Shown piece by piece: positions 1-55,209 of a stretch of DNA of 55,209 nucleotides. Location of the stretch: contig JAHLFB010000152.1 of the NCBI GenBank assembly GCA_018884025.1, forward strand, positions 1-55,209. Direction: 5' to 3'. The stretch is from Candidatus Phocaeicola faecipullorum. Lineage in GTDB: Bacteria; Bacteroidota; Bacteroidia; Bacteroidales; Bacteroidaceae. The position numbers were made by a program, and so were the translations under genes. The notes beneath the pieces are model-generated. The model searched no databases and was not told the origin of the DNA. It was given only the letters and a program-made list of their open reading frames with translations. Position 1 is the first letter of the stretch; each line of letters starts with the position of its first letter.

Positions 1-30
1 TTTAGAACAACAAATATTCATTATTTTGTG

Positions 31-39
31 TAAGTTTGC
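31..39 (+). promoter_or_regulatory. Bacteroidetes -7 promoter element for the ECF sigma gene
   Basis: TAAGTTTGC matches the Bacteroidetes -7 consensus TAnnTTTG(C) and lies 33 bp before the sigma-factor ATG. No clear -33 TTTG is visible at the expected distance, which would fall at the window edge. Confidence 0.5.
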
Positions 40-71
40 AAATACAGTTATTAACATAATATCAGAGAATA

Positions 72-689
72 ATGTTCGATATCAAATCTACTAATACAGA
101 ATATGAAGATAAAATACTCATAGAAGGATTAAAACAAGGTAATACGGGTATATTCAATTTAGTATTTACAAGGTTTTATTCTTCGTTGGTTTTACATGCC
201 ACCATGCACGAAATACCTGAAGATGAAGCAGAAGATCTCGTACAAGATTTTTTCTTCAGATTATGGCTAAACAGAGCTAAAATAGATATACATACATCTC
301 TAAAAAATTACATGTTCGTTTCTATTAAAAATAGTTGCAACGACTACTTCAGACATAAAAAAGCAGAAAACAACATTAAAGAAACTTTATCTTTAAACAA
401 CAATGGAGAACCTTTCAACGACAGGGATTTCCTGGTGGAAAGCGAACTTAGGGAAATAATAAACATCGCCATCAATAAACTACCTGAAAAATGCAGAAAA
501 GTTTTTATTTTATACAAGTTCCAGAACATGAAGGTTGATGAAATAGCCGAAATGGAAAATATTTCAAAACGTACAGTGGAAACACATTTAGGAAAAGCAT
601 ATAAAATCCTCAGAGAAGAACTTAAAGCCTACCTTCCTGCAATATTAGTTACGATTATTATTAATTCTATCTTTGGCCAGCATCTATAA
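72..689 (+). CDS. RNA polymerase ECF-type sigma-70 factor (FecI-like)
   Basis: A 205-residue ECF sigma factor of the Bacteroidetes kind that controls SusC/SusD loci. Region 2 spans roughly residues 25-95 and includes DLVQDFFFRLW. Region 4 spans roughly residues 125-185 and has the helix-turn-helix IAEMENISKRTVETHLGKA. The C-terminal 20 residues are unusually hydrophobic (LPAILVTIIINSIFG), a tail seen in some members of this group. The next gene is a FecR anti-sigma factor and the one after is a SusC with an STN domain. Together these make a complete trans-envelope signalling set: ligand binding at SusC is read through STN by FecR, which releases this sigma factor. Its target is inferred to be the downstream susCD operon. 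The ATG follows a -7 element by 33 bp, supporting this start. Confidence 0.93.
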   Translation: MFDIKSTNTEYEDKILIEGLKQGNTGIFNLVFTRFYSSLVLHATMHEIPEDEAEDLVQDFFFRLWLNRAKIDIHTSLKNYMFVSIKNSCNDYFRHKKAENNIKETLSLNNNGEPFNDRDFLVESELREIINIAINKLPEKCRKVFILYKFQNMKVDEIAEMENISKRTVETHLGKAYKILREELKAYLPAILVTIIINSIFGQHL

Positions 690-743
690 AACCCTAATGA
701 ACAAATATTTACAACACTATAAAAATTATTTTATAAAAAAAGA

Positions 744-751
744 TATTTTTG
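744..751 (+). promoter_or_regulatory. Possible -7 element before the anti-sigma gene
   Basis: TATTTTTG fits TAnnTTTG and lies 58 bp before the fecR-like ATG, in the 120-bp gap after the sigma gene. The flanks are very AT-rich and no -33 TTTG is obvious, so a chance match is possible. Confidence 0.3.
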
Positions 752-809
752 AGTACGTATATTTTAAACTTGTTACGTCATTATAATGTAAGAAGAAAAT
801 AAAATATGC

Positions 810-1823
810 ATGAAAAGGTATAACGACATATCGGATGGACTCTTAGGAAAATATGTAACAAAGTCACCGTTTTCAGAAGAGGAAAATGAAGAAATCCTAA
901 AATGGAAAGAAAGCAGAGAGACTGAAACTTTTCTAAGAGATATAGGCTCAATAAACGAAGGCATTGAAAGGTTGAAATCAATGTCACGTTTTAATAGTAT
1001 GGCTGCATTAAACAAAGTCAATAGCAGGATAGGAAAAATCAATAGGTACAGAACAATATACAATGCTTGGCAAAAGGTAGCAGCCATAATCGTTATACCT
1101 TTAATTGTGTATTCATTATTACAGATTACTAATAGTATTGAAAAAGAAAATAATATCATATGGCATGAAACCAGCTCGACTTACGGAATGATTTCTAAAA
1201 TCACACTTCCGGACGGTTCAATAGCAGAGTTGAATTCTTGCAGCCAATTGAGATACCCTTCAGAATTTGATGCAAAAGAAAGAATTGTAGAGTTAAAAGG
1301 TGAAGGTTTCTTTAAGGTAAGCAGCAACAAAGAGCATCCTTTTATAGTAAAATGCGATGACATTAGCGTACAAGCCGTAGGAACAGAATTCAACATACAA
1401 ATTAATAAAAACGGTAAAATCATAACCTCACTAAAAGAAGGCACAGTAAATATAATAAAAGACACTGAAGATAATGAGCAAAAAATGATAACCCTTACTC
1501 CGGGACAAACAGCCATATACGATAAAAACATATCAGATATAACTGAAATAAAAACCAATAACATTGATAAGTATTTAGCTTGGAGAGAAGGGAAACTTAT
1601 CTTTACCAGTGACAAACTAATTGACGTTTTAGATATATTAGAACAAAGATTCAACGTAAAGTTTAGAATAAATCCGTCTGCTGATATATCCGGTGTTTTT
1701 ACAGGGACTTTTGTAAATAAAGATTTAGATACAATATTAAGATATATTGGTTTCACTACCCCGATAGAGTTTAAATCCATACCAGAAAAAATGGACGAAG
1801 CCAGAATTATAGAAGTCAGATAA
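810..1823 (+). CDS. FecR-family anti-sigma factor
   Basis: A 337-residue single-pass inner-membrane anti-sigma factor. The cytoplasmic N-terminus (about residues 1-88) would bind the ECF sigma factor encoded upstream. A transmembrane helix follows at about 90-108 (VAAIIVIPLIVYSLLQI). The periplasmic FecR domain covers about 125-225, with the typical ITLPDGSIAELNSCSQLRYP and VQAVGTEFNIQ stretches. The C-terminal domain (about 250-325, with KLIFTSDKLIDVLDILEQRF) matches the DUF4974 / secretin-STN-like domain common in Bacteroidetes FecR proteins. That periplasmic part should contact the STN domain of the SusC protein encoded next. The gene is 120 bp after the sigma gene and is followed by two hairpins before susC. 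Confidence 0.93.
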   Translation: MKRYNDISDGLLGKYVTKSPFSEEENEEILKWKESRETETFLRDIGSINEGIERLKSMSRFNSMAALNKVNSRIGKINRYRTIYNAWQKVAAIIVIPLIVYSLLQITNSIEKENNIIWHETSSTYGMISKITLPDGSIAELNSCSQLRYPSEFDAKERIVELKGEGFFKVSSNKEHPFIVKCDDISVQAVGTEFNIQINKNGKIITSLKEGTVNIIKDTEDNEQKMITLTPGQTAIYDKNISDITEIKTNNIDKYLAWREGKLIFTSDKLIDVLDILEQRFNVKFRINPSADISGVFTGTFVNKDLDTILRYIGFTTPIEFKSIPEKMDEARIIEVR

Positions 1824-1852
1824 TCACTAAAAACATAATAATAATACATATG

Positions 1853-1898
1853 TGAACCACCCCAAAAGTGGTTCATAGGGGATGTTTCATCCTTTTTT
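1853..1898 (+). terminator. Two tandem hairpins between anti-sigma gene and susC, the second terminator-like
   Basis: The first hairpin is TGAACCAC / GTGGTTCA (1853-1860, 1868-1875) with a 7-nt loop. The second is GGATG / CATCC (1880-1884, 1888-1892) with a 3-nt loop, followed directly by six T. The second has the form of an intrinsic terminator and probably insulates sigma/anti-sigma transcription from susC. It ends only 38 bp before the susC ATG, so an attenuating role in the susC leader is also possible. Confidence 0.6.
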
Positions 1899-1935
1899 GT
1901 TAGCAAATCACTATAAAAATTTAATATTTAAAAAC

Positions 1936-4900
1936 ATGGAAAAAACAATCATCCACTACAAGAAGAAAGCTAAAGGCATATTTAGCATCCAGCATCTTAG
2001 AAGAACAGCTGGAACTATTGCTTTTAGTCTTTATTGCGCATCATCATCTTTTTTGATGGCACAAACAGCTAATTCCGGTGTAAGCCTGAATGAAAAGAAC
2101 AAACCCTTAAAAGAAATACTTGTAATGATAGAAAAACAAACAGACTATCATTTCTTTTACAACGAAGTAGAAACAAATGTTTCTCAGAATGTTTCTGTTT
2201 CAGTTGAGAACGTTTCATTACAAATCACATTAGAGAAATTACTAAAAGGTACCGGCATAAAATATAAAATAGAGGACGACAATATTATACTCTATAAAGA
2301 AGAAGCAAACACATCCAATAAGTCAAAAACAATAAAGGGTACTGTGGTGGACAACCTTGGAATGGGAGTTCCAGGCGTGAACGTGTTTCAAAGCAGTAAC
2401 ACTACCTCCGGTGTTATCACCGATTTCGATGGAAATTTCAATATTACGGTTGATAACCCCAAAGAAGAACTTGTATTTTCTTTCATCGGCTTCAAGACAA
2501 AGAAAGTAGCTATCGGCGACAAGACAGAACTCAACGTTGTTCTCGAAGAAGAAAGCGTAATGCTTGACGAAGTTGTAGCCATAGGATATGGCGTATCAAA
2601 GAAGAGCAGCGTTACCGGTTCAATAACAAGCGTAAAAGCTGAAGACCTTCCAAAGTCGGCAAACGCGTCAGTAAACAATATGCTTTCAGGAAGGGCATCC
2701 GGCGTACAGGTACTCCAAACGAGTGCCCAACCCGGTGGTGGAGTAAACATCGTAATCCGTGGTGCAGGTTCAGTAGATGCAGGAAATGCTCCTCTATATG
2801 TAATTGACGGTTTTCCAATAAATAATAACAGTGTAGAGCCAGGCGAAGGCGACTATAGTGTGGGAAAACGTGACCCTTTGAACTCTATAAATCCCAATGA
2901 TATTGAGTCTATAGAAATCCTTAAAGACGCAGCTTCCACTGCCATTTATGGTGCCCGTGCAGCTAATGGTGTTGTTCTCATCACAACAAAACGTGGTAAG
3001 GAGGGACGTACCAATGTGGATTTCTCTTATACCGGTTCTATACAGAAAGTAAACAATTACTTTGATATGCTTGACGCAAGGGGATTTATGGAATATTCTA
3101 ATATCCTTGGAAAAGAGCAATTCCTAATTGATAGAAATATGGCTCCATATGGACCCATTGAACAGGATTTCAAAGATTTCAGGCCTCTTTATTCTGTAAA
3201 AGATATCGCAAATGCAGGAAAAGGAACAGGCTGGTGGGATGAAGTAACACGCATGGGTGTGGTACATGATGTAAACTTCTCTGTATCCGGTGGTAACAGT
3301 AAAACAAATTTTCTTATCTCAGGTAGTTACTTCGATCAGAAAGGTCTTGTAGAGAACTCTGATTTCCAGCGTTTCACCGCACGCCTTAACATAGACCATA
3401 AGATATCTAACAAGGTTAAGATAGGAGTTTCTGCGACAGGCTCTTATATAGACAACGGCAACGTACAGCTTGGTAGTGGAGAATGGCAAGCATCAGGTGT
3501 ACTTGTAGCTGCTCTTCAGATGAGTCCGGTTATTCCTATCTACGATGAATCAGGAGACTATTACATTAACCCCAAAGATGCAACTCTTCCAAACCCTGTT
3601 TCATACCGTGAAATTGACGACAATACGGTACAAAAGCGACTTCTTGCAAATGGCTACTTAGAATATACACCTATCAAAAATCTGACGTTGAAAGCTAATG
3701 TCGGTATGGACAATAAATCAGGTTTGAGAAGCACTTATCTTCCTACGACATTCCTCCACGGAGCATCTGATAATGGAAAAGCTACAAAAGAAATAAACAA
3801 CAATATGGACTTGCTGTTCAACTTTACGGCAAACTATAACTTTACCATAAATGACAAACACAATATAGGAGCACTTCTTGGTTATGAATATCAAAACTTC
3901 ATGTACGACGGATTCAGCTCAAAGGTATCAAACTTCTTTACAGATGAATTCGGAAGTAATAACATGGGGGCAGGTTCGGGTACTCCTACAGTAAAGTCAT
4001 ATAAGAATGCGACAACACTTGCTTCATACTTCGGACGTTTATCATATAATTTCAACGAAAAATACATTGCAAGCATGACATTGCGCCGTGACGGTTCGTC
4101 AAACTTCGGTGCCGGCAATAAATGGGGATTCTTCCCATCTGTTGCTTTTGCATGGCGTATCATACAGGAAGACTTCATGAAACCTGTAGAATTTTTAAGC
4201 AACCTTAAACTTCGTCTTTCTTACGGCCAGACCGGTAACAGCGGCATTGGCGACAAAGCATTTGCATATTACGGTCCAACAGAATTCCCTTATATGTTCG
4301 GTAACAATATCGTTATCCCTGCAGGACAGACACAGATGCCCAATGACAAGTTGAAATGGGAAACTACTACTGAATTCAATGTGGGTCTTGATTATGGATT
4401 CTTACAAAACCGTATTTCAGGTTCTATCGAATATTATAACAAAGTTGTAAGTGACTTACTTTCATACAGAACACTTCCTGTGTATAACGAAATCAGAAGT
4501 GTAGCAGACAATATAGGTGCAACTCAGTTGAGTGGTTTTGAATTCGACATACATACAGTAAACCTTGACGGAAAGTTCAAATGGAACACAGATTTCAATA
4601 TCTCTACCTACACAGACAAGTGGAAAGAACGTAATCCGGATATTGTGCTTGACCCTTGGGTGGGAGTAAATGACCCTATACGAGCAGTTTACGGCTATCT
4701 TACTGACGGTATAGTACAGATAGGTCAGGATGTACCTCAAATGGAAGGTGAACGCCCGGGTAATCTAATATACAAAGATGTTAACGGATATGATGAAAAC
4801 CATAAACTAACGGGCAAACCTGATGGCAAAATCAGCGATGCCGACATGGTGCTTTTAGGCAGCACAGACCCTGGGTTTACATTTGGATTTGGAAATAGTT

Positions 4901-5337
4901 TTGAATATCAAGGATTTGATCTTAACATATTCTTCTACGGAATGGGAGATCGTGTCCTAATGAATACAAATAAGAACAAATATCTGTTAGGTGCATCTCG
5001 TTTGCCAATGAACAACAACAATATGATGACAGAAGTAAGCGAATTGTTCCGCCATGACCAGCCAAGTACAACTCATCCGGGTATTGCTCCTAATCCTTAC
5101 CAGGGTAACAACGACTACCTGATTGAGAATGCGTCATTCATCCGCCTTAAGAACGTTACTTTGGGTTATACATTCCCAAGAAAATGGTTTAAAGAAAAAA
5201 TGAACTTGAGGATGTATATAGATGCACAAAACTTATTTACATGGACTAAATATACAGGTATAGACCCAGAAACAGATAGCCTTGGAGCTTATCCAAATGC
5301 AAAATCTGTATCTTTCGGTTTAAGTCTTGGATTTTAA
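1936..5337 (+). CDS. SusC/RagA-family TonB-dependent transporter with STN domain
   Basis: A 1133-residue outer-membrane transporter that imports glycan fragments together with the SusD lipoprotein encoded next. After a long twin-Lys N-terminus and signal peptide (ending near LMAQTANSGV) come an STN domain (roughly residues 50-120), a carboxypeptidase-regulatory-like beta domain (KTIKGTVVDNLGMGVPGVNV, about 130-210), a plug with SusC signatures (VVAIGYG, LYVIDGFP, IEILKDAASTAIYGARAANG) and a C-terminal beta barrel ending in the aromatic SVSFGLSLGF. The STN domain is the mark of SusC proteins that signal through FecR and an ECF sigma factor, and both genes lie upstream. I chose the ATG at 1936. 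The in-frame ATG at 1882 lies inside a terminator-like hairpin and would add 18 residues before the signal peptide. Confidence 0.96.
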   Translation: MEKTIIHYKKKAKGIFSIQHLRRTAGTIAFSLYCASSSFLMAQTANSGVSLNEKNKPLKEILVMIEKQTDYHFFYNEVETNVSQNVSVSVENVSLQITLEKLLKGTGIKYKIEDDNIILYKEEANTSNKSKTIKGTVVDNLGMGVPGVNVFQSSNTTSGVITDFDGNFNITVDNPKEELVFSFIGFKTKKVAIGDKTELNVVLEEESVMLDEVVAIGYGVSKKSSVTGSITSVKAEDLPKSANASVNNMLSGRASGVQVLQTSAQPGGGVNIVIRGAGSVDAGNAPLYVIDGFPINNNSVEPGEGDYSVGKRDPLNSINPNDIESIEILKDAASTAIYGARAANGVVLITTKRGKEGRTNVDFSYTGSIQKVNNYFDMLDARGFMEYSNILGKEQFLIDRNMAPYGPIEQDFKDFRPLYSVKDIANAGKGTGWWDEVTRMGVVHDVNFSVSGGNSKTNFLISGSYFDQKGLVENSDFQRFTARLNIDHKISNKVKIGVSATGSYIDNGNVQLGSGEWQASGVLVAALQMSPVIPIYDESGDYYINPKDATLPNPVSYREIDDNTVQKRLLANGYLEYTPIKNLTLKANVGMDNKSGLRSTYLPTTFLHGASDNGKATKEINNNMDLLFNFTANYNFTINDKHNIGALLGYEYQNFMYDGFSSKVSNFFTDEFGSNNMGAGSGTPTVKSYKNATTLASYFGRLSYNFNEKYIASMTLRRDGSSNFGAGNKWGFFPSVAFAWRIIQEDFMKPVEFLSNLKLRLSYGQTGNSGIGDKAFAYYGPTEFPYMFGNNIVIPAGQTQMPNDKLKWETTTEFNVGLDYGFLQNRISGSIEYYNKVVSDLLSYRTLPVYNEIRSVADNIGATQLSGFEFDIHTVNLDGKFKWNTDFNISTYTDKWKERNPDIVLDPWVGVNDPIRAVYGYLTDGIVQIGQDVPQMEGERPGNLIYKDVNGYDENHKLTGKPDGKISDADMVLLGSTDPGFTFGFGNSFEYQGFDLNIFFYGMGDRVLMNTNKNKYLLGASRLPMNNNNMMTEVSELFRHDQPSTTHPGIAPNPYQGNNDYLIENASFIRLKNVTLGYTFPRKWFKEKMNLRMYIDAQNLFTWTKYTGIDPETDSLGAYPNAKSVSFGLSLGF

Positions 5338-5359
5338 AACAATAAAAAATAAAATATCA

Positions 5360-6868
5360 ATGAAGAAAATATATTTATCAATATTGGTTCTTGCATCATT
5401 CCTTTTCAGTTGTGAAGGAAACTTGGAACCTAATGTTTACGACAAGCTAACGGGAGAAAACTTTCCTAAGACTCCTGCTGATGCTGAAAGCTTAGTTTAT
5501 TCTGTTTACTATAAATTCCGTGGTGGTGAATGGGATAGATACAATTCTGCCAATGACTCACGAATGGTGCAAGGCGAATTCTGTACAGATGAATTCACGT
5601 GCATTTGGAATGGATATTGGGGTAGTCCGTTCAACTTCACCTGGCGTCCTGACGAATTTCCATTTTCTAAAATGTATTACGACTTTGTGCCGGCTGTAAC
5701 CACAGCTACTTCTGCCATATATAAGCTTAACAATATGGGCAGCATAATAGAGAAAGACCTCTTAAAACGTTACATAGCAGAACTTAAAGTTGCGCGTGCC
5801 TACTTTATGTATGACCTTTATAATCTTTACGGCCCTGTACCAGTAATTACAGACGAAGCAGACATACCGAACCTCAATAAATTAGGTTATAAGGAACGCC
5901 CTACAAAAGAACAGATGGTAGGACTTATCAAGGCAGACCTTACTGAAGAAATAATCAGTTCACTACCTGAGAAATGCAGAGACAGTGAATATGGCCGTAT
6001 GGATCAAGGAGCAGCATGGATGTGTCTTCTCAAACTCTCCCTGCATGAAAAAGATTGGAATAACGTAATAAAATGTGCAGATGCCATTAAAGCGCTTGGC
6101 TATGATTTAGAAGATGACTACAAGAGCATCTGGTCTATAGACAATGAACAAAATAATGAGATTATATTCCCTATAGTATGTAAGCCTACTCCGGAAGGAG
6201 TGGGGAACAACTTCCGTGCTCACGTATTACCACCAGACTGGAAGTCTCCCAATGGCTATCCAAGCGAAGGATGGAACGGATATAAAGTACCAAAGGAATT
6301 TTACGATACATTTGATAAGGATGATAAGCGCCTTGAAACACTGATTGACAAATACATTAATAAAGACGGAGACGAGATAAGTGCAATAAAGACCCACTCT
6401 GGTGCTCTTCCATTGAAATACTCTGAAGACCCTGCTGGAACAGGAGCCAATCAGGGAGTTGACTATGTAATCTACCGTTATGCAGACGTAGTACTTGCCA
6501 AAGCTGAAGCTTTAAATGAGATTAACGGTCCTACACAGGAGGCTATAGACTTGATAAACGATATCAGAGAAAGAGCTTTCGGTGATAATTCACACAATAT
6601 AATACTGTCCGATTTCACTGGTGACAGAGACAAGTTAAGAGAACACATTCTTAAAGAAAGAGGATGGGAATTTTTCTTCGAAGGCCTGAGAAGAGAAGAC
6701 CTTATACGTCATGGGAAATTTGTTACTTATGCAAACGATCCTTCTAAAATGGGTAATAGAAATCCTCAAAAAAATGCAAAAGACTTCCATGTACTTTACC
6801 CTATTCCTAACAAAGTAATAGTGGAAAGCGGTGGTATTATAAAGCAGAACCCTGGATATGATTATTAA
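5360..6868 (+). CDS. SusD/RagB-family outer-membrane lipoprotein
   Basis: A 502-residue surface glycan-binding lipoprotein, partner of the upstream SusC. The signal peptide MKKIYLSILVLASFLFSC ends in a lipobox Cys. The TPR-rich SusD fold shows in the N-terminal NAESLVYSVYYKFRG-type region, in AELKVARAYFMYDLYNLYGPVPV (a SusD hallmark), and in the C-terminal VIYRYADVVLAKAEALNEI and ILKERGWEFFFEGLRREDLIR motifs, ending with a proline-containing NPGYDY. The ATG at 5360 is preferred because an upstream in-frame start at 5327 overlaps the end of susC and lacks a signal peptide. The gap to susC is 22 bp, so the two are co-transcribed. Confidence 0.96.
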   Translation: MKKIYLSILVLASFLFSCEGNLEPNVYDKLTGENFPKTPADAESLVYSVYYKFRGGEWDRYNSANDSRMVQGEFCTDEFTCIWNGYWGSPFNFTWRPDEFPFSKMYYDFVPAVTTATSAIYKLNNMGSIIEKDLLKRYIAELKVARAYFMYDLYNLYGPVPVITDEADIPNLNKLGYKERPTKEQMVGLIKADLTEEIISSLPEKCRDSEYGRMDQGAAWMCLLKLSLHEKDWNNVIKCADAIKALGYDLEDDYKSIWSIDNEQNNEIIFPIVCKPTPEGVGNNFRAHVLPPDWKSPNGYPSEGWNGYKVPKEFYDTFDKDDKRLETLIDKYINKDGDEISAIKTHSGALPLKYSEDPAGTGANQGVDYVIYRYADVVLAKAEALNEINGPTQEAIDLINDIRERAFGDNSHNIILSDFTGDRDKLREHILKERGWEFFFEGLRREDLIRHGKFVTYANDPSKMGNRNPQKNAKDFHVLYPIPNKVIVESGGIIKQNPGYDY

Positions 6869-6906
6869 TGAACTTTTTATATAAACCAATTTAAAACTTT
6901 ACTATT

Positions 6907-7902
6907 ATGAAAAAATTATTTAAGTATTTCGTTTTTGCTTTGGCAGTTTCACTGACAGCTTGTTCTACAGAAGATCCAACAGACAATAACGGTGGCAACA
7001 ACACAGAAAACCCAGACGGAAACAACAATGATGGAGATAAAGACAAAAAAATTACAGCCGATTTTGATTTTACAGTAAACAAGACGACTGGCGACGTTGC
7101 CTTTACTAATAAATCTACAGGAGCAGATGCTTACGAATGGGCTTTCGGAGACGAACAAGATGGCTTTTCTACAGAAAAGGACCCTGTTTACCGTTACAGT
7201 AAATCAGGTAAGTATAAAGTAACATTAGTTGCATCAAAAGGAACAGACTATGATGAGATATCCAAAGAAGTAGATATTACTATAGAAAAAAAAGAAGTAG
7301 CAATAAAAATAGACGGTAGTTTTGATGATTGGAAAAATATCCCTTTAAGAACAGATGTAGAACTGGAAGGCTTCACAGAATTGAAAACCGTAGCGACAAA
7401 CAATTATATCTACATATATTTGGCTGCACCTAAAAATATACTTGAAGGGGCTGGATTTGTAAACTTTGCAGCTGATTTAGATTACAATTATGAAACAGGA
7501 CAAAGAGAAGATCAATTTCCTGGTGGAAAAACCGGTTGCGATGTATGTAGAGAAATAGATGGTTCGTTCGTATGGGGAGTGAAAAGCGGTAATACGATTG
7601 GATGGGATTGGCAACAGAACAAGGAACTCGTAACTCTTGGAGATGCCACTATCAACGATATGACATACAAAGAATGGCGTATGGATTTAAAAATGGCAGA
7701 AGATTTCATCAAGACCAACAAAGCACATGGTATAGAAGGTTTGGACCAGATATTTGCAAAGGCCAGCGAACTAAACAAGGAAAAAGCCAGAGTTTATGCA
7801 TGGTTAAGAAAAAATGATTGGTCATATGCGGGAGCTGCTCCCAAAAGAGGGAATGCCCCTTTCGACGTAAAATTGGGAGAATATATCAACACTGAAGAAT
7901 AA
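6907..7902 (+). CDS. PKD-domain surface lipoprotein with CBM9-like C-terminal domain (SusE-position protein)
   Basis: A 331-residue lipoprotein with the signal MKKLFKYFVFALAVSLTAC and a lipobox Cys. A low-complexity Asn/Asp/Gly linker (about residues 22-50) separates the anchor from a PKD domain (about 55-125) with the YEWAFGDEQDGFSTEKDPVYRYSKSGKYKVTL pattern. The C-terminal half begins with IDGSFDDWKNIP and continues with alternating strands, the usual opening of CBM9-like carbohydrate-binding folds. It sits 38 bp after susD, the position held by SusE/SusF-type accessory glycan-binding proteins. I infer that it binds the glycan at the cell surface. No catalytic motif is visible. Confidence 0.82.
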   Translation: MKKLFKYFVFALAVSLTACSTEDPTDNNGGNNTENPDGNNNDGDKDKKITADFDFTVNKTTGDVAFTNKSTGADAYEWAFGDEQDGFSTEKDPVYRYSKSGKYKVTLVASKGTDYDEISKEVDITIEKKEVAIKIDGSFDDWKNIPLRTDVELEGFTELKTVATNNYIYIYLAAPKNILEGAGFVNFAADLDYNYETGQREDQFPGGKTGCDVCREIDGSFVWGVKSGNTIGWDWQQNKELVTLGDATINDMTYKEWRMDLKMAEDFIKTNKAHGIEGLDQIFAKASELNKEKARVYAWLRKNDWSYAGAAPKRGNAPFDVKLGEYINTEE

Positions 7903-7928
7903 TTTTCAGATCAAAATCAAATAATTAT

Positions 7929-7977
7929 GGCGAAGGATATTTGCAGTATAAACATATTTTCAAATTATTCCTTCGCC
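7929..7977 (+). terminator. Terminator-like long-loop hairpin
   Basis: GGCGAAGGA (7929-7937) pairs perfectly with TCCTTCGCC (7969-7977), and the pyrimidine-rich CTTCTTTACTTT follows. The loop is 31 nt, longer than usual. It lies just after the PKD lipoprotein and may end or reduce susC-susD-PKD transcription before the next gene. It also argues that the next gene starts at 8002 and not within this stem. Confidence 0.5.
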
Positions 7978-8001
7978 CTTCTTTACTTTAAAATAATATT
8001 T

Positions 8002-9462
8002 ATGGGACATAAATTAATATACCTTTTAATACCGTTTATCTCTATATTATCTTCTTGCCACAAAGAGAAGACAAGTGATATACAAGGAGATATTAATCCA
8101 GAAAATAATAGAATCCAAATATTGTTTGAAGTTGACAAAGAAACTAATCTCAAGAATCCATATATGGGATGGTCTCTTTATTCAGAGGGAACATATGGTA
8201 TAGAAAGAGCAGAATCATACTGGACTTCACAAGACGAAGCAGGGAAAAGATACGCTGGAGTATATTATTTACGCTGGCCTTGGAGCTATTTGGAACCTGA
8301 AGAAGGTAAATATGCATGGGATTATGACGAGAATTTCAAATCTCTTATCCAAGGTGCCTTGGACAGGGGACTAAGATTAGCGTTCAGGATTTTTGTAGAT
8401 TCAAGAGATTGTGAAGATGAGGCTGTACCAGAATATGTATTCAAAGAAGGAAATTATTTTACGGAATATAATAAAAGGACTCCCTACCCAAACGACCAAT
8501 ATTTCCTGGAAAAATATACAAGATTCATTGAAGCTTTAGGAAAAAAATTTAATGATCCTTCAATAGTAGATTACATTGATTGCGCAGGAATTGGCAAATG
8601 GGGAGAAGAGCATACGTTTAGACTTAAGAAAGATGGAGTTCCAAGATATGAAATGTATAAAACAATATCTAATGCATATGCAAAAGCATTTGATAAAGTG
8701 ATTAACGTTATAAACTTTACAGAACGAGAACCAAAAGAAGAAAACTTACTTATGAACGAACTGGGATTTTCACCAAGACGTGATGGTTATGTAAGTAAAT
8801 ACTTCCCTGTTTCGCAACAAGAAAGTTTCGTTAGCCATTTCCCATCCAAAATACTGATAGCAGAGGCTTGCTATTGGGGAAGCAGTTATAATATTTGGGA
8901 GCAAGAAAATGGCAAATGGAAAAGCTGGAAAGATTATTATAGAGAATTAGTCGACTTAGCATTAGAGACCCATGCAAATTACCTTGATATGCGTACTCCT
9001 ACAGAAACAAGCAGGTTATTGCAGTCAAACAGAGATGACGTAAAACGCTTCATATCAAAAGGAGGCTATCGCATTTATCCAAAACGAATTACTGCAAATA
9101 TACACGATAATAAAATAAGCATTGAACATACCTGGCAAAATGTTGGTGTTGGCGTCCTACCTAATAACAACAAGAACTTAAGATTCAAATATAAAGTTGC
9201 TTTTGCCTTATTCAATGATAAAGACGAATTAGTTCAACAATGGAACTCCGAAAAAGTTGAAGTTAGCGAACTTGTAGGAAATAAAACCATAAAAGGAGAA
9301 GAAACTTTTGATTTGGACAGTCATCCTGAAGGAACATACAAAATAGGAGTCGGAATAATCAACACACTTCCAAACGATTCAAAAGATATAAAATTAGCCA
9401 TTAAACGCCCGAAAATAATAAAAAACGAATGGGTGTATATCGGCGATGTAGAATACAAATAA
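8002..9462 (+). CDS. Surface lipoprotein, putative glycoside-hydrolase-like protein (DUF4874/DUF4832-type), paralog 1
   Basis: A 486-residue lipoprotein (signal MGHKLIYLLIPFISILSSC). The N-terminal two thirds look like a TIM-barrel glycosidase: NPYMGW near residue 50, then YAGVYYLRWPWSYLEPEEG, a helix LIQGALDRGLRLAFRIF, GIGKWGEEH (Glu202/Glu203) and IAEACYWG (Glu288). The C-terminal part (about 370-486) is a beta-sandwich with HTWQNVGVGVLP. The layout resembles DUF4874 plus DUF4832 proteins, which have no function I can name with certainty. The two conserved Glu sites could be the acid/base and nucleophile of a clan GH-A-like enzyme, but this is inference. The PUL context supports a glycan substrate. 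The ATG at 8002 carries the signal peptide. A paralog follows directly. Confidence 0.72.
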   Translation: MGHKLIYLLIPFISILSSCHKEKTSDIQGDINPENNRIQILFEVDKETNLKNPYMGWSLYSEGTYGIERAESYWTSQDEAGKRYAGVYYLRWPWSYLEPEEGKYAWDYDENFKSLIQGALDRGLRLAFRIFVDSRDCEDEAVPEYVFKEGNYFTEYNKRTPYPNDQYFLEKYTRFIEALGKKFNDPSIVDYIDCAGIGKWGEEHTFRLKKDGVPRYEMYKTISNAYAKAFDKVINVINFTEREPKEENLLMNELGFSPRRDGYVSKYFPVSQQESFVSHFPSKILIAEACYWGSSYNIWEQENGKWKSWKDYYRELVDLALETHANYLDMRTPTETSRLLQSNRDDVKRFISKGGYRIYPKRITANIHDNKISIEHTWQNVGVGVLPNNNKNLRFKYKVAFALFNDKDELVQQWNSEKVEVSELVGNKTIKGEETFDLDSHPEGTYKIGVGIINTLPNDSKDIKLAIKRPKIIKNEWVYIGDVEYK

Positions 9463-9505
9463 TTAGTCTACAAAATCTTTCGTGTTATTAGTCTGAAAAA
9501 TCGCC

Positions 9506-9539
9506 AAAGCGGCTCTTAAACATTTACGGGCCGCTTTTT
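9506..9539 (+). terminator. Intrinsic terminator between the paralogs
   Basis: AAAGCGGC (9506-9513) pairs with GCCGCTTT (9530-9537), extended by a G-T and a C-G pair, and the right arm runs into a T5 tract. It lies 43 bp after the stop of the first paralog. Confidence 0.75.
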
Positions 9540-9585
9540 CTATATATTTTTAAGAATAACAATAAACATTCAATTAAAAATAAAA

Positions 9586-10992
9586 ATGAGAAACTTTTTA
9601 TCAATACTGATTATATCGCTTTTTATAATTTCTTGTAATTCCGTTACTACAAAAAACAAAACGGTAACATTCACACCCGACACAATAAGCAACCTTAAAA
9701 ACCCTTATATGGGATGGACGCTATACACAGAAGGAAGAAGCTGGCATAAAGACGGTAAAGAATCGTGGAGAATACAAGATGAGGCTGCCCAAAAGTATGC
9801 CGGAGTATTTTACATTAGATGGAAATGGGATGAAATAGAAAAAGAAGAAGGCGTATATGCCTGGGAACACGATTCTATATTCATCAATCTGGTACAAGGG
9901 GCTTTGGATAGAGGATTGAGACTGGCTTTCAGAATCTTCACCCATACAGGAACTCCTAAATATGTATTAGATAAAGCAGAAACGTTTGAACACTGGGGGA
10001 AAAGGACTCCATATGCAGACGACCCTGTTTTCCTTGAAAAATATGAAAAATTCATCGAAGCATTCGGAAAAAAATTCAATGACCCATCTTGTGTAGATTA
10101 TGTTGACTGTAATGGTCTTGGATGGTGGGGCGAAGAGCATAACATAAAATACAAGAACGAGGCAAACAAACATTATGTACACGACAGAATTTGCAAAGCA
10201 TATGCAAAGGCATTCGATAAAGTAATTAATGTAGTCAACTTTGGTGTAAGAGACGAATATCAGTGTAAAGTGGCATTTGAGGAATTAGAATTTTCTCCAC
10301 GAAGAGATGGTTTGGTAAGCAAATGGTTCACGGAAAAAGACAGGCTGGAATTCATTAAGCATTTTCCCAAGAAAGTAATAATTACTGAAGCTTGCTATTG
10401 GGGAAATAATCCTATAGAATATCACGAAAAGGAAGAAGGAAGGTTAATATGGAAATCATGGGCTGAATATTATGACGATGTCGTAAGCCTTTCATTAAAA
10501 TCTCATGCTAATTATCTTGACATGAGAACTGTAATAGAAACTCAAAGATACTTGAACGAGGCTTCGGATGCAGCATTGCGTTTTCTTAAAAAAGGAGGTT
10601 ATAGGATTTATCCAAAAGAAATAACATATAATAAAAAGAACGGGGTAATTAAGATTTCACACAGTTGGCAAAACATTGGTGTTGGGGTCATGCCTAACAA
10701 TAACAAGAATCTGCATTATAAATACAAAGTTGCATTTGCCTTATTCAATGAAAAAAATGAAATCATAAAGAAATGGTATTCAAACAATATAGAAATCAGC
10801 GAACTAATAGACAACAAAGTTATAACAGCCATTGATAGATTTGAAATAAACAATATGAATAAAGGGAAATATAAGTTGGGAGTAGGCATCGTTAATACAA
10901 TTCCTAACGACTCGAAAGACATCGTATTATCAATAAACAATCCAATAAAAATAAAAAATGAATGGATATATATTTGTAATTTAGACCTGTAA
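9586..10992 (+). CDS. Surface lipoprotein, putative glycoside-hydrolase-like protein (DUF4874/DUF4832-type), paralog 2
   Basis: A 468-residue lipoprotein (signal MRNFLSILIISLFIISC), clearly paralogous to the gene upstream along its whole length. Shared blocks include NLKNPYMGW, DEAAQKYAGVFYIRW, QGALDRGLRLAFRIF, GWWGEEH (Glu183/Glu184), EFSPRRDGLVSKWF, TEACYWGNN (Glu268), SHANYLDMRT and the C-terminal HSWQNIGVGVMPNNNKNL. An insertion of about nine residues after AFRIF in paralog 1 is absent here, which may change the binding cleft. The tandem pair probably arose by duplication and may have split specificity. Function is unknown. A glycosidase role is inferred from the fold pattern, conserved Glu residues and PUL context. 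Confidence 0.72.
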   Translation: MRNFLSILIISLFIISCNSVTTKNKTVTFTPDTISNLKNPYMGWTLYTEGRSWHKDGKESWRIQDEAAQKYAGVFYIRWKWDEIEKEEGVYAWEHDSIFINLVQGALDRGLRLAFRIFTHTGTPKYVLDKAETFEHWGKRTPYADDPVFLEKYEKFIEAFGKKFNDPSCVDYVDCNGLGWWGEEHNIKYKNEANKHYVHDRICKAYAKAFDKVINVVNFGVRDEYQCKVAFEELEFSPRRDGLVSKWFTEKDRLEFIKHFPKKVIITEACYWGNNPIEYHEKEEGRLIWKSWAEYYDDVVSLSLKSHANYLDMRTVIETQRYLNEASDAALRFLKKGGYRIYPKEITYNKKNGVIKISHSWQNIGVGVMPNNNKNLHYKYKVAFALFNEKNEIIKKWYSNNIEISELIDNKVITAIDRFEINNMNKGKYKLGVGIVNTIPNDSKDIVLSINNPIKIKNEWIYICNLDL

Positions 10993-11018
10993 AAACATTT
11001 TATTCCTCTTTAATATAG

Positions 11019-11027
11019 TATATTTGC
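11019..11027 (+). promoter_or_regulatory. Candidate -7 element (distal) for the GH2 operon
   Basis: TATATTTGC fits TAnnTTTGC, 180 bp before the GH2 ATG. A TTT run near 10998-11000 sits about 18 bp upstream, close to the expected -33 position. Confidence 0.4.
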
Positions 11028-11142
11028 AACGTTTTAAACTAATATTGGGATAATAGATAAAATTTTTCTCTTAAAATCATTTCAAATAGAGAATATTATA
11101 TTGAATGCAAAAAATGTGATATTATTCGAAAACATATCATAG

Positions 11143-11151
11143 TATTTTTGC
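11143..11151 (+). promoter_or_regulatory. Candidate -7 element (proximal) for the GH2 operon
   Basis: TATTTTTGC fits TAnnTTTGC and lies 55 bp before the GH2 ATG, the distance expected for a short leader. It suggests that GH2, GH20 and the acyltransferase can be transcribed separately from susCD. Confidence 0.5.
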
Positions 11152-11185
11152 TCCGAGAATACAAGCAACAAACATTATCTCATAA

Positions 11186-14557
<3,372 letters not shown>

Positions 14558-14579
14558 ATAAATATATTTTTAATAATCC

Positions 14580-16931
14580 ATGAAAACAAACAAACTCACA
14601 AACCTATGCCTTGGTCTATCCATGACTCTATTAACAGTTTCATGCGGACCGACAGGCGAAACAAAATCCTACAATGAAGGCATCAACATAATACCGATGC
14701 CACAGTCACTAACCGTACAAGACGGAACTTTCAGAATAAACAACAGCACAAGTATAAGTGCGAAAACATCTGAAGCCAAAACCGTGGCAGAATATTTTGC
14801 CATGAAGATGAGACGCTCCACAGGATACGATATTCCGGTGGGAGAAAGCGGAAACATCAAACTCAACATTGACCCGTCTATGGAAATAAATGCTGAGGGA
14901 TACAAACTCAGCGTAACCGGCAGCGAAGTAAACATTGAAGCAAAGACTACTCAGGGATTATTCTACGGGCTACAGTCGTTCATGCAGCTCCTTCCGGCAG
15001 AAATAGAAAGTCCGGAAAAAGTAAACGGCATAGCATGGACTGCACAGTCTGTAAGCATAACAGACGAACCGCGATTCGGCTACCGTGGTCTGATGATTGA
15101 CCCTTGCCGCCATTTTATGACTGTTGACGAGATAAAGAAACAGCTTGATGTAATGGCACTGTTCAAAATGAACCGCATGCACTGGCATCTGACAGAAGAC
15201 CAGGGATGGAGAATTGAAATAAAAAAATACCCTAAACTGACAGAGGTAGGTTCAAAGAGAATAGAAGGTGAAGGCTATGAATACGGTCCTTTCTTCTATA
15301 CTCAGGAAGACATAAAAGAAGTAGTGAAATATGCCTCTGAGAGATTTATCACTATCGTTCCTGAAATAGAATTGCCGGGACACGAACTTGCAGCGATATC
15401 GGCATATCCTGAGCTGTCATGTAAAGGCCAGCCAATAAGCCCTCGTATCATATGGGGAGTGGAAGATGTAGTTATGTGTGCCGGGAAAGAGCTTCCTTTT
15501 GAATTTATGGAAAATGTAATTGCCGAGGTGGCACAACTGTTCCCCGGAGAATATCTTCATATAGGAGGTGACGAATGTCCTAAAACAAGCTGGAAGAACT
15601 GCCCTCTTTGCCAGAAAAGAATCAGACAGGAAGGACTTCAGGCCAAGGACGGACACTCTGCCGAGGAACGTCTGCAAAGCTATTTCGTACAAAGGATGGA
15701 AAAAGTAGCGGCAAAATATGGAAAGAAAATCATAGGTTGGGACGAAATACTTGAAGGTGGACTCTCTCCTACTGCCACAGTAATGTCATGGCGTGGAGAG
15801 AAAGGTGGTATAGCTGCCGCACTGACAAGTCACGATGTGATAATGACTCCCGGAAGCAATGGTTTGTATCTTGACTATTATCAGGGAGACAGCAAGATAG
15901 AGCCTGTTTCCATAGGCGGATATTCACCTCTTGAAAAGACTTATTCATACAATCCTACACCTGACACTCTTGTTACAATGGGAAAAGAGCATTTCATCAA
16001 AGGAGTACAGGGAAACGTATGGAGCGAATACTTATATAATAACAGTATCAGGGAATACATGACATTCCCAAGAGCGTTAGCTATAGCCGAAGTCGGATGG
16101 ACAAACACTGACCGTAAAGATTACAAGGATTTTGAAAGGCGAATAAACAATGCTTATGTCCGTATGGACGCACACGGCATAAACTACCATATCCCGATGC
16201 CGGAGCAACCGGGTGGCTCATGCAACTTTATTGCATTCACTGACCAGACGACACTGGAGTTCAAGACTTCAAGACCGGAAAAGATGGTTTATACTACAGA
16301 CGGCTCTGAGCCTACCGCACAATCGGATGAATATACCGCCCCACTGACATTCAATGAGAATACCACATTGAAAATAGCTACAGTACTACCATCAGGTAAA
16401 CTGAGTAAGGTGAGAACTGTTACAATTCAGAAACAGACACCATCAAAAGGAGAAGAACTGAAAAATATGTCAAAAGGGCTTGAAATGAGAGTGAAATACG
16501 GTTCATATCTCAATACTGACGGTTTTGATGAAAAGAACATGAAATTCGATAACAAGAAAATCATCAAGACTACACGTGAACTGACATCCGTTGAGAAACG
16601 TTCCGACTCTATGAGAGGAGTAAAACAGTATGCCGCAATAGCAAACGGCTACATCAATATAGAAGAGGATGGAGTATATTATTTCTCGTCAGACCTTGAA
16701 GAAGTGTGGATAGACGGCAAATTGCTCATCAGCAACAAGGATGAAGTGAAACGTTTCTCAAGGAACGACAAGTCTGTAGCATTAGGTAAAGGCATGCATG
16801 AAATCAAGGCTGTATTCCTCGGCCATATCATAGGCGGATGGCCTTCAAACTGGAACGACGGCAGTATAAAAATAAAGAAAGCCGGTTCTGAAAAGTTTGA
16901 AAACATAGGCGAAAACATGTTATTCCACTAA
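14580..16931 (+). CDS. Glycoside hydrolase family 20 beta-N-acetylhexosaminidase with PA14 domain
   Basis: A 783-residue lipoprotein hexosaminidase that releases terminal beta-GlcNAc or beta-GalNAc. The signal MKTNKLTNLCLGLSMTLLTVSC has a lipobox. The GH20b N-terminal domain covers about residues 33-150. The catalytic barrel covers about 155-515 with MIDPCRHFM, MHWHLTEDQGWRIEIKKYP and the catalytic Asp331-Glu332 pair in HIGGDECPKTSW. A chitobiase-type C-terminal fold (about 540-620, TTDGSEPTAQSDEY) is followed by a PA14-like domain (about 640-783) with FSSDLEEVWIDGKLL, probably carbohydrate binding. It is 23 bp after the GH2 gene. The pair would remove Gal and then HexNAc from beta-linked host-type glycans. 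Confidence 0.95.
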   Translation: MKTNKLTNLCLGLSMTLLTVSCGPTGETKSYNEGINIIPMPQSLTVQDGTFRINNSTSISAKTSEAKTVAEYFAMKMRRSTGYDIPVGESGNIKLNIDPSMEINAEGYKLSVTGSEVNIEAKTTQGLFYGLQSFMQLLPAEIESPEKVNGIAWTAQSVSITDEPRFGYRGLMIDPCRHFMTVDEIKKQLDVMALFKMNRMHWHLTEDQGWRIEIKKYPKLTEVGSKRIEGEGYEYGPFFYTQEDIKEVVKYASERFITIVPEIELPGHELAAISAYPELSCKGQPISPRIIWGVEDVVMCAGKELPFEFMENVIAEVAQLFPGEYLHIGGDECPKTSWKNCPLCQKRIRQEGLQAKDGHSAEERLQSYFVQRMEKVAAKYGKKIIGWDEILEGGLSPTATVMSWRGEKGGIAAALTSHDVIMTPGSNGLYLDYYQGDSKIEPVSIGGYSPLEKTYSYNPTPDTLVTMGKEHFIKGVQGNVWSEYLYNNSIREYMTFPRALAIAEVGWTNTDRKDYKDFERRINNAYVRMDAHGINYHIPMPEQPGGSCNFIAFTDQTTLEFKTSRPEKMVYTTDGSEPTAQSDEYTAPLTFNENTTLKIATVLPSGKLSKVRTVTIQKQTPSKGEELKNMSKGLEMRVKYGSYLNTDGFDEKNMKFDNKKIIKTTRELTSVEKRSDSMRGVKQYAAIANGYINIEEDGVYYFSSDLEEVWIDGKLLISNKDEVKRFSRNDKSVALGKGMHEIKAVFLGHIIGGWPSNWNDGSIKIKKAGSEKFENIGENMLFH

Positions 16932-16975
16932 CCACTGATATCATTGTTTATAAACCTCAAAACAACATATCTGAC

Positions 16976-18121
16976 ATGCAAAATATATCATCAGCGGCAT
17001 TTAAGGATACAAAACCACACTATGAACTTCTTGACGGACTTCGCGGTGTCGCGGCACTCCTGGTTGTATTCTATCATATCTTTGAAGGACTTTCATTTGC
17101 TGCCGGAGGAACAGTAATTACTGTTATAAACCATGGTTATCTGGCTGTTGACTTCTTCTTCATTCTTTCAGGATTTGTAATAAGCTATGCCTACGACAAC
17201 AGATGGGGAAAAAGCCTTACGACCAGAAATTTCTTCAAAAGGCGTCTGATAAGGCTCCATCCGATGATAGTTATGGGAGCTGTCATCGGTCTTATAGCAT
17301 TTCTCATACAAGGTGGAGTAAAATGGGACGGAACACACGTCCCGGTTACTATGGCAATACTGGCACTCATTTGTACATTCTTCTTTATTCCGGCAATACC
17401 TGGAAGTTGTTATGAGATACGCGGCAACGGAGAAATGTTTCCATTGAACGGTCCTTTCTGGTCTCTTTTCTTCGAGTATATAGGCAATATACTATATGCG
17501 CTGTTTATCAGAAGATTAAGCGACAGGCAACTAAGCATACTTGTGGTATGCCTTGGTATAGGGCTCGCATGGTTCGCACTGTTCGATGTTGTCGGTTACG
17601 GTATGATTGGAGTAGGATGGACACTAGACAGTCCCAACTTTTTCGGAGGTTTGACAAGAATGTTATTCCCGTTCACCCTTGGAATGCTGTTGTCTAGAAA
17701 GTTCCATTCATTCAATATATCAGGAGCTTTCTGGATTTGCACAGTCATTTTAATAATACTGTTCTGTATTCCTTATATTGAAGGCAAAAGCCCTATATGC
17801 ATGAACGGATTGTTTGAAATAGCATGTATTGCTTTAATATTTCCGGTTCTGATACGCATAGGAGCAGCCGGAAAAACGACAGACAAATTATCAACAAGCA
17901 TTTGCAAGTTCCTGGGAGATATATCATATCCACTATACGCCATACATTATCCCGTAATGTATGTGTTCTATGCCTGGCTGATAGACAACAAGCTATATAC
18001 TTTCGGCGAAATATGGCAAGTGGCAGTTATCATATATATAGGTTGCATACTACTAGCATACTCTTGCCTCAAACTTTATGACGAGCCTGTAAGAAAATGG
18101 CTAAGTAGCAAAGCAGTTTAG
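16976..18121 (+). CDS. Acyltransferase family 3 (OafA/NodX-like) membrane protein
   Basis: A 381-residue polytopic inner-membrane acyltransferase. The N-terminal LLDGLRGVAALLVVFYHIFEG carries the conserved Arg and His of acyltransferase-3 proteins, followed by FFILSGFVISY and RRLIRLHP. About ten hydrophobic segments span the rest, and the C-terminal block LGDISYPLYAIHYPVM is also typical. Members O-acetylate sugars of surface or periplasmic glycans, or move acyl groups across the membrane. It lies 44 bp after GH20, probably in the same transcript. It could modify a cell-surface sugar or act on a product of the PUL. The substrate cannot be told from sequence. Confidence 0.88.
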   Translation: MQNISSAAFKDTKPHYELLDGLRGVAALLVVFYHIFEGLSFAAGGTVITVINHGYLAVDFFFILSGFVISYAYDNRWGKSLTTRNFFKRRLIRLHPMIVMGAVIGLIAFLIQGGVKWDGTHVPVTMAILALICTFFFIPAIPGSCYEIRGNGEMFPLNGPFWSLFFEYIGNILYALFIRRLSDRQLSILVVCLGIGLAWFALFDVVGYGMIGVGWTLDSPNFFGGLTRMLFPFTLGMLLSRKFHSFNISGAFWICTVILIILFCIPYIEGKSPICMNGLFEIACIALIFPVLIRIGAAGKTTDKLSTSICKFLGDISYPLYAIHYPVMYVFYAWLIDNKLYTFGEIWQVAVIIYIGCILLAYSCLKLYDEPVRKWLSSKAV

Positions 18122-18156
18122 AGCATAAAAGTGCGACTATATTCCATATTATGTTG

Positions 18157-18165
18157 TATCTTTGC
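18157..18165 (+). promoter_or_regulatory. -7 promoter element for metG
   Basis: TATCTTTGC is a perfect TAnnTTTGC match, 51 bp before the metG ATG. Confidence 0.65.
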
Positions 18166-18215
18166 AGAAATTAGAACTTAAGTAATATTTAAAGTCAACA
18201 ATATATACATTCAAT

Positions 18216-20258
18216 ATGGAAAAGAAATTCAAAAGAACAACCGTGACATCGGCACTTCCTTATGCCAACGGTCCTGTACATATAGGACATCTGGCAGGCG
18301 TATATGTGCCGGCTGACATCTATGTCCGTTATCTTCGCCTGAAGAAAGAAGATGTAATCTTCATCGGCGGATCAGACGAGCATGGAGTACCTATCACAAT
18401 CCGTGCCAAAAAAGAAGGCGTAACCCCACAGGACGTTGTTGACCGCTATCATACACTGATTCGCGACTCTTTCAAGGAGTTCGGTATCTCGTTCGATGTT
18501 TACGGTCGTACTTCATCAGAAATACACCATAAGACTGCTTCTGAATTTTTCCGTAAGCTTTACGATAAAGGCGAATTCATAGAAAAGACTTCAGAACAGT
18601 ACTACGATGAAGAAGCAAAGACATTCCTTGCCGACAGATATATCACCGGCGAATGTCCTCGCTGCCACGCTGAAGGCGCATACGGCGACCAGTGTGAGAA
18701 ATGTGGTAGTACACTCTCTCCTACCGAGCTTATCAACCCTAAGAGTGCAATCAGCGGAAGCCAGCCTGTAATGAAGGAAACAAAACACTGGTATCTGCCA
18801 CTCGACAAACACGAAGGATGGTTGCGCAAATGGATTCTTGAAGACCACAAGGAATGGCGTCCTAACGTTTACGGACAGTGCAAGAGCTGGCTCGACATGG
18901 GACTTCAGCCACGTGCCGTAAGCCGTGACCTAGACTGGGGTATTCCTGTTCCGGTAGAAGGTGCAGAAGGAAAAGTGCTTTACGTATGGTTCGACGCTCC
19001 TATAGGATATATCTCAAACACTAAGGAACTGCTTCCTGACTCATGGGAAAAATGGTGGAAAGACCCTGAAACACGTCTTGTTCACTTCATCGGTAAGGAC
19101 AATATCGTGTTCCACTGTATAGTTTTCCCTGCCATGCTGAAGGCTGAAGGCAGCTATATCCTGCCGGACAATGTTCCTTCAAACGAGTTCCTGAACCTTG
19201 AAGGCGACAAGATTTCGACTTCACGCAACTGGGCTGTATGGTTGCACGAATATCTGAAAGACTTCCCAGGCAAGCAGGATGTTCTGCGCTATGTCCTCAC
19301 AGCTAACGCTCCTGAGACTAAGGACAACGACTTTACTTGGAAAGACTTCCAGGCACGCAATAACAACGAGCTTGTTGCCGTTTATGGAAACTTCGTAAAC
19401 CGTGCACTCGTTCTTACAGGAAAGTATTTTGAAGGTAAAGTTCCTGCCGCAGGCGAACTGACAGACTACGACCGCGAAACTCTGAAAGAATTTGCAGACG
19501 TTAAAGCTGAAGTGGAAAAACTTCTCGATGTATTCAAGTTCCGTGACGCACAGAAGGAAGCAATGAACCTTGCACGTATCGGTAACAAGTATCTTGCTGA
19601 TACAGAACCTTGGAAACTTGCCAAGACAGATATGGACCGTGTGGCTACTATCCTGAACATAGCCCTGCAGCTTGTTGCCAACCTTGCCATTGCATTCGAA
19701 CCGTTCTTGCCGTTCAGCTCAGCAAAATTGCGTACAATGCTTAACATGGATTCATTCGAATGGGATAACCTGGGACGTACAGACCTTCTTGCTACCGGAC
19801 ACCAGCTTGGCAAAGCTGAACTCCTGTTCGAGAAAATTGAGGACAGCGCAATAGAAGCACAGGTACAGAAACTTCTTGACACAAAGAAGGCTAACGAAGC
19901 TGCAGCTTACAAGGCTAACCCTATCAAGCCTACAATAGCATTCGAAGATTTTGAAAAGCTTGATATCCGTGTAGGTACAGTTCTTGAATGTGAAGCTGTT
20001 CCTAAGATGAAGAAACTACTGAAGTTCAAGATTGCTGACGGACTTGAGAACCGTACTATCGTGAGCGGTATAGCACAGCACTACAAACCGGAAGAGTTGG
20101 TAGGAAAACAGGTTCTGTTCATCGCCAACCTTGCTCCACGCCAGTTCAAGAACGGTCTGGTGAGCGAAGGTATGATTTTGAGTGCAGAGAACTTCGACGG
20201 TTCACTGGCTGTTACTTCTTTGCTTAAGGAAGTAAAACCGGGAAGTCAGGTTTGCTGA
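18216..20258 (+). CDS. metG: Methionyl-tRNA synthetase
   Basis: A 680-residue class I aminoacyl-tRNA synthetase that charges tRNA-Met with methionine in the cytoplasm. The HIGH-type motif is in [14 protein letters not shown] (about residues 17-30). The zinc knuckle [18 protein letters not shown] (about 145-162) shows the four-Cys type. The second signature is KISTS in [12 protein letters not shown], in place of KMSKS. The anticodon-binding helical domain covers about 380-540. A C-terminal Trbp111/EMAP-II-like tRNA-binding domain (about 575-680, [24 protein letters not shown]) completes the bacterial long form. It has its own promoter and a terminator after it, so it is probably monocistronic. 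Confidence 0.98.
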
Positions 20259-20280
20259 TATAAAAAATTATTATAGTTAT

Positions 20281-20307
20281 ACGGCACAGGCATATTACCT
20301 GTGCCGT
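20281..20307 (+). terminator. Terminator after metG
   Basis: ACGGCACAGG (20281-20290) and CCTGTGCCGT (20298-20307) form a perfect 10-bp stem with a 7-nt loop. The following T tract is weak (TAATATTAC), but the stem is strong and lies 22 bp after the metG stop. Confidence 0.75.
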
Positions 20308-20328
20308 TAATATTACTAAACGACTCTG

Positions 20329-21792
20329 ATGCAAGAACAATCTCTTAAGGAAAAAACATCAAAGGGCCTTCTTTGGGGAGGTATAGGCAACGGCATTCAG
20401 CAAATACTGAATCTTATATTTGGTATTTTTTTAGCCAGACTGTTATCTCCTGCAGATTACGGTATGGTCGGCATGCTTACCATATTTTCCGCTTTGGCAA
20501 ATACATTTCAGGAGAGCGGATTTATAGTAGCGTTGGCTAACAAGAAAAACATATCACACGAAGATTATAATGCCGTATTTTGGTTCAATGTCCTTGTTGG
20601 AGTTTCATTCTACGTAGTATTTTATTTCTGCGCACCTTTCATTGCGGCATATTACAGACAGCCAGAATTAATTCCACTTTCAAGATACATATTCCTAGGC
20701 TTTGTTATATCCAGTTTTTCTACAGCGCAAAGTGCATATCTGTTCAAGAACATGATGGTAAAACAAAAAGCCATCTCACAGTTTCCGGCACTGACCATAT
20801 CAGGAGCGGCAGGAATAATAATGGCATACAACGGAATGTCATATTGGGGAATTGCGACCCAGAATATCATCTACATATCCATAATAAACATATGTTTCTG
20901 GTATTTCTCTCCATGGCGACCAAGCCTTAACATTAACTTCAAACCCATAAGAATAATGTTCGGTTTCAGTTCAAGGATATTGGCCACTAATCTACTAATA
21001 CAAATCAACAACAATATATTCCCTATAATACTGGGACGTCTTTTTCTTGCGAGGGACGTAGGACTATATACACAATCAAATAAATGGACTTATATGGGTT
21101 CTTCGCTCACTTCCGGTATGATAAGCAGCGTAGCACAACCCATTCTGACAGAAGTTTCTGTAGATAAGAAACGTCAGGAAATGGTTTTCAGAAAAATATT
21201 CAGATTCACATCATATATATCTTTCCCTCTGATGTTCGGTCTGGCTCTTATAGCCCACGAGTTTATAAAAATCACAATCACTGAAAAATGGCTTCCATGT
21301 GTCCCTATACTACAAATATTGTGTATATGGGGAGCATTCACTCCTATATCCACTTTATACTCGAATCTGATAATAAGCAAAGGCAGATCTGATATCTATA
21401 TGTGGAACACTTTATTTATAATTATATTGCAAATAGCCGTTTTACTGATTACATACAAAGCCGGTATTACCACAATGGTATTTTGCTGTACTATTGTAAA
21501 TATAATGTGGCTTTCCGTATGGCAGTATTTCACTAAAAAAGCCATAGGTATGCGGTTTATTGATGCAATAAAGGATATGTCGCCATATATTATCACCAGT
21601 CTGGCAACAATGGTTATTACATATTTCATAACCATACAAATTGAAAACGATATATTCAGATTGATTCTTAAAATATTGATAGCTGCCTTCATATATATTA
21701 CAACTCTTTGGCTTGCAGGTTCTAAAATCCAGCAAGAAGTAATCAGAAACATTTGCGGAATATTAAACAAAAGATTCACGAAACAAGTATGA
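20329..21792 (+). CDS. Polysaccharide flippase (Wzx/WzxC-like, MATE/MVF superfamily)
   Basis: A 487-residue protein with about 12-14 transmembrane helices. The N-terminus KEKTSKGLLWGGIGNGIQQILNLIFGIFLARLLSPADYGMVGM is typical of oligosaccharide flippases of the RfbX/WzxC group. It would move undecaprenyl-linked oligosaccharide units across the inner membrane. It heads a run of glycosyltransferase genes and overlaps the next gene by 4 bp (ATGA), so coupled translation is likely. The product is a surface glycan (O-antigen, capsule or similar). No polymerase or ligase gene is visible in this window. Confidence 0.93.
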   Translation: MQEQSLKEKTSKGLLWGGIGNGIQQILNLIFGIFLARLLSPADYGMVGMLTIFSALANTFQESGFIVALANKKNISHEDYNAVFWFNVLVGVSFYVVFYFCAPFIAAYYRQPELIPLSRYIFLGFVISSFSTAQSAYLFKNMMVKQKAISQFPALTISGAAGIIMAYNGMSYWGIATQNIIYISIINICFWYFSPWRPSLNINFKPIRIMFGFSSRILATNLLIQINNNIFPIILGRLFLARDVGLYTQSNKWTYMGSSLTSGMISSVAQPILTEVSVDKKRQEMVFRKIFRFTSYISFPLMFGLALIAHEFIKITITEKWLPCVPILQILCIWGAFTPISTLYSNLIISKGRSDIYMWNTLFIIILQIAVLLITYKAGITTMVFCCTIVNIMWLSVWQYFTKKAIGMRFIDAIKDMSPYIITSLATMVITYFITIQIENDIFRLILKILIAAFIYITTLWLAGSKIQQEVIRNICGILNKRFTKQV

Positions 21793-22799
21793 AGAACAAC
21801 AGACACTATATAGCCACATGGTTTTATAAAGAATCAAAAGATGAAGCGAGTTTTTATCCACAATTGGGTAGAAAAGGTGATTCATCATTGGTACATTCTG
21901 TATATATGCAGATTCAGGTGCCATTCTTTACTACATTCAAGCACTTCAATCCATCATCTGTCTTCCTGTTTTTCACTAATATACATAAGGAAGAATTGCC
22001 ACAATACCTGCAGGATATGTTTAAGGCATTAAACATTGAAGTAATAACATTACCTTACAACAAACGTCCTCCCAGAAACTGGCATAATGCATGGCAAAAC
22101 CAATTCTATCTGTACGACATCTTAGAATACATGGGAAGTAGAATGGATGACTACGATTCACTTCTTATATGCGATGCGGACTGCATATGCAGCAAACCGC
22201 TAGACGGACTTTTCGACATAACAGAGAAATGCGGCTCCGCTCTTTATGAATTCATAACAGACAGAACGGCACAAATAAACGGAATAACACTCGAAGGTAT
22301 GAGTACATTCTATGAAAAGTGTTTCCAGGAGAAACCATCAACACCAATCACCTATTACGGTGGAGAATTCATGGCTTTCAGAGGAGATATAATAAAACGT
22401 ATCAATGATTTATATCCAGATGTATGGAAATTCAATTTAGAATGTAGTGAAAGAAACATTCCTAAACTTAATGAAGAGGCGCATTTGATAAGCATAATGG
22501 CAGAAAAACTTAAAATAAGAAATTCTCATGCCAATACATATGTAAAAAGAATGTGGACTTCTCCACAGTTCAACAACATAAATCCTAATGATGCCGAATA
22601 TCCAGTATGGCACTTACCATATGAGAAGAAACGTGGACTAAAATATTTGTTTAACTTCTTTATGAAAGAACAATTCGTCGTACGTTCAGAAAACGATTTT
22701 ATCAAGAAAGCTAAATACTTTACCGGAATACCGGTTATTACTTTCAGTAAAAAAATATTAGACCATTTAACAACTTTATTCCAGAAAATAGTCCGATAG
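21789..22799 (+). CDS. Putative glycosyltransferase (GT-A fold with DxD motif)
   Basis: A 336-residue cytoplasmic protein. LLICDADC (Asp129-Ala-Asp131) is a DxD motif preceded by a hydrophobic strand, as in GT8-like nucleotide-sugar transferases. YYGGEFMAFRGDII (about 200-213) and EEAHLISIMAEKL are compatible with an acceptor-site region. No named family is recognised with certainty. The start at 21789 overlaps the flippase stop in an ATGA arrangement. An upstream in-frame start at 21753 would overlap the flippase by 40 bp. The next gene follows after 2 bp. The role in surface-glycan assembly is inferred from the flippase and neighbouring transferases. Confidence 0.78.
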   Translation: MKNNRHYIATWFYKESKDEASFYPQLGRKGDSSLVHSVYMQIQVPFFTTFKHFNPSSVFLFFTNIHKEELPQYLQDMFKALNIEVITLPYNKRPPRNWHNAWQNQFYLYDILEYMGSRMDDYDSLLICDADCICSKPLDGLFDITEKCGSALYEFITDRTAQINGITLEGMSTFYEKCFQEKPSTPITYYGGEFMAFRGDIIKRINDLYPDVWKFNLECSERNIPKLNEEAHLISIMAEKLKIRNSHANTYVKRMWTSPQFNNINPNDAEYPVWHLPYEKKRGLKYLFNFFMKEQFVVRSENDFIKKAKYFTGIPVITFSKKILDHLTTLFQKIVR

Positions 22800-22801
22800 C
22801 C

Positions 22802-23695
22802 ATGAAGATACTGACAATAATTGTTTCATATAATTTTGAAAAATGGATTGACAAATGTCTCGGTAGTCTATTTTCATCAGAATATCCTACAGAGATATTA
22901 GTCGTTGACAATTGTTCAAAAGACAATACCGTAAGAATAATAAAAAATAAATGGAAAAACGTAAGACTAATAGAATCAAATTCTAATTTAGGCTTCGGAA
23001 AGGCGAATAACATCGGATTTGAAATAGCCATAAAAGAGAAGTTTGATGCTGTATTTCTTCTAAATCAGGATGCATGGATTGACAGTAAAACCATAGGTAC
23101 GATGGTAGAGACATGCCAAAAGTATCCTGAATACGGAATATTATCTCCTGTTCACAGAAGCGGCAATGGTAAAAGTTTTGACAAAGGTTTCAAATCATAT
23201 GCCAATTTAAGCGAAAATAGTAAATTACCATCAAGCGATACCCCTATAGAATGTCAATTCATTAACGCTGCATTCTGGTTCATTCCAGTAAAAGTTTTAA
23301 TGACTGTGGGAGGCTTTTCTCCATTATTCTATCATTACGGAGAAGATAAAGACTATATAAACCGTATCCACTTCCACAATTATCTTATAGGATATATTCC
23401 TTCAATAGAAGGATGCCACGATAGAGAATACAGAAAAGTATCCACTGAGTCATTTTTCCATAGTGAATATGTTTATTTCCTGTCAGAATTCTCGAATATC
23501 AACTATAACCTAATAAAGGCATCAGCCTATAGTGTTCTAGCCGCGATAAAGAAGGCATTTATATCTTTATTGCATGGTAAATTCAATTATTCCATAAAAT
23601 ACGCCAGTATATCATTACGACTGTCGGCAGCAACAAATAAAGTAATAAACACACGTAAGATAACAAAACAAAAGAGCAACAGCTTTCTTGATTAA
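22802..23695 (+). CDS. Family 2 glycosyltransferase (rhamnosyltransferase-like)
   Basis: A 297-residue GT2 enzyme. The N-terminal ILTIIVSYNFEKWIDKCLGSL and EILVVDNCSKDNT form the nucleotide-binding part, followed by SNSNLGFGKANNIG and VFLLNQDAWID (the DxD equivalent). FINAAFWFIPVKVLMTVGGFSPLFYHYGEDKDYINRIHFH is the acceptor-domain pattern seen in WbbL-like rhamnosyltransferases. The C-terminus (about 240-297) is basic and amphipathic, suggesting membrane association. It starts 2 bp after the previous gene, so it is the third gene of the flippase operon. Donor and acceptor sugars are unknown. It converges on the next, minus-strand gene with only 6 bp between stops. Confidence 0.9.
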   Translation: MKILTIIVSYNFEKWIDKCLGSLFSSEYPTEILVVDNCSKDNTVRIIKNKWKNVRLIESNSNLGFGKANNIGFEIAIKEKFDAVFLLNQDAWIDSKTIGTMVETCQKYPEYGILSPVHRSGNGKSFDKGFKSYANLSENSKLPSSDTPIECQFINAAFWFIPVKVLMTVGGFSPLFYHYGEDKDYINRIHFHNYLIGYIPSIEGCHDREYRKVSTESFFHSEYVYFLSEFSNINYNLIKASAYSVLAAIKKAFISLLHGKFNYSIKYASISLRLSAATNKVINTRKITKQKSNSFLD

Positions 23696-23701
23696 ATTGA
23701 A

Positions 23702-24556
23702 TTATTCCATAGATTTCTTTAGCATAAATACCGGAATATTTCCTAATGCAGCAGCTACTTCGGAATATGTACTACCCCATGAGCCATAAATCTTACTCAT
23801 TTTGGACAAAGTGTACATTTCCGTCACTGCTTCTGATATTCCAATAAGTGAACTACGATCGACAGTCTGTCCGGAAGTAAACAGCCTGTCACCGTATTTC
23901 TTTCTGAAAGTTGATTTCACATCGTCAGAGTCTGTCGCCAAATATATTGTAGCCAAAGGATTTAAACGTATTTCTTCATCTATAGCAGAATAAAATAGTT
24001 CGTCAGGACTATTAATTATGGATACAGTATTGTCTGTTCTACGTATATGTACTCCAATTCTGTAATCAGACATTTTTGATATACGTGACAATACAAAATC
24101 ATTAATATTCTTCTCAGGAACAAACAACTCTGAAAGAAGCGAATTTTTATATTCAATCAACGGATAACAAGAAGCGACATAAAGTTCCCCCTGATTTACA
24201 GATGATTCCAATAAAGATATATTATGACAATACTCCTTCACTCTATTTTCATATATACACTTGTCGAAAATGAACTTCTGGGGTAACAAAGGTATCCATA
24301 AATTATGCTTTCTAGGACGATCGAATAATACTTTATTAAAGAAATTTTCTTCAATTATTCTAATCCTATCATCTTCCATAGCACAAAATACATCACGAAA
24401 ATGCGCATTCAGTCCTTTGTCGCGAAACCAATATACATTAAGACCGCAATTACAAATCCTTGACAATTCAACAGCTGACGCTATTGCCCTCATTCGGTTG
24501 GCAAGTCCTCCTACAGGCACCAATGTTATACCTCTTTTCTTACCCAACATAAGCAA
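23702..24556 (-). CDS. Fucosyltransferase-like glycosyltransferase (HxRRxD motif)
   Basis: A 284-residue protein. The N-terminal VGGLANRMRAIASAVELS (about 15-32) resembles the GGLGN-type GDP-binding opening of fucosyltransferase-like enzymes. IGVHIRRTDN places the conserved HxRRxD at His170-Asp175, as in the GT11/GT23/GT65/NodZ superfamily. IYLATDSDDVK and EAVTEMYTLSKMSKIYGSWGSTYSEVAAALG complete the donor-binding half. It probably transfers fucose from GDP-fucose to the surface glycan, but the linkage cannot be told. It is the only minus-strand gene in the glycan cluster, converging on the upstream operon and diverging from the next gene, and must have its own promoter. Confidence 0.75.
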   Translation of the reverse strand: MLMLGKKRGITLVPVGGLANRMRAIASAVELSRICNCGLNVYWFRDKGLNAHFRDVFCAMEDDRIRIIEENFFNKVLFDRPRKHNLWIPLLPQKFIFDKCIYENRVKEYCHNISLLESSVNQGELYVASCYPLIEYKNSLLSELFVPEKNINDFVLSRISKMSDYRIGVHIRRTDNTVSIINSPDELFYSAIDEEIRLNPLATIYLATDSDDVKSTFRKKYGDRLFTSGQTVDRSSLIGISEAVTEMYTLSKMSKIYGSWGSTYSEVAAALGNIPVFMLKKSME

Positions 24557-24672
24557 CCATTATATTATCACAATTCAAAAACAAGTTGTGTAAATATGAT
24601 TATTAAAAAAAATTTAATCGAATTATAAATTCTATTATGCCCACAAAAGTAATCAAGTTTGTTTTCTTTTGC

Positions 24673-24681
24673 TACTTTTGC
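24673..24681 (+). promoter_or_regulatory. -7 promoter element that fixes the start of the next glycosyltransferase
   Basis: TACTTTTGC fits TAnnTTTGC. It lies after an in-frame ATG at 24659 and 28 bp before the ATG at 24710, so the downstream ATG must be used by transcripts from here. Confidence 0.55.
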
Positions 24682-24709
24682 AAATGAAAATTATAAAAGC
24701 ATCAAACAA

Positions 24710-25621
24710 ATGGAATATTCTCCCATACTCCTTTTCGTATTTAACCGTCCAGACCATGTACGTCGAACCATAGCGGCATTACAACGCAATACTCTTGCCG
24801 CCGAAAGTGTGTTATACATTTATTCGGATGCTGCCAGAACTCCTGAACAAAAAGAATCTGTTAATGAGGTAAGAAAATACATACACTCCATCAACGGATT
24901 CAAGGAAATACACATCATAGAAAGAAAGGAAAATTGGGGACTTGCCAGAAACATTATAGACGGAGTTACAACAAAAGTCAAAGAGTACGGCAAGGTAATT
25001 GTGCTTGAAGACGATTTGGTCACAGCGCCATATTTTCTCAAATTCATGAATGATGCCCTGTATATATACAAAGATGAAGAAAAAGTGGGACATATACAAG
25101 GTTGTGACTTCACGCAGGATACCTCACTACCTGATACATTTCTAATAAAATGGACAGGTAGCTGGGGATGGGCTACATGGGAAAGAGCATGGAAATATTT
25201 CAATCCGGACGGGAAGGTACTACTTGAAGAACTTGAAAAAAGAAATCTTACATATACCTTCGATTTCAACGGAAGATACGGATTTACCCGCATGCTCAGA
25301 AGACAAATTGAAGGGAAAAACAATTCATGGGCCATACGATGGAACGCTTCACTGTTTCTAAATGACATACTATCGCTAAACGTCGGCAAATCACTTGTAC
25401 AGAATGAAGGATTTGACGGTAGCGGCACTAATTGTGGCGGTGGAGGACTGTATTCGTCAAATCTTTTTATGGACAGAATTGAAGTGAAAAGAATAATTCC
25501 AGCCATAGAAAACAAAGAGGCAAGACAGGCTTACGTGAGATACTATGCACGCACCAACTCATTCATGGCGAAAGCCATCAGAAGGATAAAACGCACTCTT
25601 AAGGGTGATTTCGGAAGATAA
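24710..25621 (+). CDS. Glycosyltransferase, GT-A fold (GT2-like / GNT-I-like sugar transferase)
   Basis: A 303-residue protein. The N-terminal PILLFVFNRPDHVRRTIAALQ is the first strand-helix of a GT-A fold, and KVIVLEDDLV holds the acidic DxD-type motif (Glu100-Asp102). NWGLARNIIDGV and WTGSWGWATWERAWKYF are strongly conserved patterns in bacterial proteins annotated as sugar transferases related to GNT-I. The ATG at 24710 is chosen because the promoter at 24673 lies downstream of the longer ORF start. It stands alone between promoters and follows the divergent fucosyltransferase-like gene. The donor sugar is unknown. Confidence 0.85.
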   Translation: MEYSPILLFVFNRPDHVRRTIAALQRNTLAAESVLYIYSDAARTPEQKESVNEVRKYIHSINGFKEIHIIERKENWGLARNIIDGVTTKVKEYGKVIVLEDDLVTAPYFLKFMNDALYIYKDEEKVGHIQGCDFTQDTSLPDTFLIKWTGSWGWATWERAWKYFNPDGKVLLEELEKRNLTYTFDFNGRYGFTRMLRRQIEGKNNSWAIRWNASLFLNDILSLNVGKSLVQNEGFDGSGTNCGGGGLYSSNLFMDRIEVKRIIPAIENKEARQAYVRYYARTNSFMAKAIRRIKRTLKGDFGR

Positions 25622-25701
25622 ACCGGCTCACAATGCCGTTTTTAACAATATTCAGACAAATTATTCCTACTTTAATTAGGATAAACAACGACAGTAAGCA
25701 T

Positions 25702-25710
25702 TATCTTTGC
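25702..25710 (+). promoter_or_regulatory. -7 promoter element for the GT4/GT2 pair
   Basis: TATCTTTGC is a perfect TAnnTTTGC match, 15 bp before the ATG at 25726. It lies inside the longer in-frame extension that begins at 25633 and therefore argues for the 25726 start. Confidence 0.6.
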
Positions 25711-25725
25711 AAAAAATTCCCAATC

Positions 25726-26988
25726 ATGAGAATACTGATTATAAACACGGCAGAACGCATAGGAGGCGCAGCCATTGCAGCAAGCCGACTGATGGATGCA
25801 CTGAAGAACAATGGTATCAAAACTAAAATGCTTGTCCGCAACAAACAGACAGAGCAACTAACCGTCATCCCCCTGAAAAGTTCATGGAGGAGAATATGGC
25901 AATTTGCATGGGAACGTATTGTCATATGGATAGCAAACGGATTCACACGTCGTAACCTGTTTGCCGTTGACATAGCCAACACAGGAACAGATATCACACA
26001 ACTGCACGAATTTATACAAGCTGACGTGATACACCTGCATTGGATTAATCAGGGAATGCTTTCACTAAACGACATAGAGAAAATACTTAAATCAGGCAAA
26101 CCAGTTGTTTGGACAATGCACGACATGTGGCCATTCACCGGAATATGTCATCATGCAGGAGAATGCAAGAAATATGAGACACAATGCCATAACTGCGAAT
26201 TACTGTTGAAACCTCATAAAAAAGATTTATCATATACGGTATTCAAGAAAAAACAAAAAATATTCTCAAACTCTAAAATAACATTCGTAGCCTGTAGTCA
26301 CTGGCTGGAAGAGAAAGCCAGAAAGAGCATGCTTACTTTAAACCAGGATATAACAAGCATCCCTAACGCAATAAACACAAATCTCTTCATGCCACGTGAC
26401 AAAAAAACAGTTAGGGAAAAATTAGGGCTGCCGCTTGAAAAGAAACTCCTTTTGTTCGGTTCTGTAAAAATTACAGATAAACGTAAGGGAATAGACTATC
26501 TTATAGAAGCATGTAACATACTTTCAAAAAACGAGCCTGAATTTGCCAAGGAACTGGGAGTTGTTATAATGGGAATGAATTCCGAACAATTTACATCGTT
26601 GTTCCCTTTTCCTATATACAGCATGAGCTATGTAAAAAGTGAAAAGGACCTTGTGGACATATATAATTCGGTAGATGTATATGTGACACCATCATTACAG
26701 GAAAATCTGCCCAATACAATAGTAGAAGCCATGTCATGCGGTATTCCTTGCGTAGGTTTCCAGACAGGAGGTATTCCACAGATGATAGACCACCTTCACA
26801 ACGGATATGTAGCAGAATACAAGTCAGCATCAGACCTGGCAAATGGAATAAAATGGGTACTCACTGACGGCGACTACCAGACACTCAGCGAGGAAGCACA
26901 CCGTAAAGCCGTAAACACATATTCCGAATCAATAGTAGCACATCAATATATCCAGATTTACAATAAGATAACAGGCAAAAATGCATAG
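25726..26988 (+). CDS. Family 4 glycosyltransferase (WcaC-like)
   Basis: A 420-residue GT-B glycosyltransferase. The N-terminal MRILIINTAERIGGAAIAASRL is the glycine-rich opening of GT4 enzymes. WTMHDMWPFTGICHHAGECKKYETQCHNCELL is characteristic of the WcaC/colanic-acid group. The C-terminal donor half has LLLFGSVKITDKRKGIDYLIEA and VTPSLQENLPNTIVEAMSCGIPCVGFQTGG, the EX7E motif that binds the nucleotide-sugar. The start is set by the promoter at 25702-25710. It overlaps the following GT2 gene by 8 bp, so the two form a translationally coupled pair adding consecutive sugars. Confidence 0.93.
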   Translation: MRILIINTAERIGGAAIAASRLMDALKNNGIKTKMLVRNKQTEQLTVIPLKSSWRRIWQFAWERIVIWIANGFTRRNLFAVDIANTGTDITQLHEFIQADVIHLHWINQGMLSLNDIEKILKSGKPVVWTMHDMWPFTGICHHAGECKKYETQCHNCELLLKPHKKDLSYTVFKKKQKIFSNSKITFVACSHWLEEKARKSMLTLNQDITSIPNAINTNLFMPRDKKTVREKLGLPLEKKLLLFGSVKITDKRKGIDYLIEACNILSKNEPEFAKELGVVIMGMNSEQFTSLFPFPIYSMSYVKSEKDLVDIYNSVDVYVTPSLQENLPNTIVEAMSCGIPCVGFQTGGIPQMIDHLHNGYVAEYKSASDLANGIKWVLTDGDYQTLSEEAHRKAVNTYSESIVAHQYIQIYNKITGKNA

Positions 26989-27757
26989 CCCCATCCAGAA
27001 CTACCATATACAGCGTCAGCATCCAAAATTCAGCATTATCACAGTAACGTATAATGCAGAGAAAGTTTTGGAAGACACTATACAAAGTGTCATTACACAG
27101 TCTTACAAGAATGTGGAATACATCATCGTGGATGGAGGCTCTAAAGACGGTACACTGAAGATAGTAGAGAAATATAAGCAGCATATAGCCTGTCTCGTCA
27201 GCGAACCTGACAAAGGACTGTACGATGCCATGAACAAGGGAATGAAACTGGCTACTGGCGACTACATTTGTTTTCTCAATGCCGGAGACGAACTTCACGA
27301 AGACGACACATTGTTCTATATGGTACACAGCATTAAAGGCGATACACTGCCCGATGTGATATATGGCGAAACGGCAATTGTAGATGAAAACGGACATTTC
27401 ATACGAATGCGACGCCTGTCAGCTCCGGAGATACTGACATGGAAAAGTTTCAGAAAAGGCATGCTGGTATGCCATCAGGCTTTCTTCGTACGCCGGGAAC
27501 TTGCCATAAGCGAACCTTATAACCTGGAATACCGTTTCTCGGCAGATTTCGACTGGTGCATACGCATAATGAAAAAGAGCAAGGAAATACATAATTCCTG
27601 CCTTACCATTATAGACTACTTAAACGAGGGAATGACAACCCGAAACCATAAAGCATCTTTAATGGAACGTTTTCACATAATGTGTCATTATTATGGCTAC
27701 ATATCTACTGTTGCCAATCATTTGTGGTTCATAATAAGGGCAATCCTGAAGAAATAA
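26981..27757 (+). CDS. Family 2 glycosyltransferase (WcaE-like)
   Basis: A 258-residue GT2 enzyme. FSIITVTYNAEKVLEDTIQSVITQSYKNVEYIIVDGGSKDGT (about 17-58) is the canonical GT2 opening. EPDKGLYDAMNKGMKLATGDYICFLNAGDEL (about 77-105) holds the DxD-equivalent region and is close to the colanic acid WcaE type. FSADFDWCIRI is the acceptor-domain motif. It overlaps the preceding GT4 gene by 8 bp. The WcaC-like plus WcaE-like combination suggests a colanic-acid-like or other extracellular glycan step, though neither substrate can be read from sequence. Confidence 0.92.
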   Translation: MHSPIQNYHIQRQHPKFSIITVTYNAEKVLEDTIQSVITQSYKNVEYIIVDGGSKDGTLKIVEKYKQHIACLVSEPDKGLYDAMNKGMKLATGDYICFLNAGDELHEDDTLFYMVHSIKGDTLPDVIYGETAIVDENGHFIRMRRLSAPEILTWKSFRKGMLVCHQAFFVRRELAISEPYNLEYRFSADFDWCIRIMKKSKEIHNSCLTIIDYLNEGMTTRNHKASLMERFHIMCHYYGYISTVANHLWFIIRAILKK

Positions 27758-27837
27758 GTTTCCTGTCAGCCGTTTGTACCAGGAGTTGAAAATACATCTT
27801 AATAATTCAGAAAAACAAATAAGACAGGTCTCTTAAA

Positions 27838-27868
27838 TTTGTAATGATTACAAATTTATATATTTTTG
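27838..27868 (+). promoter_or_regulatory. Complete Bacteroidetes promoter (-33 TTTG, -7 TATTTTTG) for uraH
   Basis: TTTG at 27838-27841 is followed by a 19-bp spacer and TATTTTTG at 27861-27868. This matches the consensus TTTG-N19-21-TAnnTTTG and is the clearest full promoter in the window. The uraH ATG lies 39 bp downstream. Confidence 0.75.
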
Positions 27869-27907
27869 TCTCATAAGTAATTCATTAATCATCTAAAACC
27901 AAAGCTT

Positions 27908-28324
27908 ATGAGAAAAATCTTACTATTAACCGCACTATTTGCGTTCCTGTCATCACTGCAAGTATTTTCACAAGAAAAACAGTATCAGCTGTCAAGCCAT
28001 ATTCTTGATATAAATACAGGCTATCCTGCAAAAGATGTAAAAATCAGCCTGCACAAGATGGAAACTGCAGACAAATGGGTTTGTATTGACGAAAAGACAA
28101 CAGACAATAATGGCAGGGTAAAAAATTTCCTGTTACAAGACGGTCAAACAGACAACAAAGGTATTTACAAACTGACATTCCACACCGAACCTTATTTTAA
28201 ATCGCAAGACAAAGAGTCTTTCTATCCGTTTATTGAAGTTGTATTCGAGATTAAGGACAACAGTCATTATCATGTACCTATAACCCTGTCACCTTACGGA
28301 TATTCCACTTACAGGGGAAACTGA
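27908..28324 (+). CDS. uraH: Exported 5-hydroxyisourate hydrolase (transthyretin-like)
   Basis: A 138-residue transthyretin-related protein with a cleavable signal peptide (MRKILLLTALFAFLSSLQVFSQ), so it should act in the periplasm. HIU hydrolases convert 5-hydroxyisourate, the product of urate oxidation, to OHCU. LSSHILD holds His31, Arg70 lies in NNGRVKNFL, and HYHVPITLSPYGYSTYRGN holds His120/His122. Those are the positions of the catalytic residues, in the usual order. The C-terminal tetrapeptide is YRGN where the family normally ends in YRGS. That Ser is an active-site residue, so activity may be altered. No urate oxidase or OHCU decarboxylase gene is nearby. The gene is monocistronic, with a strong promoter and a terminator. 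Confidence 0.87.
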   Translation: MRKILLLTALFAFLSSLQVFSQEKQYQLSSHILDINTGYPAKDVKISLHKMETADKWVCIDEKTTDNNGRVKNFLLQDGQTDNKGIYKLTFHTEPYFKSQDKESFYPFIEVVFEIKDNSHYHVPITLSPYGYSTYRGN

Positions 28325-28355
28325 CAAACCAAGACCGAACCGCAAAATAAAAAAT

Positions 28356-28401
28356 CAGGCGTTTCATGGATTATATATGTCGATAATCCGCGAAACGCCT
28401 G
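28356..28401. terminator. Bidirectional terminator between convergent uraH and the YfhO-type gene
   Basis: CAGGCGTTTC (28356-28365) pairs with GAAACGCCTG (28392-28401), and inside it GGATTAT (28368-28374) pairs with ATAATCC (28383-28389). The stem is nearly 20 bp. On the minus strand it is followed by TGATTTTTTATTTT, and on the plus strand by TATTTATTTACC, so it can serve both genes and best serves the minus one. Confidence 0.75.
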
Positions 28402-28412
28402 TATTTATTTAC

Positions 28413-28500
28413 CGTTACACGTTCGTGTTACGCTCGTTGCACGTACGTGTTACACGCGTTACACCTTCGTGTTCCACCCGTTACACGTACGTGTAACGCC
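28413..28500. repeat. Four 22-bp tandem repeats, each a near-palindrome
   Basis: Four units of exactly 22 bp occupy 28413-28434, 28435-28456, 28457-28478 and 28479-28500. The core is CGTTACACGTACGTGTAACG. In the last unit this 20-mer is a perfect palindrome, and the others differ at a few positions. The array starts 9 bp after the stop codon of the minus-strand YfhO-type gene and precedes its terminator, so it would be in that gene's 3' untranslated RNA. There are no spacers and no cas genes, so it is not a CRISPR array. Confidence 0.9.
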
Positions 28501-28508
28501 AACCATGT

Positions 28509-30998
28509 TTAAGACTTTCTTTTTCTAGACTCTATCACTATTACAACTATGGCACAAAGAGCAAGCAATGCCAACGCTATATACGCTATAGTTTCTGTTA
28601 CGTGAAGTGACTTCGGATCGAACTTAAACTCAATCACATGTTTTCCCGCCGGAACATTCATTGCACGCAATATATAGTCAGCACGCCCATGTTCCACTTC
28701 TTCGCCGTCTATAGTAGAAATCCATCCCGGATAATATATTTCGGAGAATACCACTACCCCTCCGTTCTTTGAACTAACTTCATATTTCAGGTCATTAGGC
28801 TGATATTCTTTCAGAACTATATAATCCAATGAATCCGGAGCCTGTACATTCTTTACCTGAGCTTCAAAACGTCTGTCAACTACAGCATTATGCAGCGGAT
28901 TAATATTATGTAATGCCTCTATTTCCTCATTGGCATTATCAACATATTCCACATTATCAACAAACCACGCATTTCCATAAGCATAAGGATTAAACACGGG
29001 AACTGTTTTTCCTCCCTGAAGCGGAAGGATGAAATATCTGGTATTCAGCATATTCAATACAGGGAAAGCATTACTGTCAACCTTATTCATATCACCTCCG
29101 GCTTCTGACAGTTTTGAGAAGACTCCGCTCATCTCACCCTGTATATGCTCCTCTATCATTTCCTGATATCTACGCAGTTTGGCGGCATGATAGCCTCCTA
29201 TACTCTTGTGCCAATATGCAGTATTATTCTCATTGAACGTATTTACCGCCAGATTCAGCACCCTGTAATCCAATGTCTTGTCTTTCAGTATCTCCTTGTC
29301 GGTTTCAGACGGTTGCATATACGGCTTCATCTTTGTGTCCTTAGCCACAAACTGTTCGTCGTACAAATAGCGTTTGTTCACTCCCCACATATCAACCAGA
29401 CACAGTACAGTTATCAATACTACTGTAGCCCTGACCTTAAGTTTACCTACAGAATAAGCATAAACCAGAGCAACACCTATCATGATGATAATAAAACTAC
29501 GCCATGCGTCAGAAGTGAATATCGACACACGCACTTCTTCAAGATTTGTCAGAATAGGAACAAGCTGTTCCTGAGGAATTGCATTCTGAAGCGCAGACAT
29601 CTCCATAGTAGAAACGTACGATGAGAAAAACACATGAGGTGCCACAGCAAACAGTAAAGACAATCCTCCCGTCAGAGCAAGACTGGTATAAAATGCTTTT
29701 GCGTTCTCCTTTATTACATTCGGACGGTCAAGTATTTCTTTCAGAGCCATAATAGCAAGGAGAGGTATCGTAAATTCTGCTATTACAAGTATTGACGAAA
29801 CAGCACGGAACTTATTATACATCGGTACATAATCTATAAAGAAGTCTGTTACCCCCATAAAGTTCTTTCCCCAGGAGAGTACAATGGAGAAAACTGTTCC
29901 AGCCAGCAAAGCCCACTTCATAGGACCTTTAACAATGAAACATCCCAGAATAAAAAGGAATACAACAAATGCGCCCACATATACCGGACCTGACGTTCCA
30001 GGCTGCTCACCCCAATATTGTCCTAACTGTGAGTACAATCCACGATACATCGGATTAGCCTTTTTCATGGCATCTTCATTGGCGGCAAGCGGCACAGACG
30101 CACCACCTTTTACATTAGGAACAAGAAGTGAAAAAGTCTCGCCTATACCATAACTCCACTGAGTTATATAATCGCGTTCCAATCCGCTGTCAGTCTGATT
30201 TGCAGAGTTTTCCTTTACAAGTTCACTTTTACCTCGCATACTCTCCTTACTATATTGGTATGTATGATATAAGTTTGAGATATTTACACATACACCTATA
30301 AGACCTGCCAGTACCAGTACGCCGGAAGCCTTGACAAACTCCTTTAGCTTATTATCCCTATAAGCCATAACGCCGTATGCCACAGCCATAAACAGCATCA
30401 CGAACAGGAAGTAATAACTCATCTGCGGATGGTTGGACAATATCTGCAATGCCACAAACAATGCCGTCAGAAATCCCCCTGCCAGATACTTTCCACGATA
30501 TACCAATACCATACCGGCTATCGTTGGAGGAATATATGCCAAAGTGACAAATTTCCAGATATGACCTGCCGCAATTATTATGAAAAAATACGATGAAAAT
30601 GCCCATATAATAGCGCCTAACGCCGAAAGCCACACTTTAAAGTTAAACGCGCGCAACAAGATATAGAAACCTAAAAGCATTATGAAAACATACCATGTAC
30701 ACGAAGGAAGAAAAAGCCCATACAGTTTCTGTACAAAGCCAAGTACCTTGGTCGAATCATAACTTGGAGACATCTGATAAGTAGGCATACCTCCAAATAT
30801 CGCATTAGTCCATCTGGTGCGTTCGCCCGTTTTCTCCATATACTCTTTCTGCTCCTGTCCGGCACCTATACCTGCAACGGCATCATCCTGTGCCAACACT
30901 CGTCCTTCTGTGACTGCCGGGAAGAAGTATGCGAACGATATTACCGCAAACAATACCACAGCCACAATATCCGGAATAAGTTTTTTGAATAAATTCAT
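28509..30998 (-). CDS. YfhO-family polytopic membrane protein (putative GT-C type)
   Basis: An 829-residue inner-membrane protein with about a dozen hydrophobic helices between residues 10 and 540 and one near the C-terminus (ETIAYIALALLALCAIVVIVI). The first periplasmic loop has GRVLAQDDAVAGIGAGQEQKEY and TRWTNAIFGGMPTYQ, the region that carries acidic residues in GT-C enzymes. The soluble C-terminal part (about 560-795) includes YRVLNLAVNTFNENNTAYWHKSIGGYHAAKLRRYQE and VVFSEIYYPGWISTIDGEEV, as in YfhO proteins. YfhO in Bacillus is linked to lipoteichoic acid glycosylation. Here a lipid-linked sugar transferase role is only inferred. It has its own promoter at 31047-31055. Confidence 0.87.
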   Translation of the reverse strand: MNLFKKLIPDIVAVVLFAVISFAYFFPAVTEGRVLAQDDAVAGIGAGQEQKEYMEKTGERTRWTNAIFGGMPTYQMSPSYDSTKVLGFVQKLYGLFLPSCTWYVFIMLLGFYILLRAFNFKVWLSALGAIIWAFSSYFFIIIAAGHIWKFVTLAYIPPTIAGMVLVYRGKYLAGGFLTALFVALQILSNHPQMSYYFLFVMLFMAVAYGVMAYRDNKLKEFVKASGVLVLAGLIGVCVNISNLYHTYQYSKESMRGKSELVKENSANQTDSGLERDYITQWSYGIGETFSLLVPNVKGGASVPLAANEDAMKKANPMYRGLYSQLGQYWGEQPGTSGPVYVGAFVVFLFILGCFIVKGPMKWALLAGTVFSIVLSWGKNFMGVTDFFIDYVPMYNKFRAVSSILVIAEFTIPLLAIMALKEILDRPNVIKENAKAFYTSLALTGGLSLLFAVAPHVFFSSYVSTMEMSALQNAIPQEQLVPILTNLEEVRVSIFTSDAWRSFIIIMIGVALVYAYSVGKLKVRATVVLITVLCLVDMWGVNKRYLYDEQFVAKDTKMKPYMQPSETDKEILKDKTLDYRVLNLAVNTFNENNTAYWHKSIGGYHAAKLRRYQEMIEEHIQGEMSGVFSKLSEAGGDMNKVDSNAFPVLNMLNTRYFILPLQGGKTVPVFNPYAYGNAWFVDNVEYVDNANEEIEALHNINPLHNAVVDRRFEAQVKNVQAPDSLDYIVLKEYQPNDLKYEVSSKNGGVVVFSEIYYPGWISTIDGEEVEHGRADYILRAMNVPAGKHVIEFKFDPKSLHVTETIAYIALALLALCAIVVIVIESRKRKS

Positions 30999-31046
30999 AC
31001 TATATCAAAGAATTGAAAAATTAAATAAACTATTAGTATTCAGTCG

Positions 31047-31055
31047 GCAAAGATA
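31047..31055 (-). promoter_or_regulatory. -7 promoter element for the YfhO-type gene
   Basis: On the minus strand TATCTTTGC is a perfect TAnnTTTGC match, 49 bp before the ATG at 30998. It lies 24 bp from the divergent mtnN -7 element. Confidence 0.65.
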
Positions 31056-31078
31056 ACATAATACTGCTTGAAATATTG

Positions 31079-31087
31079 TAAATTTGC
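31079..31087 (+). promoter_or_regulatory. -7 promoter element for mtnN
   Basis: TAAATTTGC matches TAnnTTTGC, 34 bp before the mtnN ATG. Together with the minus-strand element at 31047 it forms a compact divergent promoter region. Confidence 0.6.
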
Positions 31088-31120
31088 CAGCGAAAATCAA
31101 AATTAGAATAAAATAACCGG

Positions 31121-31816
31121 ATGAAAATAGGAATTATCACGGCCATGTCTTCCGAACAGAAGCAACTGGCAAACCAACTTACGGAAATAAAAGAAACAAG
31201 CAAAGGTCCTTTCAACTATATAGAAGGGAAAATAAACAACAACGAAATAGTATTGATGCAATGCGGTATAGGTAAAGTCAATGCCGCAGCCGGTACTGTA
31301 GAACTGATAACAAACTTCAAGCCTGACTGTATCATCAGCACCGGTGTGGCAGGAGGTATAGACACTTGCCTGAAGGTGATGGATGTGGTAGTGAGCCGCA
31401 ATATAGTGTATCACGATGTATGGTGTGGCGAAGGAAATGCCTACGGACAGATTCAGGGGCTGCCTACTTTCTTCGAGGGTAACGAAACTCTATACAATAC
31501 AGCAATGTCGCTCGACACTGAAACAGCCATCCACGGTGGCCTCATCTGTACAGGCGACAAATTCATAACCGACCGTAAGGAACTGGACGAAATAAAATCC
31601 AACTTCCACGAAGGTTTGGCTGTAGATATGGAATCTGCATCAATAGCTCAGGTTTGCTATCTGTATAAGGTTCCTTTCATCAGCTTCAGAATCATCAGCG
31701 ACACTCCGGGAGCTGAAAACCACTTCGACCAGTATCTGAACTTCTGGGGAGAGATGGCAAACCGCTCGTTCAAGGTAACGGAAACATTTCTGAAGGCGTT
31801 GCCGAATAGAATTTAA
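31121..31816 (+). CDS. mtnN: 5'-methylthioadenosine/S-adenosylhomocysteine nucleosidase
   Basis: A 231-residue cytoplasmic nucleosidase (also called Pfs) that cleaves adenine from S-adenosylhomocysteine and methylthioadenosine. MKIGIITAMSSEQKQL contains Glu12, a catalytic position in the family. CGIGKVNAAAGT and STGVAGGID form the core, VDMESASIAQVCY holds the substrate-binding Met-Glu, and FRIISDTPG holds the catalytic Asp that protonates adenine. Length is normal. Its product S-ribosylhomocysteine is the substrate of LuxS, whose gene lies about 9 kb downstream on the same strand, beyond the nuclease locus. It has its own promoter and terminator. Confidence 0.96.
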   Translation: MKIGIITAMSSEQKQLANQLTEIKETSKGPFNYIEGKINNNEIVLMQCGIGKVNAAAGTVELITNFKPDCIISTGVAGGIDTCLKVMDVVVSRNIVYHDVWCGEGNAYGQIQGLPTFFEGNETLYNTAMSLDTETAIHGGLICTGDKFITDRKELDEIKSNFHEGLAVDMESASIAQVCYLYKVPFISFRIISDTPGAENHFDQYLNFWGEMANRSFKVTETFLKALPNRI

Positions 31817-31826
31817 AAATATGTAT

Positions 31827-31866
31827 TAGCCGGTATGCTATCGATAGTGAACCGGCTATTATTTTA
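31827..31866 (+). terminator. Terminator after mtnN
   Basis: TAGCCGGT (31827-31834) pairs with ACCGGCTA (31851-31858), followed by the T-rich TTATTTTATATTTTA. It lies 10 bp after the mtnN stop. Confidence 0.75.
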
Positions 31867-32184
31867 TATTTTATACAAACCTTGTTACATCTTTATTTCA
31901 AAAGAAGCAGAACATCATAAAGAAAGAATTTCCAATCATGTAAACACATTTTAACACAGAAAAACAGTGTATAACCAACACATGTAACATACTTACCACT
32001 TTTTACCCTACATTTTGCTCATGCAAACAACTCTAAGATATTGTAAAAACAGTTACAATGCAATTAAATTACAGAGTCATTCTGTTTTCCATGTTTGAGG
32101 TTCCAATATCAGCCAATAATTTCGCAACGGATTTGAACAAGTAATCCCAATATTGGCTAAACTAAACATTAAATATTTGAGAGC
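31867..32184 (+). other. Long AT-rich intergenic region upstream of the nuclease locus
   Basis: There is no ORF of note between mtnN and the BACON/OB lipoprotein. TACATTTTGC at 32009-32018 resembles a -7 element with one extra base and would give a leader of roughly 160 nt. AGCCAATA (32111-32118) and TATTGGCT (32151-32158) form a perfect 8-bp inverted repeat with a 32-nt loop, ending 26 bp before the ATG. It could be leader structure or an operator. Nothing else was recognised. Confidence 0.4.
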
Positions 32185-34494
32185 ATGAACAAAATTAATT
32201 CTTTAAAATCATGGCATGGGCTATTGCTTATGTTAATGATGTTAGTATCATTTACATCATGTACAGATGACGAACAAGATTCGGAAGCTCCTTATCTGGA
32301 GGTTAATCCATCATCTTTAACTTTCGAAAACGGCGGAACACAAGAATTGGAAATCTCTACAAACCGTGACTGGGTAGCAGAGGTTGAAGATGCAGAATGG
32401 CTGTCATTATCAAAAACATCTGGAACAGGTTCTGAAAAAATACAGGTAAGTGTACCTGAAGGAACAAACGGCAACACAAAAATCAATATCACTATTAGCA
32501 ATCAGTCCGGAGTTCTGAAAAGTGCTACTGTGAAAGTCAGTGCGGGTGCAGTGGTAGAATCAGAAGTTCTATATAATGAAACTGTAGGAAATGAAACTCT
32601 CAACACTGAAGACTGGCCATATGTTGACGAATACACTGGATGGAATAAAACAGGAAACGGCTCTGCCAATGTAGTCTATGACAGTAACAATACATCTGTA
32701 CGTTCTTCAGGTCTTGCCAACACCGAAGCTTACGACGGTGCTTCAGGTCCTAATGTAGTTTTCTTCAGTACAGCACCTGCAACTTTCGAAATACAGAAGA
32801 TTTCCTTAACTGAAGGACAGAAGAATCTTCAGCTTACATTTGGTGCAAGCCGTTCTTCGATAAATGAAGACAGTTCATATGATAACTCATTCAACACAGA
32901 CAACTTCAAAGTTTCAATAAGTGCAGACGGAACTAAATGGAGAGATATTACATATGAAAAGAACAACGGTGATGCAGACTACCCATATTGGATTTTTGCA
33001 ACTGCAAACTTTACACTTAAGAATTCAGTTTCTGAACTATACATAAAGTTCACTGCTAACGAAAGCTCTGTATACCGTCTTGACGACATTACACTATCTA
33101 CAGGAAACGGAGGACAAGAAATAGATTTGGAAGAAGGTAGCGAAACTCCGGACCCGGAACCGTCTGAAGCAGAAGCTATAACAATAGCTGAACTTATTGA
33201 GTTAATGCCAGAACCAATGTCTACAGGACAAGTTATAGATGACAATGCAAACCGCTACTTTGAAGCTGTAGTACAAGCAGATATTGAAAATGGCAACTAT
33301 GTAACTAATCAATTACAGGTTGCTGAAGAAAATGCTACAACTGAGAAGAACGGAGTAACACTCTTTGGAAGCCAAGTAGACCCTAAGACTTTAGGCGTAA
33401 AAATGGGAGATAAAATTAAAGTTACTTTATTGAAAGGTGCTGCAAAAGTTCAAAACTATAAAGGAATGTACGAGGTTACCGGAGCTAAAGATTCAGAATG
33501 GTGCAAAGTAGAAAAGATAGGAACTGCAAATATTAATCCAATTGAGATAACTGTTGATAAACTTGCAGATTACCAGGCTATGACTGTTAAAATCAAAAAT
33601 GTGTCTTCAAATTCAACTGGTACTTGGTGTACAACTGATAAATTTGGAACTCATAAATTTAGTGTTTTAGGAACTAATCTTACAGTTTATTGTCAAGCTA
33701 ATTCTGTATTTGCAAATAAAACTTTCAATAATGCAACAGGCGACATAACAGGTGTAGCTACTATATATAATAGTAATCCACAAATAGCTCCTCGCAACCT
33801 TAGCGATGTAAGTGCATTCTCTTCTTCTACTGATGAGCCTCAAATAGTAAGTGTCAATCCAACTTTTATCGAATTTACAGCAGAAGGAGGTACTCAAACT
33901 ATAACTGTAACTGTAGAAAACGGTGAAGGTAAAACATTAAATTGTACAGGATTGAGCAATATCTTATCAGCTACAGTTAATGAAACATCAATTGAAGTAA
34001 CTGCCTCAGCTAATAACACTGACCAAGATATTAAGCAAACTCTTACAATTACATTAGATGGAACAAGTTCTTCTATTAATGTTCCAATAACTGTAAAAGG
34101 TCAATCTACAGGAGAAACTCCGGCAGAAGGAGATGGTTCTATGGAAAATCCATACTCAGTGGAAGAAGCTATGAAACAAAGTAATCCAGGCACTAAAGCA
34201 TATGTTATTGGATACATTGTTGGTACAGCAAACAACTCAATGGATAAAATACAAACCTCTGAATTTACTGTAGAAACTAATCTTGTTATAGCAGACAATC
34301 CAGAAGCAGATGTAAATAATAAAAATATTATAATGCCTGTTCAGTTACCAGCTGGAGATGTAAGAAATAATTGGAACTTAAAGTCGAATATAGGAAATTA
34401 CAAAAAGAAAGTCATTATTCATGGAAGCCTTTCTGCGTATTTTAAACAACCAGGCATAAAGTCTGTAGATGCAATAGAAGAAGTAAACGAATAA
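32185..34494 (+). CDS. Multi-domain BACON / OB-fold surface lipoprotein
   Basis: A 769-residue lipoprotein (signal ends in LVSFTSC). Domains in order: a BACON-type domain at about 35-125 (LEVNPSSLTFENGGTQELEI), a beta-rich choice-of-anchor-like domain at about 130-305, an OB-fold-like domain at about 330-455 (ITIAELIELM, RYFEAVVQADIENGNY, MGDKIKVTLLKGAAKVQNYKGMYEV), a further OB-like stretch to about 545, a second BACON/Ig-like domain at about 555-645 (VNPTFIEFTAEGGTQTITV), and a C-terminal DUF6359-like OB domain at about 655-765 (GSMENPYSVEEAMKQSNPGTKAYVIGYIVG). No catalytic motif is seen. The OB domains and the nuclease genes downstream suggest surface capture of nucleic acid. Domain names are by recall and the binding role is inference. 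Confidence 0.75.
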   Translation: MNKINSLKSWHGLLLMLMMLVSFTSCTDDEQDSEAPYLEVNPSSLTFENGGTQELEISTNRDWVAEVEDAEWLSLSKTSGTGSEKIQVSVPEGTNGNTKINITISNQSGVLKSATVKVSAGAVVESEVLYNETVGNETLNTEDWPYVDEYTGWNKTGNGSANVVYDSNNTSVRSSGLANTEAYDGASGPNVVFFSTAPATFEIQKISLTEGQKNLQLTFGASRSSINEDSSYDNSFNTDNFKVSISADGTKWRDITYEKNNGDADYPYWIFATANFTLKNSVSELYIKFTANESSVYRLDDITLSTGNGGQEIDLEEGSETPDPEPSEAEAITIAELIELMPEPMSTGQVIDDNANRYFEAVVQADIENGNYVTNQLQVAEENATTEKNGVTLFGSQVDPKTLGVKMGDKIKVTLLKGAAKVQNYKGMYEVTGAKDSEWCKVEKIGTANINPIEITVDKLADYQAMTVKIKNVSSNSTGTWCTTDKFGTHKFSVLGTNLTVYCQANSVFANKTFNNATGDITGVATIYNSNPQIAPRNLSDVSAFSSSTDEPQIVSVNPTFIEFTAEGGTQTITVTVENGEGKTLNCTGLSNILSATVNETSIEVTASANNTDQDIKQTLTITLDGTSSSINVPITVKGQSTGETPAEGDGSMENPYSVEEAMKQSNPGTKAYVIGYIVGTANNSMDKIQTSEFTVETNLVIADNPEADVNNKNIIMPVQLPAGDVRNNWNLKSNIGNYKKKVIIHGSLSAYFKQPGIKSVDAIEEVNE

Positions 34495-34515
34495 ATAGAA
34501 CTTAAACTAATATTA

Positions 34516-34546
34516 AAAGAGAACATAAGTGACTTATGTTCTCTTT
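34516..34546 (+). terminator. Perfect 14-bp hairpin between the lipoprotein and nuclease genes
   Basis: AAAGAGAACATAAG (34516-34529) and CTTATGTTCTCTTT (34533-34546) pair perfectly over a 3-nt loop, then ACTTCCTTATAA follows. It resembles a terminator with the T tract built into the stem. It would end the lipoprotein transcript or limit read-through into the nuclease operon. Confidence 0.65.
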
Positions 34547-34572
34547 ACTTCCTTATAATAAAGTACTTCATA

Positions 34573-35805
34573 ATGAAATCCAATCTATACAACACAAAGA
34601 TTTTTATCCTTATAGTAGCTTTAATATCTATATTAAACTACTCTTGCGAAAACAAGACTGACGAAATATCAACCAATACAAATATACAATGGAAGGAAAA
34701 CTCCATAGTAGAAAAAGATAAAGGTGTATCCTCGATTATTATTCAAGGTATGGCAAACACCAAATGGACAGCCAGTATCACCGAAGGTGAAGAATGGTGT
34801 TCATTTTCTCTATCGAACAATATATCAACTAAAGAAGGAACTCTGACAGATGGGACAAACACTATATATGTATACTATTCAGGAAACAGTAATGATAAAT
34901 CAAGAAAAGCCTGCATAAGTATAATAGTAGAAAACGAAGAATCAAAACTTCTTGAACTTACACAAAGGGGACAAACATATGAGCCTGACCTCGATGAAAA
35001 CGATGGAGATGGCAGCAACAATGGGGAAAATACACAGAAAAACGCATGGGCAGAAATACCTGAGTATAAAAACAACGCCAACTTTGAATATGTGACACAT
35101 TATGTCACAGTAGACGGAAAGAAAATCAGAAACTACTCCATGTGTTATGACAAATCGCACAAAGCTGCATTATGGGTGGCTTATCCTCTGCATAAATGTT
35201 ACCAGGGAAATATAGACAGGACTGACAACTGGACTTATGACCCTGAAATCGAACAAAAATATCAGATATACGTCAATAAAGCCTATAAGGAACATCCGAA
35301 ATATGACAGAGGACACCAGATTCCGTCTGCGGACAGAACAAAGACGAGGGAAATGAACGAACAGACATTCTATTTCACCAACCAGACTCCACAGATAGGT
35401 CCAGGATTCAATCAGTCAATATGGGTAAATCTGGAAGAGAAAATCAGAAAATCTTATATGTGTACAGATACACTTTATGTCGTAACGGGAGCTTATTTTG
35501 CCAATTCAAATACCAAGGCAACGGATAACAATGGCACTAAAGTAGATGTTCCGACTCATTATTTCAAGATTCTGCTCAGGAGCAAATCAGGAATGAGCGG
35601 AAAATGGGTAAACGACTGCAATGCCTCTGAATTGCAATCAATAGGTTTCTGGTTCGAGAACAGAGTTTATTCAGATTCACAAATCACAAAAGCTGTCTGC
35701 AAGAGTGTATCAGAAATAGAGCGATTGACAGGATTTACATTCTTCCCCAATATCCCTGAAGAGGTAAAGGAAGACTTTAATACAATAGATTGGTATCTAA
35801 ACTAA
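34573..35805 (+). CDS. Secreted DNA/RNA non-specific endonuclease (DRGH family) with BACON-like domain
   Basis: A 410-residue lipoprotein nuclease. The signal MKSNLYNTKIFILIVALISILNYSC ends in a lipobox Cys. A BACON-like beta domain (about 35-135, with TKWTASITEGEEWCSFSL and the end motif LLELTQRGQ) is followed by an acidic linker (about 140-155) and the ββα-metal nuclease domain (about 160-405). The catalytic DRGH motif is YDRGHQIPSADRT with His248, and NEQTFYFTNQTPQIGPGFNQSIWVNLEEKIR contains the metal-binding Asn region. The family cleaves single- and double-stranded DNA and RNA without sequence preference. As a surface lipoprotein it would degrade extracellular nucleic acid. The next gene follows after 14 bp. 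Confidence 0.92.
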   Translation: MKSNLYNTKIFILIVALISILNYSCENKTDEISTNTNIQWKENSIVEKDKGVSSIIIQGMANTKWTASITEGEEWCSFSLSNNISTKEGTLTDGTNTIYVYYSGNSNDKSRKACISIIVENEESKLLELTQRGQTYEPDLDENDGDGSNNGENTQKNAWAEIPEYKNNANFEYVTHYVTVDGKKIRNYSMCYDKSHKAALWVAYPLHKCYQGNIDRTDNWTYDPEIEQKYQIYVNKAYKEHPKYDRGHQIPSADRTKTREMNEQTFYFTNQTPQIGPGFNQSIWVNLEEKIRKSYMCTDTLYVVTGAYFANSNTKATDNNGTKVDVPTHYFKILLRSKSGMSGKWVNDCNASELQSIGFWFENRVYSDSQITKAVCKSVSEIERLTGFTFFPNIPEEVKEDFNTIDWYLN

Positions 35806-35819
35806 ATGCTTATAAACAA

Positions 35820-36860
35820 ATGAAACAAATCTTGACCATAGGGATATTATTAGGTGTATTCTGTATGCCTGCCCTATCACAGAAACCTTATAAAATAGCG
35901 TTCTACAATTTAGAAAACTTCTTCGACCTACAGAACGACCCAGATGTATTGGACGACGAGTTTACTCCCGAAGGTCCTAAAAAATGGACACAGGAAAAGT
36001 ACGACAAGAAGCTCGCCAATATAGAAAAGGTTCTATTTGATATCTCTGCCATAAACAAAGACTATCCGGCAGTAATCGGAGTATGCGAGGTTGAAAACAG
36101 AAATGTACTTGAGGATATCGTATCAACTAAAAAACTCTCTCCGGCAGATTTCAGAATAGTACACTATGACTCACCTGAAGCCAGAGGTGTGGATGCTGCT
36201 TTCCTATACAGACCTGATGTTCTGAAACTGGAAGGCTCGAAGGCTTTCAGAACAATAGTTCCGTCATTGTCTGACTTCAAGACAAGAGATATAGTAACCA
36301 TGTGGGGAAAAATAGAGAATGAGGATTTCTTCTTCATGGTAGCTCACTGGCCTTCAAGATTAGGAGGGAAGGAAGCATCAGAGTTCAAGAGAATAGCTGT
36401 AGGAAAACAGATGAGGGAGATAGCCGACTCGGTAAGAGCCTTAAGACCTGGCACAAAGGTAATAATGATGGGCGACTTTAATGATGACCCTACAGACAAG
36501 AGTATTGCCGGTGAGGAAGGTATGTACGCCAGACTGAAACTTAAGGATATAAAAGCAAATGACTATTATGCCCCATACGCCGAGTTGCTGAAAGCCGGAT
36601 ACGGAACCTTGGCTTATGGAGATGCATGGAATATTTTCGACAATATAGTAGTAAGCGGAAACCTTATAAGTAAAGACAGTAATGGACTAAAGCTGAAGAA
36701 GGGCAAGAAAAGTAAATTCTACGGAAACATCTTCAAACGTCATTACATGGTCCAGAAAGAAGGACAGTTCAAAGGATATCCGTTACGCACATTCGTGGGC
36801 AACAATTTCCAGGGCGGATACAGCGACCACTTCCCTGTTTATATCTATGTAGGAAAATAA
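35820..36860 (+). CDS. Exported endonuclease/exonuclease/phosphatase (EEP) family protein
   Basis: A 346-residue protein with a cleavable signal peptide (MKQILTIGILLGVFCMPALSQ). The EEP (DNase I-like) fold shows the ordered motifs YKIAFYNLENFFDLQND, GVCEVENRNVLEDIV (metal-binding Glu), VAHWPSRLGG, IMMGDFNDDPTD (catalytic Asp/Asn), and the terminal GGYSDHFPVYI (Asp-His pair). All catalytic positions appear intact. Family members hydrolyse phosphodiesters in nucleic acids, nucleotides or lipids. Directly after a DRGH nuclease and before a TonB receptor, an exonuclease or phosphatase role on the released oligonucleotides is the best guess. The ATG at 35820 is used because the extension to 35790 lacks a signal peptide at its start and overlaps the nuclease gene. 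Confidence 0.88.
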   Translation: MKQILTIGILLGVFCMPALSQKPYKIAFYNLENFFDLQNDPDVLDDEFTPEGPKKWTQEKYDKKLANIEKVLFDISAINKDYPAVIGVCEVENRNVLEDIVSTKKLSPADFRIVHYDSPEARGVDAAFLYRPDVLKLEGSKAFRTIVPSLSDFKTRDIVTMWGKIENEDFFFMVAHWPSRLGGKEASEFKRIAVGKQMREIADSVRALRPGTKVIMMGDFNDDPTDKSIAGEEGMYARLKLKDIKANDYYAPYAELLKAGYGTLAYGDAWNIFDNIVVSGNLISKDSNGLKLKKGKKSKFYGNIFKRHYMVQKEGQFKGYPLRTFVGNNFQGGYSDHFPVYIYVGK

Positions 36861-36882
36861 TAAAACGTAAATAATTAGCTAT

Positions 36883-39630
36883 ATGAAACTGAAAGCATTA
36901 TTAATATTGCTGATAACGATGGTATGTTCCACCGGATTCGCACAGATTGGCGGTGGGATAAAAGGTATTGTAGTTTCGCGTACCACACGCTCTACAATAG
37001 ACAATGTCAGGATTGTCCTTATGCCTGGCAACAGAACCACTATCTCTGATGCAAAAGGAGAGTTCCTTTTCGAGAATGTAGAAAAAGGTGAATATGAACT
37101 TCATATGAAGACAGCCGAATATGAGGACCTGATTCTTCCTGTAAGAGTAGGCTCGAATATGCGGGAACTGCGTGTTGTAATGATTCCTGCAAACAGACAG
37201 CAGGCTATGGACGATGCTATCTTTGCAGAGTTCGACACAGAAAGTCTGGACGACGCACAGTCTATACCGACATCACTCTCTTCATCAAAAGACGTGTTCA
37301 ACAATATCGCCTCATATCAGTTCAGCGAGATGCGTTTCAATGTAAGAGGATACGATTCGCAATTCTCTGATGTTTATATGAACGGTATACAGCTCAATGA
37401 TGCCATGACAGGATATTCTCCATGGTCGCTGTGGAGCGGACTGAACGATGTTACACGTAATCAGGAAACAACCACCGGACTGCAGATGGGAGAAATGGGT
37501 ATTGGAGGCATAGGAGGCGTGACTAACATCAATACCCGCCCTACCCAAATGAGAAAAGGACTGAGAGCAAGCCTCGTAAGCACTAATTCCACTTACCGGT
37601 TCAGAGGTATGGTTACATATTCATCGGGTGTACAGGACAACGGATGGTCATATGCCTTTTCCGTATCTACCCGCCAGGGAAACAACGCTTATGTGGACGG
37701 AGTATATTATAATGCATACGGATACTTTGCTGCTGTAGAGAAACAGTTCAACAGCAAGCACAGACTGACTCTCACAGCACTTGGCGCACCGACTGAAAGA
37801 GGAGCTCAACAAGCCTCAACTCAGGAAGCCTACGACTTGCTTGGCAATAATTACTACAACCCTAACTGGGGATGGCAGAACGACAAGAAACGTAATGCAA
37901 GAGTCCGCGAATATCACGAACCTCTGACCATGCTGAACTATACATTCGACATCAATGAGCGCACACAACTGAATGTGGCATCTTCATTGAGATTCGGACA
38001 GAACGGATATTCGGCTCTTACATGGTATGGCGGTCCTGACCCAAGACCGGACTACTACAGATATCTTCCAAGTTACTATACAGGAACAGAAACCGGAGCA
38101 TGGCTTGAAGAGGCCTGGAGAAGCAATGAAAACAATATTACACATATCAACTGGGATAATCTGTACATGATAAACAGAAACCAACCGGTAAACGAGGAGT
38201 ATGGCGAAGGACACAGGTCTATAAACATGATAGAAGAACGCCACACCGACCAGATGGACTGGAATCTGTACACACAGTTCTCGCATATATTCAAGGATAA
38301 TTCAAAACTGAACGGAGGATTAAATTTCAGACGTAACCGCACTGAATATTACAGTGAGGTAAAAGACCTGTTAGGAGGTGACTACTGGGTGGATATAGAC
38401 AAGTTTGCCGAAAGAGACTTGGGTATTGATATCATTTCTTACCAGAACAATATGGATTATTATGAGAAATACGGCAAGGCTCCTATAGCAAAAGAAGGCG
38501 ACAAATACAGCTACGACTACTATGGTAACGCCATAAGTTCAAAAGGATGGCTGAAATATGATTTCAATATCAATAATCTGCATGTAGCCTTAGGTGGAGA
38601 AATAGGTTATTCCTCAATATGGCGACACGGTATATGGAGAAAAGGTCTGTTTATAGACAACTCTCAGGGAGACTCCAAAAAGCTGAATTATCTGACTTAT
38701 AAGGCTAAGGCAAATTTCAGATATGTTTTCTCGTCGGCCCACAATATCGAAGCAAACGTAATATACATGCAGGATGCACCTTCATTCCAGTCGGCCTTTG
38801 TTTCTCCACGTACAAGGAATGATATCACTCCCGGTATCTCGGCTGAAAAGGTTTTCGGCGCTGATGCATCATACAATATGCGTATAGGTGACCTCAAAGC
38901 GAGAATTTCAGGATACTATACCGCCTTCAATGACCAGTCGAAGGTAATATCATATTACGATGATGTGGCTGCCACTTTCTCAAACTTTGCAATGAGTGGA
39001 ATAAACAAGACACACTACGGAGTGGAACTGGCCGCCTCTATTCCTGTATATGAAGGGCTTGCACTGAAAGGTGCCTTGAGCTGGGGACAGTACATATATT
39101 CAAACAATCCCGACTATGTACAGATACAGGACAACAGCGCAAAAGTAATCAACCAGGGAAAAGTATACTGGAAAGGAAAGAAAGTGGAAAGCACTCCACA
39201 GACTGCTGCAAACATAGGTCTGTCATACCGTAGCCGCAACAATCTGTTCCTGTCATTGGATATGAACTATTATAACAACATGTATCTGTCCATGAGTCCA
39301 TTATACAGAACAGATGCAGTCCTGACAAAGCCTATGCTTGACAATCCGGAAATGGTTGAAGCCATCAGAGCTCAGGAGAAGTTCGACCCTGCATTCGTAA
39401 TGAATGCCAGCGTGGGCAAGAACTGGTATATAAACCGTACATATACATTAGGATTCAGTCTGAGTGTGGACAATCTTCTGAATAATCGGAACATCAAGAC
39501 CGGAGGTTATGAACAGATACGTCTGCTGAAGAACAAGGAAGCCAGCACTCTGACTTACGAACCGTTCGATGCAAAATATTTCTATATGTTCGGTACAAAC
39601 TATTACCTGAACTTATATTTCCGTTTCTAA
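36883..39630 (+). CDS. TonB-dependent receptor of the nuclease locus (no SusD partner)
   Basis: A 915-residue outer-membrane receptor. A signal peptide (LLILLITMVCSTGFAQ) is followed by a carboxypeptidase-regulatory-like domain (GGIKGIVVSRTTRSTIDNVRI, about 25-105), a plug (about 125-225, with NNIASYQFSEMRFNVRGYDSQFSDVYMNGIQLND) and a beta barrel ending in FGTNYYLNLYFRF. The plug lacks the SusC signature and no SusD gene is adjacent. The lipoprotein encoded 24 bp downstream has a DUF5689 OB-fold instead. It sits 22 bp after the EEP gene. I infer that it imports oligonucleotides, nucleotides or released phosphate compounds. Substrate remains untested. Confidence 0.9.
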   Translation: MKLKALLILLITMVCSTGFAQIGGGIKGIVVSRTTRSTIDNVRIVLMPGNRTTISDAKGEFLFENVEKGEYELHMKTAEYEDLILPVRVGSNMRELRVVMIPANRQQAMDDAIFAEFDTESLDDAQSIPTSLSSSKDVFNNIASYQFSEMRFNVRGYDSQFSDVYMNGIQLNDAMTGYSPWSLWSGLNDVTRNQETTTGLQMGEMGIGGIGGVTNINTRPTQMRKGLRASLVSTNSTYRFRGMVTYSSGVQDNGWSYAFSVSTRQGNNAYVDGVYYNAYGYFAAVEKQFNSKHRLTLTALGAPTERGAQQASTQEAYDLLGNNYYNPNWGWQNDKKRNARVREYHEPLTMLNYTFDINERTQLNVASSLRFGQNGYSALTWYGGPDPRPDYYRYLPSYYTGTETGAWLEEAWRSNENNITHINWDNLYMINRNQPVNEEYGEGHRSINMIEERHTDQMDWNLYTQFSHIFKDNSKLNGGLNFRRNRTEYYSEVKDLLGGDYWVDIDKFAERDLGIDIISYQNNMDYYEKYGKAPIAKEGDKYSYDYYGNAISSKGWLKYDFNINNLHVALGGEIGYSSIWRHGIWRKGLFIDNSQGDSKKLNYLTYKAKANFRYVFSSAHNIEANVIYMQDAPSFQSAFVSPRTRNDITPGISAEKVFGADASYNMRIGDLKARISGYYTAFNDQSKVISYYDDVAATFSNFAMSGINKTHYGVELAASIPVYEGLALKGALSWGQYIYSNNPDYVQIQDNSAKVINQGKVYWKGKKVESTPQTAANIGLSYRSRNNLFLSLDMNYYNNMYLSMSPLYRTDAVLTKPMLDNPEMVEAIRAQEKFDPAFVMNASVGKNWYINRTYTLGFSLSVDNLLNNRNIKTGGYEQIRLLKNKEASTLTYEPFDAKYFYMFGTNYYLNLYFRF

Positions 39631-39654
39631 CATTGACATTAAAAAGACTACATT

Positions 39655-40638
39655 ATGATAAAAAAATATTTGATATACGGTTTTATAGCCATATTATCCA
39701 CATTGACTACAGGATGCTACAGCAATTTTGATGAACCGGAACCTGCTAAAGTATGGACTGATGCCGATTTTACAAGCGAAGGATGCGAGATTATATCAAT
39801 AAAGGAACTGAAGGACATGTGTCAGTCTGTAGGACTTGCACAATATAAAGAGATAACAGATGATATAGTCATTAAGGGTAAGGTTATTTCAAGCGACCAG
39901 GCAGGAAATGTCTATAAGTCCGTTTATATTGACGATGGAACAGCCGGAATAGAGCTGAAACTGATGGTCAGCAATTATGTGTATTATCAGATGGGGCAGA
40001 CTCTATATGTCAAACTTAAAGGACTCGCAATAGGAAATTACAGATATATGCTGAGTGTCGGCGGAAAACCAAGCGAGAAAGACCTTGAAAAAAATTATGC
40101 AAACAGAAACCTTGAAACTCAGGTAGAAAGGGATGCACATATTTTTGCCGGTGAACTTGGACAACTTAGTGATGAAAATATCCTCGTTGCTACTCCGGAA
40201 AACTACACTTCGGTACTGAACGACAACAACCTTGGACGACTAATCAGACTGGAAGGTCTTACATATAAGGCAGGAGCATTCGACGGAGACAAATATCCTC
40301 AATATCTGGAAGCTGTTTATCTGAACAACTCTACTGAAGCTACTTATACCAACAAGTATTATGAGAATGAGGGCCTTACTCCTACTTACGCTTATAACTA
40401 TGACAACAAAAGGTATTACGGTTCGTCCCTATTCACATACGACACTTCGGATGAAACAGACAAGAAAGCAAACCTTATACTTAGAGTAAGCGGATACGCC
40501 AACTTTGCTTTGAATGGGTTGCCTGAAAACGGTGCAACAGGCAACATCACTGCCATATACACTAAATACTCTTCTAAATCAGGGGGATTTATCAAGTATC
40601 AGCTTCTCGTAAATAAAGGTTCGGATATAGAATTTTAG
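39655..40638 (+). CDS. DUF5689-type OB-fold lipoprotein
   Basis: A 327-residue lipoprotein (signal ends TLTTGC). The first domain (about 45-140) matches DUF5689: IISIKELKDMC, DIVIKGKVISSDQAGNVYKSVYIDDGTAGIELKL, QMGQTLYVKLKGL and NYRYMLSVGG, an OB-fold pattern. The second half (about 150-325) repeats a similar plan, with NLGRLIRLEGLTYKAGAF and LILRVSGYANFALNGLPENGATGNITAIYTKYS. Proteins of this type are often encoded next to TonB receptors and nucleases in Bacteroidetes, where they would take the place of SusD. A nucleic-acid or nucleotide binding role is inferred from the OB fold and the neighbours. It is the last gene of the operon and is followed by a strong terminator. Confidence 0.8.
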   Translation: MIKKYLIYGFIAILSTLTTGCYSNFDEPEPAKVWTDADFTSEGCEIISIKELKDMCQSVGLAQYKEITDDIVIKGKVISSDQAGNVYKSVYIDDGTAGIELKLMVSNYVYYQMGQTLYVKLKGLAIGNYRYMLSVGGKPSEKDLEKNYANRNLETQVERDAHIFAGELGQLSDENILVATPENYTSVLNDNNLGRLIRLEGLTYKAGAFDGDKYPQYLEAVYLNNSTEATYTNKYYENEGLTPTYAYNYDNKRYYGSSLFTYDTSDETDKKANLILRVSGYANFALNGLPENGATGNITAIYTKYSSKSGGFIKYQLLVNKGSDIEF

Positions 40639-40642
40639 TAAT

Positions 40643-40670
40643 AAAGGCGGTTCAAAACCGCCTTTGTTCT
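40643..40670 (+). terminator. Terminator of the nuclease/receptor operon
   Basis: AAAGGCGGTT (40643-40652) and AACCGCCTTT (40656-40665) form a perfect 10-bp stem over a 3-nt loop, followed by GTTCTTTTA. Confidence 0.85.
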
Positions 40671-40681
40671 TTTATATTTTG

Positions 40682-40689
40682 TACTTTTG
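40682..40689 (+). promoter_or_regulatory. -7 promoter element for luxS
   Basis: TACTTTTG fits TAnnTTTG, 41 bp before the luxS ATG. A TTTG lies at 40663-40666, but the 15-bp spacer is shorter than the usual 19-21. Confidence 0.5.
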
Positions 40690-40729
40690 TATCTGATGAA
40701 CTTTATATAACATATTATTTTCTGAAGAT

Positions 40730-41209
40730 ATGAAAAAGATACCAAGCTTTACAATCGACCATATCCGCATGCTGCGCGGAATATACGTGTCAAGACAGGA
40801 CCAGGTAGGATCAGAAACTGTGACTACATTCGATGTCCGCATGAAAGAACCTAACCGCGAACCGGCATTAAGTCCTTCGGCCATACATACAATAGAACAT
40901 CTGGCCGCAACATTCCTTCGCAACCATCCTGTATGGGCTGACAAGATTATATACTGGGGTCCTATGGGATGCCTCACAGGCAATTATCTTGTAGTAAAAG
41001 GTGATTTGAAATCGTCAGACATTCTTCCGCTGATGATAGAAACTTTCCGTTTCATTGCCGATTATGAAGGTGAAGTTCCGGGAGCTACAGCAAAAGATTG
41101 CGGTAACTACCTGATGATGAATCTTCCTATGGCAAAATGGGAAGCAAAAAAATATCTTGAAGAGGTATTGGAAAAGGCTACTGAGGAGAATTTGAATTAT
41201 CCTGCATAA
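40730..41209 (+). CDS. luxS: S-ribosylhomocysteine lyase (autoinducer-2 synthase)
   Basis: A 159-residue cytoplasmic metalloenzyme that splits S-ribosylhomocysteine into homocysteine and DPD, the precursor of autoinducer-2. The metal site is complete: His53 and His57 in [14 protein letters not shown], and Cys124 in [13 protein letters not shown]. Glu56 is the catalytic acid. The catalytic Cys81 lies in [12 protein letters not shown], where many LuxS proteins have GCRTG, so the Arg after Cys is Leu here. Length is normal. It has its own promoter and a terminator shared with the convergent higBA genes. Confidence 0.97.
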
Positions 41210-41215
41210 AGAGAA

Positions 41216-41260
41216 AAAGCCGTTCAGTAAACGTTTAGTGAATGTTCGCTGAACGGCTTT
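41216..41260. terminator. Bidirectional terminator between convergent luxS and higBA
   Basis: AAAGCCGTTCAG (41216-41227) and CTGAACGGCTTT (41249-41260) form a perfect 12-bp stem with a 21-nt loop that itself contains AAACGTTT. A-rich and T-rich flanks on both sides suit termination in either direction. It ends only 4 bp from the higA stop. Confidence 0.8.
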
Positions 41261-41263
41261 AAT

Positions 41264-41599
41264 TTAAAATACCGCTACAGATTTCCGTATATTATCCAAA
41301 ATGGCAGACAACTTGCTATCATGTCTAGCTATCTGCATATTATATGCAGACTGCATATTAATCCAAATATAAGCAGGAATGTCTGTTGCCGCTTCTATCT
41401 TAAGAGCCGTATCTGTAGTTATAGGTCTTTTGCAATTTATAATCTCATTAAATGCAGTATATGCCATACCTATAATAGCAGCAAATTTACGTTGCGAAAT
41501 ACCACGCGCCTCAAGTTCATCTTTAAGCATCTCTCCGGGATGTATCGGTATAGATGGAACCAATTCATGTGGGGCATAAATTTTCTTTGATGTATCCAT
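41264..41599 (-). CDS. higA: HigA-family antitoxin (HTH, XRE type)
   Basis: A 111-residue antitoxin. IPIHPGEMLKDELEARGISQRKFAAIIGMAYTAFNEIINCKRPITTDTALKIEAATDIPAYIWINMQ is the classic HigA/VapI helix-turn-helix domain (about residues 17-85). The rest is a short C-terminal extension. It should neutralise the HigB toxin encoded 6 bp upstream and repress the shared promoter. The toxin-first order is typical of higBA, and the gene length is normal. Confidence 0.93.
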   Translation of the reverse strand: MDTSKKIYAPHELVPSIPIHPGEMLKDELEARGISQRKFAAIIGMAYTAFNEIINCKRPITTDTALKIEAATDIPAYIWINMQSAYNMQIARHDSKLSAILDNIRKSVAVF

Positions 41600-41605
41600 A
41601 TTTAC

Positions 41606-41923
41606 TTATTTATAATGGTTACTTATATCCAATAATCGACATACAGTTATTATCTGCTCGCCCATTTCTTCTCTTACCGTAAACTCAAGACGATACTTAC
41701 GGTTTACTCTAACTGACGAAATACCTTCCTTATCTCCATGCAACGCCTCATAATTCAAAGCATTGAAACGGAATAAATCTGTTATGGTATTAGCTGAAAT
41801 AATAGTAAACACAGCTTTCTGGTATCCTCTTATAACCTCTGGCTGATAACGGTGTTTTCTATCATTCGTATGACCATTTTCAAACAGTTCACGCAGATAT
41901 TCTTTGTCAAACTCAATATACAT
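41606..41923 (-). CDS. higB: HigB-family toxin (RelE/ParE superfamily)
   Basis: A 105-residue toxin. The RelE-like fold shows in the N-terminal helix KEYLRELFENGH, in VIRGYQKAVFTIISANTITDLFRFNALNYEALHGD, and in the strand pair ISSVRVNRKYRLEFTVREE and IITVCRLLDISNHYK. HigB toxins are ribosome-dependent mRNA interferases. Here the basic residues RVNRKYR would contact RNA. It is the first gene of the module, with promoter and a palindromic operator candidate just upstream. I see no disruption, so the module looks intact. Confidence 0.92.
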   Translation of the reverse strand: MYIEFDKEYLRELFENGHTNDRKHRYQPEVIRGYQKAVFTIISANTITDLFRFNALNYEALHGDKEGISSVRVNRKYRLEFTVREEMGEQIITVCRLLDISNHYK

Positions 41924-41947
41924 TAATCTTTATATTATTGTCTGACA

Positions 41948-41990
41948 CAAAGATAATAGTTTTATTTATATTCACAAAATAAGTGAATAT
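41948..41990 (-). promoter_or_regulatory. higBA promoter with overlapping palindromic operator candidate
   Basis: On the minus strand TTTG (41974-41977) and TATCTTTG (41948-41955) are separated by 18 bp, close to the Bacteroidetes consensus. ATATTCAC (41968-41975) and GTGAATAT (41983-41990) form a perfect 8-bp inverted repeat with a 7-bp spacer that overlaps the -33 element. This is where HigA is expected to bind for autorepression. Confidence 0.6.
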
Positions 41991-42015
41991 TTAATTAATG
42001 TCCCAAAATGCATCT

Positions 42016-43061
42016 TCATATACTCCACCCCATTCTGAATAATCCTGCCATTCCGCTAAAATGTCCATTATGAACATAATGCAATGCAGGCTGAACGTAA
42101 AGGTTCTTCCTCAATTGAATTTTGCAGGTTAATTCCGATGCTACCTCATATTCTGTTGAGAAAGTTGCATATCCTACAAAAGCACCGGCTTCTATCTTTT
42201 TTCCAAGTTCTGCCAGTGAACCTATGCCGAAATAGTTTTTACATTCCGCATCCTTATACAGCAAACCTGAAGCCTGCAACAGCAAATAAACCTTGTCTGA
42301 TAATTTCCGTTCAGCATATCCCCATAACACTCCGTTCACTTTATTTTCTTTTTTCTGTTCCGGAAGTTCTTCAGTTCCCTCCACATCAGAAACACTGACG
42401 CTGCTACATACAGCACCGCCCATATAATAACAGCCAACATCATTAGTATAGTTTAAAGAAGTTACACCTATCACTCCATCAGAAGACGGACAGAAACGAA
42501 ACACATTATCTCTTCCCCAAAAGTTTTTATACCCTTTTCCATTATATACAGAAACCTCAAAGTCTATTTTATCGACAATTTATAATCTATTCCCAAAGAG
42601 GCACAAGGATAATTGGCCAAAGGATAATTTACCGACAATGTAGGAAATATCCCGCATGAACTGTTGGTAAACAAAGAAGTTACAGGAGATGTAAAATAAT
42701 CCTCATTAAGATTTCTGACACCTATGAAAAGTGCAGAAGCACCGTTTTTCCATTCCAGCCCTATCACAGCAGGAGCCAATGGAGTATTTTCCTCTTCTAT
42801 ATTTGAAAATGTAAGTCTGCCGTCCATCAATCCGTCAGCCGTTGTTTCCGAAATACTTACCGTAGCCATGGCGAAACTTATATTACGCACCGGACTGTAT
42901 GTAAAATCTGTACGAAGTAGATTAACCCAGTTAACTTTCTTACGGAAATCAGTCTGCATTTCTGTAGTATATTCCATTCCGAAATCCGTATTACCGGCAT
43001 TAAGGTGGAGGGTGCCAATTATCAAGGCACCCACCATCATTCTTATTCTTTTTACTGTCAT
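42016..43061 (-). pseudogene. OprB-like carbohydrate porin, interrupted by one frameshift
   Basis: Two adjacent reading frames together encode one beta-barrel porin. The N-terminal part (ATG at 43061, stop at 42564) has a signal peptide (MTVKRIRMMVGALIIGTLHLNAG) and strands including SALFIGVRNLNEDYFTSPVTSLFTNSSCG. It ends IDYKLSIK and stops. In the next frame the sequence continues as DKIDFEVSVYNGKGY, NFWGRDNVFRFCPSSDG and on to the C-terminal MAGLFRMGW at 42016. Adding one base in TCGAT near 42572 restores IDYKLSDKIDFEV, so a single-base deletion is the simplest cause. The start lies 18 bp after the mgtA stop, so it is in the mgtA transcript. It may be a pseudogene, a recent lesion or a sequencing error. 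Confidence 0.82.
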
Positions 43062-43079
43062 TTCCCATTCAATTTTCAA

Positions 43080-45725
43080 TTATAACCATTTTACAAATTT
43101 TCTTATATACCAGTTCTTTATCATCTGTGTGAGAACACAGTAGGACAACAATATTCCGAATAGCCATGGGAAATAACTCAAAGGCAACGGCTGTAATCCT
43201 ATGGCACTTCCGAAACTGCTGAAAGGTATGAACAGACCGATGGCAACAATTATCACTGTTAGGCATCCGACCTGCCAGGATGAACGGCTCTGTATAAAAG
43301 GTATCTTGCGGGTTCTTATCATGTGTACAATAAGAGTCTGCGACAACAGTCCTTCTACAAACCAGCCAGACTGGAACAAAGCCTGATGCTCCACAGAATT
43401 ACATCCGAAGACATACCACATCACTACATATGTAAGTATGTCGAATATGGAGCTTATAGGTCCTATATACATCATGAAACGACTCAAATCAGAAGCATCC
43501 CAACGACGAGGTTTCTTTAGATACTCCGCATCCATCTTGTCAAAAGGTATTGTAGTCTGCGATACGTCATACAGCAAATTCTGTATCAGCAGATGAATAG
43601 GCATCATAGGCAGGAAAGGCAAGAACGCACTAGCAGCCATCACACTGAACATATTACCGAAGTTGGAACTTGCAGTCATCTTTATATACTTTGTAATATT
43701 CCCGAAAGTCTTTCTGCCTTCAAGCACTCCGTCTTCAAGAACCATTAGATCCTTTTCCAACAGGATGATATCCGCACTCTCCTTGGCAATATCAACAGCG
43801 GAATCAACAGATATACCTATATCCGACTGGCGCAATGCTGCCGCATCATTTATTCCGTCTCCAAGGAAACCTACCGTATTATCCTGCTCTTGAAGAAGGG
43901 TTATGATACGTGTCTTCTGCATCGGTGTAAGCTTTGAGAATACAGTAGCTCTGGCTACGGCAGTTCTCTGCTCTTCATCTGACATTGAATCGAATTCCGG
44001 TCCGGTAACAGAATTTGCAGTGTCAATACCTACCTGACGGGCGATGGTACGCACAACGGCATCATTGTCTCCGGAAAGTACTTTCACCTCTACACCATGT
44101 TCATGCAACTGACGTATAGCATTAGCTGCCGATGGTTTCGATGGGTCAAGGAAAGCCAGATATCCTATCAGAACCATATCGTTTTCATCGTCAATACAGA
44201 AATCAGATTCTTTATCAAGAAAGCTCTTCTGAGCCACAGCTATCACCCTCATTCCCTGACGGTTCATTCTCTCACTTATCTCGCGTGCCTTATCCTTCAA
44301 TTCTACAGTCAGCGGATGTACGTCACCGGCAAATTCGGCATGCGAGCATATTTCCAGCATTTCTTCTACCGCTCCCTTTGTTATAATCTGACGCTTCCCC
44401 TGAGTATCCTCCACAACTACCGACATGCGGCGACGTGTAAAATCGAAAGGTATTTCATCTACTTTACGGTAATTATCTTTCAGATATTCAAGCGAAAGGT
44501 CTTTCACGTGCGAAAGAATAGCCTTGTCCATAAGGTTTTTCAGTCCGGTCTGGAAAAAACTATTGAAATAGGCATGACGCAGGATACGCTTGTTCTCGTC
44601 GTTGCTGCCATCGGCATTGATATATTTTTCAAGGACTATCTGGTCGCAAGTCAATGTACCGGTCTTGTCCGTACACAGAATGTTCATTGCTCCGAAATTC
44701 TGAATGGCATTAAGGTCTTTCACGATGGTTTTCTTTTTCGACATAGCAACGGCTCCTTTAGACAAGTTGGCAGTAACAATCATAGGAAGCATCTCAGGAG
44801 TAAGGCCTACAGCCACAGATACTGCAAATATGAAAGCCTCAAGCCAATCGCCTTTGGTAATACCGTTAACAAGAAAAACAAAAGGAATCATCACAAGCAT
44901 AAAGCGTATGAGCAGGAAGCTGACCTTACTGATACCCTTGTCGAAGGCTGTAGCGGCACGATGTCCTGCTATACTGCGCGCAATAGTGCCAAGATATGTA
45001 TTATTCCCTGTAGCAATGACTATACCTACACCGGAACCGCTCACCACATTGGAACCAATGAAACAGATATTACCCAGTTCCACCACACTGCCACTCTTTG
45101 CGCCCTTACAGTCCGGTGTTTTTTCTATAGGATCCGATTCTCCAGTCAGCGATGCCTGACTTACAAACAGGTCTTTAGCCTCAACAATTCGCACATCGGC
45201 AGGAATCATATCTCCGGCAGCTATTCTCACTACATCTCCCGGAACAAGCTCCGTAATGCTTATCTCGCATGTATCGTCATCGTCCTGCCTTATTACACTG
45301 CAGGTATTGGTTACCATCTTCAGCAAGGCTTCACTAGATACATTTGCTTTCCACTCCTGCCAAAAACGTAGTATCGAACTTGACACAACCATTACAGATA
45401 TGATTATTATGGCAGTCCAGTCCTGCTCACCAGGAGCAGCAAGAGCCACATCAAGAATAAACGAAACAATGACCAATATAGTTAAAACACCTATAAACGG
45501 ATTTATGAATGCCTTGACAAAAACTGATATAGGATTTTTCTTTTTCTCATGTTCCACCTCGTTCACGCCATACTCGGAACGGCGGATTTCCACTTCTTCA
45601 GCAGAAAGCCCTCGCGGGTTAGTCTGAAAATAGTTGAATACTGAGCCTACAGGCTGTGAAGCAGCAAGAAATACTTTCTCTGCATTAAAAGCTGAATTTG
45701 GTCCGAATTTTTTCTTCCTCAACAT
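43080..45725 (-). CDS. mgtA: Magnesium-translocating P-type ATPase (MgtA/MgtB family)
   Basis: An 881-residue type IIIB P-type ATPase that imports Mg2+ across the inner membrane at the cost of ATP. The phosphorylation motif CTDKTGTLT places Asp353. The actuator loop has SLTGESDPIEKTP, the hinge has FLGDGINDAAALRQSDIGISV, and the membrane part carries VGLTPEMLPMIVTANLSKGA and FLPFLPMMPIHLLIQNLLYD, the latter specific to Mg ATPases. About ten transmembrane helices are present and the length fits. The porin reading frame follows within 20 bp. Upstream lies a -7 element and a striking array of five 11-bp-phased TTCTAA sites, probably bound by the response regulator encoded just beyond. Confidence 0.95.
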   Translation of the reverse strand: MLRKKKFGPNSAFNAEKVFLAASQPVGSVFNYFQTNPRGLSAEEVEIRRSEYGVNEVEHEKKKNPISVFVKAFINPFIGVLTILVIVSFILDVALAAPGEQDWTAIIIISVMVVSSSILRFWQEWKANVSSEALLKMVTNTCSVIRQDDDDTCEISITELVPGDVVRIAAGDMIPADVRIVEAKDLFVSQASLTGESDPIEKTPDCKGAKSGSVVELGNICFIGSNVVSGSGVGIVIATGNNTYLGTIARSIAGHRAATAFDKGISKVSFLLIRFMLVMIPFVFLVNGITKGDWLEAFIFAVSVAVGLTPEMLPMIVTANLSKGAVAMSKKKTIVKDLNAIQNFGAMNILCTDKTGTLTCDQIVLEKYINADGSNDENKRILRHAYFNSFFQTGLKNLMDKAILSHVKDLSLEYLKDNYRKVDEIPFDFTRRRMSVVVEDTQGKRQIITKGAVEEMLEICSHAEFAGDVHPLTVELKDKAREISERMNRQGMRVIAVAQKSFLDKESDFCIDDENDMVLIGYLAFLDPSKPSAANAIRQLHEHGVEVKVLSGDNDAVVRTIARQVGIDTANSVTGPEFDSMSDEEQRTAVARATVFSKLTPMQKTRIITLLQEQDNTVGFLGDGINDAAALRQSDIGISVDSAVDIAKESADIILLEKDLMVLEDGVLEGRKTFGNITKYIKMTASSNFGNMFSVMAASAFLPFLPMMPIHLLIQNLLYDVSQTTIPFDKMDAEYLKKPRRWDASDLSRFMMYIGPISSIFDILTYVVMWYVFGCNSVEHQALFQSGWFVEGLLSQTLIVHMIRTRKIPFIQSRSSWQVGCLTVIIVAIGLFIPFSSFGSAIGLQPLPLSYFPWLFGILLSYCVLTQMIKNWYIRKFVKWL

Positions 45726-45772
45726 TGTTCTTTCTTTTTTCAGCGTTACACATCATGGTTAAATTTCACGCT

Positions 45773-45781
45773 GCAAAGGTA
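45773..45781 (-). promoter_or_regulatory. -7 promoter element for mgtA
   Basis: On the minus strand TACCTTTGC matches TAnnTTTGC, 48 bp before the mgtA ATG. No -33 TTTG is present at the expected place. That position is covered by the TTCTAA repeat array, as expected for an activator-dependent promoter. Confidence 0.65.
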
Positions 45782-45793
45782 GTTTGGAGACGT

Positions 45794-45843
45794 TTAGAAC
45801 AGTGTTAGAAGACTATTAGAACGGTATTAGAATTCCATTAGAA
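45794..45843 (-). promoter_or_regulatory. Five perfect TTCTAA direct repeats at 11-bp spacing (candidate response-regulator operator)
   Basis: Read on the plus strand, TTAGAA occurs at 45794, 45805, 45816, 45827 and 45838, each exactly 11 bp from the last. On the mgtA coding strand the unit is TTCTAA-N5. The N5 spacers are unrelated to each other. A degenerate sixth copy (TTTAAA) sits at 45849. The array starts 12 bp upstream of the mgtA -7 element. OmpR/PhoB-family regulators bind direct hexamer repeats with 11-bp spacing, and one such regulator is encoded close by. The binding protein is inferred. Confidence 0.8.
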
Positions 45844-45849
45844 TGATGT

Positions 45850-47220
45850 TTAAAGATGCTCCATTTCAACCACGAATGTTGTTCCCTTTCCCTCATCAGA
45901 CAATACGTTTATTTTACCCTGATGAAGATTTATTATCTTCTGGGCCAGGGCCATACCTATACCATGACCTGCCGCAACATGTTCCTGCTTACCTCTGTAA
46001 AACAGTTTGAACATGTTCTGCCGCTCATCATCGGAGAGCCCTGCTCCATTGTCGGACATGCGGACTACTGTCCATTTGTCCCAAAACGAAATCTGCACAA
46101 ATGAAGCCCTGTCCGGTGAGTACTTGCAATTATTCTCTATCAGATTTGAGAAAGCGATACTGAGAAGATATGAGTTTCCGCTGACGGTGACAAAACGGTC
46201 ATCATCCGTTTCCTGTTCATCAAAAACCAGTTCAATTTTATATTCAGGGTGTGCCCTGAGAATACATTCGCGCACATCAAGCAGAAGTTCGTCAAGACGT
46301 ATTTCCTGCATACTTATCTGCTCCTTACTATAATCAGCCTTGGCAAGATTAAGCAGTCCGTCTATCAGACTATTCATCCTGCGCGCATCGTTCATCACAT
46401 TGTCAAGCGCATCCCTGTACTGCTGCGGAGTACGCTCTTTCTGAAGTGTTATTCCCAGCTCTGCCATCAAAGCCGCAAGCGGAGTACGCAGTTCGTGCGA
46501 CACATTACTTACAAACATCTTCTGCGAATTGAAAGACTCTTCAAGCCTTGAAAGCAAATCGTTGAAAGTAGTTGCCAGTTCGCCAAGTTCATCCTTTTCG
46601 TTCTTGACAGGCAAGCGGCGACTGATGCTTGTAGCTGTGATATTCTCAGCCTCTGCCACAATATCACGGATTGGCTTTAATGCCGCACGCGAAAGATAAT
46701 ATCCTGAAACGAACAAAAGACTCAGTCCGATAACAAACAATACTATAAGTGCATTAAGAAGAGAGGAGAGATTATCATATCCATATCCGTCGTACGCAGC
46801 AGCTGTGACTACATATTTCCTTCCTCCATAGTCATAAAGCATACCTATACACTGATAACCGTCAACATAAAACTCCATATCGCCATCAGCCACTATGGTC
46901 TGTATCATAGCGCTGTCCTCCTTTATTATATCATTCTGCACTGCGTCGTGATAGAGCATAAGGAATGAAGTGTCATACACAGCCACCTCCACTTCATTAA
47001 TAAATTTGCGGTTATTAAGATAGATAGACTGCATCACTTCCGAGTTCACCTGCCCTCCCAAGAAGAGATGGGCCTTGGTGACAGCCTCGCTCCTGAGGTC
47101 ATGAAAAAAAGTTTTGCTCCGGATATGCTCGCTCGCCACATATACCAATGACAAGCATAGCGCAAAAACAGCTGCCGTTACAAGCGAATTTTTAAGAGTA
47201 AGTGCGGTTCTTATCTTCAT
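45850..47220 (-). CDS. Sensor histidine kinase with periplasmic sensor and HAMP domain
   Basis: A 456-residue inner-membrane kinase. The first transmembrane helix covers about 12-30 and the second about 155-178. Between them lies a periplasmic sensor of about 125 residues, rich in acidic groups (FFHDLRSE, AVQNDIIKEDSAM, VADGDMEFYVDG). A HAMP domain (about 178-232) leads to HisKA with VSHELRTPLAAL, phosphorylated at His242, and a HATPase_c domain (about 330-455) with LIENNCKYSPD, DNGAGLSDDE and HVAAGHGIGMALAQKI. It overlaps the regulator gene by 4 bp, so the pair is translationally coupled. The signal is unknown. The acidic sensor and the neighbouring mgtA suggest divalent cations, by analogy with PhoQ. 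Confidence 0.94.
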   Translation of the reverse strand: MKIRTALTLKNSLVTAAVFALCLSLVYVASEHIRSKTFFHDLRSEAVTKAHLFLGGQVNSEVMQSIYLNNRKFINEVEVAVYDTSFLMLYHDAVQNDIIKEDSAMIQTIVADGDMEFYVDGYQCIGMLYDYGGRKYVVTAAAYDGYGYDNLSSLLNALIVLFVIGLSLLFVSGYYLSRAALKPIRDIVAEAENITATSISRRLPVKNEKDELGELATTFNDLLSRLEESFNSQKMFVSNVSHELRTPLAALMAELGITLQKERTPQQYRDALDNVMNDARRMNSLIDGLLNLAKADYSKEQISMQEIRLDELLLDVRECILRAHPEYKIELVFDEQETDDDRFVTVSGNSYLLSIAFSNLIENNCKYSPDRASFVQISFWDKWTVVRMSDNGAGLSDDERQNMFKLFYRGKQEHVAAGHGIGMALAQKIINLHQGKINVLSDEGKGTTFVVEMEHL

Positions 47221-47906
47221 AGCGGTTTATCTGTCAGAATAAATCCCATTCCTGGTTTTGTGTGTATAAGTTTTGTATCGAAATCCTTGTCTATCTTTTT
47301 GCGCAGATAGTTTATATAGACATCAATGAAGTTTGTTCCCGTGTCGAAATGCGTGTTCCATACCTTCTCTGCTATCTCCATACGGCTTATCACCCTTTCC
47401 GTATTTTCCACCATATAGACAAATAGGTTATATTCCTTAGGAGACAGTTTTATCTGCATCCCGTTTCTCGTTACTTCGCATGTATTAAGATTGATTGATA
47501 TGTCAGAATATGATACAGAGTCCGGTCTTACAGTCTGTGGCGATGAATACCTTTTTAGCAATACCCTGATACGTGCGTTAAGTTCCCTGAAATCAAATGG
47601 CTTCAACATATAGTCGTCTGCTCCGGCATCAAAACCATCAAGTTTATCATCGGTAGAACCAAGAGCCGTAAGCATAAGCACCGGTACATCCGGATTGATT
47701 TTCCTTATCTCCTTGCATAGTCCAAAACCGTCAAGCCCGGGAAGAACAATATCCGAGATTACCAGATGAAACTCATTTGAACGGAACAAACGCAAGCCCA
47801 TCTCTCCATCGTATGCCACCATCACACTATAGCCATTCTCCTCAAGTCCGGCTTTCAGAAGGTCGGCTACACGCTTCTCATCTTCTACTATCAATATACT
47901 TTGCAT
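47217..47906 (-). CDS. OmpR-family response regulator
   Basis: A 229-residue two-component regulator. The receiver domain (1-120) has the acidic pocket Glu8-Asp9, the phosphoacceptor Asp52 in HLVISDIVLPG, the conserved Thr in MLTALGS and Lys in MLKPFD. The winged-helix DNA-binding domain (about 135-225) has LSPKEYNLFVYMVENTERVISRMEIAEKVW and the recognition region FIDVYINYLRKKID. It is closest in style to the CusR/CopR/RprY group. It is encoded between a TonB receptor and its kinase. It is the natural candidate to bind the 11-bp-phased TTCTAA repeats in front of mgtA. Confidence 0.95.
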   Translation of the reverse strand: MQSILIVEDEKRVADLLKAGLEENGYSVMVAYDGEMGLRLFRSNEFHLVISDIVLPGLDGFGLCKEIRKINPDVPVLMLTALGSTDDKLDGFDAGADDYMLKPFDFRELNARIRVLLKRYSSPQTVRPDSVSYSDISINLNTCEVTRNGMQIKLSPKEYNLFVYMVENTERVISRMEIAEKVWNTHFDTGTNFIDVYINYLRKKIDKDFDTKLIHTKPGMGFILTDKPL

Positions 47907-47977
47907 ATGAATTATTTTAGCAGTTAAGTCTATTTTTACCAGTTTTTGAAAAGGCTTTTAAAAAGATTTGCAAAAGC

Positions 47978-50338
47978 TTAATACTCGAATGTTATTCCAA
48001 TAGTAGGCAACAATGTTCCGCTTTCCATCTTTATACTCTTCATCACATAATGTCCAGGACGTTCAGGATCTTCCACTCCGGTACTCATAAGAGCATCTGC
48101 CTGACGGAGTTTACTGGCTGTAATATTCTGTATATCCAGATAGAAACCCAACATACATTTCTTAAGATAGAATGTCTTGTCAACCCTTACATCCAATTGT
48201 CCGAATGCCGGCAAACGCTCCATATTATAACGGCTATAGTCATAGTAAGCGCGTCCCTGTACATTCCATGCCTCTATAAGTGACGATTTTTCTTCATCGT
48301 ATGGAGTATATGGCGAACCGCCGATTGCACATACACGCATACCGACACTCCAGTTCTTTGGCAGGTTATATGTTCCGCTCATATTGAATATAAACCTGTT
48401 GTCCCAAGCTGAAGGTACATAATCATTGTCCTTAACCGACTTAAACTCACTCCTGAAGAAAGTAAGTGAAGAAGAGAGGTTTAGTTTCTTAGCCAACAAC
48501 CATTTGAACATGATTTCCACACCATATGAACGGCCTTCTGCATCTGATACAAGCAATTCATTACCGATAACTCCATAATCGTTTCCCTTGCATGATAGCG
48601 GTATATTGTCGGCTACTGAAAGAGGCATATTGTTATATTTCTTATAAAATCCTTCAGCAGAAACTTCCATAGTCTCTGTAGGATTCCACGTCAACCCAAT
48701 ACTTTCCTGAGTTACTGAAGTATAGTCAAGATTTTTATTGACATACACGCCATCATTATCCTTATATCCCAAAGCTGTATATGCAGGGAGCTGATAATAA
48801 AGCCCCATATGACCACTAAGATAAAGCCCGTCTGTCAAACGATATGATACTGACATACGTGGCGAAAGCTGTCTCCATAATTCTTTCATCTTGTCACTGT
48901 AATTATTGCCGTCGGTTCTTAATCCCAACGAAGCAGTGAACTTCTCATCAAACGATTTATAATCCGCAGAAGCATATATACCCCATCTAAGCATATTAAG
49001 GGTGGTATTATAATTAAACTCACGCAGGATATCAGAGAAAACCTTCTGATATGTATCATTTGTGTAATGGGAATAATTCAATTCAAATCCGGCATTGACT
49101 TTCCATGAACTCCATTCAGATGTATTCTCAACACGAAGCTTGGTCTCCTGCTCAACAGAGCCCAAATCAAGATTAAGATTGTCCGGGTTGCTGTCATCAT
49201 TGTCCTGATATTTGAAGTTCCGGTTATGAAGATAACTATGGCTTAATGTAACAGACTGTACATGATTACCAGAATAATGACGGTAAACACCTCCCAAGGT
49301 AAATGTTTCCTGTTCTATTGTAGGTAAATAACTTAACAGATATTCCGCATAATCACTGTCTATATCCATATTCAATTTCATACGGTCCAGCCCACCCAAG
49401 CCTAAAACTGTCAGTTCATTTTTATCGTTGAACCTTGTTTTAATTTTAAAAGAAGCATCTGTATATGCCGGCAGAAACGGAAGGCCCAGAACCTTGAACA
49501 ACATCTGTAAATACGACTGCCTTACTGACACAAGATAAGAAGTCTTGTCGCCTATATGTCCATTAGAACTTAAAGAAACTTCTGATGCGCCTAGAGTAGC
49601 TTTAAGCGAATTGCGTTCCATACTTCCGTCACGAAGGCTAAAATCCAGAACCGAACTCAAGGCATTTCCTCTATCAGCCGGAAAAGCTCCGCTATAGAAT
49701 TTAACATTGCGTATCAAGTCTGCATCAATTAGTCCTACAGGTCCACCGGATGCACCTTGAGTACTGAAATGATTTATATTAGGGATTTCAACTCCATCCA
49801 AATAAAATCTGTTTTCAGAAGGGCCACCACCACGAACTATAAGGTCATTCCTATACCCTATAGGAGAAAATGCTACTCCAGGATAATTTTGTACAACACG
49901 CGATATGTCCCGGTTGGCACCCGGCGCTTTTTCTATTTCCTGAAGTCCTATAACTCTCAAGCTGACAGGACTCTCGGCCACTCTTCGGAAAGGAGATGCT
50001 GTAACAGTCACTTCAGATATAGCTGTACTTTCTTCCTCCATCTCTATATTGATATGAGGTGTAATATGATTAACTCTGTACTCTTCTGTAAAAACAGTTT
50101 TATAACCTATGGTAGAAGCTCTCAACTGATATATACCGGGAGGTACGGAATTAATTGTAAAATTTCCATTTATATCCGTTGACGCACCTATATTCAGTCC
50201 TACAACCAATATATTAACAAATTCCAAAGGCTCACGCGTAGTTTTGCTTACAACAGTTCCTTTTATCTGATAATTTTGGGCAAACATCACCAAGGAAAGG
50301 ACCGAAAAAATAAGTCCACCGATAAATCTTCTAACCAT
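47978..50338 (-). CDS. TonB-dependent receptor with carboxypeptidase-regulatory-like domain
   Basis: A 786-residue outer-membrane receptor. The signal peptide (FIGGLIFSVLSLVMFAQ) precedes a carboxypeptidase-regulatory-like domain (IKGTVVSKTTREPLEFVNILV, about 22-105), a plug (about 115-225) with RDISRVVQNYPGVAFSPIGYRNDLIVRGGGPSENRFYLDGVEIPNINHF, and a barrel ending LLPTIGITFEY. There is no SusD partner. It is the first gene of a minus-strand unit with the response regulator (71 bp downstream) and kinase. In Bacteroidetes such receptors often take up metal complexes or peptides. Regulation by the adjacent two-component system is inferred from synteny. Substrate unknown. Confidence 0.92.
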   Translation of the reverse strand: MVRRFIGGLIFSVLSLVMFAQNYQIKGTVVSKTTREPLEFVNILVVGLNIGASTDINGNFTINSVPPGIYQLRASTIGYKTVFTEEYRVNHITPHINIEMEEESTAISEVTVTASPFRRVAESPVSLRVIGLQEIEKAPGANRDISRVVQNYPGVAFSPIGYRNDLIVRGGGPSENRFYLDGVEIPNINHFSTQGASGGPVGLIDADLIRNVKFYSGAFPADRGNALSSVLDFSLRDGSMERNSLKATLGASEVSLSSNGHIGDKTSYLVSVRQSYLQMLFKVLGLPFLPAYTDASFKIKTRFNDKNELTVLGLGGLDRMKLNMDIDSDYAEYLLSYLPTIEQETFTLGGVYRHYSGNHVQSVTLSHSYLHNRNFKYQDNDDSNPDNLNLDLGSVEQETKLRVENTSEWSSWKVNAGFELNYSHYTNDTYQKVFSDILREFNYNTTLNMLRWGIYASADYKSFDEKFTASLGLRTDGNNYSDKMKELWRQLSPRMSVSYRLTDGLYLSGHMGLYYQLPAYTALGYKDNDGVYVNKNLDYTSVTQESIGLTWNPTETMEVSAEGFYKKYNNMPLSVADNIPLSCKGNDYGVIGNELLVSDAEGRSYGVEIMFKWLLAKKLNLSSSLTFFRSEFKSVKDNDYVPSAWDNRFIFNMSGTYNLPKNWSVGMRVCAIGGSPYTPYDEEKSSLIEAWNVQGRAYYDYSRYNMERLPAFGQLDVRVDKTFYLKKCMLGFYLDIQNITASKLRQADALMSTGVEDPERPGHYVMKSIKMESGTLLPTIGITFEY

Positions 50339-50364
50339 ATAAAAAGTTTTTCACATTAACAGAT

Positions 50365-50373
50365 GCAAATTTA
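50365..50373 (-). promoter_or_regulatory. -7 promoter element for the TonB receptor-regulator-kinase operon
   Basis: On the minus strand TAAATTTGC matches TAnnTTTGC, 27 bp before the receptor ATG at 50338. No TTCTAA repeats are seen here. Confidence 0.5.
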
Positions 50374-50389
50374 ATGATAACAAATAAAA

Positions 50390-50412
50390 AAAGCCATCAT
50401 AAAGATGGCTTT
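50390..50412 (-). terminator. Terminator after the HIT gene
   Basis: AAAGCCATC (50390-50398) and GATGGCTTT (50404-50412) form a 9-bp stem with a 5-nt loop. On the minus strand the stem runs into a T7 tract. Confidence 0.85.
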
Positions 50413-50432
50413 ATATAATATAATAAGGAAAA

Positions 50433-50840
50433 TTATTTCTGATTTTCAGACCATATCTTGTTTATTGACTGAGCTATCTCAACAAACTCATCTGATGTAA
50501 GCGAAAGTTTAGGATTGGAAAAAAGCATATCCGATTCCTTCTGAATAGGAATAAGATGTATATGTGCATGCGGAACTTCAAGTCCTATTACAGCTTCACC
50601 TACTTTCTTACAAGGGAAAGCCTTCTGAATAGCCAAAGCAACACTCTTCGCAAAAACATGCATCTCAGCAAGTTCTTTATCTTCAAGGTCGAAAATATAA
50701 TCAACCTCTCTTTTCGGTACTACCAAAGTGTGACCTTTAACCAACGGGTTAATGTCAAGAAAAGCATAAAAATTATCATTCTCCGCCACTTTGTAGCTTG
50801 GAATTTCTCCTGCAACAATTTTACTGAATATAGTAGCCAT
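50433..50840 (-). CDS. HIT-family nucleotide-binding hydrolase
   Basis: A 135-residue cytoplasmic histidine-triad protein. The opening FSKIVAGEIPSYKVAENDNFYAFLDINPLVKGHTLVVPKREVDYIFDL is typical of the HinT-like branch, and VPHAHIHLIPI is the histidine triad that forms the nucleotidyl-enzyme intermediate. Such proteins hydrolyse adenosine 5'-phosphoramidates or related nucleotides. It lies 54 bp downstream of greA on the same strand and is followed by a strong terminator, so greA and this gene probably share a transcript. Confidence 0.94.
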   Translation of the reverse strand: MATIFSKIVAGEIPSYKVAENDNFYAFLDINPLVKGHTLVVPKREVDYIFDLEDKELAEMHVFAKSVALAIQKAFPCKKVGEAVIGLEVPHAHIHLIPIQKESDMLFSNPKLSLTSDEFVEIAQSINKIWSENQK

Positions 50841-50894
50841 ATCTTATAAATATTAAATAAGGCAAGCCTGCACAAAGCAGACCCGCCTTAACAA

Positions 50895-51359
50895 TTAAAA
50901 TGATATACTTAAAATTTCGAGACTGATTTTACCCTGAGGTATAGTAATTTCTACCACGTCACCAACCTTCTTGCCAAGCAAACCTTGTGCAATAGGAGTA
51001 GCAACTGAAATTTTTCCTTCCTTAAGATTAGCTTCACTTTCCGAAACGATAGTATAAGCCATCTTCATATTGTTTTTTACATTCTTCAGTTCAACACGTG
51101 TAAGAATCTGAACTGTATCAGCCTTCATCTTTGATGTATCAATGATTTTAGCATCACCGATAGTAGCCTTAAGCTGGTTAATTTTCATTTCGAGCAATCC
51201 CTGAGCCTCTTTTGCTGCATCATATTCTGCATTCTCAGACAAATCTCCTTTATCACGTGCCTCAGCAATAGCAGCAACAATCCTAGGACGTTCCACTGCT
51301 TCCAAATGCTTTAATTCGGCTAACAACTTCTGATAGCCTTCTTCTGACATATAAGCCAT
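50895..51359 (-). CDS. greA: Transcription elongation factor GreA
   Basis: A 154-residue factor that rescues backtracked RNA polymerase by stimulating transcript cleavage. The N-terminal coiled coil (about 1-75) has MSEEGYQKLLAELKHLEAVERPRIVAAIAEARDKGDLSENAEYDAAKEAQ, with the acidic tip Asp-Leu-Ser-Glu-Asn-Ala-Glu that enters the polymerase secondary channel. The C-terminal FKBP-like domain (about 80-154) ends PIAQGLLGKKVGDVVEITIPQGKISLEILSI. A good ribosome-binding site (AGGAGGA) precedes the ATG. The leader of about 110 nt contains a terminator-like hairpin. Confidence 0.97.
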   Translation of the reverse strand: MAYMSEEGYQKLLAELKHLEAVERPRIVAAIAEARDKGDLSENAEYDAAKEAQGLLEMKINQLKATIGDAKIIDTSKMKADTVQILTRVELKNVKNNMKMAYTIVSESEANLKEGKISVATPIAQGLLGKKVGDVVEITIPQGKISLEILSISF

Positions 51360-51426
51360 AATAATTTTCCTCCTAATATTTCGTTATTAATTAATAATTC
51401 TGATTTTGATATAAAACAAAAAAGAA

Positions 51427-51452
51427 TTCCGACATGTTCAACGATGCCGGAA
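51427..51452 (-). terminator. Terminator-like hairpin inside the greA leader
   Basis: On the minus strand TTCCGGCAT pairs with ATGTCGGAA (one G-T pair) over an 8-nt loop and is followed by TTCTTTTTTGTTTT. It lies downstream of the greA -7 element at 51476-51484 and 67 bp before the greA ATG. It could end the upstream TlpA-like transcript, but it should also affect transcripts started at the greA promoter. Confidence 0.75.
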
Positions 51453-51475
51453 CCCTTTATATTTTATTTCTGTTT

Positions 51476-51484
51476 GCAAAGATA
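51476..51484 (-). promoter_or_regulatory. -7 promoter element for greA
   Basis: On the minus strand TATCTTTGC is a perfect TAnnTTTGC match, 117 bp before the greA ATG. The leader it would produce contains the hairpin at 51427-51452. Confidence 0.65.
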
Positions 51485-51543
51485 GTCTTTTTTCTTATAA
51501 GTCAAGTATATGACTCTCTTATTTTTACATGCTGTAAAACATG

Positions 51544-52689
51544 TTAAAGCAATTTCTTGATTTCAGCTTCCAAATCTGATTTTTCATCCAATCTTAAAAC
51601 CAGTTCGTTATTCTTATTAACCAAAAATGCCGTAGGTAAAGAAGAAACTCCATATACTTTTGCATAAGTAGAATAAGGTCCTTGAGGATCTCGTACACAG
51701 ACCCAAGGCAAATTATCACAAGCAGTTTTCCAGAAATGTTCATCCGTATCGAGAGACACCTGATAGATAACCAAACCCTGTGACGAATATCTATTATACA
51801 ACTCTCTGAGAGCTAATGTCCTCGTTCCAGAATTAGGTGTAGCATATGCAGTAAAATCAATAAGCACTACTTTACCTTTATAATCTGTAAGATGCTTTAT
51901 CTCACCATTGATATTTTTCAATGGAATATCAATTATTGACGTTTCTGAAACCATATCTGCAGGAATCTCAATAGGTTTTGCCTGAGGAGTACGGGTATTT
52001 TTCATTCCCTTTATTACCATATTATACAGGTTTCTTGAACGGTCAGCATGTGGATACCTATGATTTAAACTTGTTGCAACCGCTGCAAAACATTTTACAT
52101 CTTCCTTATCAGAAAAAGGATCAAAAATCATAAAGCCGTTCAATTGCTGAAACAATGCAAAATATGATGATGCCTTATCCGGCTCCTTATATATATAGTT
52201 ACGTTTTACATCGTTTTTATAAGATGTGACCATACGCGACAGGCTATCCTTTACCAGTCCGACAGGCATTCCAGAGTTATTCAACCCATTCACTTTTTCC
52301 TGTAACTCAGCCTGAAGCAATGAAAGCTCTTTTATTTTTATGTTACTTTCAGAACCGGACACCGTATATTCAGACGAGAAAGTCTGATAATCTGATTTTA
52401 TTTCAACCGTCTCTGTTGAATCAACCACAAAATTTATTACTTTATCATCAATTCTCAAACGATAAAAATCAGGCGCCTCAGGACGCTCTTCCGAGAAATG
52501 GAACTTTCCATCGTTGTCCAACTTAACAGAGTCCAATTTCACTACACCATTCATGGATGAATGTTCCATATACAATACTTTGTCATCAGCACCAGAAATT
52601 TCACCTTCTACGTTAAAAACCGGTCCACGATTACAAGCCGCAAGTCCAATAGCAAGAATGGCAACGGCGACATAGTTTTTTTTGTTCAT
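51544..52689 (-). CDS. DUF4369/TlpA-like thioredoxin-fold lipoprotein lacking the CxxC motif
   Basis: A 381-residue lipoprotein (signal MNKKNYVAVAILAIGLAAC). The N-terminal domain (about 20-120) matches DUF4369: VFNVEGEISGADDKVLYMEH and VKLDSVKLDNDGKFHF. A helical middle (about 125-235) leads to a thioredoxin/AhpC-TSA-like domain (about 245-381) with IDIPLKNINGEIKHLTDYKGKVVLIDFTAYATPNSGTRTLALRELY. Where active TlpA/ResA proteins have WCxxC, this one has YATPNSG, so no redox-active disulfide can form. The rest of the fold, including the cis-Pro region SSLPTAFLVNKNNELV, is kept. It probably acts as a binding or scaffold protein. It has its own promoter at 52730-52738. Confidence 0.88.
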   Translation of the reverse strand: MNKKNYVAVAILAIGLAACNRGPVFNVEGEISGADDKVLYMEHSSMNGVVKLDSVKLDNDGKFHFSEERPEAPDFYRLRIDDKVINFVVDSTETVEIKSDYQTFSSEYTVSGSESNIKIKELSLLQAELQEKVNGLNNSGMPVGLVKDSLSRMVTSYKNDVKRNYIYKEPDKASSYFALFQQLNGFMIFDPFSDKEDVKCFAAVATSLNHRYPHADRSRNLYNMVIKGMKNTRTPQAKPIEIPADMVSETSIIDIPLKNINGEIKHLTDYKGKVVLIDFTAYATPNSGTRTLALRELYNRYSSQGLVIYQVSLDTDEHFWKTACDNLPWVCVRDPQGPYSTYAKVYGVSSLPTAFLVNKNNELVLRLDEKSDLEAEIKKLL

Positions 52690-52729
52690 ATATTAATACT
52701 TGAATAAGTTTATTTTTTCATTTAGCGTT

Positions 52730-52738
52730 GCAAAGTTA
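52730..52738 (-). promoter_or_regulatory. -7 promoter element for the TlpA-like gene
   Basis: On the minus strand TAACTTTGC matches TAnnTTTGC, 41 bp before the ATG at 52689. It diverges from the pnp promoter. Confidence 0.6.
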
Positions 52739-52853
52739 CTGTTTTAAACGATTTCACAAAGTTTTTTTATTCCTTCTTAATAATCAGCGACAAAAAATTA
52801 GCATTTTATGAAAGTTTTACCTCATTACCACCCTTTTACTGCAATAAAATGTT

Positions 52854-52862
52854 TATCTTTGC
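52854..52862 (+). promoter_or_regulatory. -7 promoter element for pnp
   Basis: TATCTTTGC is a perfect TAnnTTTGC match, 40 bp before the pnp ATG at 52902. It helps to choose that start over an in-frame TTG at 52872. Confidence 0.65.
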
Positions 52863-52901
52863 AATGATTTTTTGACGAAAAACTATATTAAAACATTTTT
52901 T

Positions 52902-55070
52902 ATGATCAATCCAATTGTTAAGACGATCGAGCTTGGAGATGGAAGAACCATCACACTCGAAACGGGAAAGCTAGCAAAACAGGCAGATGGTGCTGTTATG
53001 CTACGCATGGGTAACACCATGTTGCTAGCTACTGTTTGTGCAGCAAAAGATGCAGTTCCCGGTACAGATTTTATGCCTTTACAGGTAGAGTACAAAGAAA
53101 AATATTCAGCTTTCGGACGTTTCCCTGGCGGTTTTACAAAACGTGAAGGTAAGGCTTCTGACTACGAAATTTTGACTTGCCGCTTAGTTGACCGTGCATT
53201 GCGTCCACTTTTCCCTGATAATTATCACGCAGAGGTATATGTAAATATCACCCTCTTCTCTGCAGACGGTGTTGACATGCCTGATGCACTTGCAGGACTT
53301 GCTGCTTCAGCAGCACTTGCTGTTTCTGATATACCATTCGGAGGTCCTATTTCAGAAGTACGTGTAGCACGTATAGACGGCCAGTTTGTTATAAATCCTA
53401 CATTCGAAGCTCTTAAGAAGGCTGATATGGATTTGATGGTGGCTGCAACTTACGAAAATATCATGATGGTAGAAGGCGAGATGGAAGAAGTTTCAGAACA
53501 AGACCTTCTAGAAGCAATGAAATGTGCACACGAAGCTATCAAAGTTCATTGCAAGGCACAAATGGAACTTATGGAAGAAGTTGGTTCTACTGTTAAGCGT
53601 GAGTATTGCCACGAAGAAAACGATGAAGATCTACGCAAAGCTGTTCACGACGCTTGTTACGCAAAAGCATATGCAATTGCAGCATCAGGAAACAAGAACA
53701 AGCACGAACGCGGTGATGCTTTCGATGCTGTTTGCGAAGAATTCAAATCACAGTTCACTGAAGAAGAACTTGAAGAAAAAGGTGCAATGATAGACCGTTA
53801 CTATCACGATGTAGAAAAAGAAGCTATGCGCCGTTGCATCCTTGACGAAGGCAAACGTCTTGACGGACGTACTACTACTGAAATCCGTCCTATCTGGTGC
53901 GAAGTTAGCCCACTGCCTGGTCCTCACGGTTCTTCAATCTTTACACGTGGTGAAACACAATCATTAAGCACTGTTACCCTGGGTACAAAACTTGACGAAA
54001 AAGTAGTTGACGACGTACTTGACCAACATAAGGAACGTTTCCTTCTTCATTATAACTTCCCTCCATTCTCTACAGGTGAGGCTAAGGCACAGCGCGGTGT
54101 AGGACGTCGTGAAATCGGTCACGGCCACTTGGCATGGCGTGCTTTGAAGGGACAGATACCAGCAGATTATCCATACTGCGTACGTGTAGTTTCAGATATA
54201 CTTGAATCAAACGGTTCATCTTCAATGGCAACAGTATGTGCCGGAACATTGGCTCTTATGGATGCCGGTGTACCTATCAAGAATCCGGTATCAGGTATTG
54301 CAATGGGATTGATCAAAAATGCCGGCGAAGACAAATATGCTGTTCTTTCAGATATTCTTGGTGACGAAGACCACTTGGGAGATATGGACTTCAAGGTTAC
54401 AGGTACTTGCAAGGGTATCACTGCTACACAGATGGATATCAAGTGTGACGGTCTTACATACGACATCCTTGAGAAAGCACTTCTTCAGGCAAAACAAGGT
54501 CGCGAATATATCCTTGGCAAACTGACAGAATGTATCGCAGAACCTCGCGCTGAATTGAAGCCACACGCTCCACGTATCGAGACAATGACAATTCCTAAAG
54601 AATTCATCGGTGCTGTAATCGGCCCTGGAGGTAAGATCATTCAAGGTATGCAGGAAGAAACAGGAGCAACTATCACTATCGAAGAAGTTGACAATGCAGG
54701 ACGTATCGAAATCTCAGGTACTAACAAGAAGTCTATCGATGATGCTATCCGCCTGATAAAAGGCATAGTAGCAATCCCTGAAGTAGGTGAAGTTTACACA
54801 GGTAAAGTTCGTTCTATAATGCCATACGGTGCATTCGTAGAATTCCTTCCAGGAAAGGACGGTCTGCTCCACATTTCAGAAATCGACTGGAAACGCCTTG
54901 AGACTATCGAAGAATCAGGATTGAAAGAAGGTGACGACATCGAAGTAAAACTTCTTGAAATTGATCCTAAGACAGGTAAATTCAAACTTTCACACAAGGT
55001 TTTATTACCAAAGCCTGAAGGTTTGGAAGAAAACAACAAGAAACGCGATAGAAAACCTCAACAGAAATAA
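52902..55070 (+). CDS. pnp: Polyribonucleotide nucleotidyltransferase (PNPase)
   Basis: A 722-residue 3'-5' phosphorolytic exoribonuclease, acting as a trimer in mRNA decay and in RNA tailing. The first RNase PH domain covers about residues 10-140 ([35 protein letters not shown]). A helical linker spans about 235-315. The second, catalytic RNase PH domain covers about 315-545 ([22 protein letters not shown] and [26 protein letters not shown]). It is followed by the KH domain (about 555-620, [24 protein letters not shown]) and the S1 domain (about 625-700, [33 protein letters not shown]). The start at 52902 is an ATG with a promoter at the proper distance. Confidence 0.98.
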
Positions 55071-55081
55071 ATCTAAAGAAG

Positions 55082-55142
55082 AGGGTGTGTCAAAATTCAT
55101 TTTTTGAAAAAATGAACTTATAATTTGAAATTTGAACACCCT
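55082..55142 (+). repeat. Nested inverted repeats downstream of pnp
   Basis: An inner perfect palindrome TTCATTTTTT / AAAAAATGAA (55096-55105, 55107-55116) sits within an outer imperfect one: AGGGTGTGTCAAAATTC (55082-55098) against GAAATTTGAACACCCT (55127-55142). The two share the bases 55096-55098, so both stems cannot be complete at once. It starts 12 bp after the pnp stop and precedes the terminator, so it would be part of the pnp 3' untranslated RNA. Confidence 0.65.
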
Positions 55143-55152
55143 AAAAGAGTAA

Positions 55153-55200
55153 AAAAGGGCCGCATCATTACTCAATACAGAGTTTGATACGGCCCCTTTT
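55153..55200 (+). terminator. Terminator after pnp
   Basis: AAAAGGGCCGCATCA pairs with TGATACGGCCCCTTTT (one mismatch and one extra C) around a loop of about 17 nt. The right arm ends in a T4 tract. Confidence 0.75.
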
Positions 55201-55209
55201 AAATATTAT

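Follow-up and report, generated by a model that had tools for sequence, protein, structure and literature searches.

A phased TTCTAA array upstream of mgtA as the probable operator of an adjacent OmpR/PhoB-family two-component system in Bacteroidota

Enteric PhoP/PhoQ controls mgtA and mgtC genes through direct hexamers spaced by 11 bp, and Bacillus subtilis PhoP uses four repeats; together with the PhoB box of Escherichia coli, these sites represent operators built of direct hexamer or heptamer repeats about 11 bp apart, lying beside or over the −35 region of class II promoters. To our knowledge, two-component operators and Mg2+ control have been little described in Bacteroidota. An excerpt of PMC3413638 places the tandem repeats bound by most OmpR/PhoB regulators at the −35 region, and an excerpt of PMC7380067 describes binding of direct repeats by many of these regulators, with variable sequence, number and spacing; according to the same excerpt, the sites of CopR, PcoR and AgrR are inverted repeats of about 16 bp, those of AgrR being ATTACA-type, and an in-phase direct repeat may be added to them. 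The housekeeping promoter consensus of Bacteroidota is given in parts of two further papers as −33 TTTG and −7 TAnnTTTG (PMC7366714, PMC12632263); the same part of the former reports finding no −33 motif in Flavobacterium johnsoniae, so an absent −33 is less telling in that class. Among the matches listed in a search of full-text literature, which holds few subscription papers, there was no description of the motif presented here or of an mgtA regulator in Bacteroidota, and mgtA of Bacteroides thetaiotaomicron (BT0988) appears in an iron-response table in the excerpted part of PMC10434189.

The window, that is, the whole stretch of 55,209 nt analysed here, carries five TTCTAA hexamers on the mgtA strand (TTAGAA on the plus strand) in the gap between the stop codon of a histidine kinase (HK) gene and mgtA, every interval between successive copies being 11 bp (Table 1). 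The coordinates confirmed this exact spacing, as stated in the original prediction, and shuffled sequences scored far below the array: with units scored as YTCTAAY per 11 bp, four units reached 28 of 28 in the window against a maximum of 22 when the whole window was dinucleotide-shuffled 200 times, and five units reached 34 of 35 against a maximum of 27 in the same shuffles. A repeat arisen by chance or replication slippage was ruled out by these scores and by the conservation in other classes described below, and an RNA element was ruled out as well, since the array does not fold (z=−0.47). Throughout the genome of origin (3.82 Mb searched, 86% complete), two exact adjacent units occurred at four places within the mgtA array and at one place elsewhere (C55), the reversed control giving three. 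The −7 element of mgtA is present at 45774-45781, one base off the span of 45773-45781 first proposed; the −33 slot contains no TTTG, as had been stated. The mgtA promoter shares the standard −7 element of Bacteroidota housekeeping promoters and differs from them in lacking a −33, with the operator abutting that slot. A TTTAAA sequence at 45849-45854, put forward as a degenerate copy of the hexamer, does exist, but it overlaps the HK stop codon (45850-45852) and hence need not be an operator copy.

Table 1. Features of the mgtA locus and examples of look-alike arrays in the same genome. Coordinates are those of the window except where a locus is named.
Feature	Position	Strand	Basis
OprB-like porin gene downstream of mgtA, frame broken into two ORFs (42016-42504, 42564-43079)	42016..43079	-	ORFs, relatives
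mgtA, Mg2+-translocating P-type ATPase, putative target	43080..45725	-	TIGR01524, 1262 bits against a cutoff of 611
−7 promoter element TACCTTTG (TAnnTTTG) of mgtA	45774..45781	-	match to Bacteroidota consensus
23-bp interval, hexamer 4 to −7	45782..45804	-	same length in 52 of 57 array loci
Extra fifth TTCTAA, over −33 slot, 12 bp from −7	45794..45799	-	common to L026-L028
TTCTAA hexamer 4 of conserved four, 23 bp short of −7 element	45805..45810	-	promoter-distance alignment
TTCTAA hexamer 3 of conserved four	45816..45821	-	sequence and relatives
TTCTAA hexamer 2 of conserved four	45827..45832	-	sequence and relatives
TTCTAA hexamer 1 of conserved four, promoter-distal	45838..45843	-	also kept in relatives
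Sensor histidine kinase (HK); HAMP, HisKA, HATPase_c; predicted PAS/PDC-like sensor	45850..47220	-	domain models and predicted fold
OmpR/PhoB-family response regulator (RR), putative array binder; recognition helix NFIDVYINYLRKK from residue 192	47217..47906	-	domain models
TonB-dependent receptor gene directly upstream of RR gene	47978..50338	-	
TTYRAA-YRNYR arrays, own genome, examples	L106:6266-6353, L107:6155-6209, L108:5783-5848, L109:6671-6714, L110:6282-6391		

The array resembles an OmpR/PhoB-class operator in having at least two direct repeats that recur about every 11 bp on one face of the helix, and the response regulator (RR) encoded next to it has the domains of that class, a receiver (PF00072) and a winged-helix Trans_reg_C domain (PF00486), which bears out its assignment to the OmpR family. 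The best NCBIfam models of the two proteins belong to heavy-metal systems, TIGR01387 (CzcR/CopR/CusR/AgrR) for the RR, with 217.5 bits against a curated cutoff of 279.2, and TIGR01386 (CzcS/CopS) for the HK, likewise below its curated cutoff. RND efflux genes are putative targets in many relatives, which would be a further likeness to CzcR/CopR/CusR/AgrR regulators, whereas the scores below cutoff, the mgtA target in Bacteroidales and the operator of four direct repeats, in place of the inverted repeat of about 16 bp of the CzcR/CopR type, set the system apart from them. Enteric PhoP/PhoQ models were outside the best 25 of 98 NCBIfam families for the RR and of 82 for the HK. The locus resembles the PhoP/PhoQ regulon as a two-component system with mgtA or mgtC behind direct hexamers spaced by 11 bp, and differs from it in the hexamer itself and in the families on which RR and HK score best; we regard the system as a putative analogue of PhoP/PhoQ by function. 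Relative to the direct-repeat operators already known, what differs here is the TTCTAAY unit, the number of four to five units and the distance of 23 bp to a Bacteroidota −7 element, and the mgtA array would be a new member of this known kind. An alignment of 35 sensors shows Y90, D92, D97 and E101 of the HK sensor without variation and H91 and K100 with almost none, and these residues (Y90 H91 D92, D97, K100 E101) would suit a divalent metal. The sensor was predicted to adopt a PAS/PDC-like structure (mean pLDDT 83), and a fold search of this domain gave weak matches, two with E≤0.001, PAS-type domains being among the better ones.

Conservation was evaluated in the best 80 of 504 confirmed RR-relative candidate loci, of which 57 qualified as array loci by a four-unit score of at least 24 of 28; in most of these 57 the array lies beside the RR-HK pair. 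Alignment of every locus on the fourth unit of its best array placed a −7 element (NAnnTTYG) exactly 23 bp past that unit in 52 of the 57 array loci, 43 of them with exact TAnnTTTG, while each of the other gaps from 10 to 39 bp had a count of 0, 1 or 2. The five loci off 23 bp comprise two at 22 bp (L055, L062) and three without a fit (L080, L103, L104). Several classes of Bacteroidota have in common a module of the form (YTCTAAY-N4)x4, 23 bp and then the −7 element, and its fixed position beside the −35/−33 region is that of OmpR/PhoB-class operators. Information content over 40 array loci of L026-L071 was 1.76 bits per base within the hexamers, as against 0.55 for the N4 spacers and 0.19 for the upstream flank. 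Since it is the hexamer at 45805 that stands 23 bp from the −7 in the window, the copies from 45805 to 45843 are the conserved four and the copy at 45794 is a lineage-specific, promoter-proximal addition, which was not seen in the more distant mgtA-locus relatives compared. The five phased sites of the original prediction are therefore right for the lineage of the window, but four is the conserved rule.

The same row at the same promoter distance in many Bacteroidota with this kind of RR makes the array very probably the docking site of the adjacent RR. Class II activation is suggested by the lack of a −33, by the constant 23 bp and by the placing of the array against the −33 slot. We consider it likely, with a probability of roughly 85%, that the two-component system encoded alongside uses the array as its operator and switches mgtA on in this way. 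Two RR dimers would occupy the four half-sites, with the fifth half-site of the window over the −33 slot; the bound RR would keep RNA polymerase on a promoter that has a good −7 but lacks a −33, the distance of 23 bp from half-site four to the −7 setting the polymerase contact, and mgtA would be turned on. We propose periplasmic Mg2+ shortage or divalent-cation balance as the signal. Direct binding, activation rather than repression, and the nature of the signal (Mg2+ or another metal) are what we infer from these arrangements. Repression by the RR, with the bound array keeping polymerase from the −33 region, would be consistent with the fifth copy of the window lineage lying over the −33 slot, but this is unlikely: a promoter with no −33 element and a constant 23 bp to the −7 is what an activator would be expected to have, and a repressor site need not hold exact phase.

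Between operator and −7 element, 11 of the 57 loci have a terminator-like hairpin (z below −2 against 100 mononucleotide shuffles); these include L033, L038, L049, L050, L051, L052, L067 and L069, and in several a T-rich run that holds the −7 follows. The nested hairpin looks like a terminator of the upstream transcript placed within the promoter. As a conserved feature of the module it was partly rejected, being limited to the 11 loci and absent from the window.

Turning to the genes controlled, mgtA was found on 15 of the 17 loci L026-L042 (in two pieces in L027 and L033), and in 14 of these 15 it is preceded by an array of three to five phased TCTAAT-type units, the remaining one, L030, having an N gap there. 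Of the first genes downstream of the array in the 57 loci, 14 encode MgtA, 9 MgtC, 10 an RND membrane-fusion protein, 8 an outer-membrane efflux protein, 14 (one split) a porin-like protein of 442 aa and 2 another product; a part of an RND system hence comes first in 18 of the 57 array loci, the window locus not being one of them. Genes for MgtE, Mntp and DUF190 proteins lie farther down some array-led operons. Outside Bacteroidales, like arrays are found behind the RR-HK pair or in divergent orientation to it, and the genes they precede are those for MgtC, RND efflux or porin-like proteins. We take MgtA, MgtC and MgtE to be Mg2+ genes, as is established. In a Leyella locus (L035, about 1840-1930), a single gap holds two four-unit arrays in opposite orientation, which face mgtA and a divergent mgtC-like gene, respectively, each with a −7 at 23 bp.

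These targets go beyond the original prediction, which had concerned mgtA: the recurrence of the module supports a role of the operator at MgtC, RND efflux and outer-membrane genes as well, and the RR family most likely governs MgtC, CzcA/CusA-type efflux and outer-membrane genes in addition to mgtA. On a wider scale, the module may define an Mg2+/divalent-cation regulon present throughout the Bacteroidota, equivalent in function to PhoPQ though derived from a different kinase/regulator lineage, in which import by MgtA, MgtC and MgtE would be coupled to CzcA/CusA-type RND efflux of competing metals through one rigid arrangement of four phased half-sites and 23 bp; lineages would add half-sites (five here) to tune the output and swap targets behind an unchanged operator. 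We regard this proposal as evenly balanced between right and wrong. A variant of the main reading, and not exclusive with it, keeps the array as the operator of this RR but has the kinase sense excess transition metal or another envelope stress in a CzcS-like manner, the Mg2+ genes having been recruited secondarily. Its appeal lies in the best scores of kinase and RR on models of heavy-metal two-component systems, in the many CzcA/CusA-type efflux genes among the family's targets and in the conserved His-Asp pair of the sensor (H91 D92) besides the acidic residues; on the other side, mgtA is first behind the array at the window locus and at 13-14 further loci (three near-identical relatives), and MgtC and MgtE recur among the targets. 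Such a signal is a serious possibility, if the less favoured one. Four phased hexamers and the 23-bp promoter distance make candidate regulon members readable from sequence in many Bacteroidota, and the module gives hypotheses for uncharacterised efflux and porin operons; it also offers a clean system in which to study the effect of half-site number and phase on activation of promoters that lack a −33.

The association between array and RR was also assessed in surveys of whole genomes. In a survey of 395 genomes of the phylum that made no use of the RR, a pattern of four units, 23 bp and ANNTTTG (at most one mismatch) gave 18 matches in 15 genomes, the reversed pattern having no match. The genes that come first after these 18 matches encode MgtA (2), MgtC (5), RND-efflux components (6), porin-like proteins (3), an Omp85-like protein (1) and a TonB-receptor-like (TonB-plug) protein (1), and an HK or RR gene lies within 1.5 kb of 12 of them. 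With RR-positive genomes defined by E≤1e-70 (25 of 395), strict arrays were present in 13 of the 25 RR-positive and in 2 of the 370 RR-negative genomes (Fisher test P=7e-16, with kinship among genomes ignored). In the two RR-negative genomes with an array, G105 and G608, the RR relatives reach just 46-49% identity. The 12 RR-positive genomes without a strict match were searched again with up to three mismatches, whereby two gained an array (G165, and G684 right behind the HK); this looser search covered these 12 genomes and not the 370 RR-negative ones, so the two rates are not comparable. In the other ten no array was found at up to three mismatches; eight of them have RRs of 49-55% identity, two of these (G643, G732) with a TTTTAAT-type array near an RR, and the remaining two (G725, with its RR near a contig end, and G631) have RRs of 57%.

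A second survey covered 151 genomes of the family, with RR at E≤1e-60, mgtA at E≤1e-200 and arrays at up to two mismatches, and identified the RR in 13 genomes, mgtA in 10 and the array in 13, array and RR occurring together in 10; arrays were thus found in 10 of 13 RR-positive genomes and in 3 of 138 others. With RRs of at least 55% identity, a cut picked after the list had been seen, the counts were 9 of 11 and 4 of 140 (Fisher test P=4e-10, kinship again ignored). The three array-only genomes (G210, G227, G340) had no RR at E≤1e-45, and their matches look by eye like simple tandem repeats and are therefore taken as unrelated. In eight of the 151 genomes mgtA occurs together with an RR of at least 55% identity, the two being adjacent in all eight; upstream of mgtA, four or five units were found in six of the eight and about two in G205 and G232. 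The loss of the array before mgtA in genomes that keep the regulator, which would have spoken against the original prediction, was thus not what we observed. Another genome, G254, has mgtA with two units and no RR at E≤1e-45, and no array was found in G345, whose mgtA is the most divergent (52%; RR 47%). That the array is the operator of its neighbouring regulator is accordingly supported at the level of sequence comparison, with the RR family appearing to carry it across Bacteroidota at 23 bp from the −7. A variant operator with a TTATAA-type third unit was observed in L132, L137, L122, L111, L124 and L125 (family genomes G165, G250, G224 and G199; RR 47-57%). Five of the six loci carry YTACAA behind the fourth unit, the −7 is at 23-24 bp, and G165 has the variant at several places; it probably represents a regulon with other targets.

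The recognition helix of the RR and the third base of the operator unit were found to vary together. Among 44 RRs with helix NFIDVYINYLRKK (that of the window counted), 38 have an array by a relaxed score, and unit position 3 is C in 146 units and T in 4; three groups of RRs with helices NVIEVY[M/I/V]NFLRKK have a TTTTAAT operator, with T in 51 units and C in 1. Weak T-type arrays in L086 and L094 may be due to chance. Helix NYIDVYIAYLRKK goes with a mixed position 3 (C 43, T 13), and there are exceptions, namely L104 (helix NVIDVYVNYLRNK) with four TTCTAAT units (C 4) and L080 (helix NIIEVYVNYLRKK) with C 3 and T 1. Since the clades are few, the covariation supports recognition of the array by the RR and does not amount to proof. 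Binding by a regulator other than the adjacent RR would accommodate the two array genomes that have distant RRs alone (G105, G608) and the ten RR-positive genomes without an array, but it appears quite improbable given that the presence and absence of the array follow the RR in the phylum sample, that most of the 57 array loci have the array next to the RR-HK pair and that the operator varies with the recognition helix.

The 23 RR loci that scored below 24 include the clade with the TTTTAAT operator and six loci of helix NFIDVYINYLRKK (L029, L030, L041, L043, L044, L061). Whole genomes were searched with up to three mismatches for these six and for L094 and L102, all eight having no array in the fetched RR locus, and arrays of the right geometry were found in all eight genomes (12 matches; reversed control 0). 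Four of the 12 matches precede MgtA, three MgtC (one behind a 75-aa ORF) and three RND-system efflux genes; of the remaining two, one is the divergent partner of another match and one lies before an unrelated gene. One of the 12, the L209 match with three mismatches, looks like chance. For L041 and L043 the arrays of the genome are on the same contig, 1-2 kb past the fetched stretch, so that elsewhere means nearby, and since L094 and L102 carry NVIEVY-type RRs, the arrays in their genomes may serve a paralogue. In G307, a gene homologous to the porin gene found elsewhere behind mgtA is located on another contig with its own array, and TACTTTTG lies at exactly 23 bp. At the window locus this porin gene consists of two ORFs, while in the relative L027 it is a single frame of 349 aa, and the window copy looks interrupted. 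No array-like sites were seen by eye upstream of the RR gene, nor was an array seen by eye upstream of the TonB-receptor gene. Downstream of the mgtA operon (41264-41923, minus strand) are two small adjacent ORFs that by eye resemble a HigA-type antitoxin and a RelE/HigB-type toxin.

The genome of the window contains a second family of repeats with an 11-bp period, made of self-complementary TTYRAA-YRNYR units. A search of this genome for TTCNAAYRNYR units with up to two mismatches gave 57 overlapping matches (reversed control 0), four of which come from the mgtA array because TTCTAA fits at one to two mismatches. The other arrays examined (examples in Table 1) are intergenic, often just past gene 3′ ends; three were folded and formed strong long hairpins (z from −5.3 to −9.4), and the family is possibly one of terminators or a repeat element. 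The notion that these arrays are further operators of this RR was rejected, as they are palindromes and the three folded ones strong hairpins. Conversely, the mgtA array might belong to this dispersed hairpin family and be no operator, since it has the same period in the same genome and also lies just past a gene end; this is extremely improbable, because the mgtA array is unfolded whereas the three others gave z of −8.0, −5.3 and −9.4, TTCTAA is not self-complementary and has all copies in one direction, and the mgtA array recurs with its 23-bp geometry in other classes. Elsewhere in the window, at 28412-28494, a 22-bp unit (CCGTTACACGTACGTGTTACAC) is repeated 3.8 times and is partly palindromic by eye.
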